From: Deltaproteobacteria bacterium
Lineage (GTDB): Bacteria; Desulfobacterota; Desulfarculia; Adiutricales; Adiutricaceae
Direction of reading: 5' to 3'
DNA: 51,296 nucleotides
Assembly: GCA_031288415.1 (NCBI GenBank)
Contig: JAITRL010000345.1
Span: 1 to 51,296 of the forward strand
Shown here: positions 1 through 51,296 of the stretch, piece by piece
How the letters are laid out: every line of letters starts with the position of its first letter
Numbering within the stretch: the stretch's first letter is position 1
Position numbers and translations under genes: made by a program
The notes under the pieces: model-generated
What the model saw: the letters and a program-made list of their open reading frames with translations, nothing else
The model's database searches: none
Told to the model about the DNA's origin: nothing

Positions 1-336
1 GCGCTGTCCGCAGGAGGCGCGGAGCCGGGGCTTCCGGCCTCGGCCGGCGCGCGGTCCGCATGAGGCGCGGAGCCGGGGCTTCCGGCCTCGGCCGGCGCGC
101 TTTCCGCAGGAGGCGCGGAGCCGGGGCTTCCGGCCTCGGCCGGCGCGCTGTCCGCAGGAGGCGCGGAGCCGGGGCTTCCGGCCTCGGCCGGCGCGCTCTC
201 CGCAGGCGGAGCGGAGCCGGGGATTCCGGCCTCGGCCGGCGCGCTTTCCGCAGGCGGAGCGGAGCCGGGGCTTTCGGCCTCGGCCGGCGCGCTTTCCGCA
301 GGCGGAGCGGAGCCGGGGCTTTCGGCCTCTGCCGGT
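1..336 (-). repeat. 48-bp tandem repeat array, seven copies visible
   Basis: Units start at 1, 49, 97, 145, 193, 241 and 289, each 48 bp and nearly identical. A partial unit begins at 337 and the array continues past the left edge. Each unit encodes one 16-residue APAEAGSPGSAPPAES-type repeat in the minus-strand lipoprotein. Copy-number change would keep the reading frame. Confidence 0.9.
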
Positions 337-1211
337 GCGCTTTCCGCAGGAGGCGCGGAACTTGAGGCTGCTTCCGTGGCGGGAGCTGGCTGGGAAGGTC
401 TTGTGTCACCTGCGTCTACGGGTGGCGCGGCTTGGGTCACGCCTTCATCCTCATCGCCTGCGGAAGGCGGGTACGGCGAGTCTTCGCCGATTCCGGGGCC
501 TGCGGGCGGTGAGGACTGCGTTGTTTCGTCAGCGGCCCCGCCTGCGGGCGGCGAGGATTCGGTAGCTTCGTCAGCGGCCCCGCCTGCGGGCGGCGTGGAT
601 TCGGTAGCTTCGTCAGCGGCCCCGCCTGCGGGCGGCGTGGAGCCGCCAGAGTCGGTTCCGGCGGGAGTCCGGCGTTCGGAATCCCCGCTTTCGCTGGCTG
701 GGGGGGGCGCCGCCCCAGGCGCTTTGTCCGCTGCCCCGTTCGCGGGCGGCGCGGCATCGCTAGGATCGCCTGCGGAAGGTGGCTTGGTCTCGGACGCCTC
801 GTTTTCGCCGTCGGCAGACGGCACGGCTTCAGGGTAGTTGTCCGAGGACCCGTCCGAGGGCGGCAAGGCCGCAGGCGCGTCGGGCGCGGCCGGGGATTCG
901 TCTTCCGCTCCGCCTGTGCCGACGGCGGCGCTCGCCGCCTTGGCGGCGGCCGCATCGGCCGCGCCGGCTTTGGCGCTCTCTTCCAGATAGGCGGAGAGGT
1001 CCGGGGGCACGGGGCCGGAGACTCCTTTCACAGTGAGGATTCCAGCCTCGTAGGCATGGGATTGGGCGGTCCAGGCGCCTTCCCCGAAGGCGCCGTCCAT
1101 CACGGAGGAAAACGAGTCCCAGGCCTGTTCTTCCTGACTCGCGCAGCCGCCGAGGGCGGCGGCGATGACGGCGGCCAGGAGAGGAATTGCCGTAAGGTTT
1201 TGTCGGCGCAT
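1..1211 (-). CDS. Repeat-rich lipoprotein, 3' end beyond the left edge
   Basis: The frame is open from an ATG at 1211 to the window edge (at least 403 codons, no stop), so the C-terminus is missing. The N-terminus MRRQNLTAIPLLAAVIAAAL followed by GGC is a lipoprotein signal peptide with lipobox L-G-G-C, so the mature protein should be lipid-anchored at the cell envelope. Residues after the Cys up to about 70 look foldable (motif W-T-A-Q-S-H-A-Y...L-T-V-K-G). The rest is disordered Pro/Ala/Glu/Ser/Gly sequence: three 14-residue units (ADEATESSPPAGGA type), then seven or more 16-residue units (APAEAGSPGSAPPAES type). The start of the mature domain resembles that of the next lipoprotein upstream (W-S-A...Y...L-V-Y-V-G), suggesting paralogy. 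I do not recognise a named family. Only a weak Shine-Dalgarno (AGGACAGG) is visible. The reading frame, lipobox and codon-phased repeats are seen; surface exposure is inferred. Confidence 0.75.
   Translation of the reverse strand, partial: MRRQNLTAIPLLAAVIAAALGGCASQEEQAWDSFSSVMDGAFGEGAWTAQSHAYEAGILTVKGVSGPVPPDLSAYLEESAKAGAADAAAAKAASAAVGTGGAEDESPAAPDAPAALPPSDGSSDNYPEAVPSADGENEASETKPPSAGDPSDAAPPANGAADKAPGAAPPPASESGDSERRTPAGTDSGGSTPPAGGAADEATESTPPAGGAADEATESSPPAGGAADETTQSSPPAGPGIGEDSPYPPSAGDEDEGVTQAAPPVDAGDTRPSQPAPATEAASSSAPPAESAPAEAESPGSAPPAESAPAEAESPGSAPPAESAPAEAGIPGSAPPAESAPAEAGSPGSAPPADSAPAEAGSPGSAPPAESAPAEAGSPGSAPHADRAPAEAGSPGSAPPADS
511..636 (-). repeat. 42-bp tandem repeat, three copies
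   Basis: Copies lie at 511-552, 553-594 and 595-636 and encode the 14-residue unit ADEATESSPPAGGA in the same lipoprotein. The copies differ by a few bases, so this array is older or less homogenised than the 48-bp array beside it. Confidence 0.85.
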
Positions 1212-1729
1212 GTTCAAGACGACCTGTCCTGTCTGTGGGCCCGACCCGAATCCGGGGCGGGGCCGGCCGCGGGCGGGGGAGGCGGCGACCGGATAGGCTG
1301 GCGTTAAACGTTAAATCTAGCAGATCGCGCCGCGCGAGGCAAAAATTCAAAGGAGGGCAGGCCCGATGAGGCGGCCGCGGGGAACATCGCGGCGCCTGGC
1401 GGCAGAGGACAGGGGAGTGAGGAGCGGGGATCCCCGCGCCGGGAATCTGGACTGGAGTTCGCTGCCGGCGGGGGAAGCGGGCAGGGAAGGCGCCTGCGGC
1501 AAATCAGGCGCTTGACGCGATGGAGCAAGCGGGATAAGGCCGGGCAGGTCAGACTGAGGCGCCTCCCCTTCGGGCGGCCGCGGGCGGCGCGGGAAGGAGG
1601 CGCGTCGTTTCAGGTTGCGTGAGGCGGCCCCCCCCCGCCTTCACGTCGCGCGGGGCGGAGCGGGAAGGCGGGGGGTGCCGTCCTCAGGCGGCCTTGCGGG
1701 AGCCTCCGGCCGGCGGCCGGTTGACCCGG
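1212..1729. other. Intergenic, upstream of the edge lipoprotein
   Basis: No convincing gene is visible on either strand; short open frames here are Arg/Pro-rich and typical of GC-rich noise. The stretch holds the candidate minus-strand promoter at 1314-1342 and a short direct repeat (GTTAAAC, GTTAAAT) near 1302-1315. Confidence 0.6.
1314..1342 (-). promoter_or_regulatory. Candidate sigma-70 promoter for the edge lipoprotein
   Basis: On the minus strand, TTGCCT, a 17-bp spacer and TAGATT. Each box matches the consensus at four of six positions. Transcription would start near 1307, about 95 nt before the ATG. Confidence 0.4.
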
Positions 1730-3571
1730 CTAGTCGAAGAGGGCCAGCTTTTGCCCGTCCCCGGCCGTCACGTAGAACCTGGCCAGATCCTTGATGAGGT
1801 CGGGGGAGGAGGCGAGCTGCAGGGCCATGAAGGAGCCCGCCGACAGGGACACGTCCGGGCTGTAGGAGACGGAAAAGGTCCCGGGGTTCCTGATGAGGCC
1901 GGTGAGGGCGGCGGCCCCGTCCGGGTTCACGGACATGCCGATGAGCTGGGCGTAGTACTCGAGCGCTACCGTCGCGGAGTCGGAGCTGTCGGCGAGCTTG
2001 GGGCCGATGTCCCAGGGGCCTGCCAGGAGCCGGCTGAACAGCGACTCTTCCCGATAGGACAGCGTCAGCTCCTTGAGGCCCAGGGCCTGCAGCCCAGGGG
2101 TGCTCATGAGGAAAACCCCCAAGGCCGAGGCGTCGAGGGTGCTTATGGGGACGGCCTTCATGGCGTCTACGGCGGCCTGGTCAATGCCGTCCAGGACGGC
2201 CCGCAGGGAGAGCTCGCCCAGGCCGTCGGCTTTGAGGGAGTCAATGGAGTAGACGAGCTGGCGGGAGGCCGGGTCGGGGCGGACCGACATGGTCATGCCG
2301 CCCGTGATCTCCGGGAGGCCGAGCGAGGAGAAGGCCTCGGCGGCCTTGCGGAGATCGGGATCGACCTCTTCGCCCGAGTCGAACTTCAGGCGGAAGCCCT
2401 GGACCTCGGTCATCATGGGGGTGAGCTCGCCCGCCTTCTCGGAGCCCTGGAAGGCGACGTTCCGGAGTTCCAGCTCCATGCCGGGGACGGCCTTGATGGC
2501 GAGGTCGCGCATGGAGGCCCCCTTCAAGCCGTACGGAAGGGTGAAGGCGTCGGCCAGCGTCGACAGGCCTGCGATCGCGTCGGGGTTTTCCGTCAGGGCG
2601 TAGCTCTCGACGGCGGTTATCATCCTGCGGAGGTACTCCGTCGAATCCATGCCCTCGAGGGAGCTTGATCCCAGGGTCATGACGAAGGCGGGGTCTCCGG
2701 GCCTTAACGTTTTCATGTCGAGCCGCGCCCCGTTCACTGCGGCGGAATCCAAGGCCCCCACGCCCTTGACGCCTTTGGCGGTGAACTCGTCGAGGGTGAA
2801 GACCGCCGCGCCCTTTTGGCCGTCCACGTCAAGCGTGAGGCTGTACTTTTCCCCCTTGAAGCCCTGCGCGGTCTGGCTCAGAAGAACCCCGCGGAGGGTC
2901 CCGTCCGAGCCCAAGGGCCCGCCGAAGCCCAAGCCGCTCGCGGAAAAGGACGCTAGGGCCGCCTGGAAGCCGGAGTCGCCTTCAGACCCCTCGACAGTGA
3001 CGGAGGTGACGGAGAGGCTGCCTGCCGTGAGGTTCCTCAGGTACCCGGCCTGCCCGTCGCCGGTGTCGGGGAGCGGGTCGGTGAGGGCGAGGTCCCGGAT
3101 CGAGGCGCGCTCCACGCCCGCCGAGACGGCGTGATTTTCGGCGGGCTGGGACTTGAAAGTTATGCCCTCGATCTCCACGGAGTCGGCCAGCCGTACGGCC
3201 TTGCCGCCCTTCCAGGAGTCGGCCGCGAGGGCTTTGGGCAGGTCGCCCGCCTTGGAGAGCCCGGTTATGGCCAGCTGCCTGGCCTCTACCGGCGACTTGG
3301 CGAGCTCTTTGAGCTCGTCTGGCAGGGTGGTCAGATCGGCTATGACTGCCTTGAAGCCGACGTAGACGAGCCTGTCCTGGGACTTGTCGTACCTGACCTC
3401 GGAGGCGGACCAGTTCTGGGACCCCAGTGCCCTGTCCAGGAGAGCCTTGCCGGCCCGTTCGACGTCTTCCGGGGTGGAGCCGCAGCCGGCCAGGAATGCG
3501 AGCAGGAGGGCCGCCGCGGCGAAAGCGGAGCCGCGGCCGGGGAAAAGCGAAAAGCTAGGCGGGCGAGTCAT
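1730..3571 (-). CDS. Envelope lipoprotein of unknown family (paralogue of neighbours)
   Basis: A 613-residue lipoprotein. I chose the ATG at 3571 because AGAGG lies just upstream and it gives a clean signal peptide: Arg, then AFAAAALLLAFLAGC, lipobox L27-A-G-C30. The upstream in-frame ATG at 3610 would bury the signal. The mature part lacks obvious transmembrane segments. It is rich in alternating short beta-like segments and amphipathic helices of the type seen in large periplasmic lipid-facing proteins, but no named domain is recognised. Its C-terminus (NPGTFSVSYSP...LARFYVTAGDGQKLALF) matches the C-terminus of the membrane protein encoded upstream (NPGRLALAWNP...LEALRLSVSANGRPAVAV). Its N-terminus resembles that of the edge lipoprotein. 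Thus three adjacent genes appear to be distant relatives. It probably has its own promoter in the 392-bp upstream gap. Confidence 0.85.
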   Translation of the reverse strand: MTRPPSFSLFPGRGSAFAAAALLLAFLAGCGSTPEDVERAGKALLDRALGSQNWSASEVRYDKSQDRLVYVGFKAVIADLTTLPDELKELAKSPVEARQLAITGLSKAGDLPKALAADSWKGGKAVRLADSVEIEGITFKSQPAENHAVSAGVERASIRDLALTDPLPDTGDGQAGYLRNLTAGSLSVTSVTVEGSEGDSGFQAALASFSASGLGFGGPLGSDGTLRGVLLSQTAQGFKGEKYSLTLDVDGQKGAAVFTLDEFTAKGVKGVGALDSAAVNGARLDMKTLRPGDPAFVMTLGSSSLEGMDSTEYLRRMITAVESYALTENPDAIAGLSTLADAFTLPYGLKGASMRDLAIKAVPGMELELRNVAFQGSEKAGELTPMMTEVQGFRLKFDSGEEVDPDLRKAAEAFSSLGLPEITGGMTMSVRPDPASRQLVYSIDSLKADGLGELSLRAVLDGIDQAAVDAMKAVPISTLDASALGVFLMSTPGLQALGLKELTLSYREESLFSRLLAGPWDIGPKLADSSDSATVALEYYAQLIGMSVNPDGAAALTGLIRNPGTFSVSYSPDVSLSAGSFMALQLASSPDLIKDLARFYVTAGDGQKLALFD

Positions 3572-3963
3572 GGGAACCTCTGAGGCTGTCCCGGCCTGGG
3601 CGCCGGGCAAGGGTTGAAGCGCGCGGCGGCGGGGCCGCGGCGAGCCCTGGCAGGGGCCAGGGAATGGCGAGGGTAATCCCGCAGGGGTCTACGGCAGGCC
3701 GGGGAAGGGGTTTTCGGCGGGGCCGCCGAGGCGAAGGCGAGGGGTAGAAGGCGCGAGGCGGAAGGCCGCCTGGCGGGGCTCCTGCAGGCGGGCCGCGGCC
3801 TTTTCTGTCCGGGGCCGGGAAAGTCCGGGAGCCGGGCCGGGCCGAGCCGGGGCGCGGCATGACTTTAGGCCAGCCCTCAGCAAAGGTCAACCGCCTTGAG
3901 GGGAGGAGTGAGGCAGGGTGCGCGGCGCGGACCGGAAGGCGCGCCGCAGGGAGGGGGCGAGGG
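3572..3963. other. Intergenic spacer between envelope genes
   Basis: No gene is seen in 392 bp. It contains a candidate minus-strand promoter at 3862-3890, so the downstream lipoprotein can be transcribed apart from the membrane-protein gene. Confidence 0.55.
3862..3890 (-). promoter_or_regulatory. Candidate sigma-70 promoter for the 613-aa lipoprotein
   Basis: Minus-strand TTGACC, a 17-bp spacer and TAAAGT. The -35 matches five of six and the -10 four of six. The implied leader is about 285 nt. Confidence 0.45.
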
Positions 3964-5946
3964 CTACGGGGCTGACCGGACGGCAACGGCGGGGCGGCCG
4001 TTGGCCGAGACGGAGAGCCGCAGGGCTTCCAGAAAGCCGTAGGCCGCGCCGTCGGCCCCCTCGCCGGCGCGCGGGCCGGAGCCGTCCAGGAGCCCGTATT
4101 CCTGAATGACGGAGGAGGGGAACCCCGGCGCCGGGTTCCAGGCGAGGGCGAGGCGGCCGGGGTTACCCAGGAAGGCCTCGACCTCCGCCTCCAGGGCCGG
4201 GATGTTCAGGATCCTCTCCCGGCTCAGCGATCCCATGGCCTCGCGGGCGGCCTCCAGGAGGGCTTCCTCGGGCGGCGCGCCGTTCAAGAGATCGCGCGAG
4301 ATGACGGGGTATAGCCGCCCGGCCGCCCCGCGGTCGGATACGGCGAAACCGCCCTCGCCCAGTTCCGAGGCCAGAAGCGCCATCACCGCAGGGTACGCGC
4401 CCTGAATCACGACGGACAGGGCCGGGAGCCGCGCCCCCTTCTGGGTGAAGTCGACATCCAGCGAGTTCTCCACTGCGGCGTTCAGCGCGATCCCGGTCAA
4501 GGATCCCGGAGGGCCGCCTTCCTGGGTGAGCGTGAACGAGCCTTCCGGGGCTTCCCCCAGGGCGGCCACGAGGAGGCGGCCCTGGGGGGTGTCCCGGACG
4601 TCCCAGGCGCCGGAGACGAGCGCGGCGCGGGCGCCCTGGACGTTCAGGCTCTTTACCGGGGCGCCGTCAGGGCCGGCGCGGGAGGAGAGCGTCGCCTTGG
4701 GGACGTAGAAGAGCTCGCTTCCGGCGGTCTCCGCCGTGAGGTGTTCCAGCTCCAGGCTCTCCATGGACTCGAAGAGCGCGGCGAGGAAGGACAGGGGGCG
4801 GGAGCCGCCCGACAGGGCGCCTCCCGGGGCCAGGAGCCTGTTGAGGTCAAGGCCGCCTGCGGACAGGCCGGCCAGCGCGGCCGCGGCGCCCGCTCCCGAG
4901 TCGAAGGTGAAGCCGGTGACGGTGACGCTCCCGGCCACCCAGCCCGCGAAGTTCTCCAGCGTGAAGGTGTCCAGTCCCGTTTCCGCTCCCCCGTTCCTGA
5001 CCCGCAGGTCGGCGACTCTCAGGCTCTTGAGGCTGAAGCCGCCCGTGCCCGGGTCTTCGGGCGAGGGCGGCCTGAAGCCGGAGACGTAAAGGGTCCCGAA
5101 GGAGGCCTCGGGAAGGCGGTCCAGGGAGCCGGAAGGAACGAAGCGCGCTCCCCTGGCCGTGACCTGGCCCTCCCCCGCAAGGACGTACAGAGGCTCGGCC
5201 TTGCCCAGGAGGGCCTTCAGGACCGCGGCAGGCCTCAGGCGCCTGCCCGACACCGACTCGACCGAGAGCGCGGGGCCGTCCCCGCCTTTCGGCCAGAGCG
5301 AGAGGCCCTCCACCGTGAAGCCGGTGAGGAGCGGGCTCACCCGCGCCTTGCGGGCCTCGATCCTGGCGAAGTCGGCATCATCCCCGAAGTCCTGGTTGAC
5401 GGCCATGCTCAGAAGCACTGTGGGAACGATGAACAGCGCCAGGAGGGCCGCGGCCAGGAGCGCGCCCAGGGCGATCAGCGCGGCCCGCGCGGGGCGCGCG
5501 GGCCTCTCGTCGGCAGGGTCCGGGCCAGGGCCGGAGGATCCGGTTCCGGCCGGGAGCCCTTCGGGGCCTGCGGCTTTCGCGGCCCCTTCTGAGCCTGGGG
5601 CCGCTTCGGATGCTTCCGGGGCCGCGGTAGCCGGGGACGCTTCGGAACTTGCGGGGCTTCCAGGCGACGCGTATCCTTCCGATCCCGCTGAGCCCGCGGG
5701 CTTGTCAGGGTTTTCAGGACCTGCGGCAGCCGCGGGCTTGTCCGAGCTTTCAGGACCCGCGGCCGCCGCGGGCTCTTCAGATATTTCAGGACCTGCGGCA
5801 GCCTGAAATTCATCAGATCTTTCAGGGCCTGCATGACCCGCAGGTCCTGCGGGCCCTTCCGGCCCTGAGGGCGCCCGCGCCATTTCCGGGCCGCCCTGGC
5901 CGGAAGGCTCCGAAGCGGGCGTATCGTCCTTGGTAAGATTTGTCAA
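3964..5946 (-). CDS. Single-pass membrane protein with disordered tail and large periplasmic domain
   Basis: 660 residues, starting at TTG (5946) with AAGGAG about 10 nt upstream. The only nearby ATG, just 5' of it, opens a seven-codon frame that stops at this TTG. Residues 1 to about 152 are Pro/Ala/Gly/Glu/Ser-rich and include about four imperfect 11-residue units (SDKPAAAAGPE type). One hydrophobic segment follows (about 155-185, LIALGALLAAALLALFIVPT), then a periplasmic domain of about 475 residues with many beta-like strands. The C-terminal NPG and FLEALRLSVSANG motifs align with the end of the downstream lipoprotein. The predicted topology is a cytoplasmic low-complexity tail and a periplasmic globular part. 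It lies 64 bp after the pyrK-pyrD fusion and is probably co-transcribed. The family is not recognised. AsmA-like lipid-transfer proteins are a structural possibility, but this is speculation. Confidence 0.8.
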   Translation of the reverse strand: MTNLTKDDTPASEPSGQGGPEMARAPSGPEGPAGPAGHAGPERSDEFQAAAGPEISEEPAAAAGPESSDKPAAAAGPENPDKPAGSAGSEGYASPGSPASSEASPATAAPEASEAAPGSEGAAKAAGPEGLPAGTGSSGPGPDPADERPARPARAALIALGALLAAALLALFIVPTVLLSMAVNQDFGDDADFARIEARKARVSPLLTGFTVEGLSLWPKGGDGPALSVESVSGRRLRPAAVLKALLGKAEPLYVLAGEGQVTARGARFVPSGSLDRLPEASFGTLYVSGFRPPSPEDPGTGGFSLKSLRVADLRVRNGGAETGLDTFTLENFAGWVAGSVTVTGFTFDSGAGAAAALAGLSAGGLDLNRLLAPGGALSGGSRPLSFLAALFESMESLELEHLTAETAGSELFYVPKATLSSRAGPDGAPVKSLNVQGARAALVSGAWDVRDTPQGRLLVAALGEAPEGSFTLTQEGGPPGSLTGIALNAAVENSLDVDFTQKGARLPALSVVIQGAYPAVMALLASELGEGGFAVSDRGAAGRLYPVISRDLLNGAPPEEALLEAAREAMGSLSRERILNIPALEAEVEAFLGNPGRLALAWNPAPGFPSSVIQEYGLLDGSGPRAGEGADGAAYGFLEALRLSVSANGRPAVAVRSAP

Positions 5947-6010
5947 GCTCCTTCGGCTCCTTCCATGCTTAACGAGGGACGCCCCCCGCGGCGCGCGGCC
6001 GCGACGGGGG

Positions 6011-8080
6011 TCAGTCCGTGACGAGGCTCCCGCGGAAGTGATCGAGATCCTCCTCGATCTCCCAGAGGTGCTTCCCTATGCCTTCGAGTATGAAGATCGG
6101 CGATCTGGGGTCGCGCAGGATGGCGGTTCCCACCTGCACGGCGGAGGCTCCCGCCAGGATGAACTCCAGGGCATCCTCCGCGGTGAAGATCCCGCCCATG
6201 CCGATGACCGGGATGCCCACGGCGCGGGCGCACAGCCATACCTGGCGCAGGGCCAGCGGCTTGATGGGCGGACCTGACAGGCCGCCCGTCACGTTCCTGA
6301 GCTTGGAGCGCCGGGCGTGGAGGTCTATGGCCATGGCGGGCAGGCTGTTTATGAGCGAGATGGCGGAGGCGCCCGCCTCCTCGCACTTCCTGGCGAGGGC
6401 GGCCACGTCAGAGACCAGCGGCGGGAGCTTGACCACCACGGGCTTGCCCCTGGCCGCGTCCACGGTCTCGCGGGTGATGCGCGCCGCGAGCTCCGGGTCC
6501 GAGCCGAAGGAGAGGCCGCCGCCCCCCTGGAGGTTGGGGCAGCTCACGTTGAGCTCCAGGAAGTCCGCTTCGGAGGCGGCCAGCCTGGAAGCGAGGAAGA
6601 CGTAGTCTTCCGGGCTTCTGCCCAGGATGTTCGCCCCCACGGTCGCGCCCGCGGCCTTGAGGGCCGGGAGGGCCTCGGCCAGGTAGCGCTCGAGGCCCAT
6701 GTTCTCCAGGCCTATGGAGTTCAGGAGCCCTCCCCCGCCCTCGGCCGCCCGGGGCTGCGGGTTGCCGGGCCACGGATCGGGGGAGATCCCTTTGGTGATT
6801 ACCGCGCCCAGGCGCTCGGGCGGGCAGAAGTCCTTGAGCTCGAGCCCGTAGCCGAAGGTGCCGGAGGCCGCGATGACGGGGTTCTTGAGGGCGAGGGGAC
6901 CCAGCTTCACGGTCATGTCCGGGGTGAAGAAGGCCTTGGCCGGCCGCCCGGGGTCGGAGACGTGCACGATGGCCGAGCCGGGGAACACCGGCCCCTCGAC
7001 GCAGACCCGGGCGCGCTTGCCCGTCCTGAGGGGCACCCCGCAGGACAGGCACACCCCGAGCCCGCAGGCCATGAAGGCCTCGGTGGAAACGAAGGCGCTC
7101 ACCCCGAGGGAGCGGGCGATCTCCTCGACGGCCCTCAGCATGCCGGGCGGCCCGCACGCGAAGACCGGAAGCTCCCTCTCCTTGAGGCACTCCAGGAGGC
7201 CGTCGGTCACGGAGCCGCGGCGGCCGTAGCCCGTGCCGTCCTCCGTGTAGGCCACCGTCTGGGGGAAGACCGAGCGCAGGTAGCCCTGGTCCACCTGGCT
7301 GGCCCCCGTCCTCTCGCCGTAAATCAGCACGGCGTCGGGGTTCCAGCGGGCGGCCTGCCCCATGGGGGCGAGGCCCGCCCCCCCGGCCACGAGATAGGCC
7401 GGCCCGTCGCGCAGCTCCGGGGCGGCCTCAGGAAGCCCGGTGCCCATGGGGCCCGTGACCTTGACGTAGGATCCCCTGGGGAGATCCTGCAGGAAATTTG
7501 TGCCCGCCCCCACTGTACGGATAAGGAACTCGACCCTCTCCCGGTCCATGAGGTGGATGGAAAAGGGCCTGTCCAGGAACGGGAAGCCGGGGGAGGGCCC
7601 GGGCTGGTAGGGGGGGTCGGCGCCGCCGGAGGGGTCCGTCGGGGTGCCGGAGGGAGCGCGGCCCGGGGGAGCCTCGCCTGGCGGCGGGCCGCAAGAGGAG
7701 TCCGGCGAGGCGCCGCCGGGGCCGGGGCTCCGGAAGGCCTCGCCCGGCGCCGGGTCCGCGGAGGCGGCAAGGGAGGCGGAAGCGGGGCGGATGGCGCAGG
7801 GAGCCCCAGGGAGGGGGAGGCTTTCCGGCGGCACGGGGGCCGGGGCGGCGATGAGTTCCGGGGATGCCGTGACGGGGGAATGGAAGTCGCGGCCGCTGTC
7901 CCGCAGGCGGAAACCAGGCAGGCCATCCGCAGGGAAAGGCCCGCAGGGGGAGACTTTGGCGAACTGCCCGGGGTCGGCCAGCGGCATCTTGGGGGGGCGG
8001 GCGAGCCGCAGGGCGAAGGTGTCGCGGCTGAGGGGCTCCACCTCGATGACCTTCGCGAGGGTGATCACGGGCTTAGGCAC
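6011..8080 (-). CDS. pyrKD: Fused dihydroorotate dehydrogenase: PyrK electron-transfer + PyrD catalytic subunits
   Basis: 689 residues, GTG start at 8080 overlapping the pgeF stop by 8 bp. Residues 1-380 are PyrK: FAD/NAD-binding reductase with RPFSIHLMD (171-179), G-A-G-T (191-194), VAGGAGLAPM (231-240) and a [2Fe-2S] site C339-x4-C344-x2-C347-x12-C360. Residues 389-689 are class 1B PyrD: N-x-x-ASGTFGYG, NVSCPN with catalytic Cys514, and GMGGI near 627-631. Together they oxidise dihydroorotate to orotate with NAD in pyrimidine synthesis; PyrK and PyrD are normally separate proteins. Within PyrK, residues about 49-164 are a disordered Pro/Gly/Ala/Ser-rich insertion between the first FAD-domain strands and the conserved R-P-x-S motif. 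The frame is uninterrupted, so the fusion and insertion are genuine in this sequence. Function is confident; whether the insertion affects flavin binding is unknown. Confidence 0.95.
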   Translation of the reverse strand: MPKPVITLAKVIEVEPLSRDTFALRLARPPKMPLADPGQFAKVSPCGPFPADGLPGFRLRDSGRDFHSPVTASPELIAAPAPVPPESLPLPGAPCAIRPASASLAASADPAPGEAFRSPGPGGASPDSSCGPPPGEAPPGRAPSGTPTDPSGGADPPYQPGPSPGFPFLDRPFSIHLMDRERVEFLIRTVGAGTNFLQDLPRGSYVKVTGPMGTGLPEAAPELRDGPAYLVAGGAGLAPMGQAARWNPDAVLIYGERTGASQVDQGYLRSVFPQTVAYTEDGTGYGRRGSVTDGLLECLKERELPVFACGPPGMLRAVEEIARSLGVSAFVSTEAFMACGLGVCLSCGVPLRTGKRARVCVEGPVFPGSAIVHVSDPGRPAKAFFTPDMTVKLGPLALKNPVIAASGTFGYGLELKDFCPPERLGAVITKGISPDPWPGNPQPRAAEGGGGLLNSIGLENMGLERYLAEALPALKAAGATVGANILGRSPEDYVFLASRLAASEADFLELNVSCPNLQGGGGLSFGSDPELAARITRETVDAARGKPVVVKLPPLVSDVAALARKCEEAGASAISLINSLPAMAIDLHARRSKLRNVTGGLSGPPIKPLALRQVWLCARAVGIPVIGMGGIFTAEDALEFILAGASAVQVGTAILRDPRSPIFILEGIGKHLWEIEEDLDHFRGSLVTD

Positions 8081-8837
8081 GGCCGAGCCCCGCCATGACC
8101 GCGAACCTGCCGCGGTCGCCGCGCCGGTGGCTGAAGAACTCGCCCGTGCAGCGGGTGCAGATCCCGGCTATCTCGACGTTTTCCGGCGCCAGACCGGCGG
8201 CGAGCAGCTGGTCCCGCGTGAGCGACCAGAAGTCGAAGCGGTCGCCGCGCGGGTCCCTGTATCCCCAGAGGCTTTCGGGGAGCTCCTCGCGCCAGCCCCT
8301 GAACTCCATGCAGCAGGGGCCGATGGAGGGGGATACGCAGGCGAGCATCTTTTCCGGGACCGCCCCCCGGAGCCTCGCCAGCTCGCGGACGGCCTTGCCG
8401 GCGATGTCCAGGCGCGACCCGCGCCAGCCCGAGTGCACGACCGCCAGGGACTCGGAGTCCGGGGCGTAGAGCACGATGCCCTGGCAGTCGGCGAGCTTCA
8501 CCATGAGGGCCTGGCCGCGCCCTCCGATGAGGCCGTCGAAGCCCTCCCGCATCTCCTCCGGGCTTTGGGGGGAGCAGCTCTCGCCGGGCGCGAGCTCCAG
8601 AAGCCCGTCCCCGTGCGCCTGGTTCAGGAAGGAAGCCTGACCCAGGCCCAGCGCGGCCTCGGCGGCCCTGAGGTTCTTCAGGGCCGTCTCGGCGTCACCG
8701 TTCCCGAAGGACAGGTTGAAGTCCCCGGCGCCGTCGGGGCCTTGGCGCGTGAAAACGCCGTGAAGGAGCCCCGGCACGTCCCTCAGGAGATCGAAGGTCC
8801 AGTAGGGCGGCAGGCCCGGGGGGGAGTGTCTCTGCAT
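8073..8837 (-). CDS. pgeF: Purine nucleoside phosphorylase LACC1/YfiH family (former polyphenol oxidase)
   Basis: 254 residues from the ATG at 8837 (MQRHSPPGLPPYWTF...). The frame extends upstream to 9101, but that part has no family similarity and is Arg/Pro-rich. Family signatures are present: NQAHGDG with the first metal His, KLADCQG with the metal Cys, HSGWRG with the second His, and PSIGPCCMEF. Members bind zinc and act on purine nucleosides, and have also been reported to correct cell-wall precursor errors by removing L-Ser from UDP-MurNAc. The length matches the family (about 240-260). It overlaps the start of the pyrK-pyrD fusion by 8 bp, which suggests translational coupling. The Shine-Dalgarno is weak. 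Confidence 0.9.
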   Translation of the reverse strand: MQRHSPPGLPPYWTFDLLRDVPGLLHGVFTRQGPDGAGDFNLSFGNGDAETALKNLRAAEAALGLGQASFLNQAHGDGLLELAPGESCSPQSPEEMREGFDGLIGGRGQALMVKLADCQGIVLYAPDSESLAVVHSGWRGSRLDIAGKAVRELARLRGAVPEKMLACVSPSIGPCCMEFRGWREELPESLWGYRDPRGDRFDFWSLTRDQLLAAGLAPENVEIAGICTRCTGEFFSHRRGDRGRFAVMAGLGRA

Positions 8838-8974
8838 GGTGATAGGTCTCAAGGGAAGCGCCGGGCCGGCCCCGGCCGCGGCGGGAGGCGGCTTCAAGGG
8901 CCATCCGCGCCTGGCGCGGGACTTGGCCGTAGCGGGAAAGCGGGCTTGGGGCGCGCACGGTCCGTAGGCCCAAC

Positions 8975-9004
8975 ATATTACCACGTCGATTGGAGCCTTC
9001 ACAA
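8975..9004 (-). promoter_or_regulatory. Candidate promoter for pgeF-pyrKD
   Basis: Minus-strand TTGTGA, an 18-bp spacer and TAATAT, giving a leader of roughly 130 nt before the pgeF ATG. The boxes are moderate matches. Confidence 0.4.
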
Positions 9005-9247
9005 GCTTGATTCCTAAGCGCCTGCGCGGAAAAGCCCGCCGGAAAACAACGGAAGGGCGGAGCTTCGGCAGGCAGGGTTCAGCCAAATTTGAAATCAGCA
9101 TGAATCAGTCGGACAAGGGTCACGGCACGGACGGCTGTCCGGCGGCGCGGCCCTGATTCCGGCCGGATGCCAGGCGTGCCGTCTCTCACGCCGGTATCGG
9201 ACGCGGCGCCGGTAACATTTTCGGCAGAAGTTTTTGTGAGGATTAGC

Positions 9248-9277
9248 TTGACCTTGCCTCGTTTGTAAGATTAATAT
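9248..9277 (+). promoter_or_regulatory. Candidate sigma-70 promoter for the 158-aa gene
   Basis: TTGACC at 9248-9253 and TAATAT at 9272-9277 (18-bp spacer), inside an AT-rich stretch. The next gene starts at 9453, so the transcript would carry a leader of about 170 nt. Confidence 0.5.
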
Positions 9278-9452
9278 TTATTATCGTCATCCGCATTTGC
9301 CGCGCGGCCCTTTCCCGCGGCTTTCCGGGGGAGAACCGGAGCCATGCCGAACGGCTATGGCGCCGGTGATTTCCCTCCCGCGCCTTGCCCGGCGCGCTTC
9401 CGGCCCTCGCCGGAGCCGCGAGGCGGGCCTTACGTTCAAGGAGGCTAGACAC

Positions 9453-9929
9453 ATGTCAGGCTACCGTTTGGAACATCTCGCGAAGTTAAAGCCCCTGCTC
9501 CCCCTGGACAGGAACTGCCAGCCAAGCCGCGTCGATTCGCGCGGCCGGCCGGGGGAGGCCGAGCCTGCCGGTTTCGGGAACTCCGCGCGCCGGGCCCCGC
9601 AGGCCGCCGGAGAGGCAGGCTCGGCGGCGGCGGGCCCGCCTCTTACAGATGGGCAGATCTTCCTGAACGCCATGCGCGATTCGGGAGTGGTCCCGCTCCC
9701 GCAGGGCAATTTATATGTCCCTCTCCCTCCAGGACCCGGCAAATTCCCGTCTCAGTCGCTCTTGTCGCCTGCCTTTAAGGCCCAACTCACGGCTCAACCA
9801 CAGAAGAGGAGGTTCCGAAGCTCTCTCTCCCAGGTCGCTCACGAGTATCCCGAATGCAGGCTCAAAACCAACCGGCCCAATTGGGACAGGCTTGAATTAT
9901 ATAGGCCTGCTTGGCAGTACCAGAAATAG
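9453..9929 (+). CDS. Small protein of unknown function
   Basis: 158 residues starting MSGYRLEHLAKLKPLLPLDR. The start is well supported by AAGGAGG eight bases upstream and by a promoter-like element at 9248-9277. The middle is Ala/Gly-rich. A segment near residues 65-85 (DGQIFLNAMRDSGVVPLP) recalls the short linker that precedes the Smr nuclease domain in some proteobacterial Smr proteins, but no Smr domain follows. The rest (from about residue 88) is Pro/Gln/Arg-rich, ending RPAWQYQK. It could be a lineage-specific small protein or the remnant of a longer Smr-type protein whose 3' half decayed into the following 1.5-kb gene-free stretch. Expression signals look intact; no function is assigned. 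Confidence 0.6.
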   Translation: MSGYRLEHLAKLKPLLPLDRNCQPSRVDSRGRPGEAEPAGFGNSARRAPQAAGEAGSAAAGPPLTDGQIFLNAMRDSGVVPLPQGNLYVPLPPGPGKFPSQSLLSPAFKAQLTAQPQKRRFRSSLSQVAHEYPECRLKTNRPNWDRLELYRPAWQYQK

Positions 9930-11483
9930 CCGCATTTGCGGCCGTATACCGTCTCGGGCCTTGCCGGCGACGGCCCGCTTCCCGCCCCGCCGGGCAGAAG
10001 CGCCGGATCAGACGCCCGGGAAAAGGCCGCGCGGCCCCGGCGCGCCTGGCGGCGAAGCTCCGTTTCCGGGAGGCCGTTGCAGGGCATGGATTCCGCAAAC
10101 GGAGCGGGCCGTATGGCCGGGCCCGGCGCCGCGGCTGACGTGAATGTCAGCGGCGGCGCCGCCGCGGCCGCCGGAGGCAAATGATCGGCCGTCTTCAGGA
10201 TGGCGATGCCGCAGGCCGGCGGTCAGCAGGGAGCGAGGCCTGGACGGCGCCGCTTTTGCCGCGGGGGAACCGCGGGTTCGCCAAGCCGGCGAAAGACCCT
10301 TGGGACCTGTCCGGCTCCTGAAGAAACCGGTCGTTTTCCGCGCATCCTCCGCCTGCGCCATGCAGGCCCCAGGCGCGCCCGGGCGGCTTCCGCTTCCGGG
10401 CCGCCTCGGCCTTAAACGTTATCAGGCTCAGGAGCCTCTTACGCCGCCAGGGGCCGGGAAAACGCCTGAAGACGCCTTCACCCGGTCTCTGCGCCCTGCG
10501 CCCTGTGCGCGAAAGGCTGAGCTGAGGCAAGGACGGGCGTGCCCTGAACGGGCAAGGCGCCTTCAGCCCGCATTTCAGCCGGGCAATGGAAAGCCGTAAA
10601 AGACGCGGCGCGTGACCTGGGGTTCGGGCATCGCCAGACCGGATGCGAAAGGCGGCGAAGAATGCGCGCCAGCGCCCTCTGAACCGGGTTTTGCCGGTAA
10701 AGGCCGCGCTTTCAGCGGCGCCGGGAACGGCCCGCTTGGCGCCGTTTTGCCCGAACCGGAGTCCTTCGGCGCCGAGCTTGCGGGGAAAGCCTGAATTCTT
10801 CCGGATCAAGGACGTTACGGGATTCCGGGGGAAAACGGGCGGGGAGGCCTCTGCCGGGCCTTGCGGCTCGCTCCCGGACAGGCTCACGGGCGCCTGCGGC
10901 GATGCCGGCAAGGACATCGGGACAGTCTCGGCACGCGTTGAATTCAGGCCGCGCGAGCCTGAGCGGGCCTTAAGCGGAATCAGACGGCTCCGGGGCCGGG
11001 AAGCCGGGGATCCCTGCCGTCCATGCGACACATGCCGTCCATGCGGCGCAAGCCGTACATGCGTCGCTTGCGCGTCTCTGACGGCGCTGGAATGACAAGG
11101 GCCGCCGGATGCCCCGGCGCCGCGGGACCAGGGCGGGGCAAGGGGGGCGGCGCGGCGCGGCGCCGCGCCGCGGGCGACGGGCTTGAGGATGCGGGCCTCC
11201 GGCCCGGGCGCCCCGGAAAAGGCCGGGGGAACCGGAACAGGCTGACCGCCCCCCTCTTAGCCTTTTCGCGCGGGGGCTTCCGGGCCGAGCCGCCGGGGCC
11301 TGCCCGGGAAGGCGCGCGGGCAGGCTCCCCGTCGGCAGGCCCTCCCGCCCGGGAGATTCCGCTTCAGCGGGGCGGGGCGGCAGGCCGCAGGGGGATGGCC
11401 CCCTTCCCAAAGCCGGCGGAAGGCCGTAAAATGGCCTTTTCCTGAAGCGCCTGGACCTGTTCCGCGGCGGAAGGGGGCGGACT
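9930..11483. other. 1.55-kb gene-free GC-rich stretch
   Basis: Frames on both strands are open for up to about 280 codons, but all are Arg/Pro/Ala-rich, overlap each other, lack Shine-Dalgarno sequences and show no family motif. I see no RNA gene. A short imperfect repeat built on CCATGCGGC/CCGTACATGC occurs near 11020-11065. It may be decayed coding sequence. Confidence 0.5.
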
Positions 11484-12548
11484 TTGAGCCAGCTGGATGC
11501 CACCGTCGAGGAGGCCGCCGCCGTCCTGGAGGACCGCTGGGGCTTCAGGGCTTCACGCGTGCGCGCCGTGAAGTCCGGGCGCGTGAACCAGACGTTCCTG
11601 GCGGAGCGGGAGGACGGCCCCCCCCTGATCCTGCAGCGCCTCAACCCTATTTTCGGCGCGAGCCCGGCCTTCTCCGAGAACTGGGACGCGGTGGCGGCCG
11701 AGCTTGCCGCCCGCGGCCTCGCCTGCCCCGCGCTCGTGCGGGACCGCGGCGGGGCCCTCCTGGCCGCCGGAAGCCGCTGGGGGGAGTACTGGCGGCTTTC
11801 GACTTTCGTGCCCGGCCGGAGCCCTGCGGCCGACGGCCCCGGGGCCCGCCTCGCGGGGCGTTGCCTGGGGGAGCGCCACTCGGCCCTCAACCGTCCGCGG
11901 CCCTTGCCCCTGAAGGCCCCCTCGCCGTCGCCGTTTGAGGAGTACTCGAACCAGAGGCTCCCCCAGGCCGGGGATTTCGAGGACTTCGCGCGGACCTACC
12001 GCAATCATCCTTCCTTGCCGCGCCTGGAGGAGCCTCTGGCCAGGGGGACAGCCGAGGCCAGGCTGCTCCCCGCCGCCCACGCCTTTCAGCGGATCTTTCT
12101 CATGAAGGATCTGGTGGTCCACCTGGATCCCAAGCGCGACAACTTCCTTGAGGACGGGGAGGGGGCCTGCGCCCTGATCGACTGGGACACCGTCTCTTAC
12201 GGGGACCCCCTCCTGGACCTGGGCGAGCTGTGCAGGTCGTTCGCGGCGCGGCCGGAGCCGCCCTTCTTCGACGCCCTGGTGATGAGCGAGGCCCTCTCCG
12301 GCTACCGCGAGACCGGCCTGGACATGGGGGAGAGGCATTTCTCTCTCCTGCCGTCCGCGGTGCGCGGAATCTGCGTGAACCTCTCCCGCAGGTACCTGGC
12401 GGATGCGCTCATGCAGTCTCATTTCGTCTGGGACTCGGAGCGCTACCCGTCCCTTTTCGAGCAGAACCTCGCCAGGGCGCTCTACCTGCTGGATCTCTCC
12501 CGCGAGCTCAGGGAGCGGGAGTTCGAGCTTATGGGGCTCGCCAGGTGA
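11484..12548 (+). CDS. APH-fold sugar kinase, NahK-like
   Basis: 354 residues, TTG start at 11484 with AAGGGGG upstream. The fold is that of the aminoglycoside/choline phosphotransferase superfamily: a nucleotide loop SGRVNQTFL (31-39), a strand LILQRLNP (48-55), a catalytic loop H213-x-D215-x4-N220 and the metal site LIDWDTVSYGDPLLDLGEL (231-249). The combination of N-Q-T-F-L, LILQRLN and I-D-W-D-T-V is closest, by recognition, to N-acetylhexosamine 1-kinase-like proteins. That suggests an anomeric kinase for an amino sugar, but the substrate is not proven. Length fits the family (about 350-360). It stands alone on the plus strand, with 182 bp to the next gene. Other APH-family roles cannot be excluded. 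Confidence 0.75.
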   Translation: MSQLDATVEEAAAVLEDRWGFRASRVRAVKSGRVNQTFLAEREDGPPLILQRLNPIFGASPAFSENWDAVAAELAARGLACPALVRDRGGALLAAGSRWGEYWRLSTFVPGRSPAADGPGARLAGRCLGERHSALNRPRPLPLKAPSPSPFEEYSNQRLPQAGDFEDFARTYRNHPSLPRLEEPLARGTAEARLLPAAHAFQRIFLMKDLVVHLDPKRDNFLEDGEGACALIDWDTVSYGDPLLDLGELCRSFAARPEPPFFDALVMSEALSGYRETGLDMGERHFSLLPSAVRGICVNLSRRYLADALMQSHFVWDSERYPSLFEQNLARALYLLDLSRELREREFELMGLAR

Positions 12549-12626
12549 GGGCCCGCCGGGGAGGGCGGGAGGCGGCCCCGGGGAGGGCGGGAGGCGTCAG
12601 GGCGCGGCAGGCGCCGCCAAGGAGGT

Positions 12627-12655
12627 TTGACAAGCCTCCGGGAGGCCGATAATAT
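12627..12655 (+). promoter_or_regulatory. Near-consensus promoter with palindromic spacer, for the Usp gene
   Basis: TTGACA at 12627-12632 (perfect -35), a 17-bp spacer and TAATAT at 12650-12655. The spacer contains the inverted repeat GCCTCCGGGAGGC (12634-12646), a plausible operator. The Usp start codon is about 68 nt downstream of the expected start site. Confidence 0.75.
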
Positions 12656-12730
12656 TCAGGGCAGGGCTGGAGGCCCCCGCGCGGCCGGCGGGCGGGCGGG
12701 CTTTCCCGCGGCCTGAAGAGAAGGTGCCTT

Positions 12731-13678
12731 ATGCTCAGACTCCCTTCCATAGTGTGCGCGACCGACCTCTCCGAGGGTTCCAACAAGGCCCTGCACCTGG
12801 CGGCCTTCATCGCCCGGAAGTGCCGGGCGCGGCTGGTGGCGGCCCACGTGATCGACCTGCCCGCGGTCACCCCTTACGGGGAGACCATGGTCGACCCCCA
12901 GGAGCTCCAGGCCAGGGTGTCACAGTCCGCCAAGGCCCAGATAGGCGACATCCTGACCGAGATCCCCCCGGATTCCTGGGAACTCAAGGTCTCCATCGGC
13001 TACCCCGCCAAGGAGATCTGCGAGATTATCCGCCAGACCGACTCGCGGCTCCTGGTGGCGGCCACCCATATCAGGAGCGGCATCGAGAGGCTCCTGCTGG
13101 GTTCCGTCACCCGCAAGCTGATGTTCACGCTTCCGGTGCCCTTCCTGGTCGTCTCGGGCTCGCTCCCCCTGGAGAGGGTGAGCCTCCACCGGATAGAGAC
13201 CATCCTGATCTCCACGGACTTCTCCAGCGAGTCCAGGGAGGCCGTGCGCTGGGGACTCAACTTCACGCGGGTCTTCGGGGCCAGGGCGACCCTGGCCACC
13301 GTCATCGAGTCCACGCAGCTCGACCAGATCCTCACCATGGATCCCCAGAAGGAGAAGGCCGCGGCCCAAAAGTACACGGACGAGCTCATGCGCATGCTCG
13401 AGGAGATGGTCCCCCGGGACCTGGAGGGGCGGGTGGAGCTCAAGGTCCTGGCCGGCCGGCCGCACGAGGAGCTCAACAAGTTCGCCATCCTCAACCACAT
13501 GGACCTCATCTGCCTGGGGGTCCGCGGCCGCAGCATCATCGAGAACCTCATGGTGGGCTCCACCACCGACCGCCTGGTGCGCCTGGGGCAGTTCCCCATC
13601 CTGGCCGTGCGGGCCGGGCTCGACAAGGACTGGGAGGAGGACGACGAGCCTTTTCCCCTTGCCGGGGAGGGCATTTAG
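12731..13678 (+). CDS. Tandem universal stress protein (two UspA domains)
   Basis: 315 residues, ATG at 12731 with AAGGT upstream. Two UspA domains occur in tandem: residues about 4-147 and 155-295. The second keeps the ATP-binding signature G-V-R-G-x9-G-S-T followed by PILAVR. In the first the equivalent stretch reads H-I-R-S-G-I-E-R-L-L-L-G-S, so the first glycine of G-x2-G is lost and nucleotide binding there may be altered. Such double-Usp proteins are cytoplasmic stress or persistence factors. The C-terminus is acidic (EEDDEP). A strong promoter with a palindromic spacer lies 75-104 bp upstream, suggesting a regulated single-gene unit. Confidence 0.9.
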   Translation: MLRLPSIVCATDLSEGSNKALHLAAFIARKCRARLVAAHVIDLPAVTPYGETMVDPQELQARVSQSAKAQIGDILTEIPPDSWELKVSIGYPAKEICEIIRQTDSRLLVAATHIRSGIERLLLGSVTRKLMFTLPVPFLVVSGSLPLERVSLHRIETILISTDFSSESREAVRWGLNFTRVFGARATLATVIESTQLDQILTMDPQKEKAAAQKYTDELMRMLEEMVPRDLEGRVELKVLAGRPHEELNKFAILNHMDLICLGVRGRSIIENLMVGSTTDRLVRLGQFPILAVRAGLDKDWEEDDEPFPLAGEGI

Positions 13679-14396
13679 GCAGGCCTGCCTCGCCCGCCGC
13701 CGCGCCGGAACCCCGCGGCCTCAGGGCGGTTCCGGCTTCCGCGGCCGCGGCCGGGGCAAAAAAGTTTGCCGAAGTCAAACGGCCGTTGACGGTCCCTTGA
13801 CGGCTCTCGCCGGCGGCTTGACAGGATACGGATTAACGCCTTCGGCGCGAACGTCCGCCGGCCGGCCCGGCGAACCGGCCGCCTGCCTGCAGCCGGGTTT
13901 CCGCGACGGCTTGAGGTTACAGGACTGCCGGCTGCCGGTGTGGCTTGCGCGGTTTCCCGCCCCTTGCCCGCATCCGCTCGGTCATGCTCGGTCATGCGCT
14001 GACAGGCGCGGGCTCTGATTTTTCCGGGAGCCTTCCGGCCGAGGGCTTCGCCCCGGACGGCGCCAGGCATGAATACGCCTTGGGACCCCCCTTCCTCTCC
14101 GGTTTTTCCGGGGAACGCGGCAGGGGCCGCTCTCAGGACCTCTCCGCCGGGCCCGAAGCCCGGGAAGCCGGAAGGCCTGCCGTTGAAATCAGGCATGCGG
14201 CTTGCGGCCTTAAGGCTCTTGCTCGCCGTCGAGGGGCGGGAAGCCTCCCTTGAGAGCGGCCTTACGGCGGGCCCGGCCGCGGATTCATTTCACTCCGCGC
14301 CGGCCGGGCTCGGCGCTGTCGGGCCTTCAGGGCGGGCCTTAAGGAAGGGCGCGGCCCGTCAAGGAAGGGCGCGGCCCGCCCCGTCTCCGGCGGACC
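13679..14396. other. Convergent intergenic region
   Basis: 718 bp between the Usp gene and the minus-strand dehydrogenase. No gene or clear terminator is seen. The palindrome AGGCAGGCCTGCCT at the Usp stop has no T-run. The right end holds a 20-bp tandem duplication (14341-14380). Confidence 0.5.
14341..14380. repeat. 20-bp tandem duplication
   Basis: AAGGAAGGGCGCGGCCCGTC is repeated immediately with one change (last T to C position). Each copy carries GGGC-GCG-GCCC self-complementarity. It sits just 3' of the minus-strand dehydrogenase stop and may form tandem small hairpins. Confidence 0.75.
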
Positions 14397-15356
14397 TCAG
14401 GCCCCTTCGGGGGGTTTGGCCGCCTTGGCCTCGTCGTAGAGCCCCTGGACCTTGACCGCGGCTTCCTTCAGGGCATCCCGTTCCTCGAGGTCGAGCGGGA
14501 TCTCGATCACGGACTCCCACGACCGGCCATCCGCGGCGGGCTTGAGGGGCACGCCCAGGGCCACCTTCTCGAGCCCGTACTCCCCTTCCAGGATGGCTGA
14601 CCCCATGACTGGCCCCGGGCCGTCGCCCCTGAGGGCCTGGATGGTGCGCAGCATGCCCACCGCCGAAGACCACGTGGTGGTGCGCCCGGCGTTGAGGGCC
14701 TGCCAGGCGGGGTACCAGTCGCCCAGCATGAGGGTAGCCTTCCGGAGCTCCTCCTTCTTGAGCCTGTAGGGCTTGCCGTCCACTTGGACCGAGGAGTAGA
14801 CCGGCACCTGGTTCTCCCCGTGCTCCCCCAGGACGTAGCCGCTGGTCCGGGCGGGGTCGATCCCGAGGACCTGGCCCAGCATCCAGCGGAAGCGGTGCGA
14901 GTCGTTGTAGGAGTACCCGAAGATCTTATGGCGCGGCCACAGCAGCTCCTCGGCGTAAATCATGACGTAAACGTCAAGCGGCGCGGTCGCGACGATCAGG
15001 AGGCTGTCCGGGGTGTACTTGTTGATCCTCGCCGCGGTGTCCCGGATGAGCGCGAGGTTCGCGAGCAGGTAGTCGTTGCGCGATTCCACCTGCGCCCCCG
15101 TGCGGGCCGCGCACATGACGACGACGTCGCTCGCGAAGGCGTCTATCCAGGTCCCGGCCCTTACGGCGGTCGGCGACTCGCCCACGAGGCACTCCCGCAG
15201 GTCTGTCTCGTGGGTGGCGAGCAGCTTTTCCGCGGGGTCCAGGAGCACTATCTCGTCGAAGATCCCGGACATGCCGATGAAAAAAGCCATGGTGGATCCG
15301 AGTCCCCCCGCGCCTCCGACTATGGTGAGCTTGGCAGGCTTCTTCCCTTCCGTCAT
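14397..15356 (-). CDS. Malate/lactate dehydrogenase family protein, divergent active site
   Basis: 319 residues, ATG at 15356 behind a strong AAGGAGG. A Rossmann loop GGAGGLGS (14-21) and Asp40 after the second strand suggest NAD. Catalytic-core residues are present: Arg85 and Arg93 around the substrate loop, Asp152-x-x-Arg155 and His179 in GEHGENQVPVYSS. Members interconvert 2-hydroxy and 2-oxo acids. The normally conserved Asn of the N-P-V-D motif is replaced (T-A-P-L-D, Ala125), and the substrate loop (AARTGAQVESR) differs from both textbook malate and lactate dehydrogenases. Substrate assignment is therefore uncertain. It is a single-gene unit with long spacers on both sides. Confidence 0.8.
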   Translation of the reverse strand: MTEGKKPAKLTIVGGAGGLGSTMAFFIGMSGIFDEIVLLDPAEKLLATHETDLRECLVGESPTAVRAGTWIDAFASDVVVMCAARTGAQVESRNDYLLANLALIRDTAARINKYTPDSLLIVATAPLDVYVMIYAEELLWPRHKIFGYSYNDSHRFRWMLGQVLGIDPARTSGYVLGEHGENQVPVYSSVQVDGKPYRLKKEELRKATLMLGDWYPAWQALNAGRTTTWSSAVGMLRTIQALRGDGPGPVMGSAILEGEYGLEKVALGVPLKPAADGRSWESVIEIPLDLEERDALKEAAVKVQGLYDEAKAAKPPEGA

Positions 15357-16144
15357 GATTCCTCCTTCCTAGCGTGACGGGGGTTTCGCGCCGCGCCCGG
15401 ACTCCAGGGGGGCCCGCGCGCGGCCGCGGCGCCCGGCGTCGCGGCGACGGCGCCTCCGGCCGCCGGCCTTCAAGGGCCGCTGCCGCGGGCGGAACCGGAA
15501 GGGGCTTGCCGCCTTCCGGAGATGTGATACAATCGTCCGCGCCGGAGGCATCGGGGTCCGCCGCGGGAAGCCACGCGTCCCCGGCCGCCGGCCGCGGCCT
15601 CATTCTGAACCGGTCCTGCCGGAAAATCCAGTCCTGTTTTTCCCTGCGGGCTCCGGAACGGCCGCGGCCGCTTTGCGTCAACAAATAACCCTGAAGGACA
15701 AGGCGGGCAAAAATTTCCCGGGCCCTTGACACGCAAGGGTTCGAGAGCCCGTGTTGCCCCGGGGCCCGCATGGCCCGCGAGGGGCGATCCGCCGGAAAAT
15801 TCCGCTTCCGCCCCTGTCGGACGGGCCCCGTGGCCGCGGGCCTTGGCGCCGGAGTTCCGCCGCCAAGGCCCGCGGGCATTGCCCCGGAACGCCGCGGCCC
15901 GGCCGTCCCGAGCCCGCGGGCCCCGGGATCCTTGCGCCCCTGAAGCGCTTTCAGGAAAAGGGGAGCGGGTCCCGAACGCCTGCGCGCCCTGGGGCGCCTC
16001 CCGAACCCGTTTCGCTTCCCTGAGGGTTTTCCGGCCCCCTCGCGCCCTGAGCGCTTTCCTGGACCTTGCGGGCCCTAAGGCCGCTTTCAAGAGCGGGGCC
16101 GCTTCCCATCCGCGCAATCACCAGATCTGACGGAGGATCTTCCG
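15357..16144. other. Divergent intergenic region
   Basis: 788 bp between the dehydrogenase and the DyP gene. Open frames here are low-complexity and unsupported. It carries a candidate plus-strand promoter at 15506-15533. A GGTTCGAG string near 15738 recalls a tRNA T-arm, but no tRNA can be folded around it. Confidence 0.5.
15506..15533 (+). promoter_or_regulatory. Candidate extended -10 promoter
   Basis: TTGCCG, a 16-bp spacer and TACAAT, preceded by TG in the extended -10 position (TGATACAAT). It faces the DyP gene, about 600 bp downstream, so it may instead drive a short untranslated RNA. Confidence 0.4.
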
Positions 16145-17074
16145 ATGAGCCATCAGGATGTCACCCACAAGCCCGGCCGCGACGCCCTTTTCATCGTGTA
16201 CGGCCTCAACCGCCCTGACGACATAGACAGCGTGAAGGCCTTGCTCGCCGGGGCGCCGGCCACTGTCAAGAGCCTGCGGGGGAGGTTCCCGCAAGAGTAC
16301 GTCTCCTGCGTGATAGGCTTCGGATCAGACGCCTGGGACCACCTTTTCCCCAAGCGGAAGAAGCCGGCGGAGCTCAAGGCCTTCGCCGGGCTCAAGGGCG
16401 AGAAGTTCACGGCCCCGTCAACCCCCGGCGACGTCTTTCTGCATATACGCGCCTCGCGGATGGATCTCGCCTACGAGGTGGCCAGGGCCGCGGGGGACTT
16501 TCTGGGCGACTCGGTCTACTCCCTGGACGAGACGCACGGCTTCAGGTACCTGGACAGCCGGGCCATCATAGGCTTCGTCGACGGGACCGAGAACCCCGAG
16601 CTCCCCGAGGAGTCCGAGGCGGCCGCGGTGATAGGCGACGCCGAGCCCGACTTCGCGGGCGGCAGCTACGTCTTCGTCCAGAAGTACATCCACGACATGA
16701 AGGCCTGGAACGCCCTGCCCACCTTCGAGCAGGAGAAGGCCGTGGGGCGCCGGAAGTACGATGACCGCGAGCTCGAGGACGGGGTAAAGCCCGAGAACGC
16801 CCACAACGCCGTCACCAACATCAAGGCCGAGGACGGCTCCGAGATAAAGATCGTGCGGGCCAACATGCCTTTCTCCAACCCCTCCAGAAACGAGTTCGGG
16901 ACCTACTTCATCGGCTACGCCTCGACCTTCGCTTCCACGCTCAAGATGCTCGAGAACATGTTCCTGGGGGATCCTCCGGGCAACACCGACCGTCTGCTGG
17001 ACTTCTCCGAGGCCCGCACCGGGACCCTGTTCTTCGTGCCGTCGGCCGAGCTCCTGGAGGAGCTTTCCGAGTAG
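16145..17074 (+). CDS. Dye-decolorizing-type heme peroxidase
   Basis: 309 residues, ATG at 16145 after GGAGG. The DyP signature G-F-V-D146-G-T-E-N-P (143-151) is intact, as are the proximal heme ligand His220 (PENAH), the distal Arg238 (IVRANMPF) and the C-terminal LLDFSEARTGTLFFVPS. The length and lack of a signal peptide fit the cytoplasmic YfeX-like (B/P) subgroup, which uses peroxide to oxidise porphyrins or other donors. The C-terminus (ELLEELSE) shows no obvious encapsulin-targeting peptide, and no encapsulin gene is nearby. In an anaerobe it would serve peroxide defence. It ends in a strong terminator about 190 bp downstream. Confidence 0.92.
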   Translation: MSHQDVTHKPGRDALFIVYGLNRPDDIDSVKALLAGAPATVKSLRGRFPQEYVSCVIGFGSDAWDHLFPKRKKPAELKAFAGLKGEKFTAPSTPGDVFLHIRASRMDLAYEVARAAGDFLGDSVYSLDETHGFRYLDSRAIIGFVDGTENPELPEESEAAAVIGDAEPDFAGGSYVFVQKYIHDMKAWNALPTFEQEKAVGRRKYDDRELEDGVKPENAHNAVTNIKAEDGSEIKIVRANMPFSNPSRNEFGTYFIGYASTFASTLKMLENMFLGDPPGNTDRLLDFSEARTGTLFFVPSAELLEELSE

Positions 17075-17266
17075 CCCGCCTCGGCGCCTGACCCCGCGCC
17101 CCGCCGAGGCGCGCCGCGCCGCCGGCGGCGCGGCCGCTGCACAGGGGCCTGAACCGGCCGCGGAAGCCGCGGCGCGGGCCGATCCTCAGGAAGGCCCCGC
17201 AGGCGGAAAGCCCGGCAGGCCCGGCAGGTCCGACAGGCTCTTGACGCTTTAAGGCCCAGGGAACCG

Positions 17267-17326
17267 AAAGCCCCCCGGAGGCCGCCGCCTGACGCCGGCG
17301 GGGCCCTCCGGGGGGCTTTTTATTTT
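17267..17326 (+). terminator. Rho-independent terminator after the DyP gene
   Basis: A 14-bp perfect stem: arms 17267-17280 (AAAGCCCCCCGGAG) and 17306-17319, followed by a T-rich run (TTTTTATTTTT). The only weak point is a 25-nt loop that is itself GC-rich. The 17075-17479 spacer holds no gene. Confidence 0.9.
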
Positions 17327-17479
17327 TCCTGAAGCCGTGAAAGGGAGCGGGCGTTCCAGCCTGCCGGCGCCGCTCCGCCGCCCCTGCGCGCGGCCGCCCT
17401 TCCCCCGGAGGGAAAACCGGCCGGCGCCTTCCGCGGCCGCAGGCGCGGAAGGGCCGGCGGCGCCTGCCGCCCTGCCGCC

Positions 17480-18634
17480 TCAGAACCTGTCCAGGGTCTC
17501 CAGCTTCGCGACGACGACTTCCGGGGTGAGGCTGTCCGGGTCGGCCGACGGCAGGAACTCGGGGCCCTCGTCGGAGTCCGGGGAAGCCACGCGCGTGAGC
17601 AGCCCGCAGCGCATGAGGCAGTTGACGGCGCGGCCGGTGTAGGGGACAGGGGACTTCAGGAGCCGGGCCATCTCGTTGAGGCCTAAAGGCTTGGCGCCGA
17701 GGCCCTCCCGGAAGCGCCCCAGCGAGAGTTCCATCACTTTCAGGGCGAGATCCTTGAGCTCCGCGAAGGTGAGGGGCTCCAGGATCCTGGTCAGCGGGAG
17801 GCGGGTCAGGAACCAGTCCGTGAACCTCCTGGTCATCTCGCCGCCGGCGATGACTATGAGCCAGCTGATGTACAGCCAGATGAGGAAGAGCGGCACGGCC
17901 GCGAAGGTGCCGTAAATGGCGTTGTAGCTCGTTACCGCGAAGATGACCTTGAGGTAGAAGCGCTGGAAGAGCTGGAAGACGAGGCCGGCCAGGAACCCCC
18001 CCAGGAGCCTCTCCCTCCAGCGGACTATGCCGCGGCTGAAATAGGCGTAGGTCCAGGTGAGCACCAGCCACCACACCAGGAAGGGAAGGACCCTCATGGC
18101 CGCGGTGGCCAGGGGCTCGAGGCGAAGCAGCATCTGGAAGCGGCCGTAGACCGCGCCCTCCAGGCCGGTCGCGAAGACGTTGCTGCTCCCCGCGGCCACG
18201 AGGAAGATGGGGATCACCAGCATGATCGTCAGGTAGTCGGTGGCCCTCTCCAGGGCCTGGCGGTCGGAGAGGTACCCGAAGATCCTGGAGAAGTTCACCT
18301 CCAGCTGCCAGAGGATCCCGTACACCGACCAGAAGATGAAGGCCAGCGCGGTGAACACCAGGATGCTCCCGGAGAAGTTCCGGATCAGGTTCTCCGCGAA
18401 GCCCGTGAGGATCGCCAGCACCTGCTCCTGCCCCGCGAAGCTGTCCCTGAGCGAGCGGTTGAGGGCCTCCTCGAGCCCCAGCGAGCGGGCCACGGCGAAG
18501 CAGATGGCCAGCACCGGCACCACCGCCAGGGCAGTGTAAAAGGACAGGGCCGCGGCCAGGAGCGGCCAGTTGGTGACCCCGTTCCGGTCCAGGCGGTCGT
18601 AAAGCTCCATGAGCTTGGGAAGGGGGTTCTGCAA
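17480..18634 (-). CDS. YihY/BrkB-family inner-membrane protein
   Basis: 384 residues, TTG start at 18634 with GGGAGGAG six bases upstream. About six transmembrane helices lie within residues 20-275 (for example LLAAALSFYTALAVVPVLA, near the start). The family hallmarks are visible: SFYTALAVVPVL, the loop with YNAIYGTFAAVPLFLIWLYISW, and the GGEMTRR exit. The family was once called RNase BN in error; its real role is unknown. The soluble C-terminal part (about 285-384) reads like a winged-helix domain (LAFALKV..., NEMARLLKSPVPYTGRAVNCLMRCGLL), an arrangement found in some proteobacterial members. It is the last gene of a rimI-regulator-yihY run, 52 bp after the regulator. Confidence 0.88.
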   Translation of the reverse strand: MQNPLPKLMELYDRLDRNGVTNWPLLAAALSFYTALAVVPVLAICFAVARSLGLEEALNRSLRDSFAGQEQVLAILTGFAENLIRNFSGSILVFTALAFIFWSVYGILWQLEVNFSRIFGYLSDRQALERATDYLTIMLVIPIFLVAAGSSNVFATGLEGAVYGRFQMLLRLEPLATAAMRVLPFLVWWLVLTWTYAYFSRGIVRWRERLLGGFLAGLVFQLFQRFYLKVIFAVTSYNAIYGTFAAVPLFLIWLYISWLIVIAGGEMTRRFTDWFLTRLPLTRILEPLTFAELKDLALKVMELSLGRFREGLGAKPLGLNEMARLLKSPVPYTGRAVNCLMRCGLLTRVASPDSDEGPEFLPSADPDSLTPEVVVAKLETLDRF

Positions 18635-18686
18635 GCGGCTCTCCTCCCGGTCCGGCGCCCGCGCGGCGCCCCGGCCGCAGGTGGGT

Positions 18687-20108
<1,422 letters not shown>

Positions 20109-20129
20109 GGGGATACAGTCCCGCCCTTC

Positions 20130-20771
20130 TCAGCCGGCCTCAGGCCTCAGGTTCAGGGCCATGACCACCGCGTCGGTGCGCCCGCCCTCGTAGTAGCCCT
20201 TTCTTCTCCCGAGCCTCCGGAACCCCTCGGAAGCGTACAGGGCCAAAGCCGCGCGGTTGTTGGCCCGGCACTCCAGCAGCGCGCGGCTCTGGCCCAGGGC
20301 CCGTGACGCTGCCAGCACGGACCGGAGCAGGGCGCGGCCAAGCCCTTCCCGGCGCCGCTCGGGGGCCACGGCGAAATTGAGGAGGTGGGCCTCGCCGTAG
20401 AGGAGCCAGAAGACCGCGTAGGCCGACACCGGAGCGGCGGCGAAGGCGGCCGCTCCGGCGGGCCGCGCCGGAGGGCCGCAAGGCGCGCCTGCCGGCGGCC
20501 AGGGGAGCGATCTTTTGGCGCGGCCCGGCTCCGGCAGGGCCTTGAGACTCTTCAGGAAGGAAGGCGCGGCCCGGGCCCGGCCCGGGCGGCCTTTTCCGCC
20601 GGAGAGTGGCAGGGCGGGCGTGAAAAGGCCTATGACGTTGGAGCAGGGCCGCTCCATCTCGTCCAGGAAGTCCTCGAGGCTCCAGGGATCGTGCGGGAAG
20701 GAGGCCTTCTCTATGGAGAGCGTCGCCGAAAGATCGTCCGGGGTTAAGGGCCGGAGCAGAATGTCCGTCAT
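20130..20771 (-). CDS. rimI: RimI-type N-acetyltransferase with disordered insertion
   Basis: 213 residues against about 150 for the family. GNAT motifs are clear: IEKASFPHDPWSLEDF (20-35), HLLNFAVAPERRREGLGRALL (129-149, with the acetyl-CoA loop R-x-x-G-x-G), LLECRANNRAALALY and GFRRLGRRKGYYEGGRTDAVVM. RimI acetylates the N-terminal Ala of ribosomal protein S18 and some other proteins. The extra length is a Pro/Ala/Gly/Arg-rich stretch at residues about 52-113, between the strand ending VIGLF and the strand AYAVFWLL, which are neighbours in ordinary RimI. No ribosome-binding site is evident before the ATG at 20771. First gene of the rimI-regulator-yihY run. Confidence 0.85.
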   Translation of the reverse strand: MTDILLRPLTPDDLSATLSIEKASFPHDPWSLEDFLDEMERPCSNVIGLFTPALPLSGGKGRPGRARAAPSFLKSLKALPEPGRAKRSLPWPPAGAPCGPPARPAGAAAFAAAPVSAYAVFWLLYGEAHLLNFAVAPERRREGLGRALLRSVLAASRALGQSRALLECRANNRAALALYASEGFRRLGRRKGYYEGGRTDAVVMALNLRPEAG

Positions 20772-20975
20772 GATATCAAATGGCGCAAGGATTTTGAAGG
20801 CAAAGAAGGGCGCTTAAGGGGAGCCGGAGGGCCTTTCAAGGCCTGCGGGCGGGCTCATGGCGGCCTGGCGGGGCCCCTGGCCGGGCGGGAACGGCCCGGG
20901 GGCCCGGGGGGAAGGCGGCGGCGGGGAGGGCGGCCCCCGGCCCGCAAGCCGGCCGGGGGAGCGCAAGCCCGGAGG

Positions 20976-21911
20976 CTAAAGGAGCATCGCCGCGACCGCC
21001 CGGCACAGGGCCAGGGCCAGCAGGGCGCTGGCGGCCCCCATGAGGAAAGGCGAAAGGGACGGGCGCGAGAGGGATGCGGCTATGCCCAGGAGGCCCGCCG
21101 CCGGGGCGTAAGGAGCGAACGCCGACAGGGGAGCCCAGAAAGAGGCGGGGGCAAAGTCAGCGGCCAGGCGGGCGAGGAGCCGCACCAGGGGCACGGCGAC
21201 GGCGAGAAATGCCAGGGAGGCGAGGAAGGTTTCGGGGAGGCCCGCCAGCGCCGCCCTCCGGAAAGCCCCGGGGGCCAGGGAGCGGGCCGTCGGCCAAGGG
21301 CCTGCGGCTTTCGCCGCGCGGGGGGGCTCCGCGGCCGCCGTCTCTCCGGCCGGGCCCTGGGCGCCTGGGGCTCCTCTCTTCTCGGCGGCGGGCGGGGTCC
21401 CGGGGAGAGGGGAGCCGGGAAGGGGTTCCCCGGAGGCCGCGGCAAGGGCCTCTCCGGCGTTCCGGGGCCCGGCGCGGGCGGCCTCGGCGTCGCCGGCCTC
21501 GGCCTCCTCCAGGAGCCTCCTGAGCCTGCGGGACCGGGCCCCGGAGAGCTTCCGGAGCAGCTTGTCCAGGGGGATCAGGGCCTGAGCCAGGACAGGGATA
21601 AGGGCAAAGCCCAGGACCGCCCGCGCCCAGTAGTCCTCAGGGGCTTCGGCCCCGGCCCCGAAGAGGGCGATGAGCACGGCGGAGAGGGCCAGGGGGGCGT
21701 TGGGGGTGTGATAGCCTCCGGAGGTGAGCCTCCAGAGCCACAGGAGCTCGGTCCAGAGGCCGAGGGAGAGGCCGGCCGCCGGTTCCCCCAGGCAGGCCCC
21801 GACCAGGGCGCCGGTCACGAGCGGCCTGCCCAGCATGGTCTGCATGAAGGCCCGGCGGTCTAAACTCAACAGGGCCGCGGCCACCATAGGAATGGCGAGT
21901 GAGGCGAGCAT
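20976..21911 (-). CDS. PTS mannose/sorbose-family EIIC membrane component with internal insertion
   Basis: 311 residues (typical about 260). Hydrophobic segments and the motifs FMQTMLGRPLVTGALVGACLGEP (22-44) and L-x-L-W-T-E-L-L-W-L (51-59) mark the sorbose-type EIIC sugar channel. Residues about 135-212, between the first and second groups of transmembrane helices, are an Ala/Pro/Gly/Glu-rich insertion that should lie in a loop. It follows EIIB by 13 bp, with GAGGGG upstream of the ATG. In this family EIIC works with EIID to form the translocation unit, but no EIID gene follows; the next gene is rimI. Confidence 0.85.
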   Translation of the reverse strand: MLASLAIPMVAAALLSLDRRAFMQTMLGRPLVTGALVGACLGEPAAGLSLGLWTELLWLWRLTSGGYHTPNAPLALSAVLIALFGAGAEAPEDYWARAVLGFALIPVLAQALIPLDKLLRKLSGARSRRLRRLLEEAEAGDAEAARAGPRNAGEALAAASGEPLPGSPLPGTPPAAEKRGAPGAQGPAGETAAAEPPRAAKAAGPWPTARSLAPGAFRRAALAGLPETFLASLAFLAVAVPLVRLLARLAADFAPASFWAPLSAFAPYAPAAGLLGIAASLSRPSLSPFLMGAASALLALALCRAVAAMLL

Positions 21912-21924
21912 CCGCGCGGTCCCC

Positions 21925-22443
21925 TCACTGGCTTTCCGGGCGGGGAGGGCGGGGACCGGGCCGGGGGGTGTAGGCCTTGCGGGACTCGTCCAGGGGCCCG
22001 AAATAGATACGGGAGACCCTCCCGGCGATCTCGTCTAGCTCGCGGATCTCGGAGGGTCCCAGGCGGAAGCCCTGGTAGAGCTCCACCGGATCCTCGGAGC
22101 GCGTGCAGTAGTTGCCCAGGTTCAGGCTCTCGATGGGGACCCCGTCGGAGAGGGCCTGGAGGACCCCGCCCACGTCCCCGAAAATCAGCAGGAACCTTTT
22201 GCCTTTGGAGTCACGTTCCCGCAGGAGTTCCGCGAGGCGCGCGGGGTCCACGTAATGGGCCCCGCCCAGGGGCGGGTCCGCCGCCGAGAGCGCCCCGTCG
22301 AAGATGCCCTGCCTGAGGCCGTCCCCGCTCAGGGCGGTGTCCGCCACTATGACCCCGTTCACCTTGCGCTTGGCCAGGGCCGCGGAGGCGAGGATCTGGC
22401 CGTGGATGAAACGCTGGTCTATGCGGGCGAGGACGATGGGCAT
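21925..22443 (-). CDS. PTS mannose/sorbose-family EIIB component
   Basis: 172 residues. The N-terminus MPIVLARIDQRFIHGQI is the EIIB-Man/Sor phosphorylation site, with phospho-His14. The remaining motifs (NGVIVADTALSGDGLRQGIF, LNLGNY, ELDEIAGRV) fit the family. It takes phosphate from EIIA and passes it to the sugar during uptake, in the cytoplasm. Most homologues are about 155-165 residues; the extra C-terminal tail is Pro-rich. The Shine-Dalgarno GGAGG falls inside a small hairpin (22451-22465). It follows EIIA after a 214-bp spacer, unusually long for subunits of one enzyme. Confidence 0.9.
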   Translation of the reverse strand: MPIVLARIDQRFIHGQILASAALAKRKVNGVIVADTALSGDGLRQGIFDGALSAADPPLGGAHYVDPARLAELLRERDSKGKRFLLIFGDVGGVLQALSDGVPIESLNLGNYCTRSEDPVELYQGFRLGPSEIRELDEIAGRVSRIYFGPLDESRKAYTPRPGPRPPRPESQ

Positions 22444-22450
22444 CGCTTAC

Positions 22451-22465
22451 GCCCTCCCGGAGGGC
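22451..22465 (-). promoter_or_regulatory. Hairpin covering the EIIB ribosome-binding site
   Basis: Inverted repeat GCCCTCC-C-GGAGGGC. On the mRNA the GGAGG that serves EIIB lies in this structure, leaving AUG about 10 nt downstream. It could lower EIIB translation. Confidence 0.45.
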
Positions 22466-22657
22466 TTTCGCCGGGAGGCCGCCGGGAGGGCGGGCCCGGG
22501 TTTCCGGGAACATCGGCTCGCCGGAAGCGGGCTCTGCGGGAGCTGCCGGGCGCGGCCGCGGCGCGCCCGCGCGGGCCGGGGCCAGGCGGCCGGCCGCGGG
22601 CCGCCGGAGAGGCCAGGGGCGGCGGGAATGCCGCCGCCTGCGGCCTTTCTGGCGGAG

Positions 22658-23146
22658 TCAGGATCCGGAGACATTCTTCCTGGCTTTCCTGCCGGCCTCT
22701 TCGGCCTTCTTGCCGGCCTCCTCGAGGTTCAGGTTGCGCACCCGGATGTCGGCCGAGCAGATCCTGATGCCCTCGGAGGCGTACTTGGCGCACTCGTAGG
22801 CCAGCTCGGCGAGAGTCATCTCGGGCTCGCGGCGCCTCCGCTGGAAGGCCCGCAGGAGCATCGCGAGGTTGATGCCCGAGAGCACCTCGACCTTGTCCTG
22901 TTGGAGGTAAGGGAGGCTCACGTTGCAGGCCGTGCCCCCGAAAAGGTCCGTGAGGACCAGGACGGGGCCCCCGCCCTCGCCGGCCTCTTGGATGGCCTTC
23001 TCGACCAGCGTCTTGTGGGTATCCGGATGAACGCCCTCGCTGATGGCCACCGGCCAGCACTTCTCCTTTCGCCGGAACAGGCGTTCCGCGACTTCCAGGA
23101 GTTTGAAGGCCAGGTCCTCATGGCATACCATAACGACTTCGATCAT
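22658..23146 (-). CDS. PTS mannose-family EIIA component
   Basis: 162 residues. MIEVVMVCHEDLAFKLLEVAE carries the predicted phospho-His9 of EIIA-Man. The second motif TDLFGGTACNVS (66-77) is also a family hallmark. It receives phosphate from HPr and passes it to EIIB in the cytoplasm. The C-terminal tail (about 130-162) is helical and charged. Start ATG at 23146 with AAAGGTG six bases upstream, right beside a perfect inverted repeat. In Deltaproteobacteria this gene commonly follows rapZ and is thought to be regulatory as well as transport-related; the order here fits. Confidence 0.92.
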   Translation of the reverse strand: MIEVVMVCHEDLAFKLLEVAERLFRRKEKCWPVAISEGVHPDTHKTLVEKAIQEAGEGGGPVLVLTDLFGGTACNVSLPYLQQDKVEVLSGINLAMLLRAFQRRRREPEMTLAELAYECAKYASEGIRICSADIRVRNLNLEEAGKKAEEAGRKARKNVSGS

Positions 23147-23160
23147 CAGAACACCTTTGC

Positions 23161-23215
23161 CCGGAAGGCCTGTTACAGGAAGGCCTTCCGGCTCGCCGGC
23201 CCCCCTGCGGGGGGC
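23161..23215 (-). promoter_or_regulatory. Two adjacent hairpins in the rapZ-EIIA spacer
   Basis: A perfect 10-bp inverted repeat, CCGGAAGGCC (23161-23170) and GGCCTTCCGG (23182-23191) with an 11-nt loop, ends 15 bp before the EIIA start codon. A second hairpin is GCCCCCC-TGC-GGGGGGC (23199-23215). No T-run follows. They could protect the mRNA end, mark a processing site or control EIIA translation. Confidence 0.6.
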
Positions 23216-23410
23216 GGCCGGAAAAGGAGACGCGCAGGCCGCGGCCCCTCGCCGCCCGCCTGGGAAGCCCGCGCGCCGCCCTGTAACGGCGGGCGGGGAA
23301 GCCGGCCCGCCGCGGACGGGGGGCCGGGGCGGCTTTCGGCCGCTCAGGCGCGGCGGCCGGAGGAGACCGGACGGCGGGAGCGCCGCGGCAAAGAGCGGGG
23401 CGGCGGGCCT

Positions 23411-24289
23411 TCAGGAGATGTCGCGGTGCCGCAGCACCAGGGGGCCCTGGAAAGACTCCCGCAGGTTTTCCCAGATATGGACCGCGAGGGCCACGCTCCG
23501 GTGCTGGCCGCCGGTGCATCCCACGGCGATGGTGAGGTAGGATTTGCCCTCCCTCTGGTAGAGGGGAAGGAGGAACTGGAGCATGCCCAGGAGCTTTTCC
23601 AGGAACTCCTGGGTCTCCGGGAAGGAAAGCACGTAGCCGCGCACCTCCTCGTCGCGGCCGTCCATGGCCCTGAGCCTGTCGATGTAAAACGGGTTCGGGA
23701 GGAAACGCACGTCGAACATGAGGTCGGCTTCGGGCGGAAGGCCGTTCTTGAAGCCGAAGGAAAGCACCTCCACTGACAGGTGGCGGTGGCCCTCGGGGTT
23801 CACGAAGCGCCGGACCACCACGTCCCTGAGCTTTGAGGCCTGGAGGTTGGTGGTGTCCAGGACCAGGCCGGCTATGGCCTTGAGGGGAGAGAGCTCCCGG
23901 CGCTCCAGCTCTATCGCCGCGCCCAGGTTGCCGGCGGCGGCGGACAGGGGGTGGGTGCGCCGCGTCTCGGAGAAGCGCTTGACCAGCGCGTCGTCGTCGG
24001 CCTCGAGGAAGAGGAGCCTCAGATCGTAGCCCATCTCCCTGGCCTCCTCGAAGGCCTTCTCGTGCTCCGCCACGAGATCCGGGTCCCTCCCGTCCATGCC
24101 CACCGCCAGCCGGATGAAGTCCCCGCGGCTCTCCTTGCGGATGGCCAGGAGCTTCGGGAGCAGGAGGACCGGAAGGTTGTCGATGGCGAGAAAGCCGTTG
24201 TCCTCCAGGATCTTGAGCGCGCTGGACTTCCCGGAGCCCGAGAGGCCCGTCACGATGATGATCAGCCCTGATTTGGTGGGATCGTTCAT
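23411..24289 (-). CDS. rapZ: RapZ nucleotide-binding RNA adaptor protein
   Basis: 292 residues, the usual length. Walker A GLSGSGKS (15-22), DNLP, RRTHPL, SFGFKNGLPPEADLMFDVRF and the C-terminal GCTGGQHRSV are all textbook RapZ/YvcJ motifs. In enterobacteria RapZ guides RNase E to the GlmZ small RNA and so sets glucosamine-6-phosphate synthase levels; elsewhere its role is less clear. It lies between hpf (209 bp upstream) and EIIA, the classic rpoN-locus order, but ptsN, normally between hpf and rapZ, is absent here. Confidence 0.97.
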   Translation of the reverse strand: MNDPTKSGLIIIVTGLSGSGKSSALKILEDNGFLAIDNLPVLLLPKLLAIRKESRGDFIRLAVGMDGRDPDLVAEHEKAFEEAREMGYDLRLLFLEADDDALVKRFSETRRTHPLSAAAGNLGAAIELERRELSPLKAIAGLVLDTTNLQASKLRDVVVRRFVNPEGHRHLSVEVLSFGFKNGLPPEADLMFDVRFLPNPFYIDRLRAMDGRDEEVRGYVLSFPETQEFLEKLLGMLQFLLPLYQREGKSYLTIAVGCTGGQHRSVALAVHIWENLRESFQGPLVLRHRDIS

Positions 24290-24498
24290 GACGGCCTCGG
24301 GCCATGGACGGGGTCAGGGGAGGCCGGCCGCAGGGCCGGCCCGCCCCGGCGCCGTGCCGGCGTGCGGGGAGGCGGGTTCAGGGTTCCCCGGAAGGCGCCC
24401 GGCCCCGTGCCGGGCGCGGCAAGGGGCCGGGCGGGAGGAAGGGCCGGCCTGCGGCCGGGAGGCCGGCCGGGACCGTGGGCCGGCCCGCGGCCGGCAGG

Positions 24499-25098
24499 TC
24501 AGTCGGCCTGGCGGTGGAAGCGCGCGAGTTCCAGGGCCCCGGAGCCGGAGTGCCTGATGAGCCTCACGCCCCCGTCCTCGGCATCCAGGTAGACCAGGAA
24601 GGGCAAGGAGGAGCCTGACAGCCTGAAGGCCGCCTCCTCCTGGCTCATCCTCGTCAGGGGAAGGTCCAGCACCCTGGAGATTGGGGCGCTGTCGGCATGG
24701 CCGTTGCCTCCGGAGGAGAAGGCGGGGCGGCCCTCCGGCTCGTCAAGGGGAGGCTCTTCGTCATCGAAGTCGGAGTCCTGCGGGAAGTCCCTGAGGCCGG
24801 CCCCCCCCGCCTTGTGATCCTTAAGCTTCTCGCGATGGCGCTTGATCTGCTTCTCGAGCTTGTCGACCACCAGGTCGACGGAGGAGTACATGTCCTCGGA
24901 CTCCTGCTCGGCCTTGATCTTGAGGCCGTCGGCAGAGAGGACCACGGCGGTCCTGTGCCGGAATTTCTCGATGGTGAAGGTTATCTCGGCGTCCATGACC
25001 CCGTCGAGATACTTCTCGAGTTTGGAGATCTTGTCGATGCCGTAATCCTTGAGCGGTTGGCTGTGTTCCATGTGACGGAAGGTCACAGTATGCTGCAT
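24499..25098 (-). CDS. hpf: Long-form ribosome hibernation promoting factor
   Basis: 199 residues from the ATG at 25098, which has GGAGG six bases upstream; the frame extends further 5' but that part is Pro/Arg-rich noise. The N-terminal domain (1 to about 100: VTFRHMEHSQPLKDYGIDKISKLEKYL..., ADGLKIKAEQESEDMYSSVDLVVDKLEKQIKRHREKLKDH) binds the 30S decoding centre. An acidic linker follows (about 105-140). The C-terminal domain (about 143-199: SRVLDLPLTRMSQEEAAFRLSGSSLPFLVYLDAEDGG) mediates dimerisation. Long HPF makes 100S ribosome dimers in stationary phase. First gene of the hpf-rapZ-PTS run. Confidence 0.96.
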   Translation of the reverse strand: MQHTVTFRHMEHSQPLKDYGIDKISKLEKYLDGVMDAEITFTIEKFRHRTAVVLSADGLKIKAEQESEDMYSSVDLVVDKLEKQIKRHREKLKDHKAGGAGLRDFPQDSDFDDEEPPLDEPEGRPAFSSGGNGHADSAPISRVLDLPLTRMSQEEAAFRLSGSSLPFLVYLDAEDGGVRLIRHSGSGALELARFHRQAD

Positions 25099-26140
25099 AG
25101 AAACCTCCAGAGCAGTCTGCCGGTCGATCCAGGGCCGGCGGGAGCCGGAGAGGGCCGCCCGTCGGCCGGGGGTGGGCCTCCGGCTTGGGAGGGGTCCGGA
25201 GGGGGCCTCCGGAGGGTGTCGGGGCGGGTGCGGCGGAGGGCGGGAGGGGCCGCCGGGGCGGGTGCGGCTGCAGGCGGGAGGGGCCGCCGGGGCGGCGCCA
25301 GGCGCCGAAGGCCTGGGCACGGGCCCGCCCGGGGTCTGGCGGGGGACCGCCGAAGGCGCCGCCGCGAGGGTACTGGCGGCCGCCGCAGGTCAACGGGACT
25401 GAAGCTCCGCAGGGCGGCGGGCCTGCGGGGGCGGAAAGTGCGCGCCGGGCAAGGCCGGAACCTTGAGGCCCCTATGGGGCGCGGGAGGGCTCAGGACGGC
25501 GGCGGAGCCGACTTCAGGAAGGCCGGGCCGCAAAGATCGGCGCTCAAGACGCCGCAGGCGCCGCCTGCGGGAAGCCCGGACGGCCGGGCCCGGACGGGCG
25601 GCCGCCCGGGCCGGGCCGGAACAGAGGTTTAGTCTCTGTTACGTGCAAGTTACGCAACCGGTCGCGTTACCTGTTGGCATTTGTGCGGAAGAAAGACCGT
25701 GCCGCAACCAGGGAAATGCCTGAAATCGCCGGGAAACCTGAGGCTTCCATACTCTGGGCCGATGGGCTGCCTGAACGGTTTTCATGGGAACATATTACCA
25801 GAACCGCCTGCGGAAGAAAAGCCGCGGCCCTGCGCGCGGGGCCTTGCGGCGGCCAGGCGCGCAAAGCCATGCCTCTGGCCTCAGGCGGGCCGGCGCGGGC
25901 CGCGGGGGGGCGGAAAGGCTTCGTGCCCGGGGCCTTGCCCGCAGGGCGCGCGCGGCGGGCGCGCAGGCCTGCGGAGTAAGGCCGTCCCCTGCTTGCCGAA
26001 GATGCCTTTCCGCGCGGGATGCTCCGCTCGGGCAGGGGCCGGTTCCCGGCCTCCGCAAAAGACAAGAGGGCGGGGGCTTTGGCCTGAAAGCCGGAGGACC
26101 GGTTCTTGTCCTGAGGGTTCCCGGCCAGCCGAAGCCTTTG

Positions 26141-26323
26141 CTCCCTTTTTCCAGCCTCTCTCAGACTCTGTCTGTACCTCGCGTCTCTCGGGTTCTGTTC
26201 TCTCTCGCTCTCTTTCTGCATTTATTTTTTTCTCTCTCTCTCTCATTCTCATCATAAACACGCTTTAGTTGATGTATTTCTCTCCCTCTCTCTTTATCCT
26301 CGCTCTCACCCTCATCACCGCTC
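26141..26323. repeat. CT-rich polypyrimidine tract
   Basis: The plus strand is dominated by C and T, with dinucleotide runs such as TCTCTCTCTCTCTCAT after TTTATTTTTTT. It has two blocks (about 26150-26253 and 26277-26312) separated by a short mixed segment. The composition differs sharply from the flanking GC-rich DNA. Confidence 0.85.
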
Positions 26324-26573
26324 AGGAGGCGTGTCCGGAATGGCCGTGCAGGGACAGTCAGATTGCAGGGACAAGGAAAGCCGCGCGGGACCTGACGGGA
26401 GTCCTCCGCCCGGGGGCCTCGCGGGACCTTCCGGAAGTCCTCAGCCTGGCGGCCCTCAGGAAGATCGGGAGCGGCAAGGAGGGGAGGGGGGAGCGGCGAG
26501 GCGACGGGCCGTTTCCCTCGGCAGGCGGGAGGAAGGCCGCCAAGCCGGCCGGGGGGGCTTCAGGAGGCTCAAG

Positions 26574-26602
26574 TTGACAGGATCAGCCTTCTGGCTTATC
26601 AT
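26574..26602 (+). promoter_or_regulatory. Consensus-like sigma-70 promoter
   Basis: TTGACA (26574-26579), a 17-bp spacer and TATCAT (26597-26602): six of six and five of six matches. The nearest gene start is the DUF1178 ATG 460 bp downstream, so the transcript has a long leader or encodes a small RNA. Confidence 0.7.
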
Positions 26603-26921
26603 AAAGGCGTCCAGGGCCGCCCTTGGGAACCCGTGAAAAAATTGGGGACCTGCGGAAAACGGCGGCCGGACGGATCATTCGCGTTTGAGCCGTTCCGGCC
26701 GAGGCGGCCAAGCCTCTGAGGGTCTCGCGGGACCGTGACGCCTTCTCTGATTCTGATCGCCGTCGCGGACGGCCGCGCCGGCAGGCGGCGGCTCTCCGGA
26801 TGCCGACATGCGGGGGGAGCGCTGAATTCCCAGGCGGCGGAGGCGGGCGGCGGCCGGGAAAACCTTCACTCAGCTCTCCGGGAGCGATGTTTCCGGGATG
26901 ACATCCTCGCCGTTCCCGTTG

Positions 26922-26937
26922 CCGGGATTAATCCCGG
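26922..26937. promoter_or_regulatory. 16-bp perfect palindrome
   Basis: CCGGGATTAATCCCGG, a perfect dyad with an AT centre (ATTAAT), as expected for a dimeric repressor or as a tight RNA stem. It lies between the 26574 promoter and the DUF1178 gene. Confidence 0.55.
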
Positions 26938-27006
26938 TTTCGCCTTGACGGGCCCTGACGGCCTTGAGGAGGCGAGTGCCCGACGCGGGCGGCCGGCAAG
27001 GACGGG

Positions 27007-27060
27007 CGCCTGAACCGTAGGCGGGGCCGGGCGCCTGGGAGGCGCCCGGTTCAGGTGGCG
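27007..27060 (+). promoter_or_regulatory. Structured leader that can sequester the DUF1178 ribosome-binding site
   Basis: CCTGAACC (27009-27016) is complementary to GGTTCAGG (27048-27055), which overlaps the AGGTGG Shine-Dalgarno of the next gene. Inside it, CCGGGCGCC (27027-27035) pairs with GGCGCCCGG (27041-27049). The two stems share two G residues, so they can coexist with slight trimming or compete. Confidence 0.6.
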
Positions 27061-27063
27061 GTC

Positions 27064-27510
27064 ATGGTTATATTCGACTTGATATGCCAAAACGGACACC
27101 GCTTCGAGGGGTGGTTCGCGGACCTGGCCGATCTTGACGGCCAGATCTCCGGGGGTCTCCTCAACTGCCCTGTCTGCGGGGACACTCATATCCAGCGCCG
27201 GCCTTCCACCTTTGGCCTGGTCAAGTCCCGCCATTCCGAGGCCGCAAGCCGCGAGGCCGGCGATCCCCTGGAACAGAAGAAGGCCGAGCTCATGCGCCAG
27301 CTGGAGCAGCTCTCGGACCGGCTTCAGGAGGACTTCGCCGACGTAGGGGCGGGCTTTTCCGACGAGGCCCTCAAGATGCACTACGGGGCCGCTCCCCGCC
27401 GCAACATCAGAGGGCTTTCCACCAGCGACGAGGAAGAGCGCCTCCGCAAGGAGGGGGTGGAGTTCTTCAAGGCCCCCATGCTAGTCCGCAAGCGCCCCTC
27501 CCCCAACTGA
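27064..27510 (+). CDS. DUF1178 family protein
   Basis: 148 residues from the ATG at 27064 (MVIFDLICQNGHRFEGWFAD). An in-frame GTG at 27055 overlaps the Shine-Dalgarno and is unlikely. Family features are the N-terminal Cys and G-H-x-F-E-G-W-F, CPVCG (a Zn-ribbon-like C-x-x-C), a charged coiled segment (about 68-95) and the C-terminal RGLSTSDEEERLRKEGVEF. The biochemical role is unknown. It appears to be a single gene with a strongly structured leader, so its translation may be controlled. Confidence 0.88.
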   Translation: MVIFDLICQNGHRFEGWFADLADLDGQISGGLLNCPVCGDTHIQRRPSTFGLVKSRHSEAASREAGDPLEQKKAELMRQLEQLSDRLQEDFADVGAGFSDEALKMHYGAAPRRNIRGLSTSDEEERLRKEGVEFFKAPMLVRKRPSPN

Positions 27511-27832
27511 CGCCAGCCGCCGGCCCCGCGCCCAGGCGGCGCGCCTCTCCCTGTCCCGGCCGCCGCCCGGCTCCAGGCCCTGGCTTTGGAGCCGCTCATG
27601 AAGCCCCGCGCGGGAGCCGCGGCCGCCTCAGGTTCTTTCCCCCCCTTATCGACCCCCGCCTTTAACGCCAGGCCCTTTCATTGCCGCCGGAGCCTTCCCG
27701 GGAAGAGGCTCCCCCCGCCGCATTTCCTTGGGCGGGCCGCCGTTCACTTTCCCCTTCAAGGCCTTGAGCGGCGCCCTGTGCCAAGGCTTCAAGCCATGCG
27801 CCGGGCGCCGCGCAGGAGCCGGAAACCGCTTC
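27511..27832. other. Intergenic spacer
   Basis: 322 bp with no gene, terminator or convincing promoter visible. An in-frame extension of the downstream GGDEF gene to 27728 is open but shows no conserved sequence. Confidence 0.45.
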
Positions 27833-29344
27833 ATGGTTGACACGAAAAGAGAGGGCGACCCCGGGCTCACGCCGCGCGCGCCCGAGAGGCGAGGGGAGGC
27901 GGACCGGGAATTCCGCCGCCTGGAGGGGGACAAAGAGGCCCTTCTGCGCGCCGTACGGCCCCTCCTGCACGTGGCCGCGGTGGCCCTGGCCAGGGAGCGG
28001 CGGGAAGGGGAGGATCCGCCCTACGGGACGGGCGAGCTTTCCTGCGAGGTGGAGGAGTCCGTCAGGGCCATCAGGCGCGGCGAGCCCGACCCGGAAGCCC
28101 TGGCCGGGCTTTCGGAACGTCTCGGGAGCCATTTCCGCGTGAAGCCCGATGCGCGCCCAGGGCGCGGCAGGGGGGAGGCCGCCCGCCCGTCTGCGCCGCC
28201 CCTGCGGGAGGAGGGCGCCGCCCCCCCCGCCTCGGCCTATTTCGACATCGGGCCTTTCGCCAAGTTCCTGGAGCTCGCGGGCGAGCTGCGGGGCGGGCGC
28301 TACCTCGATCAGGTCAGGGTCCTGCGCGCGGCGGTGTCGGCCGGGGAAGGCCTTGACGGCTTCGCGGCCACGCTCTCGGCCTTCCTCCTGAAGCTGGCGG
28401 GCGAGCTGAGCTCGGAGAGGCGGGACATAGCGGCCAGGCTGTCGACCATCATCCGCACCCTCGTGAACCTGGAAAACGAGTTCCGGAGCTTTCTGGAGAA
28501 GTCCATCACCTACCTGGACGAGAACGAGGCCTCCTTCATCGGCGGGGTGAGCCAGAGGGTGGAGAGCATCCAGGAGCGCCTCGCCGAGGCCAAGGACAAC
28601 GACGTCAACGGGCTCATCAGCCTCATCGCCGAAGAGATGGAGCTCATCTCGTCCGCGATCCGCCGGAAGACCGAGGACGACGAGTCCAGGCTGGCCATGC
28701 TCCGGGACGAGAAGGTTGTCCTGGAGTCGAGCCTGGACACGGTGCGCCGGGACTACGACTCCTTCGTCCAGCAGAGCAAGCGCATGCTCAGGGAGATCGA
28801 GGAGATGCGCGCGATAGCCCTCCGGGACGGCCTGACCAAGGTCTTCAACCGCCGGGCGTACGACGAGCAGCTGCTCCTGACCCTCCTGAACTTCAAGACC
28901 GGCAAGCTCGCCGCCTTCTCCCTGGTGATCTTCGACATCGACCATTTCCGCGACGTCAACAACCGCTACGGCCACCAGGCGGGGGACAGGATCCTGGTGC
29001 ACATGGCGGGTTCAGTCACCGCGGCGGTCAGGTCCGACGACTTCGTGTTCCGCTACGGCGGGGACGAGTTCGTGATCCTCCTGCCCGGAGCCTCGCTTTC
29101 CGACGCCTGCATGGTGGCCGAGAAGATCCGCCGCTCGGTGGACAACGTGGAGTTCGTCATCGGCAAGGGCGGGACCGAGTCCCTGCGGGTCACCATCAGC
29201 ATGGGCGTGGCCGAGGCTCGCCCCGGCGACACGCCCGGCTCCATCCTCGCCCGCGCCGACAAGGCGCTGTACGCCTCCAAGAGGGCCGGCCGGAACCGCG
29301 TGACGGCCGCGGACGACGAGTTCCAGGGGCAGGGCACGGCCTGA
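27833..29344 (+). CDS. Diguanylate cyclase (GGDEF domain)
   Basis: 503 residues from the ATG at 27833. Residues about 1-105 and a Pro/Ala/Arg-rich linker precede a long helical, probably coiled-coil region (about 140-330: EFRSFLEKSITYLDENEASF..., KRMLREIEEMRAIA). The GGDEF domain starts at LRDGLTKVFNRRAYDE, has FDIDHFRDVNNRYGHQAGD and ends near YASKRAGRNRV. The active-site motif R-Y-G-G-D-E-F is intact (GGDEF at 409-413), and an inhibitory-site R-x-x-D (RSDD, 400-403) sits five residues before it. It should therefore make cyclic di-GMP from two GTP with product feedback. No membrane segment or named sensor domain is seen. The Shine-Dalgarno is weak, so the start is uncertain. Confidence 0.92.
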   Translation: MVDTKREGDPGLTPRAPERRGEADREFRRLEGDKEALLRAVRPLLHVAAVALARERREGEDPPYGTGELSCEVEESVRAIRRGEPDPEALAGLSERLGSHFRVKPDARPGRGRGEAARPSAPPLREEGAAPPASAYFDIGPFAKFLELAGELRGGRYLDQVRVLRAAVSAGEGLDGFAATLSAFLLKLAGELSSERRDIAARLSTIIRTLVNLENEFRSFLEKSITYLDENEASFIGGVSQRVESIQERLAEAKDNDVNGLISLIAEEMELISSAIRRKTEDDESRLAMLRDEKVVLESSLDTVRRDYDSFVQQSKRMLREIEEMRAIALRDGLTKVFNRRAYDEQLLLTLLNFKTGKLAAFSLVIFDIDHFRDVNNRYGHQAGDRILVHMAGSVTAAVRSDDFVFRYGGDEFVILLPGASLSDACMVAEKIRRSVDNVEFVIGKGGTESLRVTISMGVAEARPGDTPGSILARADKALYASKRAGRNRVTAADDEFQGQGTA

Positions 29345-29537
29345 AGCCGGGAGGCGCCCGGAAAATGAAGGGAGCGGGCCTGCGCCCCGCGGCGCGCCGG
29401 GCCCATCGGCAACGGACGGGCAGGTGGCCGCCTCGGGGGGCGGGAAAAGGCGGCCGGCATCCCTTGGCGGAAAGCGGACGGCGATCCTGAGCGGGGAACG
29501 CGCCGCCTCGCGAGGGGCTGCGGCCTTGCCTGCGCCG

Positions 29538-31235
29538 TCAGGGCGCCGGAGTTCCGCCGTCCGGATCTTCCGGCGGGCATGCGGCTCCCTCCTTAGGGCC
29601 CGCGATCTCCCCGCGGCCCTTCCATGCGGCGATCGCCCTTGTCTCTTCGGATACGGCTATGCCTAAAAGGATCGGATCCGGGTAAGGGCCGGCGTAATTC
29701 CTCTTGAGTATCTGGTTCAGGGCCTCGTCCGCCGCCCGCTCCCCTGTTTCGCTTCCGCCGAAGACCTTCAGTTCCAGGATCCAGGCGCGCCGGCCCCGTC
29801 TGACGACGATGTCGGCCCTTCCCAGGTTCCCGTGGACCTCGGGCAAGGCGTCGGCGCCGATCCCGTACAGGTACGACAGCAAGTTCGAGCGGCACGGCCG
29901 TTCGCCGAGCCTGGCGCGGGGTTGCGGCCCTGCCGGCTTCCCGCCCCCGGCCGGGTCATGATCATCGCAGGCGATGCGGGCCAGGAGACGGTCAAGCTCC
30001 GCGATCACCTCGGCCGCGCAGGCTTTGTCCAAAGCCTCGAGAAAGCCGCGCCTGGATTTCTCGTATTCGGCGGAGTCGCCGAACAGGTTCGCCATCAGCA
30101 GCTTGGACATGGACTCGTGCACTTCCTCGTTGGGATAATCCAGCGTGAACCTGTCAGCCGAATCGCCGGGCCTCAGGCTTAAGTAGCCAGCCTGGTAAAG
30201 GCAGCTCCAGGGCGGGGCCGTGTCGGGCTCGCCGGGGTTTTCGGCGGAATTCCTGTCGACGGGGAACCCGCGGAACTCCTCGACGGTCAGCCTGCGATTT
30301 TTCAGGTACTCCGCCAGGTATGAGGGGGTCCCGGAAGAGAACCAGTAATTCGTGAATATTCCGCCGAACTCCGAAAAGAACTGCAGGGTCGAATAAGGGT
30401 TGTACACCTTTGTCACGCCGTCGAAGCAGAAGCCGTCGTAGTACGCCCGGAGCTTTTCCAAAAAGGCCTCTTCGCTCATGCCCAGGGTTCCGGCCGTCTC
30501 CCGTATGTGCGGGCCGAACCGGCGCTTAAGCTCGTCATGCGTGAAGCCCAGGAAGGACCCGAACCCGGGCTTGACTGAGATGTCCGTGAGATGGTTGAAC
30601 GACGAGAAGACGCCCATGCGCGAGAATTTGCTGATGCCGGTGACGAAAAGGAAAGAGATGCGCTTGTAGGAGTTTTTCAGCTGCGTGTAGTATCCGCGCA
30701 GTATCCTGCGCGCCTTTTCGGCCTCTTCCGGGCTGTCGAGGAAATCCAAGAGCGGCCTGTCGTACTCGTCGACGAGCACCGCGGCCGGGCGCCCGTGTTT
30801 TCGGGAGCATTCCGAGACAAGACTTTGCAGGATCTCCCCGGCAGGGTAGTCCTGAGGAACCTCGACCTCCAGGCCAGCTGCCGCCGCGAGGGTCATGCGC
30901 CTCAGGGAGCCGACGAGCTCTTCAGGCCCCATATCCGTGGCGGCTTTGCTCATGTCCAGCCGGATGACCGGGCGCGGGGCGAAGCGCGCCTCGCCGAGCC
31001 TGCTTTCGATCGCCAGCCCCGCGAACAGCTCCCTGTCGCCGGAAAACACCGCTTCGATGGTGTCCACCGTCAGCGTCTTGCCGAAGCGCCTCGGGCGGGA
31101 AAGAAACCATACGTTGGTCGGGCTTGCGATCAGATCGGCGATACGGCCCGTCTTGTCCACGTAAACCCAGCCGTTTACGATGATTCTCTCGAAGCTCTGC
31201 TCGCCGACGGCTACGCCTTGAAGGGGTCCCGTCAT
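29538..31235 (-). CDS. AAA-ATPase-like protein with C-terminal PD-(D/E)XK nuclease domain
   Basis: 565 residues, ATG at 31235 after GGGAGG. It belongs to the AAA-ATPase-like family with a fused PD-(D/E)XK domain that is abundant in gut and symbiotic bacteria. The N-terminus shows the typical VDKTGRIADLI and a P-loop variant SRPRRFGKTL (46-55). Walker B is VLVDEYDRPL (153-162). YYDGFCF and KVYNPYSTLQFF are further hallmarks. The nuclease motif is D475...E488-x-K490 (GRADIVV...ILELKV). Family function is unproven; mobile or selfish-element and defence roles have been suggested. Its composition is visibly less GC-extreme than its neighbours, consistent with acquisition by transfer. It is a single-gene unit. 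Confidence 0.9.
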   Translation of the reverse strand: MTGPLQGVAVGEQSFERIIVNGWVYVDKTGRIADLIASPTNVWFLSRPRRFGKTLTVDTIEAVFSGDRELFAGLAIESRLGEARFAPRPVIRLDMSKAATDMGPEELVGSLRRMTLAAAAGLEVEVPQDYPAGEILQSLVSECSRKHGRPAAVLVDEYDRPLLDFLDSPEEAEKARRILRGYYTQLKNSYKRISFLFVTGISKFSRMGVFSSFNHLTDISVKPGFGSFLGFTHDELKRRFGPHIRETAGTLGMSEEAFLEKLRAYYDGFCFDGVTKVYNPYSTLQFFSEFGGIFTNYWFSSGTPSYLAEYLKNRRLTVEEFRGFPVDRNSAENPGEPDTAPPWSCLYQAGYLSLRPGDSADRFTLDYPNEEVHESMSKLLMANLFGDSAEYEKSRRGFLEALDKACAAEVIAELDRLLARIACDDHDPAGGGKPAGPQPRARLGERPCRSNLLSYLYGIGADALPEVHGNLGRADIVVRRGRRAWILELKVFGGSETGERAADEALNQILKRNYAGPYPDPILLGIAVSEETRAIAAWKGRGEIAGPKEGAACPPEDPDGGTPAP

Positions 31236-31392
31236 TTTTTCCTCCCGGGCTCGCGCGGGCTCATGCGCCCCTGAACGTCCATGCGGTCGCGGTTCCCGGC
31301 CGGACCGGCATGGGGCCCGCCAACCGTCTGGCGCCGGGGGGCGGGGAACGGCAGGCGTTCCGCGGCCGCGCCCTAAGGCCCTTGCCGCCCCG

Positions 31393-32163
31393 CTAGCGGT
31401 CCCGGCCGTCCTTTCCCTCGCGGCGGTCCCGGCGGGTCTGGGTCTTCCAGTCGGGGGAGTCGCTGAAGCGGCCCTTCTTCTTCCCGCGGAGGGCCTGACC
31501 CCGCGGGTCGGGCAACGGGAAGCCCAGGGCCGCCATGGGCGTCTCGGGTGCCTTGGCCGCGGGCTTTTTTGGCTCCTGCTCCTCGAGGGGCCTCACCGGG
31601 GGCCCCGCGAGGAACTCCGCGGGGATCTCGTCCGCGAGCCACAGGGTTTCCGCGAAAGGCGAAAAGATCACGCCCTTGTCCCGCGCCCTGGCGGCGAAGA
31701 CCTTGACGGCCACCGGGTCCGGGCAGAACCTTTTCGCGACCTTGAGGGCCTGCTCCCTGTCAGCGAAGAGCGGCAGGCGGGTTTCCCGCGGCCTTCTGGG
31801 CCTCAGGCCGTTCTCCCAGGCGAAACGCCAGCCCTGGGGCTTCAGGGCGCACCAGAGCTCCTTGGGGAGGGCCAGATCCGGCGGAAGCGGCGGCGGGCCG
31901 CTCTGGAGGGCGGGCTTGAGGCGGAACTGCCCCCCCTCGGCCTCGAAGGGCGAGGAGCCGCCGGGCTGGTTGACCAGTTCCATTATCCGGGTCTCGTTCA
32001 CGGACCGGTAGCCGTCCTCGTCGCGCAGGGCGGCGACGAGCTCCTTGAGGGGCACGTAGCCGCCGTCCCCCGGGACCAGGCCGTACTCGTGCGGGGCCGT
32101 GTCCAGAGCGTAACGGATAAGTTTCTCCAGGGCGGAGCGGCCCTGGCTTGTCTTGCTGGGCAT
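31393..32163 (-). CDS. KptA/Tpt1-like protein lacking canonical catalytic residues
   Basis: 256 residues from the ATG at 32163 (MPSKTSQGRSALEKLIRYAL); the open frame continues upstream but is Arg/Pro-rich. Residues 11-45 align with the winged-helix start of RNA 2'-phosphotransferase KptA. Residues 101-186 (ELWCALKPQG..., GLRPRRPRETRLPLFADREQALKVAKRFCPDPVAVKVFA, GVIFSPFAETLWLADEIPAEFL) follow its ADP-ribosyltransferase-like half. The Arg of L-R-H-x-P is replaced (ALDTAP) and the His-Gly-Thr of L-Y-H-G-T is replaced (LWCAL). Those residues are essential for removing the tRNA 2'-phosphate in canonical enzymes. A Lys/Arg-rich tail (226-256) could bind nucleic acid. It may be a divergent enzyme or a non-catalytic RNA or nucleotide binder. 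Confidence 0.75.
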   Translation of the reverse strand: MPSKTSQGRSALEKLIRYALDTAPHEYGLVPGDGGYVPLKELVAALRDEDGYRSVNETRIMELVNQPGGSSPFEAEGGQFRLKPALQSGPPPLPPDLALPKELWCALKPQGWRFAWENGLRPRRPRETRLPLFADREQALKVAKRFCPDPVAVKVFAARARDKGVIFSPFAETLWLADEIPAEFLAGPPVRPLEEQEPKKPAAKAPETPMAALGFPLPDPRGQALRGKKKGRFSDSPDWKTQTRRDRREGKDGRDR

Positions 32164-33140
32164 GGCGGGAAAACTCCTGAGGCGCCTCGCGGGCCGCGGC
32201 GCTCCTCCCTTCCGCGCCGCTTCTCCGGCTCGCGCCCTCCGGGCCTTCCGCAGGGGCAGGCCTGCCTGGCGTAGCCGCGCCTTTAAGCCGGGCCGCAGGC
32301 AGGGGGGCCGGAAGGGCCGAAAACCCCAGGTTCCCGGATAAAGGGCCTTCGGCCCTGAGGCATCCTCGGCCGCTTCCGGCGGGAGAGCCTTGCCGAAAAG
32401 GGGCTGGTCAAGAGAGGGCGGAAGAGCGCGCCGGACATCGCTTGGACTTGTCCTGGCCTGTCCGCCTGAGTGAGGATGCGGGTTCGGCCTTCGGGGGGAA
32501 GCGGACCTCGGGAGGCGAGTCCCCGCGCGGGCGGCCTCCGCAGGCACGGCGGAAACCGGCAGGAAGCCGGCCTGGCGATGCGGCCATTTTAACATCAGTC
32601 CCGCGGCCGGGCCAGGATTTTCGCGGCTCGGGCTCTCGGTTTCCTGACGGGGGGGGGCGGCGCCCGTTCGGGTCTTTCAGAGAAACGGCCGTCTTTCCTT
32701 AAACAGTAAGGCCTGCGGTCATATTCGCATTCAGGCCGCACGGCCTTCCGGCGGCCTGCCGGGCGGCAAGGCGCCCCGGGGAGCATGGCCCGGAGCGCCC
32801 ATGCCGCGAAGACGCGAAGTTCCGGGGAGCGGCGGGGGCGCTTCCGCAGGGATTTTCGAGGGGCCGCGATCCCCGCAAGCGGCGGCGCCGCTTCGGCCCC
32901 TCCCGGCCTTCCTTTAGGCATGGCTCGGCGCCGCGCGGAGGGCGGCCTGAACTTTTGCGGGAACGGCGGCAGGGATTCCGGAGAGGGGGGAGCCGGGGAG
33001 GGCCTGTCAGCCGGCTTGAAGGGCCAGAGGACGGCGAGCCGTAAGCGCCGGCCCTGGGCGCCTTGGCGCCCTCGCCCGGCCCCAGGGCTCATCGCGCACA
33101 CTTTGCCTTGCCCCGGACCCCTTTCCGTCTTAGGCCCTGC

Positions 33141-33200
33141 CGCGCGCTTTCCCGCTTCATGGGGCCATGCCGCGCGCTTTTCCGCTTCATGGGGCCATGC
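33141..33200. repeat. 30-bp tandem duplication
   Basis: Units 33141-33170 and 33171-33200 (CGCGCGCTTT...GGGGCCATGC) differ at one base. No gene is assigned here. Confidence 0.8.
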
Positions 33201-33702
33201 CCTTGGGCTTTCCCGCGGCCTTGCCCCGGCCCCCTGCGGCCGGGGCTTCGCCGCCTCTGCCCGTAGCCTCATGAAGACCGGCTGGCCGAGGGGGCCGCAT
33301 GAAGCCTCATTGCCCGCCGGGAGGGGCCTTCCGTCTCCAAAGCGCCGCTCCCGCCCGCCTGCCCGCAGGGCGGGCGGGGCTTGCCGAAGGCCGCGGCGCG
33401 GCGGGCGGGTTTCCGGTCGCCCCGTCAATGACTCCGTCCTCCTGCCGCAGCCTTTCGGGCCTTCCCGGTCCGCCGGAAAGGCGCGCACGGCGATTCATGG
33501 GCCGGTCGCGCGACGTTTGCGGCTGTTCTCGCCGGCGCGCCTCGGCGAAAGTCCGGCCGGCCGGGCTTGAGCGGTCCTTGCCGCGGCGGCGGCTTTTCCG
33601 CGAGGGGGCCTCAAGCGGGAGGCCGCAAGGGGCGGGTGAGAGGGAAGGCGGACCGGCAGCCGGAATAAGCGGCTTTCTTTTCCTGCGTTACCCCTCAATG
33701 TT

Positions 33703-33731
33703 TTGACAAAGTATAACTTTTGCGCTAGAAA
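33703..33731 (+). promoter_or_regulatory. Candidate promoter for porGDAB
   Basis: Perfect TTGACA at 33703-33708, a 17-bp spacer and TAGAAA at 33726-33731, in one of the few AT-rich patches. The porG start is about 450 bp downstream, implying a long GC-rich leader. Confidence 0.5.
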
Positions 33732-34182
33732 TTGGTGGAGGCGCCCGCCCGGGGGCCCCGCGCAATTGCAGCAGCCGCTGTTTTCCGTTAAGATCCGCTT
33801 AAGGCGTCTCAGGACCGCCCCGGGGAACCCGGCGAAGTTTGGGGACAGGGCGAAAAGGAGCCCAAGCGGGTCAAGCGGTTTTGAGCCGTACGGCAATCAG
33901 GCGGCCAAACCCTTCCCGTTCAGCCCGGCCGGGCCGCTGTCCCGGATTCTGACGTTTTTCGCGCCCGGCCCAGGTGGCAGGGGCGGCCCTCCCGGGGCCC
34001 CCCGCCGGGCGGGGAGGCCCGCCGGGCCGTCTCCCGCCGGGAGCCCGCCGGACCTGCGGCCGACCGCCCGAGCACCCGCCCCCCCCCCCGCCTGAGGGCC
34101 GGGGCCCCCCGGCAAACCCCGCCGGGGCCGCCGGCCCTCTTGAAGGGGGCCCCGCAAACACGAAAGACCAGGAGAACCATTC

Positions 34183-34737
34183 ATGATCGAAATCAGGTTC
34201 CACGGCCGCGGAGGGCAGGGCGCCGTCACCTCCGCGGAGCTAATGGCCCAGACGGCGATAGCGAGGGGCCGCTACGCGCAGGCCTTCCCGAGCTTCGGGC
34301 CGGAGAGGCGCGGCGCCCCTGTGACCGCCTTCCTGCGGATCTCCGACGCGCCGATCCGGGTGCGGGAGAAGGTATACAGCCCCGACGTGGTGGTGGTCCT
34401 GGACCCCACGGTCATGAGCGTCACCCGCGTGGACTCAGGGCTCAAGCCCGACGGGTGGCTCCTGGTCAACACCCACAAGAGCCCCGCCGACGTGAAGCGG
34501 GAGTTCGGCTACTCCCAGAAGGTGGTGACGCTGGATGCCATGGGCATCGCCCTCGAGATACTCAAGGTCCCCATCACCAACACGGTGATGCTGGGGGTAT
34601 TCGCCAAGGTCCTGGGGGAGGCCACCCCGGAGGACGTGAAGGGGCCTTTCGTCAGCCGCTTCGGCGAGGCCCTCGCCGCCAAGAACCAGGCCGCTTTCGA
34701 GAAGGCCTACGCCGAGACCCGGACGGAGGTGCAGTGA
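34183..34737 (+). CDS. porG: Pyruvate:ferredoxin oxidoreductase, gamma subunit
   Basis: 184 residues, ATG after [24 protein letters not shown] (5-23), [18 protein letters not shown] and the ending typical of the PorG/PorC family identify the gamma subunit of the four-subunit enzyme. It contributes to coenzyme-A binding in the Por complex, which oxidises pyruvate to acetyl-CoA and CO2 with reduction of ferredoxin. First gene of a tight operon: stop and the next ATG are one base apart. Confidence 0.95.
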
Positions 34738-34738
34738 C

Positions 34739-35038
34739 ATGGCCAAGGAGATCGACGCCCTCATGAAGGTCCGGGACCTTCCCGCGGGCTTCACGGCCGA
34801 GCCGGGGAGCACCCTGGCCTTCAAGACCGGGGACTGGCGCAGCATGCGCCCCAAGCTGGACCGCGAGAAGTGCATCTACTGCGGGTTCTGTTACATCTAC
34901 TGCCCTGACGGGGTTTACCAGGACATGGGAAAGGACGAGAAGTGGTACAAGCCGGACTTCGACTACTGCAAGGGTTGCGGGGTCTGCGCCCACGAGTGCC
35001 CCAAGGACTGCATCGAGATGGTGCTGGAGGAGGTCTGA
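34739..35038 (+). CDS. porD: Pyruvate:ferredoxin oxidoreductase, delta subunit (2x[4Fe-4S])
   Basis: 99 residues. Two C-x2-C-x2-C-x3-C motifs, C45/C48/C51/C55 and C77/C80/C83/C87, bind two [4Fe-4S] clusters that carry electrons from the TPP-linked cluster of PorB to external ferredoxin. The short N-terminal extension (1-40) is typical for PorD. The ribosome-binding site GGAGGT lies within the end of porG, suggesting coupling. Confidence 0.96.
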   Translation: MAKEIDALMKVRDLPAGFTAEPGSTLAFKTGDWRSMRPKLDREKCIYCGFCYIYCPDGVYQDMGKDEKWYKPDFDYCKGCGVCAHECPKDCIEMVLEEV

Positions 35039-35042
35039 AGCC

Positions 35043-36218
35043 ATGGCAGGCAAACCCATAGGACTGGAAGTCTCCCTGGCGGTGGCCGAGGCGGTGAGGC
35101 TCTGCGACGCCGACGTCGTGGCGGCCTACCCCATCACCCCCCAGACCCACATAGTCGAGCATCTCTCGGAGCTTGTGGCCGACGGCAAACTCGACGCGGC
35201 GTACATCCCCGTCGAGTCCGAGCAGTCGGCCATGAGCTCCTGCATCGGGAGCGCGGCCGCCGGCGCGAGGACGTTCACGGCCACGAGCTCCCAGGGCCTG
35301 GCCCTCATGAACGAGATGCTCTACATCGCGCCGGTCCTGCGGACCCCCGTAGTGATGGCCATCGTCAACCGCGCGCTTTCCGCCCCCATCAACATCTGGA
35401 ACGACCACTCCGACATCATGAGCGTAAGGGACGCGGGCTGGGTGGCCGTCTTCGCCGAGAACGGCCAGGAGTCCCTGGATCTCACCGTCATGGCCTTCCG
35501 CATCGCGGAGGACCCCAGGGTGTCGCTCCCGGTGAGCGTGAACATCGACGGCTTCACCCTCTCCCACTTCATCGAGCCCGTGGTCCTGCCCGAGCCCGGG
35601 GAGGTCGCGGGGTACCTGCCCCCCTTCAGGCCGCTGGTGAAGCTGGACATAGCGAAACCCGTCTCCATCGGCCTGCTGGGGACCCCCGAGAGCTACACCG
35701 AGGCGCGCAAGGCCACCGACGACGTGCTGCTCGCCTCCAAGGCCGTGGTGTCCGAGGCCTTCGCGGACTTCAGGAAGCATTTCGGCCGCGAGTACAATCT
35801 CGTCGAGACCTACCTGACCGAGGACGCCGAAACTATCCTGGTCACCATGGGGTCCATCTCCGAGACCGCCATGACCGCGGTGGACGAGATGCGCGCGGAG
35901 GGCGTCAAGGTCGGCGTCGTGCGTATCCGCCTCTGGCGCCCCTTCCCGGTCGAGGAGTTCAAGGCGGCGATCCGCCCCGCCAAGAACCTTGCCGTCATCG
36001 ACCGCCACATGGTCCTGGGAGTGCCCGACGGGCCCGTGGCCCTGGAAGTCAAGTCGCTCCTGTACGCTGACCCTGTCCGCCCCGCGATATCCAATTACGT
36101 CCTGGGCCTGGGCGGCCGCGACGTGACCCGGGACGATTTCAAGCACATCACAAAGAGGGCCCAGGAACCGGAAGCGCCGGGCCGGCCCCGTTTCGAGCTG
36201 GTGGGGGTATGGGAATGA
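35043..36218 (+). CDS. porA: Pyruvate:ferredoxin oxidoreductase, alpha subunit
   Basis: 391 residues. GLEVSLAVAEAVRLCDADVVAAYPITPQT (with the invariant YPITPQT), VESEQSAMSSCIGSAAAGARTFTATSSQGL and the C-terminal transketolase-like part (GSISETAMTAVDEMRAEGVKVGVVRIRLWRPFP) match PorA. It carries the pyrimidine-side TPP and pyruvate-binding domains. GGAGG lies five bases before the porD stop. The close match to pyruvate-type rather than 2-oxoglutarate- or branched-chain-type enzymes is by motif recognition; substrate breadth was not testable. Confidence 0.95.
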   Translation: MAGKPIGLEVSLAVAEAVRLCDADVVAAYPITPQTHIVEHLSELVADGKLDAAYIPVESEQSAMSSCIGSAAAGARTFTATSSQGLALMNEMLYIAPVLRTPVVMAIVNRALSAPINIWNDHSDIMSVRDAGWVAVFAENGQESLDLTVMAFRIAEDPRVSLPVSVNIDGFTLSHFIEPVVLPEPGEVAGYLPPFRPLVKLDIAKPVSIGLLGTPESYTEARKATDDVLLASKAVVSEAFADFRKHFGREYNLVETYLTEDAETILVTMGSISETAMTAVDEMRAEGVKVGVVRIRLWRPFPVEEFKAAIRPAKNLAVIDRHMVLGVPDGPVALEVKSLLYADPVRPAISNYVLGLGGRDVTRDDFKHITKRAQEPEAPGRPRFELVGVWE

Positions 36219-37186
36219 CGAACGCCGCCAAGACTCCTTACGAGAAAGTCACCGCCAAGACCTTCCCCAAGGGCCCGGATGCCCTGGCTCCCGGCCACCG
36301 CGCCTGCCAGGGCTGCGGGGAGGTGCTGGCCCTGCGGCTCCTCCTCAAGGCCCTCGGCACCGACATGATCGCGGTGAGCGCCACCGGGTGCATGGAGGTC
36401 TGCACCGCCCCCTTCCCCCAGTCCTCCTGGCGCATGCCGTGGATCCACGTGGCTTTCGAGAACGCCGCCGCAGTGGCCTCCGGCGTGGAGGCCGCGGTGG
36501 ATATCCTGCGCCGCAAGGGCCGGGGCCCCGACAGGCGTATCCCCGTGGTGGCCGTGGCCGGGGACGGCGGAACCGCCGACATCGGCATCCAGGCCCTCTC
36601 CGGCGCCCTGGAGCGCGGCCACAAGGACTTCATCTACGTGTGCCTCGACAACGAGGCCTACATGAACACGGGCATCCAGCGCTCCTCCGAGACGCCCTTC
36701 GGCGCCAGCACCACCACCTCGCCCTCGGGAGCGAAGTCCAAGGGGCAGTCCACCTGGAAGAAGGACATGCCGGCCATCGCCGCGGCCCACGGGATCCCTT
36801 ACGTCGCGACCGCCAACCCCGCCTTCCACCTGGACCTCATGAGCAAGATCCGCAGGGCGGCCGCCATCGAGGGGCCCGCCTACATCCACGTCTACGCCTC
36901 GTGCCCCACGGGCTGGAGGATCAAGCCCGAGCTCGCCGTGGCCATCGGCAAGCTCGCCGTGAACACCAGGATCTTCCCGCTTTACGAGGTCCTGGACGGC
37001 CGCTACGTGCTCAACAGGCGCGTGGACAAGCCCGTGCCCGTGGCCGATTACATCAAGCAGCAGGGGCGCTTCCGCCACCTCAAGGATGATGACATCGCGA
37101 TCATCCAGGCCCGCGTGGACGAGGAGTACGAGCGCATCGTGAAGCTGGCCGATGTCTTCCCGGTGGAGGCGCAGGAGGCGAGCTGA
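36209..37186 (+). CDS. porB: Pyruvate:ferredoxin oxidoreductase, beta subunit (TPP and [4Fe-4S])
   Basis: 325 residues. Four cysteines for the proximal [4Fe-4S] cluster are at C33-x2-C36, C61 and C232. The TPP/Mg motif is G118-D-G...N148 (GDGGTADIGIQALSGAL... LDNEAYMNT). The ATG at 36209 overlaps porA by 10 bp. A second ATG at 36215 overlaps the porA stop in ATGA fashion and is at a better distance from GGTGGGGG, so either may be used. It closes the porGDAB operon and is followed by a strong terminator. Confidence 0.96.
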   Translation: MGMTNAAKTPYEKVTAKTFPKGPDALAPGHRACQGCGEVLALRLLLKALGTDMIAVSATGCMEVCTAPFPQSSWRMPWIHVAFENAAAVASGVEAAVDILRRKGRGPDRRIPVVAVAGDGGTADIGIQALSGALERGHKDFIYVCLDNEAYMNTGIQRSSETPFGASTTTSPSGAKSKGQSTWKKDMPAIAAAHGIPYVATANPAFHLDLMSKIRRAAAIEGPAYIHVYASCPTGWRIKPELAVAIGKLAVNTRIFPLYEVLDGRYVLNRRVDKPVPVADYIKQQGRFRHLKDDDIAIIQARVDEEYERIVKLADVFPVEAQEAS

Positions 37187-37255
37187 CCGCCTGTCCTCCC
37201 CGCGCCGGCCGTGGGCCGCCGCGCGGGCGCGCATGACCGGGCCCTTCCCCTTTGC

Positions 37256-37289
37256 AAAGCCCCCCTGCCCAGGCAGGGGGGCTTTTTTT
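37256..37289 (+). terminator. Rho-independent terminator of porGDAB
   Basis: Arms AAAGCCCCCCTGCC (37256-37269) and GGCAGGGGGGCTTT (37272-37285) form a 14-bp stem, followed by a run of seven T (37283-37289). Confidence 0.95.
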
Positions 37290-37317
37290 CGCCCTCGCCG
37301 ACTCGACCGTCCTTCGG

Positions 37318-37405
37318 TCACCCTGCGGCAGCCCGTTGGCCATCCTGCGGCAGTCCGTTGGCCATCCAGCGGCGGTCCGTTGGCCATCCAGCGGCAGTCC
37401 GTTGG
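37318..37405. repeat. Four tandem 22-bp repeats
   Basis: Units at 37318, 37340, 37362 and 37384, consensus CCATCCAGCGGCAGTCCGTT plus GG, with one to a few differences. There are no spacers between copies, so it is not a CRISPR array. It lies between two convergent transcription units. Confidence 0.88.
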
Positions 37406-37591
37406 CCTCTTAGCCACTCAGGCCCGCGGCCTGAGGGGCGGCAACCCGGCCTGGGCCTGCCTGGAAGCGCCCGCAACCCGGCGCGGAAGACCGGAATCGC
37501 CTTGCGCGGCCGTCGGCCCGGCGCGGCAGGCCATGACCGGCTTTCATGCCTCGCCCTGGCGGCCTGAGTCCTCCGCGGCGCGGGGGAGCGG

Positions 37592-37639
37592 AAAAAGCGG
37601 AAGCCGCCCTCCAGCCAAGCGGCAAGAGGGCGGCTTCCG
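37592..37639 (-). terminator. Rho-independent terminator of ppdK
   Basis: Arms 37598-37611 and 37626-37639 form a 14-bp stem (GGAAGCCGCCCTC core). On the minus strand it is followed by GCTTTTTCC (AAAAA at 37592-37596). It is about 160 nt past the ppdK stop. Confidence 0.85.
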
Positions 37640-37799
37640 TCTCAGGGGAAGGTTTCAAGGCCCGCCTTCGGTTGCCCGGGGGGCCGTTCTTTTTGGGATA
37701 CGTACGGCACAGGGGGGCAGGGGCCTTTACAGGCCCCTGCAGGCCCTTGCAGGCCCTTGGCGAGCCTTTGCCGTCCTTTGGGGGACCCTTCGACCGGTC

Positions 37800-40793
37800 C
37801 TACTTCGCGGTGCGCCTCGGGGCGGGCTTCCTGGCCGCAGGCTTCCTCGGGGCGGGCTTCCGGGCGGAGGAGGCGGGCTTCCTGGCCGCAGGCTTCCTGG
37901 CGGAGGAGGCCGTCCGCGCGGCAGGCTTCCTGGCGGTCGAGGCCCTCCTGGCGGCGGGCTTCCTGGCGGAGGCTGTCCGCTTCGCGGCAGGCTTCCTGGC
38001 GGAGGCCGCCCGTTTCGCCGCAGGCTTCCTGGCGGAGGCCGCCCGCCTGGCCGCAGGCTTGCGGGGGGCGGCCGCGCCCGACTCCTCTATGGCGTACTGG
38101 GCCGCGGCCAGGAGGGCCACGGGCACGCGGGGGGGGGAGCAGGAGACGTAGTTGAAGCCGCGCGAGCAGCAGAAGCGCACGGAGGAGGGGTCGCCGCCGT
38201 GCTCGCCGCAGATGCCGACCTTAAGCTTCCTGTCGGCGGAGCGGCCCTTCTGGACCCCGATGTCCACCAGCTGGCCCACCCCGTCCTGGTCCAGGCTGAC
38301 GAAGGGGTCCTCCGTCCAGATGTGAAGCTCAGAGTAGCGGTTGAGGAAGGAGCCGGAGTCGTCCCGGGAGAGCCCGTAGGTGGTCTGGGTGAGGTCATTG
38401 GTGCCGAAGGAGAAGAACTGGGCGCCTGCCTTGACGATGCGGTCGGCCTCCAGGGCGGCGCGGGGAAGCTCGATCATGGTGCCGACCAGGTACTTGACCT
38501 GCTGGCCGGTCTGCTCCTGGACCTCCGCGGCCACGCGGTCGACGATCTCCTTCTGGAGGGCGAACTCCTTCTCGTGGCCCACCAGGGGGATCATGATCTC
38601 GGGCTGGACGTCGATGCCCTCCCCCAGGGCCTGGGCGGCCGCCTCGATGATGGCCTTCACCTGCATCTCGGTTATCTCGGGGAAGAGGATGCCCAGCCGG
38701 CATCCGCGCAGGCCCAGCATGGGGTTCTGCTCGCGGAGGCCCGCGATGCGCGTCTTGACCTTGGCGGCGGGGAGCTTGAGGCGGGAGGCGAGGTCCTCGA
38801 TCTCATGGTCGGCGTGCGGCAGGAACTCGTGGAGGGGCGGGTCCAGGGTCCGGATGGTCACGGGGAGCCCGTCCATGGCCTTGAAGATGCCGTAGAAGTC
38901 CCCGCGCTGCATGGGGAGAAGCTTGGCCAGGCACTCCTTGCGGCCGGCCAGGTCGTCGGAGAGGATCATCCGGCGCACGTGGTCGATCCTGTCGGCCTCG
39001 AAGAACATGTGCTCGGTGCGGCACAGCCCGATGCCCTCGGCCCCGTAGTCGCGGGCGATCTGGGAGTCGCGCGGGGTGTCGGAGTTGGTGCGGACGTTTA
39101 TCTTCTTGAACTTGTCCACGAACCCCATGAACTCCGCGAACTCCCCGGTGAGCTCGACCGCCCGGGTGGGGAGCTTGCCCTTGATGATCTCGCCGCGGGA
39201 GCCGTCCAGGGAGATCCAGTCGCCCGCCCGGATCGTGTCGCCGTTCGCGGCGGTGAAGAAGCCGCCCTCATAGTCCACCGTGATGTCGGAGGAGCCCGCC
39301 ACGCAGGGCCTGCCCATGCCGCGGGCGACCACGGCCGCGTGGCTGGTCATGCCGCCCCTGGCCGTGAGGATGCCCTGGGCGGCGTACATGCCCTTGATGT
39401 CCTCGGGGCTGGTCTCGATGCGGACCAGGATAACGCGGTTGGGCGCGCCGTCCGGGCCCGTCTTCTTGGCCAGGTCCTCGGCGGCGGAGGCCGAGAAGAC
39501 CACGGTGCCCACCGCGGCCCCCGGGGATGCGGCCAGGCCCTTGCCGATGACCCGGCGGGACTTGTGGGCGGGGTCCTGGATGTCGAAGGACGGCAGGAGC
39601 ACCTGGGTCAGGAGATCGGGCTGGAGCCGCATCACCGCCTCCTGGGGGGTGATGAGCTTCTCGCGGACGAGGTCCACCGCGATGCGCAGGGCGGCCGTGC
39701 CGGTCCGCTTGCCGTTGCGGCACTGGAGCATCCAGAGCTTTCCCTCCTGGATGGTGAATTCGATGTCCTGCATGTCGCGGTAGTGCTTCTCGAGGATCTC
39801 GCGGATGCCGGCCAGTTCCCCGTAGAGCCCGGGCATGCCGTCCTCGAGGGTGGAGCCGCCGCCCGGCGGGACCTGCCCGCTCCGCGAGTTGATGGGGACC
39901 GGGGTGCGGATGCCCGCCACCACGTCCTCGCCCTGGGCGTTGATCAGGTACTCGCCGTAGAAGTAGTCGTCGCCGGTGGAGGGGTCCCTGGTGAAGGCCA
40001 CGCCGGTGGCGGAGTTCTCTCCCATGTTGCCGAAGACCATGGCCTGGACGTTGACGGCCGTGCCCCAGTCCTCGGGGTAATGGTTGAGCTGGCGGTAGGC
40101 CACGGCCCGGGGGATCATCCAGGAGTTGAAGACGGCGGAGATGGCCCCCCAGAGCTGATCGATGGGGTCCTCGGGGAAGTCCTTGTGCAGGCGCTTCCGG
40201 ATCAGCTCCTTGTAGAGGCGCACTAGGCCCTTGAGGTCGTCCGCGTCGAGTTCGGTGTCCAGGGTGACGCCCTTATCCTTCTTGACCTTGGACATGACGA
40301 GGTCGAAGGGGTCTTCGTCGTGTTCGGTCTCGGCCTTGACCCCCATCACCACGTCGCCGTACATGTTGACGAAGCGGCGGTAGGAGTCGTAGGCGAAGCG
40401 GGGGTTGCCGGTCTTGGCGATCAGGCCCTGGATGGTAGTGTCGTTGAGGCCGATGTTCAGGACCGTGTCCATCATGCCGGGCATGGAGACCCGGGCGCCG
40501 GAGCGGCAGGAGACCAAGAGGGGGTCCCCGGAGTCCCCGAACCGCGCCCCGGCCTCCTTTTCCATCTTGGCCAGAGCCTTCTCCACCTGGGCCCGGAGGC
40601 CCGGCGGGTTGTGCCTGTTGTTGGAGTAGTACTCCGAACACACATCGGTGGTGATGGTGAAACCGGGCGGCACCGGGAGGCCCAGCCTGGCCATCTCGGC
40701 CAGGTTGGCCCCCTTCCCGCCCAGCAGGTTCTTGAGCCCGCCGTGGCCGTCGGCCTTTCCTCCCCCGAAAGAGTAAACAAGTTTCTTAGCCAT
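37800..40793 (-). CDS. ppdK: Pyruvate phosphate dikinase with basic, histone-H1-like C-terminal tail
   Basis: 997 residues; ordinary PPDK is about 875-900. The core (1-905) has the nucleotide domain (GGKGANLAEMARLGLPVPPGF, 25-45), the swivelling phospho-His domain TARGGMTSHAAVVARGMG with His485, and the PEP/pyruvate barrel ending with catalytic Cys862 in GICGEHGGDPSSV. It interconverts ATP + phosphate + pyruvate and AMP + PPi + PEP. The natural end (LLAAAQYAIEES) is followed by 92 residues made of eight imperfect 11-residue units, ARKPAAKRAAS type, consisting almost only of Ala, Arg, Lys, Pro, Ser and Thr. Such tails are known from bacterial histone-H1-like and other DNA/RNA-binding proteins and are not part of PPDK. 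The frame and stop are unambiguous. Confidence 0.97.
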   Translation of the reverse strand: MAKKLVYSFGGGKADGHGGLKNLLGGKGANLAEMARLGLPVPPGFTITTDVCSEYYSNNRHNPPGLRAQVEKALAKMEKEAGARFGDSGDPLLVSCRSGARVSMPGMMDTVLNIGLNDTTIQGLIAKTGNPRFAYDSYRRFVNMYGDVVMGVKAETEHDEDPFDLVMSKVKKDKGVTLDTELDADDLKGLVRLYKELIRKRLHKDFPEDPIDQLWGAISAVFNSWMIPRAVAYRQLNHYPEDWGTAVNVQAMVFGNMGENSATGVAFTRDPSTGDDYFYGEYLINAQGEDVVAGIRTPVPINSRSGQVPPGGGSTLEDGMPGLYGELAGIREILEKHYRDMQDIEFTIQEGKLWMLQCRNGKRTGTAALRIAVDLVREKLITPQEAVMRLQPDLLTQVLLPSFDIQDPAHKSRRVIGKGLAASPGAAVGTVVFSASAAEDLAKKTGPDGAPNRVILVRIETSPEDIKGMYAAQGILTARGGMTSHAAVVARGMGRPCVAGSSDITVDYEGGFFTAANGDTIRAGDWISLDGSRGEIIKGKLPTRAVELTGEFAEFMGFVDKFKKINVRTNSDTPRDSQIARDYGAEGIGLCRTEHMFFEADRIDHVRRMILSDDLAGRKECLAKLLPMQRGDFYGIFKAMDGLPVTIRTLDPPLHEFLPHADHEIEDLASRLKLPAAKVKTRIAGLREQNPMLGLRGCRLGILFPEITEMQVKAIIEAAAQALGEGIDVQPEIMIPLVGHEKEFALQKEIVDRVAAEVQEQTGQQVKYLVGTMIELPRAALEADRIVKAGAQFFSFGTNDLTQTTYGLSRDDSGSFLNRYSELHIWTEDPFVSLDQDGVGQLVDIGVQKGRSADRKLKVGICGEHGGDPSSVRFCCSRGFNYVSCSPPRVPVALLAAAQYAIEESGAAAPRKPAARRAASARKPAAKRAASARKPAAKRTASARKPAARRASTARKPAARTASSARKPAARKPASSARKPAPRKPAARKPAPRRTAK
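37803..38078 (-). repeat. 33-bp-periodic coding repeat of the PPDK tail
   Basis: About eight imperfect units encode (A)RKPAA(K/R)(R/K)(A/T)AS. On the plus strand it reads as recurring GCAGGCTTCCTGGCGGAGGC-like blocks. Unit length varies slightly towards the stop. Confidence 0.85.
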
Positions 40794-41025
40794 AGATCGG
40801 AACCCCCCGGCATCTGTGTGAAGGTTGGGTATGGGGCAGCGAGCCCTCGCCGGGCGCGCGGCCTTCCGGCGCGCGCCGCCGGTCCGGAAAGCGCCTGTGC
40901 GGGGCTTTCGCGCCTCCCCGGCAGGCGGGGCCCTGCGGCCCCTGCTGGCGGTCCGGCGCGCCGGACCCTGATGGCCCTCCGTTTCCGGCGGAAGCTCGCG
41001 TCTCTAGTGCGGTGGCATGTTTAAT

Positions 41026-41054
41026 TTTATAGCAGAAACAAGGGCCGCGTTCAA
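41026..41054 (-). promoter_or_regulatory. Sigma-70 promoter for ppdK
   Basis: Minus-strand TTGAAC (41054-41049), a 17-bp spacer and TATAAA (41031-41026) within an AT-rich island. The leader to the ppdK ATG is about 225 nt. Confidence 0.65.
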
Positions 41055-41480
41055 TGCGAACGGGGAAAACCCGCGGCCGGCGCGGCCGGCGGCGCGCCGG
41101 ATACTCTTGCGGCGTTTGGGGTTACGGCGCGCGAAAGCCTGAGCGAAGCGGAAATTTTTTCTGGCGGGGCTTAAGGGAAATGCCGGAATTCCAACGATCC
41201 GGAGCCCGTTCCCTGTCGGCGGCGCCGGATCCCGCAAGAGGAGGCGTTCCATGAAAGGGCCCGCCCCGGCTGTCCGCGGCCGCGGCGCGAAGCGGCGCGG
41301 GACTGCGGCGCTTCATGGGCGGCTTGCCCCGACCGCCGCCGCTGCCGCGGCCGGGGCAAGCCGCGGCCCGCCGGGGCGGGGGAACGGGCCCGCGCGGTTT
41401 AACGCGGGATTCGGATGCGGGCCCCGTCGGGCGCGCCCGGATCCCGCGCGGGCGGAGCGAAGCGGGAATCTTCCGGGATG

Positions 41481-41489
41481 TGCTATACT
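41481..41489 (+). promoter_or_regulatory. Extended -10 promoter for the Xer gene
   Basis: TGCTATACT: a good -10 (TATACT) with the TGn extension; no clear -35. The start site would be about 75 nt before the ATG at 41572. Confidence 0.5.
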
Positions 41490-41571
41490 TGCGGGGCTTC
41501 CCGGAAAGTGACGAGCGGGATCGCCCGCTTGCGGGCGGCGGCCCCGGGAGGCGCCTGGAGGCTTGCGGGAC

Positions 41572-42504
41572 ATGGACGACGGCCAAGGCGCCGGAGAGGC
41601 GCGGGAACGCTGGGAGGCCCTGGCGGATCTTTACCTGGGGCACCTGAGGGTGGAGCGGGGCCTTTCCCCGAACACCGTCTCTTCCTACGCGAAGGATCTC
41701 AGGGATCTCGCGGAATATTTCGCCGGGTCGGGCGTGGCCGGGCCCGAGCGGGCCGGCCGCGGCGAGATCCAGGGTTTTCTGCTGCACCTGTCGGAGGACC
41801 GGTCCCTGGGGGCCCGGAGCCGCGCCCGCAAGCTTTCGGCGGTCAAGGGCTTCTTCTCGTTCCTGGAGGACGAGGGGCTCGCCCCCCGCAGCCGCGCCGG
41901 AGGCATCGAGGGGCCCAGGCTTCCCCGGCCGCTCCCTAAGGCCCTCACCCGCGAGGAGGCCGCCCGCCTCGTGGCCTCCCCGGACCTGTCGCGGCGCGGG
42001 GGCCTGAGGAACCGCGCGATGTTCGAGCTCCTGTACGCCGGGGGCCTCAGGGTCTCGGAGCTCTCCGGGCTCGCCCTGGGCCAGCTCAACCTGCCCGAGT
42101 CCTTCGTGAGGGTCCGCGGCAAGGGCTCCAAGGACCGACTCGTGCCCGTGGGCGACGAGGCGGCCTTCTGGCTCGCGAGGTACCTGGCCGAGGAGCGGCC
42201 GCTGCTCGACGTGACCGGCAGGGCCGCCGCACTTTTCCTCAACGCCAGGGGAAAGCCCCTGAGCCGCCAGTACCTCTGGCGGCTAATAACCGAGCACGCG
42301 GCCCTCTCCGGCATCCCTCACGCCAGCCCCCACGTGCTGAGGCACTCGTTCGCCACCCACCTGGTGGAAGGCGGGGCCGACCTGCGCGCCGTCCAGACCA
42401 TGCTGGGCCACGCGGGCCTCGGAACCACCGAGATCTACCTCAGGACAGCCGACGCGAGGCTCAAGCAGGTCCACACCAGCCGCCACCCCCGCTCCGGCCG
42501 CTGA
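41572..42504 (+). CDS. xerC: Xer-type tyrosine recombinase
   Basis: 310 residues from the ATG at 41572, with GGAGG 11 bases upstream; a TTG at 41563 in frame is too close to that site. The SAM-like N-terminal core-binding domain (about 14-100: YLGHLRVERGLSPNTVSSYAKDL) and the catalytic domain are complete: Arg160 (GGLRVSEL), Lys184 (RGKGSKDR), His254 and Arg257 (HVLRHSFATHLVEGGADLRAVQTMLGH), His280 and nucleophile Tyr289 (EIYLR). Xer recombinases resolve chromosome dimers at dif. Assignment to XerC rather than XerD is uncertain. No integron, phage or plasmid genes surround it, so a housekeeping role is likely. Confidence 0.93.
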   Translation: MDDGQGAGEARERWEALADLYLGHLRVERGLSPNTVSSYAKDLRDLAEYFAGSGVAGPERAGRGEIQGFLLHLSEDRSLGARSRARKLSAVKGFFSFLEDEGLAPRSRAGGIEGPRLPRPLPKALTREEAARLVASPDLSRRGGLRNRAMFELLYAGGLRVSELSGLALGQLNLPESFVRVRGKGSKDRLVPVGDEAAFWLARYLAEERPLLDVTGRAAALFLNARGKPLSRQYLWRLITEHAALSGIPHASPHVLRHSFATHLVEGGADLRAVQTMLGHAGLGTTEIYLRTADARLKQVHTSRHPRSGR

Positions 42505-43151
42505 CGGCCTCCGCCTCGTCTCCTCCGCAGGGCCAGGGGCGGCGGGCTTCCCGCGCCCGGCCCCGACCGGAGCCACTGGCCCTTGCGCTTGCGTTAACCC
42601 TTGTCCCGGGGCCGCTGGCCCTTGTCCCGGAAAGCCCGGAAGCCGCCGCAGCCCGCCAAGCGGGATTTCAGTCCGGCCTTCAGGCAAGCCGGTTTCCTTA
42701 AGTCCCTCCCGCGGGGATCTCAGGCTTTCCGCAGCCCGGGCCTCCGCTGCTGAAAGGCGCGCCGCAGGCCCGCTTTCGGCTCCCGGCACGGGGCCGTTTT
42801 CGGAGGAAGCCTAAGGGGCCGCTCCGCCGCCGGGGCCCCAGGAACGCGTTCCGGGGCTTTATCTCAGCTGGAAAAGCCCCGGAACGGCCGGCCCCCCGGC
42901 CGGAACCGGAACGCCTCAGCTTCCCGAGACCTGAATGCCGCGCCCCGCGGGACTGAGGGCCGGCGGCGCGCGCGCCCCTTCCCGGCCCTGCCGCCGCCCC
43001 CGGTATCCTTGTCTCCCGCCTTCCCGGCCCTTGCCGCCGTAACCCTTGACTTGCGCCTCCCGACCTCCGGGCCCTTGCCCCCCGCGCCCCATGGCCGCGG
43101 CGGGAGGGCCTCCGGAGCGGGCCTCCCGCCCTCCGGGCCGGAAACCGTTTC
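42505..43151. other. Intergenic spacer
   Basis: 647 bp of GC-rich sequence without a supported gene, terminator or promoter. The string CCCTTGTCCCGG occurs twice (about 42598-42630). Confidence 0.5.
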
Positions 43152-46052
43152 ATGAGATCAAGCCGCCAGGCCTACAAGACGGTCATCACCTCCCACGTCA
43201 ACCCGGACTTTGACGCCGTGGCCTCCATGGTGGGGGCCCTGTCCCTCTACCCCGAGGCCGCGCTCCTGTTTCCGGGCGGCACGGGAAGGAGGCTTTCCGG
43301 GCCCTTCGTGAAGGGGGCGCTTGCCTCCCGGGCCGTCGTCCGCCCCAAGGAGCTTGACTTCGCCGCAGTGGAGCGGCTGGTGGTGGTGGACACCCGGAGG
43401 CCCGACCGCATAGGCTTCGCGAGGCCGATACTCCAGAACCCCGGCCTGGACATCCACCTTTTCGACCACCATCCCGACAGCCCCGGCGACCTGGAAGGCT
43501 CGCTCCTGCGCTGCGAGCCGGTGGGGGCGACGGTCACCGTCCTGTCGGAGGCCATGCGGGAACGCGGCATCTCCCCTGATCCTGACGAGGCCACCATGCT
43601 CGCCCTGGGCCTGTGGGAGGACACCGGGTCCTTCACTTTCGGGTCCACCACGGCCAGGGATCTCGCGGCGGGGTCCTGGCTCCTGAGCCGGGGCGCGGAT
43701 TTGGAGACCGTGACCCAGCTCACCTCCACGGAACTCTCCACCGAGCAGGTGTCCCTCCTTAACGAGCTCATCGGCGCGGCGGAGACCCGCGAGGTGCGCG
43801 GCATGACCCTGGCCGTCTCCATGGCGAGGCGGGAAGGCCACGTCGAGGACGTGGCTGTCCTGGCCCCCAGGCTCATGGAGATGCTCGACCTGGACACGGT
43901 CTTCCTGCTCGTGCAGATGGAGGCCCTGGTCCAGGTGACGGGCCGGAGCCGCGCCGGGGGCTTCAGCGTGGGGGAGATCCTCAAGCCCCTGGGCGGCGGC
44001 GGCCACCACGGGGCCGCCGCCGCGGCCGTCAAGGGAGAGCCGCTCGAGAAGGTGCGGCAGGCCCTGGAGGAGAGCATCCGGGAGTACGAGGGGAGGCTTT
44101 TCCGGGCCGGGAGCATCATGGTGCACCCCGCCATCAGCCTCTCCGAGACCCGGCCGCTGTCCGAGGCGGCGGACATGATGGCCCGCTACGGCCTCCACGT
44201 GATTCTGGCCGAGGACGCCCAGGGCAGGGTCTCGGGCATCATCCGCGAGCAGAGCGTCGCCAGGGCCATGTACCACGGCCTGACCGCGTACCCGGTCAGG
44301 GACTTCATGACGACGGACTTCGAGACGGCCTCGCCGGAAGCCTCCTTCCACGACGTCAAGCGCGTCATCGTCGACCAGAGGCAGCGCATCCTTCCCGTGA
44401 CCGATCCTGAAGGCAAGGCGCTGGGGGTGGTGACCCGCACGGATCTCCTGCATCTCCTGGCGGCGGAGGCCGGCGGGGACGAGGGGGCGGAGAGCCCGCG
44501 CGCCCCCTTCGACCGGAACCTGGCCGGCCCCATGCAGGAGCGGCTCCCTAAGGGAATCCTGGAGATCCTGCGGGGGCTGGGCGACGAGGCCAGCAGCTTC
44601 GGGGTCAGCCTGTACCTCGTGGGCGGCACCGTGCGGGATCTCATCATGTCGAGGCCCATCAGGGACCTGGACATGACCGTCACGGGGGAGCTCACGGCCT
44701 TCATCAAGGCCCAGGCCGCGCGCCTGGGGGGGGAACTCAGGACCCATCCGCGCTTCAAGACGGCCACCTTGAACCTTCCCGACGGCACGAGGCTGGACTT
44801 CTCCAGCGCCCGGGTGGAGTATTACGAGTACCCGGGGGCCTACCCGGTGGTGCGGCACGCCTCCATCCAGCTTGACCTCCAGAGGCGGGACTTCACCGTG
44901 AACACCCTGGCCGTGAGCCTCGCCCCGGAGGACTTCGGCAGGCTCCTGGACTATTACCGCGGCTACCAGGACATCAAGGAAGGGCTCATCCGCGTGCTCC
45001 ACAGCCTGAGCTTCGTGGAGGACCCCACGCGGGCGTTCCGGGCCTGCCGCTTCGAGCGGCGGCTGGGCTTCCGCATCAGCCGCATGACGGGCCGCCTGAT
45101 CGCCTCCGCCGTCTCCGGGGGCTTCATGAAGACCCTGTCCCTCCGGCGCCTCATGGGGGAGCTGCGGATCATCTGCGAGGAAGAGGATCCGGGGGCCGTC
45201 TTCGAGCGCATGGGGGGATTGGGCCTGCTCAGGTGCATATCCCCCGACCTGCGGGTCACCCGCAGGCACCTGGATCTCTTCAGGAACGTGCTCCGGGTCC
45301 GGGACTGGTATCGCCTCACCTTCGCCTCGCGCTTCTCGCCCATGTGGCTCGTGTGGTTCGCCGCCCTCACCTTCGAGCTGGGGCGCGGCGAGTCCTTCCG
45401 CCTCGCGGACGGACTGGAGGACGGCCGCAGGATGCTCCGGGCCTTCGTCATCGAGCGGCCCGCCCTGGAGCGGGTCCTGGCCTCCGCGTCCAAGCTCCCC
45501 CAGGACGGGCCGGTCAAGCCGAGCCTGGCCGACTCCCTCTTCGGGAACATTTCCTGGCCGGGCATCCTCTACGTGATGGCCAGGGCCGGCACGGGGCCGC
45601 TGGCCCGCGCGGGGGCGGCCTTCCTCACGAGCTACCGCCACGTGCGCCCTGAGGTGACCGGGGACGATCTCATCAGGCTGGGTTTCCGGCCCGGCCCAGG
45701 CCTCCACAAGGCCCTGGAAGTGCTGCGCCGGGCTCGCCTGGACGGCTTGGTGGGGAACCGCGAGGAGGAGAAGGGGTACGTGCGGCTGTTCCTGAACGGC
45801 GAAGGCGACGAAGGCCAGAATGACTTGGACCCTGCCGCGGGCCAGCATCCCGGAGCAGACGGAAGGCACGGGACAGAAGGCGGGCCGGAGGCCGGGGCAG
45901 GGCTTGAGGCGGAAGGCGGGCCGGAGGCCGGGGCAGGGCTTGAGGCGGAAGGCGGGCCGGAGGACGGGGCAGGGCTTGAGGCGGAAGGCGGGCCGGAGGA
46001 CGTGGGCGAACCCGGGGATGCGTCAGCAGCCGGGCCTGGCGGGGGTTCCTGA
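43152..46052 (+). CDS. DHH phosphoesterase - CBS pair - tRNA nucleotidyltransferase/poly(A) polymerase fusion
   Basis: 966 residues. Residues 1-310 are a DHH/DHHA1 module (SHVNPDFDAVASM, DHHPDSPGD, GGGGHHGAAAAAV). Residues 320-440 are two CBS domains (SIMVHPAISLSETRPLSEAADMM and VRDFMTTDFETASPEASF). From about 465 comes the class II nucleotidyltransferase head with LYLVGGTVRDLIMSRPIRDLDMTV (metal Asp pair) and RRDFTVNTLA, then the RNA-binding helices. This architecture is known from Deltaproteobacteria and some other groups, where it serves as an A-adding enzyme in tRNA CCA-end synthesis. CBS domains suggest adenine-nucleotide sensing. The last roughly 75 residues are a Gly/Glu/Ala/Pro repeat tail that is not part of the family. 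The Shine-Dalgarno is weak. Confidence 0.93.
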   Translation: MRSSRQAYKTVITSHVNPDFDAVASMVGALSLYPEAALLFPGGTGRRLSGPFVKGALASRAVVRPKELDFAAVERLVVVDTRRPDRIGFARPILQNPGLDIHLFDHHPDSPGDLEGSLLRCEPVGATVTVLSEAMRERGISPDPDEATMLALGLWEDTGSFTFGSTTARDLAAGSWLLSRGADLETVTQLTSTELSTEQVSLLNELIGAAETREVRGMTLAVSMARREGHVEDVAVLAPRLMEMLDLDTVFLLVQMEALVQVTGRSRAGGFSVGEILKPLGGGGHHGAAAAAVKGEPLEKVRQALEESIREYEGRLFRAGSIMVHPAISLSETRPLSEAADMMARYGLHVILAEDAQGRVSGIIREQSVARAMYHGLTAYPVRDFMTTDFETASPEASFHDVKRVIVDQRQRILPVTDPEGKALGVVTRTDLLHLLAAEAGGDEGAESPRAPFDRNLAGPMQERLPKGILEILRGLGDEASSFGVSLYLVGGTVRDLIMSRPIRDLDMTVTGELTAFIKAQAARLGGELRTHPRFKTATLNLPDGTRLDFSSARVEYYEYPGAYPVVRHASIQLDLQRRDFTVNTLAVSLAPEDFGRLLDYYRGYQDIKEGLIRVLHSLSFVEDPTRAFRACRFERRLGFRISRMTGRLIASAVSGGFMKTLSLRRLMGELRIICEEEDPGAVFERMGGLGLLRCISPDLRVTRRHLDLFRNVLRVRDWYRLTFASRFSPMWLVWFAALTFELGRGESFRLADGLEDGRRMLRAFVIERPALERVLASASKLPQDGPVKPSLADSLFGNISWPGILYVMARAGTGPLARAGAAFLTSYRHVRPEVTGDDLIRLGFRPGPGLHKALEVLRRARLDGLVGNREEEKGYVRLFLNGEGDEGQNDLDPAAGQHPGADGRHGTEGGPEAGAGLEAEGGPEAGAGLEAEGGPEDGAGLEAEGGPEDVGEPGDASAAGPGGGS
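45879..46003 (+). repeat. 36-bp tandem repeats in the CCA-fusion tail
   Basis: Units 45879-45914, 45915-45950, 45951-45986 and a partial one to 46003 encode GGPEAGAGLEAE-type 12-mers. Copies are nearly identical, and the array ends 49 bp before the stop. Confidence 0.88.
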
Positions 46053-46257
46053 CCTGATGGCGGCCTTGGAACGGAATACGGCTTCCGGAAAGCCTGGAGA
46101 GCGGGGGCATCCGGCGCGGCAAACGGCAGATGAAGCCTTCCGGCGCCGGCGGAAGGCCGCCGTTGCCGTCAAGGGCCCTAGCCCGCCCGAGAAAACCCGC
46201 TGAGATGCAGCCGGCGCCGGAGTCCATGGCCCGCGATTTTTTTTCCTCGTCGTGCTG

Positions 46258-47219
46258 TTCAGCGGCGACGAAAGGGTCGCCGCCTTGGAGTCATGCCGCT
46301 CCCTGAAGAAGGATACTGAAGGGGCAGCGCGAGGCGCCGCCCGCTTCAGGCGAAAGCCCGGAGGCCACGGTCAGGCTCAAGGCTCCCAAGGAGATCCCCT
46401 CGGATTCCCTCCGGAACCCTTCCGAGCCAGACTCCGGTTACGACGGCCTTAAAGGCAAGGGCTGCCGGGCCCGGCCGGTCGAGACCCGAGACCGCTGCGG
46501 GGGGAAAGACGGGAAGAGAAGCCTTTCCCTGCCCCTGTGCTCCAGGGCGGAAGGGGCGCATAACCATGACGGAGGCTCCCTGCTCCCCGCCGTAAAAGAG
46601 CCGAAGGACAAAGGGCTCTCGGCCCCTTGACGATGATCGCCGACGCTTCCTGCGGCAGCGACGGGAACGCCCAGGGCTTGAAAAGACGGGCGTCAAGCTA
46701 GTCTCGCCCACGCCCGGAAGCGTGAAGAAGGCCGACGGCGGATCAGGGGGGGGCCTGAGGCGGGGGATGCCCCCGCGAAACTGGCGCTTTCGGACTTTGA
46801 CTCCGGCGAGTCGGGCGCGGTGACGTCCTGTCCTGCGTGGCAGAAGGCGGAGACGCCGGAAAACGAGGACGGAAGCGGGTTCCGCGCCGCTTTTGACCCT
46901 GCCGTCCGCAAGGCCCGCCCCAAAAAGGGACTCTGCCCGGTGAAGGAGGGAAAGTCCAAGGCCAGCCTCGGCTGCGGCAGGAAGCAGATGAGAACGGCCC
47001 GGCGGCGGTCCGGGGAGCAATCGCCGGGTTTTTAGGCGGCGTACGGGATACGGAGCGGCATAGAGGGCGCGAACACCCAGCGGCCGGACAGTTGGGATAA
47101 AGCGGCTGAGGGTCAGGTGGCTGCGGAAGGTTGACCTGAAAGTCAGGCTTAAGGCGCTGGCCCTCAACATATGGAGTGTCGCGCGGTTCATCAGGCAAAA
47201 CGCGAGGGTTGTCAAGTGA
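46258..47219 (+). pseudogene. Decayed IS1182-type transposase
   Basis: Fragments in successive frames follow the order of an IS1182-family DDE transposase. They are FSGDERVAALESCRSL; KEIPSDSLRNPSEPDSGYDG with LKGKG; HDGGSLLPAVKEPKDKGL; IADASCGSDGNAQGLKRRG and GVKLVSPTPG; SDFDSGESGAVTSCP; FDPAVRKARPKKGLCPV; YGIRSGIEGANTQ; LRVRWLRKVDLKVRLKALAL and NIWSVARF, ending at TGA 47217-47219. At least four frameshifts and internal stops (for example TAG right before AAYGIRSG) separate the parts. The N-terminal half is missing. The remnant lies between the CCA fusion and serC. Confidence 0.85.
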
Positions 47220-47309
47220 AAATGAGGCTGGCCGCAAGGGTTTCGGGAAAAAGGGGGCTAAAATGTCTGACGGGCCGTAAAAGTCAAGTTTCGCTGCGAA
47301 TTTTTTCCT

Positions 47310-47336
47310 GCCTGTTGAGAAAAGTTCGCAACAGGC
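47310..47336. mobile_element. Hairpin, possible right end of the decayed IS
   Basis: GCCTGTTG (47310-47317) and CAACAGGC (47329-47336) flank AGAAAAGTTCG. Elements of this type often end with CTGTTG/CAACAG-containing sequence near the transposase stop, here 91 bp downstream. No matching left end was located. Confidence 0.35.
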
Positions 47337-47736
47337 TGGAAATCGTCAGATTGTGATCGCCGCGGCAGCCTCGCCCTGGTTTCAGCCCCTGTTTTTCAGA
47401 TGCGGCTTTTTGCACCTTCATCAATATTGCGGGCGGCTCTAAAAAAAATTACCTGGAGCTTTCCGCGGCGGAGAGCCGGCCAGGCCCAGGGAACGCCTCT
47501 GTTCCCGCGCGGCCGGCCGCAGGAAAGCCCGTCGTCCATTGCGAGGAAAACGGCTCTCCCGCAGGGGGGTTGTCTGGATGTATGCCGAAAAACGTTTAAT
47601 TTAGCATGTTTTAGCGGCACCAGTTCCGGGATGCAGGTTCCGCAGGGGGGAGGGGAGAGGCCGGCGCTATTCCACAGCAAGGGGCCTGAGGTTCCCTGCG
47701 GAGGGTTCCCGGCCTGCCGCAAGTGCGCGCAGCAAA

Positions 47737-47765
47737 TTGATTTTTGGCCGGAAAAGTCCTAACAT
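47737..47765 (+). promoter_or_regulatory. Candidate promoter for serC-serA
   Basis: TTGATT, a 17-bp spacer and TAACAT, about 110 nt before the serC ATG. Both boxes match four of six. Confidence 0.4.
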
Positions 47766-47873
47766 GATAGGCCCGCTTAGGATGAGGGGCCCCCGGAGCC
47801 TAGCCTGTCAGGCCAGGGCCGGGGCGATTCCGCGAGCCGGAAGGGCAGGACCCTTCCGCGAAAGGTCTTTGTT

Positions 47874-49004
47874 ATGGCATTACCGGAACCAAGCCGGATC
47901 CCCGGCGGGCTGGCCCAGCCCGCCGGGCGCGTCTACAATTTCAACGGCGGCCCCGCCGCGCTGCCCCTCCCCGTGCTCGAGGAGGCGGCGGCCGAGCTTC
48001 TCAACTGGAGAGGCACGGGCATGTCCATACTCGAGAACAGCCACCGCGACAAAAAGGTCGTCGCCATGGCCCTGGAGGCCGAGGACGATCTCAAGTCGCT
48101 TCTCAGGCTGGGCGAGGATTGGAAGGTCCTCTTCCTCCAGGGCGGGGCGAGCCTCCAGTTCGCGATGATCCCCATGAACTTCGCCCCCGACGGGCTCCCC
48201 TGCGACTACGTGAACACCGGCATGTGGTCCGACAAGGCTTACAAGGAGGCCAGGCTGGTGGGCGCCGACGCGCGGCTGGCCGCCAGCTCGGAGGACGACG
48301 GCTTCACCTATATACCTGACTCCTTTTCCTTCAGGCTCGCCTCGCGCTACGTGTACCTCACCAGCAACAACACCGTGCGCGGCACCCAGTGGAAAGCCTT
48401 CCCGTCCAGGCCGCCCGCGCCGCTGGTGGCCGACATGTCCTCGGACTTCCTGTCGCGCCCCCTGGACCTGACGGATTTCGCCCTGGTGCACGCGGGCGCC
48501 CAGAAGAACGTGGCCCCCGCCGGGCTCACCATAGTTCTCGTCAGGAAGGACTTCGCCCTGAACGGCAAAAAGGGCCTCCCGCACCTGCTGGACTACAGGA
48601 CCTACATCGACTCCGACAGCATGTACAACACCCCCCCCGTGTTCTGCATCTACGTGGCCGGCCTGGTCTTCAAGTGGCTCAAGGCGCAGGGCGGGCTCGA
48701 CCGCGTGTGCCTGCGCAACGAGGCCAAGGCCAAACGGCTTTACGACGCCATCGACTCTTCCGGGGGCTTTTACAGGGGCACGGCCCGCGAGGACTCGAGG
48801 TCCCTCATGAACGTCACTTACCGGCTTCCCTCCCCCGAGCTCGAGAAGAAGTTCCTGGAGGAGGGCAAGGCGCAGGGGCTCTGCGGCCTGGGCGGCCACC
48901 GCTCCGTCGGCGGGGTGAGGGCCTCCATCTACAACGCGGTGCCCGATGCCGGAGTGGACGCCCTCATCGCCTTCATGAAGGATTTCCAGGCCGCGAACGG
49001 CTGA
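47874..49004 (+). CDS. serC: Phosphoserine aminotransferase
   Basis: 376 residues, ATG after AAAGGT. Motifs of the class V aminotransferase SerC are FNGGPAALPLPVLEEAAAEL (23-42), GTGMSILENSHR (48-59), FLQGGASLQFAMIPMN, Y-V-N-T-G-M-W-S and the PLP-binding Lys211 in HAGAQKNVAPAGL. It converts 3-phosphohydroxypyruvate and glutamate to O-phosphoserine and 2-oxoglutarate, and can also act in pyridoxal phosphate synthesis. About 15 residues at the N-terminus exceed the usual start. It is followed by serA after 12 bp, so both serine-pathway steps are co-transcribed; serB is not in the window. Confidence 0.95.
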   Translation: MALPEPSRIPGGLAQPAGRVYNFNGGPAALPLPVLEEAAAELLNWRGTGMSILENSHRDKKVVAMALEAEDDLKSLLRLGEDWKVLFLQGGASLQFAMIPMNFAPDGLPCDYVNTGMWSDKAYKEARLVGADARLAASSEDDGFTYIPDSFSFRLASRYVYLTSNNTVRGTQWKAFPSRPPAPLVADMSSDFLSRPLDLTDFALVHAGAQKNVAPAGLTIVLVRKDFALNGKKGLPHLLDYRTYIDSDSMYNTPPVFCIYVAGLVFKWLKAQGGLDRVCLRNEAKAKRLYDAIDSSGGFYRGTAREDSRSLMNVTYRLPSPELEKKFLEEGKAQGLCGLGGHRSVGGVRASIYNAVPDAGVDALIAFMKDFQAANG

Positions 49005-49016
49005 AAGGCTCTCGAC

Positions 49017-49946
49017 ATGGCGCGCAAGGTGCTCATCAGCGACAAGATTGAGGAAGTCTGCCCCGCCGCGCTCAGGGAAGCGGGCATAGCCTGCGACCTT
49101 AAGCCCGGCCTTCCCCCCGAGGAGCTTCTGGCGGCCATCCCGGAATACGACGGGCTCATCGTCCGGAGCGCCACCAAGGTGACGGCCCAGGTCCTGGAGA
49201 AGGGCCGGGCTGGCAAGCTCAGGATAGTGGGCCGGGCGGGCGCGGGTGTCGACAACATCGACGTCGAGGCGGCCGGGCGCCTGGGCGTCAAGGTGGTCAA
49301 CACCCCTGGCCTGAACTCCAACGCGGTGGCCGAGCTTACGGTGGCCTTCGCCTTCATGCTGGCCCGGAACCTTGCCCTCGCTGACTCGACCCTCAAGGCC
49401 GGCCGCTGGGAAAAGAAGTCCCTCTCCGGCTTCGAGCTCTCCGGCAAGACCTTCGGGCTTGTGGGCTTCGGGCATGTGGGGAGGCTGGTCTGCGCCAAGG
49501 CCAAGGGCCTGGGCATGCGGGTCCTGGCCTGCGATCCCCTGGTCCCTGCGGAGGAGGCGAGGGCGGCGGGCGCCGAGCCCGTCTCCCTGGAGGAACTCTG
49601 GAAAGAGGCGGACTTTATCTCCCTCCACCTCCCCAAGAACAAGGACACCCTCAACCTCGTGGACGCCAGGGTCCTCGCCTCCTTCAAGCCGACCGCCTGC
49701 CTCATCAACTGCGCGCGTGGCGGGCTCGTGGACGAGGCCGCCCTTTTCGAGGCCCTCTCCAGAAAGAGCATAGCCGGGGCGGCCTTTGACGTGTTCGCCG
49801 CTGAGCCCCCCCTCGGCAGCCCGCTTCTGGACCTCCCCAACTTCATCGCCGCCCCGCACCTGGGGGCCTCCACCCTGGAGGCCCAGCTGGGGGTCGCCAG
49901 GAAGTCGGCGGAGCTGCTGGCGGAATTCTTCAGGGCCCAGGGCTAG
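49017..49946 (+). CDS. serA: D-3-phosphoglycerate dehydrogenase, short form
   Basis: 309 residues. Family 2-hydroxyacid dehydrogenase features: IVGRAGAGVDNIDVEAA (70-86), the NAD loop GFGHVGR (150-156), catalytic Arg234 (NCARGGLVDE), Glu263 (DVFAAEPP) and His281 (APHLGAST). It oxidises 3-phosphoglycerate to 3-phosphohydroxypyruvate, the entry to serine synthesis. The C-terminal ACT and intervening domains of long SerA are absent, so allosteric inhibition by serine through ACT is not expected. The adjacent serC supports the assignment over other hydroxyacid dehydrogenases. Confidence 0.93.
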   Translation: MARKVLISDKIEEVCPAALREAGIACDLKPGLPPEELLAAIPEYDGLIVRSATKVTAQVLEKGRAGKLRIVGRAGAGVDNIDVEAAGRLGVKVVNTPGLNSNAVAELTVAFAFMLARNLALADSTLKAGRWEKKSLSGFELSGKTFGLVGFGHVGRLVCAKAKGLGMRVLACDPLVPAEEARAAGAEPVSLEELWKEADFISLHLPKNKDTLNLVDARVLASFKPTACLINCARGGLVDEAALFEALSRKSIAGAAFDVFAAEPPLGSPLLDLPNFIAAPHLGASTLEAQLGVARKSAELLAEFFRAQG

Positions 49947-49961
49947 GCGCCGGAGGTTCCG

Positions 49962-51296
49962 GTGAAGGCGGCCGTGCCCGCATATCGAGTGCCTGCCCCT
50001 GCGGCGCCCGGGTCTTCTTTCTCCTGCGGCCGCCTTCGCCCCCCCGCCTTTCCCGGCCCCCTTAAGCCTGTCGCGCCTGAGGGCCTCTGCGATCCGCCCG
50101 ATCGCCGCGCTCTTTCAGTTTTTCCGGATCCTGCCGGCCTTTCGGGGATTTACGCCCTCCCCGCTCCTTCCGGCCGCTCCGGCGCGGCCGCTTTTTCCGC
50201 TTCTTCCTGCCTTTCCGATGCCTCCAGGGCCCCTGCGGCCGCGGCGAATGCCGGGGCCGCGCCGGGGCCCTTTTCTTTCGCCCGCTTCCGTGACCCGGCG
50301 CCGTCGGCGGCCGCGTTCCTTACGGCCGCGCTGGCCGTGCTGCTGGCTTCCGCCTCCCCGCTGGCCGCCCAAAGAGGGCCCCTTGAGGAGGAGGCCCCCT
50401 CTTTGGCCGGGCCAGGGCCCGCCGCGCAAGGCGCGCCGGGAGAGGCGGGATCCGCTGAGGAAGAGGCTGGAACCGGCGCGGAAAGGGACGGCGCCGCAGG
50501 CCTCTCCGGAGCGGCCGGGCGTGTTGCTGCGGGAAGGGAGGCCTCCCGGAGGGGCGCGGGAGGCTTTGCGGGCATCAGGGAGCAGGACCTGCCGCCGCCA
50601 GGCGAGCCTGAGCCGTTTTCCCGGCGGCTCCCGGAGGCCGGGGCGGAGGGCTTCTCCGGAACCCCGGCACAGGCTTTGCCGCAGGAAGCGTCCCCGGCCC
50701 CCCCGCAAGGAGCCGTGTCGGCCCCGCCGCAGGGCTCCGGGACTGCCGCGTCTCAGGATTCCGGTACGGGCTATCCTTCCGGCTTGGCATCGGAAGCTCC
50801 TTCAGGCCAGGGCCCCCTGCCCCCTCCGGGCCAGGGGCCTCCGGCTTTTCCGGGCCCTGGAGCGGCCGCGCCCCTGAGCCCGGAACCGGCCGCCCCCCCT
50901 TCCCCGGCAAGGCAGTCTCCGTCAGGTCAGGCGCCGGCGTCTTCTTTGGGCCAGGCCTTCCCGCCCGGCGCGGCGACTCCGGGGTCGCAAGATCAGGGCC
51001 AGGCCCTCCCGCCCGGCGCGGCGACTCCGGGGCCGCAAGATCAGGGCCAGGCCCTCCCGCCCGGCGCGGCGGCCCCGCCGCCAAGCCAGGGCCAAGCCTT
51101 CCCGCCCGGCGCGGCGGTTCCGCCGCCAAGCCAGGGCCTCCCGTTCGGCGCGCCGACTCCGGGGCCGCAAGATCAGAGCCAGGCCCTCCCGTTCGGCCAG
51201 GCTCCTCCGTCCCCGCCTGAGGCGCCTCCCGTTGCCGGGCCCGCGCCGCTTGCGCCCCGGACCCTGACGTCCCCTCCGCCGGGATCCCCTGGCGCG
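49962..51296 (+). CDS. Pro/Gln/Ala-rich repeat protein with a membrane or export segment, 3' end beyond the right edge
   Basis: The frame is open from just after the serA stop to the window edge (445 codons, no stop). The best start is GTG 49962, with GGAGG five bases upstream and 15 bp after serA, which would place it in the serCA operon. Residues about 1-114 are Pro/Ala-rich. A hydrophobic stretch with export-signal character follows (AAFLTAALAVLLASASPLAAQ, about 117-137, preceded by Arg), then an acidic Ala/Gly/Glu part. The rest is a Pro/Gln/Gly/Ala domain with 14-16-residue units (GQALPPGAATPGPQDQ type). No named family is recognised. A start closer to the hydrophobic segment would make a normal secreted protein, but no ATG/GTG/TTG is available in frame there. 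Overlapping frames on both strands are Arg-rich shadows. The start is the least certain part. Confidence 0.55.
   Translation, partial: MKAAVPAYRVPAPAAPGSSFSCGRLRPPAFPGPLKPVAPEGLCDPPDRRALSVFPDPAGLSGIYALPAPSGRSGAAAFSASSCLSDASRAPAAAANAGAAPGPFSFARFRDPAPSAAAFLTAALAVLLASASPLAAQRGPLEEEAPSLAGPGPAAQGAPGEAGSAEEEAGTGAERDGAAGLSGAAGRVAAGREASRRGAGGFAGIREQDLPPPGEPEPFSRRLPEAGAEGFSGTPAQALPQEASPAPPQGAVSAPPQGSGTAASQDSGTGYPSGLASEAPSGQGPLPPPGQGPPAFPGPGAAAPLSPEPAAPPSPARQSPSGQAPASSLGQAFPPGAATPGSQDQGQALPPGAATPGPQDQGQALPPGAAAPPPSQGQAFPPGAAVPPPSQGLPFGAPTPGPQDQSQALPFGQAPPSPPEAPPVAGPAPLAPRTLTSPPPGSPGA
50949..51176 (+). repeat. 48/45/42-bp coding repeats
   Basis: Units start at 50949 and 50997 (48 bp), 51045 and 51090 (45 bp) and 51135 (42 bp). 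They encode GQA(F/L)PPGAATPG(S/P)QDQ and GQALPPGAAAPPPSQ variants. All units differ by multiples of three, as expected for selection on the frame. Confidence 0.85.

Follow-up and report, generated by a model that had tools for sequence, protein, structure and literature searches.

The three neighbouring minus-strand open reading frames at the start of the window (the whole stretch of DNA that was analysed, 51,296 nucleotides, which is one whole contig) encode distant copies, i.e., paralogs, of one unnamed protein family, and they belong to an operon that is conserved in one GTDB family. The best reading is that of a lineage-specific expansion of AsmA-like (beta-taco) proteins, and we infer that its members handle lipid or lipoprotein between membranes. 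How phospholipids get to the outer membrane is a question of current research; in Escherichia coli the task is attributed to a minimum of three AsmA-like proteins with redundant roles (PMC8593681, PMC11784454). The features of the region are as follows.

1..1211, minus strand: gene 1 (P0001), N-terminal 403 codons of a putative lipoprotein member of the family, cut at the contig end
1..359, no strand: 48-bp tandem repeat, 7.5 copies, encoding a Pro/Ala/Glu-rich insert; the contig breaks here
498..641, no strand: 42-bp tandem repeat, 3.4 copies, also within the Pro/Ala/Glu-rich insert of gene 1
1143..1154, minus strand: lipobox LGGC of gene 1 (Cys23, +2 Ala), by pattern only
1730..3571, minus strand: gene 2 (P0002), complete 613-aa putative lipoprotein member of the family; AF2 model with pLDDT 88.7 and pTM 0.84
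1880..1888, minus strand: N-P-G of the C-terminal module of gene 2; Pro563 nearly invariant
2024..2077, minus strand: family motif L..L.LSY...SLF.RL of gene 2, common to distant single-pass Desulfobacterota proteins
3482..3493, minus strand: lipobox LAGC of gene 2 (Cys30, +2 Gly), by pattern only
3964..5946, minus strand: gene 3 (P0003), 660-aa single-pass inner-membrane member, opening the conserved array; its TTG start codon is uncertain
4156..4164, minus strand: N-P-G of the C-terminal module of gene 3
5398..5493, minus strand: predicted transmembrane helix of gene 3, residues ~152-183
5497..5946, minus strand: N-terminal extension of gene 3, of low complexity and mostly limited to the genus, with a 36-bp repeat at 5694-5803
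6011..8080, minus strand: fused PyrK-PyrD gene, directly upstream of gene 3

Comparison of P0002 with P0003 and of P0001 with P0002 by BLASTP detected nothing (E = 1.8 and 1.2, respectively), and pairwise comparison is therefore blind to the homology of the three proteins. The relationship emerges when profiles are aligned by hhalign. Independent profiles of a P0003 group (30 sequences) and a P0002 group (37 sequences), with no member in common, match over their full length, across 456 columns, with a probability of 99.7% and E = 1.9e-25. An iterative search started from either end recovers the same ~65 of 770 ORFs, with genes 1-3 among them. The N-P-G pattern found near the C-termini of genes 2 and 3 is real, and belongs to this full-length homology. 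A sequence-only reading had taken the genes to be a diverged paralogous module, had pointed to that pattern, and had looked to a profile match between the second and third proteins to decide the matter; on each of these points it is borne out. It had also held that no named family fits. A scan of the three proteins against Pfam and NCBIfam gave no family over its cut-off, the best being DUF748 (PF05359), which scores 17.4 bits where 50 are required and in which just ~85 N-terminal residues of the ~1000-aa domain are matched. A search of PDB sequences with the profiles of both groups returned noise and designed proteins only.

The setting of the genes is conserved. Denoting the inner-membrane member (the type of gene 3) as A, the lipoprotein members (genes 2 and 1) as B and another family member as D, the order across one GTDB family is A, one to four B, a protein of ~1000 aa, D, and a methyltransferase-like gene. 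In 22 of 30 genomes a gene of the P0003 type has as its neighbour another family member with the same orientation, and among the remaining eight several arrays run into a contig end; the adjacency that the sequence-only reading had proposed to seek in relatives is thus conserved. In several relatives, too, the array is preceded by genes of the PyrK-PyrD cluster. The A members form one clade (97*), and operon position requires 7 changes on the family tree, compared with 32 when the labels are shuffled. Distant relatives of 300-650 aa, single-pass and bearing no Pfam name, occur in several families of the phylum, and their matches to the two group profiles have probabilities of 99.1 and 99.7%, compared with 23 and 1% for reversed controls.

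What kind of protein is this? The assignment of genes 1 and 2 as lipoproteins and of gene 3 as a single-pass membrane protein agrees with the original annotation, as do the ORF positions. Judged by pattern, genes 1 and 2 each have a signal peptide and a lipobox cysteine. Gene 3 contains no lipobox and has one strong transmembrane helix instead. AF2 models of P0002 and P0003 (pLDDT 88.7 and 90.6), each viewed by itself, are of the same general kind, consisting mostly of long antiparallel strands; differing predicted folds, which the sequence-only reading had named as a ground for refutation, are not seen. In both groups, hydrophobicity averaged over the alignment shows an alternation along the strands (p < 1/5000 each); a plain test on single sequences was negative, so that the signal is one of the family average. 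The models and the averaged hydrophobicity are compatible with an open hydrophobic groove, and each protein is predicted to be an extended, curled sheet of antiparallel strands that is hydrophobic on one side. The sensible matches by Foldseek are groove proteins, namely JlpA (probability 1.00), LptC (0.98) and LptA (0.97) for P0002, and JlpA and LptC (0.77) for P0003. The TM-scores are low (0.1-0.4), so the likeness to these proteins is local.

The connection to the AsmA-like clan (AsmA, DUF748, YhdP, TamB, YdbH) comes through the A members. The P0003-group profile matches those of AsmA and DUF748 at 85-92% over 59-166 columns from the transmembrane helix onward (reversed controls ≤1%), and DUF748 is the sole recurring Pfam match, being found in 7 of 29 members with a best E of 1.6e-6, while P0003 itself lies below the cut-off. 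Like proteins of the clan, P0003 has a single N-terminal inner-membrane helix, followed by a possibly chorein-like start, and the predicted long antiparallel sheet, amphipathic on the family average, occurs in a diderm host. P0001 and P0002 do not show the helix since the lipobox takes its place. Sequence homology to the clan is limited to the N-terminal part and to A members; for the lipoproteins of the P0002 group, matches to AsmA reach 45% at most and are not reliable. The differences are also plain. The AsmA C-terminal domain (AsmA/AsmA_2) gave no Pfam match in 68 members scanned, the TamB C-terminal domain (PF04357) was not found in these proteins, the periplasmic part is ~480 aa, far shorter than YhdP with its 1,266 residues (PMC8593681), several paralogs are lipoproteins rather than inner-membrane proteins, and the genes lie in a tandem operon. 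AsmA-like ancestry is probable.

A search for AsmA found none in the region of genes 1-3. More broadly, AsmA exceeds its cut-off in 40 of 96 relatives compared with 0 of 37 genomes of the host's GTDB family; DUF748 is likewise found in 0 of these 37, and TamB is present, in this genome as a separate gene on contig C94. Some sister families lack AsmA as well, and the data are those of incomplete MAGs. Of the 37 genomes, 33 encode LolA and 30 encode LptD, so these cells are diderm with lipoprotein sorting.

We propose that genes 1-3 are members of a multi-copy AsmA-like envelope family with a lipid-handling mechanism, a proposal for which the case is evenly poised. An N-terminal helix would anchor member A in the inner membrane, and the B members would be lipid-attached, most likely at the outer membrane, a placement that we consider likely. 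A would pick up hydrophobic cargo at the inner membrane; phospholipid is the foremost candidate, though lipid as the cargo falls slightly short of an even call. The cargo would then pass groove to groove from A to the B members, a direct hand-over that is more doubtful still, and be released by them at the outer membrane, resulting in lipid supply or homeostasis there. Such a system may cover part of the roles played by AsmA and DUF748 in related families. A role between inner and outer membrane remains plausible, exerted through the folded beta-groove.

Known systems offer partial parallels. YdbH pairs with the lipoprotein YnbE (PMC11784454), so that in E. coli too an inner-membrane AsmA-like protein is encoded with a lipoprotein partner, but here the lipoproteins are several full-size paralogs (600-950 aa) of the inner-membrane protein. 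The AsmA-like beta-taco protein GspN (PMC12802150) is a second precedent for the proposal. A more far-reaching, and unlikely, scenario is that a family that had lost canonical AsmA and DUF748 duplicated one inner-membrane beta-groove protein and turned the copies into lipoproteins, such that grooves on both membranes meet in a bridge of several parts, an independently evolved intermembrane conveyor of lipid (or lipoprotein). An unnamed family with the same general build as AsmA-like proteins is present in several families of the phylum, and one lineage has an operon with copies of one protein, helix-held in the inner membrane and lipid-anchored elsewhere. If the proposal is true, this is a natural experiment on the origin of intermembrane bridges and on the parts that they need.

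Could the lipoproteins instead be exposed at the surface, meeting the gut or some other partner in the manner of JlpA, with A as their exporter or chaperone? The JlpA lipoprotein of Campylobacter jejuni (PDB 3uau) is the best-supported structural match of P0002, but with TM-scores of 0.22/0.36, 12% identity and about half the size. We know of no inner-membrane paralog of JlpA. The lipoprotein members have multiplied in tandem (four gene-2-type copies in one genome) and diverge fast: within the genus they retain 32-35% identity, where the neighbouring ~1000-aa protein retains 54-57% and the methyltransferase-like gene 66%; yet the inner-membrane A diverges nearly as fast (37-39%). A precedent exists in GspN, a mid-sized AsmA-like beta-taco protein that moves lipoproteins to the surface in the type II secretion system (PMC12802150), whereas the operon genes as read here include no secretion genes. 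Moreover A, B and D are homologous and of one build, which would be a strange relation between an exporter and what it exports. This arrangement is conceivable but rather unlikely.

Slightly less likely again is that the family consists of proteins of the DUF945 kind (YdgA, YihF) with a structural or stress role in the periplasm and no part in transport, the hydrophobic face forming the protein core. A two-layer sandwich would fit the alternating pattern too, and DUF945 proteins are likewise signal-anchored and of ~500 aa. A distant relative of the same class (L148, 653 aa), which matches the P0002 profile at 98.5%, has a weak N-terminal match to DUF945 of 20.6 bits, or 28.3 bits with its pieces summed (cut-off 26.8). 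However, this match covers the signal-anchor region only, E. coli YdgA and YihF match either group profile at under 1%, the C-terminal module is not shared, and among solved structures it is groove proteins that match best. DUF945 (PF06097) gave no match in the window proteins and is found in 0 of the 37 genomes of the host's GTDB family. It was dropped as a named home for the family because the full score of L148 is below the cut-off and the E. coli proteins are unmatched.

That the likeness of the three genes is mere compositional bias, in a genome of 70% GC with Pro/Ala/Gly-rich inserts, is highly improbable and already contradicted: low-complexity sequence is abundant in genes 1 and 3 and a reversed distant protein still scores 34% against the P0002-group profile, but the two profiles align from end to end and apart from the large low-complexity regions, the profiles of AsmA, DUF748 and TamB, when reversed, give ≤1% against the P0003 group and ≤2% against the P0002 group, the tree groups follow operon position, and the iterative search recruits this family alone.

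The low-complexity segments themselves had been suggested to span the periplasm, and this we reject. The segment of gene 3 is located N-terminal to the transmembrane helix; it is present in all six same-genus orthologs and one from another genus, and scarcely elsewhere. The disordered segments of genes 1 and 3 are both largely restricted to the genus, and relatives in other genera are proteins of 500-660 aa, mostly lacking them. The cytoplasmic PyrDB enzyme encoded next door has a similar insert of 110 aa, so that such stretches resemble a habit of this genome.

In gene 1 the Pro/Ala/Glu repeats had been placed after the folded part, which is incorrect. Its same-genus orthologs are 761-902 aa in length, with a low-complexity stretch from about residue 70-90 to 270-407, after which the remaining folded domain resumes; the stretch is therefore a loop insert and not a tail. 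Gene 1 itself breaks off within the 48-bp repeat, where the contig ends. The end of another contig of the same genome, C19, falls within the same repeat. Contig C19 carries a 585-aa piece with its N-terminus missing (L072:11624-13381), which has 34-40% identity to these gene 1 orthologs from the genus and, on this sequence evidence, represents the rest of the gene 1 orthologous type.

The window is the entire contig C199 of an incomplete MAG (G000, 381 contigs). Downstream of a fused PyrK-PyrD gene it carries three genes:

3964-5946, minus strand: P0003, 660 aa, one TM helix
1730-3571, minus strand: P0002, 613 aa, lipobox LAGC
1-1211, minus strand: P0001 (gene 1), lipobox LGGC, runs off the contig end

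The sequence-only reading took these proteins for diverged paralogs. No similarity among them was detected by direct BLASTP. Searching 770 ORFs from 21 related loci, jackhmmer recovered the identical set of ~65 ORFs, including P0001, from either P0002 or P0003. To avoid circularity, independent profiles were made from the direct phmmer matches of P0003 (30 sequences) and P0002 (37), with no members in common. The P0002-group profile matched that of the P0003 group at 99.7% (E = 1.9e-25) over 456 columns, aligning residues 41-612 with 179-657. This match and the jackhmmer convergence bear out the paralogy, and the C-terminal motif noted as common to P0002 and P0003 lies within the alignment.

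Gene 1 begins the window with 7.5 copies of a 48-bp repeat (1-359). Contig C19 of the same genome terminates in this repeat, and carries a start-less 585-aa reading frame with 34-40% identity to the orthologs best matched by the gene 1 N-terminus. Those orthologs are 761-902 aa long; their low-complexity stretch begins at about the position of the loop that follows the first strands of P0002, with more of the folded domain beyond it. Together these observations indicate that gene 1 is probably a lipoprotein member of full size that carries a loop insert and was broken in two by the assembly.

The AlphaFold models of P0003 and P0002 (pLDDT 90.6 and 88.7) consist mostly of long antiparallel strands. 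Strand alternation was not above shuffled in single sequences and became strong once averaged over alignments (p<1/5000), which is what a sheet with one buried or lipid-facing side should show. The part of P0003 that starts at its TM helix matched AsmA and DUF748 profiles (85-92%, 59-166 columns), against ≤1% for the reversed controls. The biologically sensible Foldseek matches were JlpA, LptC and LptA, with low TM-scores; in a study of GspN, Lpt proteins were likewise weaker matches of an AsmA-like fold (PMC12802150). We consider it likely that the family is AsmA-like.

In the best account, which takes YdbH-YnbE (PMC11784454) as its analogy, lipid would be handed groove to groove from the inner-membrane member to the lipoprotein members. 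Its main rival makes the lipoproteins a JlpA-like surface set, with a GspN-like exporter; cargo and placement are putative in both. Of 96 related genomes, 40 had AsmA (PF05170) over the cut-off, against 0 of the 37 from this GTDB family, where the few sub-threshold matches lie in frames of TamB size. DUF748 is distributed similarly, and most genomes of the family have TamB, LptD and LolA. The absence fits partial replacement, although some sister families also lack AsmA and the genomes are incomplete. In G037 (96% complete) and G039 (90%), both from family f2 of the same order, neither TamB nor AsmA was found.

The proposal that disordered segments span the periplasm is unsupported. The cytoplasmic extension of P0003 is nearly genus-limited, occurring in 6/6 same-genus P0003-type proteins and in genome G006 and hardly elsewhere, and the gene 1 insert is present in same-genus orthologs. 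The neighbouring PyrDB enzyme, a single PyrK-PyrD ORF (6011-8080), has a similar 110-aa insert, rich in Pro/Ala/Ser/Gly, within its PyrK part.

Among relatives in the GTDB family the usual gene order is laccase-like and PyrDB genes, the P0003-type member (A), one to four lipoprotein members (B), a 900-1700-aa protein that has no Pfam family, another member with a TM helix (D), and a gene encoding a spermidine-synthase-like methyltransferase domain. The A/B order is reversed in one genus. A same-strand family neighbour stands beside A in 22/30 genomes, and several of the remainder hit contig ends. In the tree every A row falls in a single clade (97*), and 7 label changes are needed vs 32 with shuffled labels; A, B and D had therefore become largely distinct by the time the genera diverged.

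The ~1000-aa operon partner (L072:4931-8869 on C19; L077:6773-10090; orthologs), placed after the lipoprotein genes and before the last family member, is conserved, with a coiled-coil-looking stretch and a cysteine-rich C-terminus (CxxCGWP...GC...C); a PDB profile search gave only a weak Ski7 match (E 0.007). An extra family member outside the operon (L071:2229-5006, contig C10 of G000) likewise has a TM helix, along with a low-complexity insert of its own.

Across 395 genomes of the phylum, a profile search located the C-terminal module in several other families, in proteins of ~300-650 aa with a single membrane pass. Their profile matched the P0003 group at 99.1% (reversed 23%) and the P0002 group at 99.7% (reversed 1%). 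Judged by these profiles, the protein family extends beyond this lineage and is not its invention; the lineage's peculiarity is the multiplication of copies and their conversion into lipoproteins. The single-pass proteins (L156-L170 and L148, several Desulfobacterota families) share the pattern L..Y.D.SL...A, F...P..L.....P..P. None of ten scanned had a Pfam name over cut-off, nor any of seven an NCBIfam name, and they would merit a family model.

Elsewhere in the window, a 966-aa ORF (43152-46052) fuses DHH/DHHA1 and CBS domains with a poly(A) polymerase head, and an AAA-ATPase_like + PDDEXK_9 protein (29538-31235) has a counterpart close to the array in a different genome of the GTDB family (L078:17036-18721).
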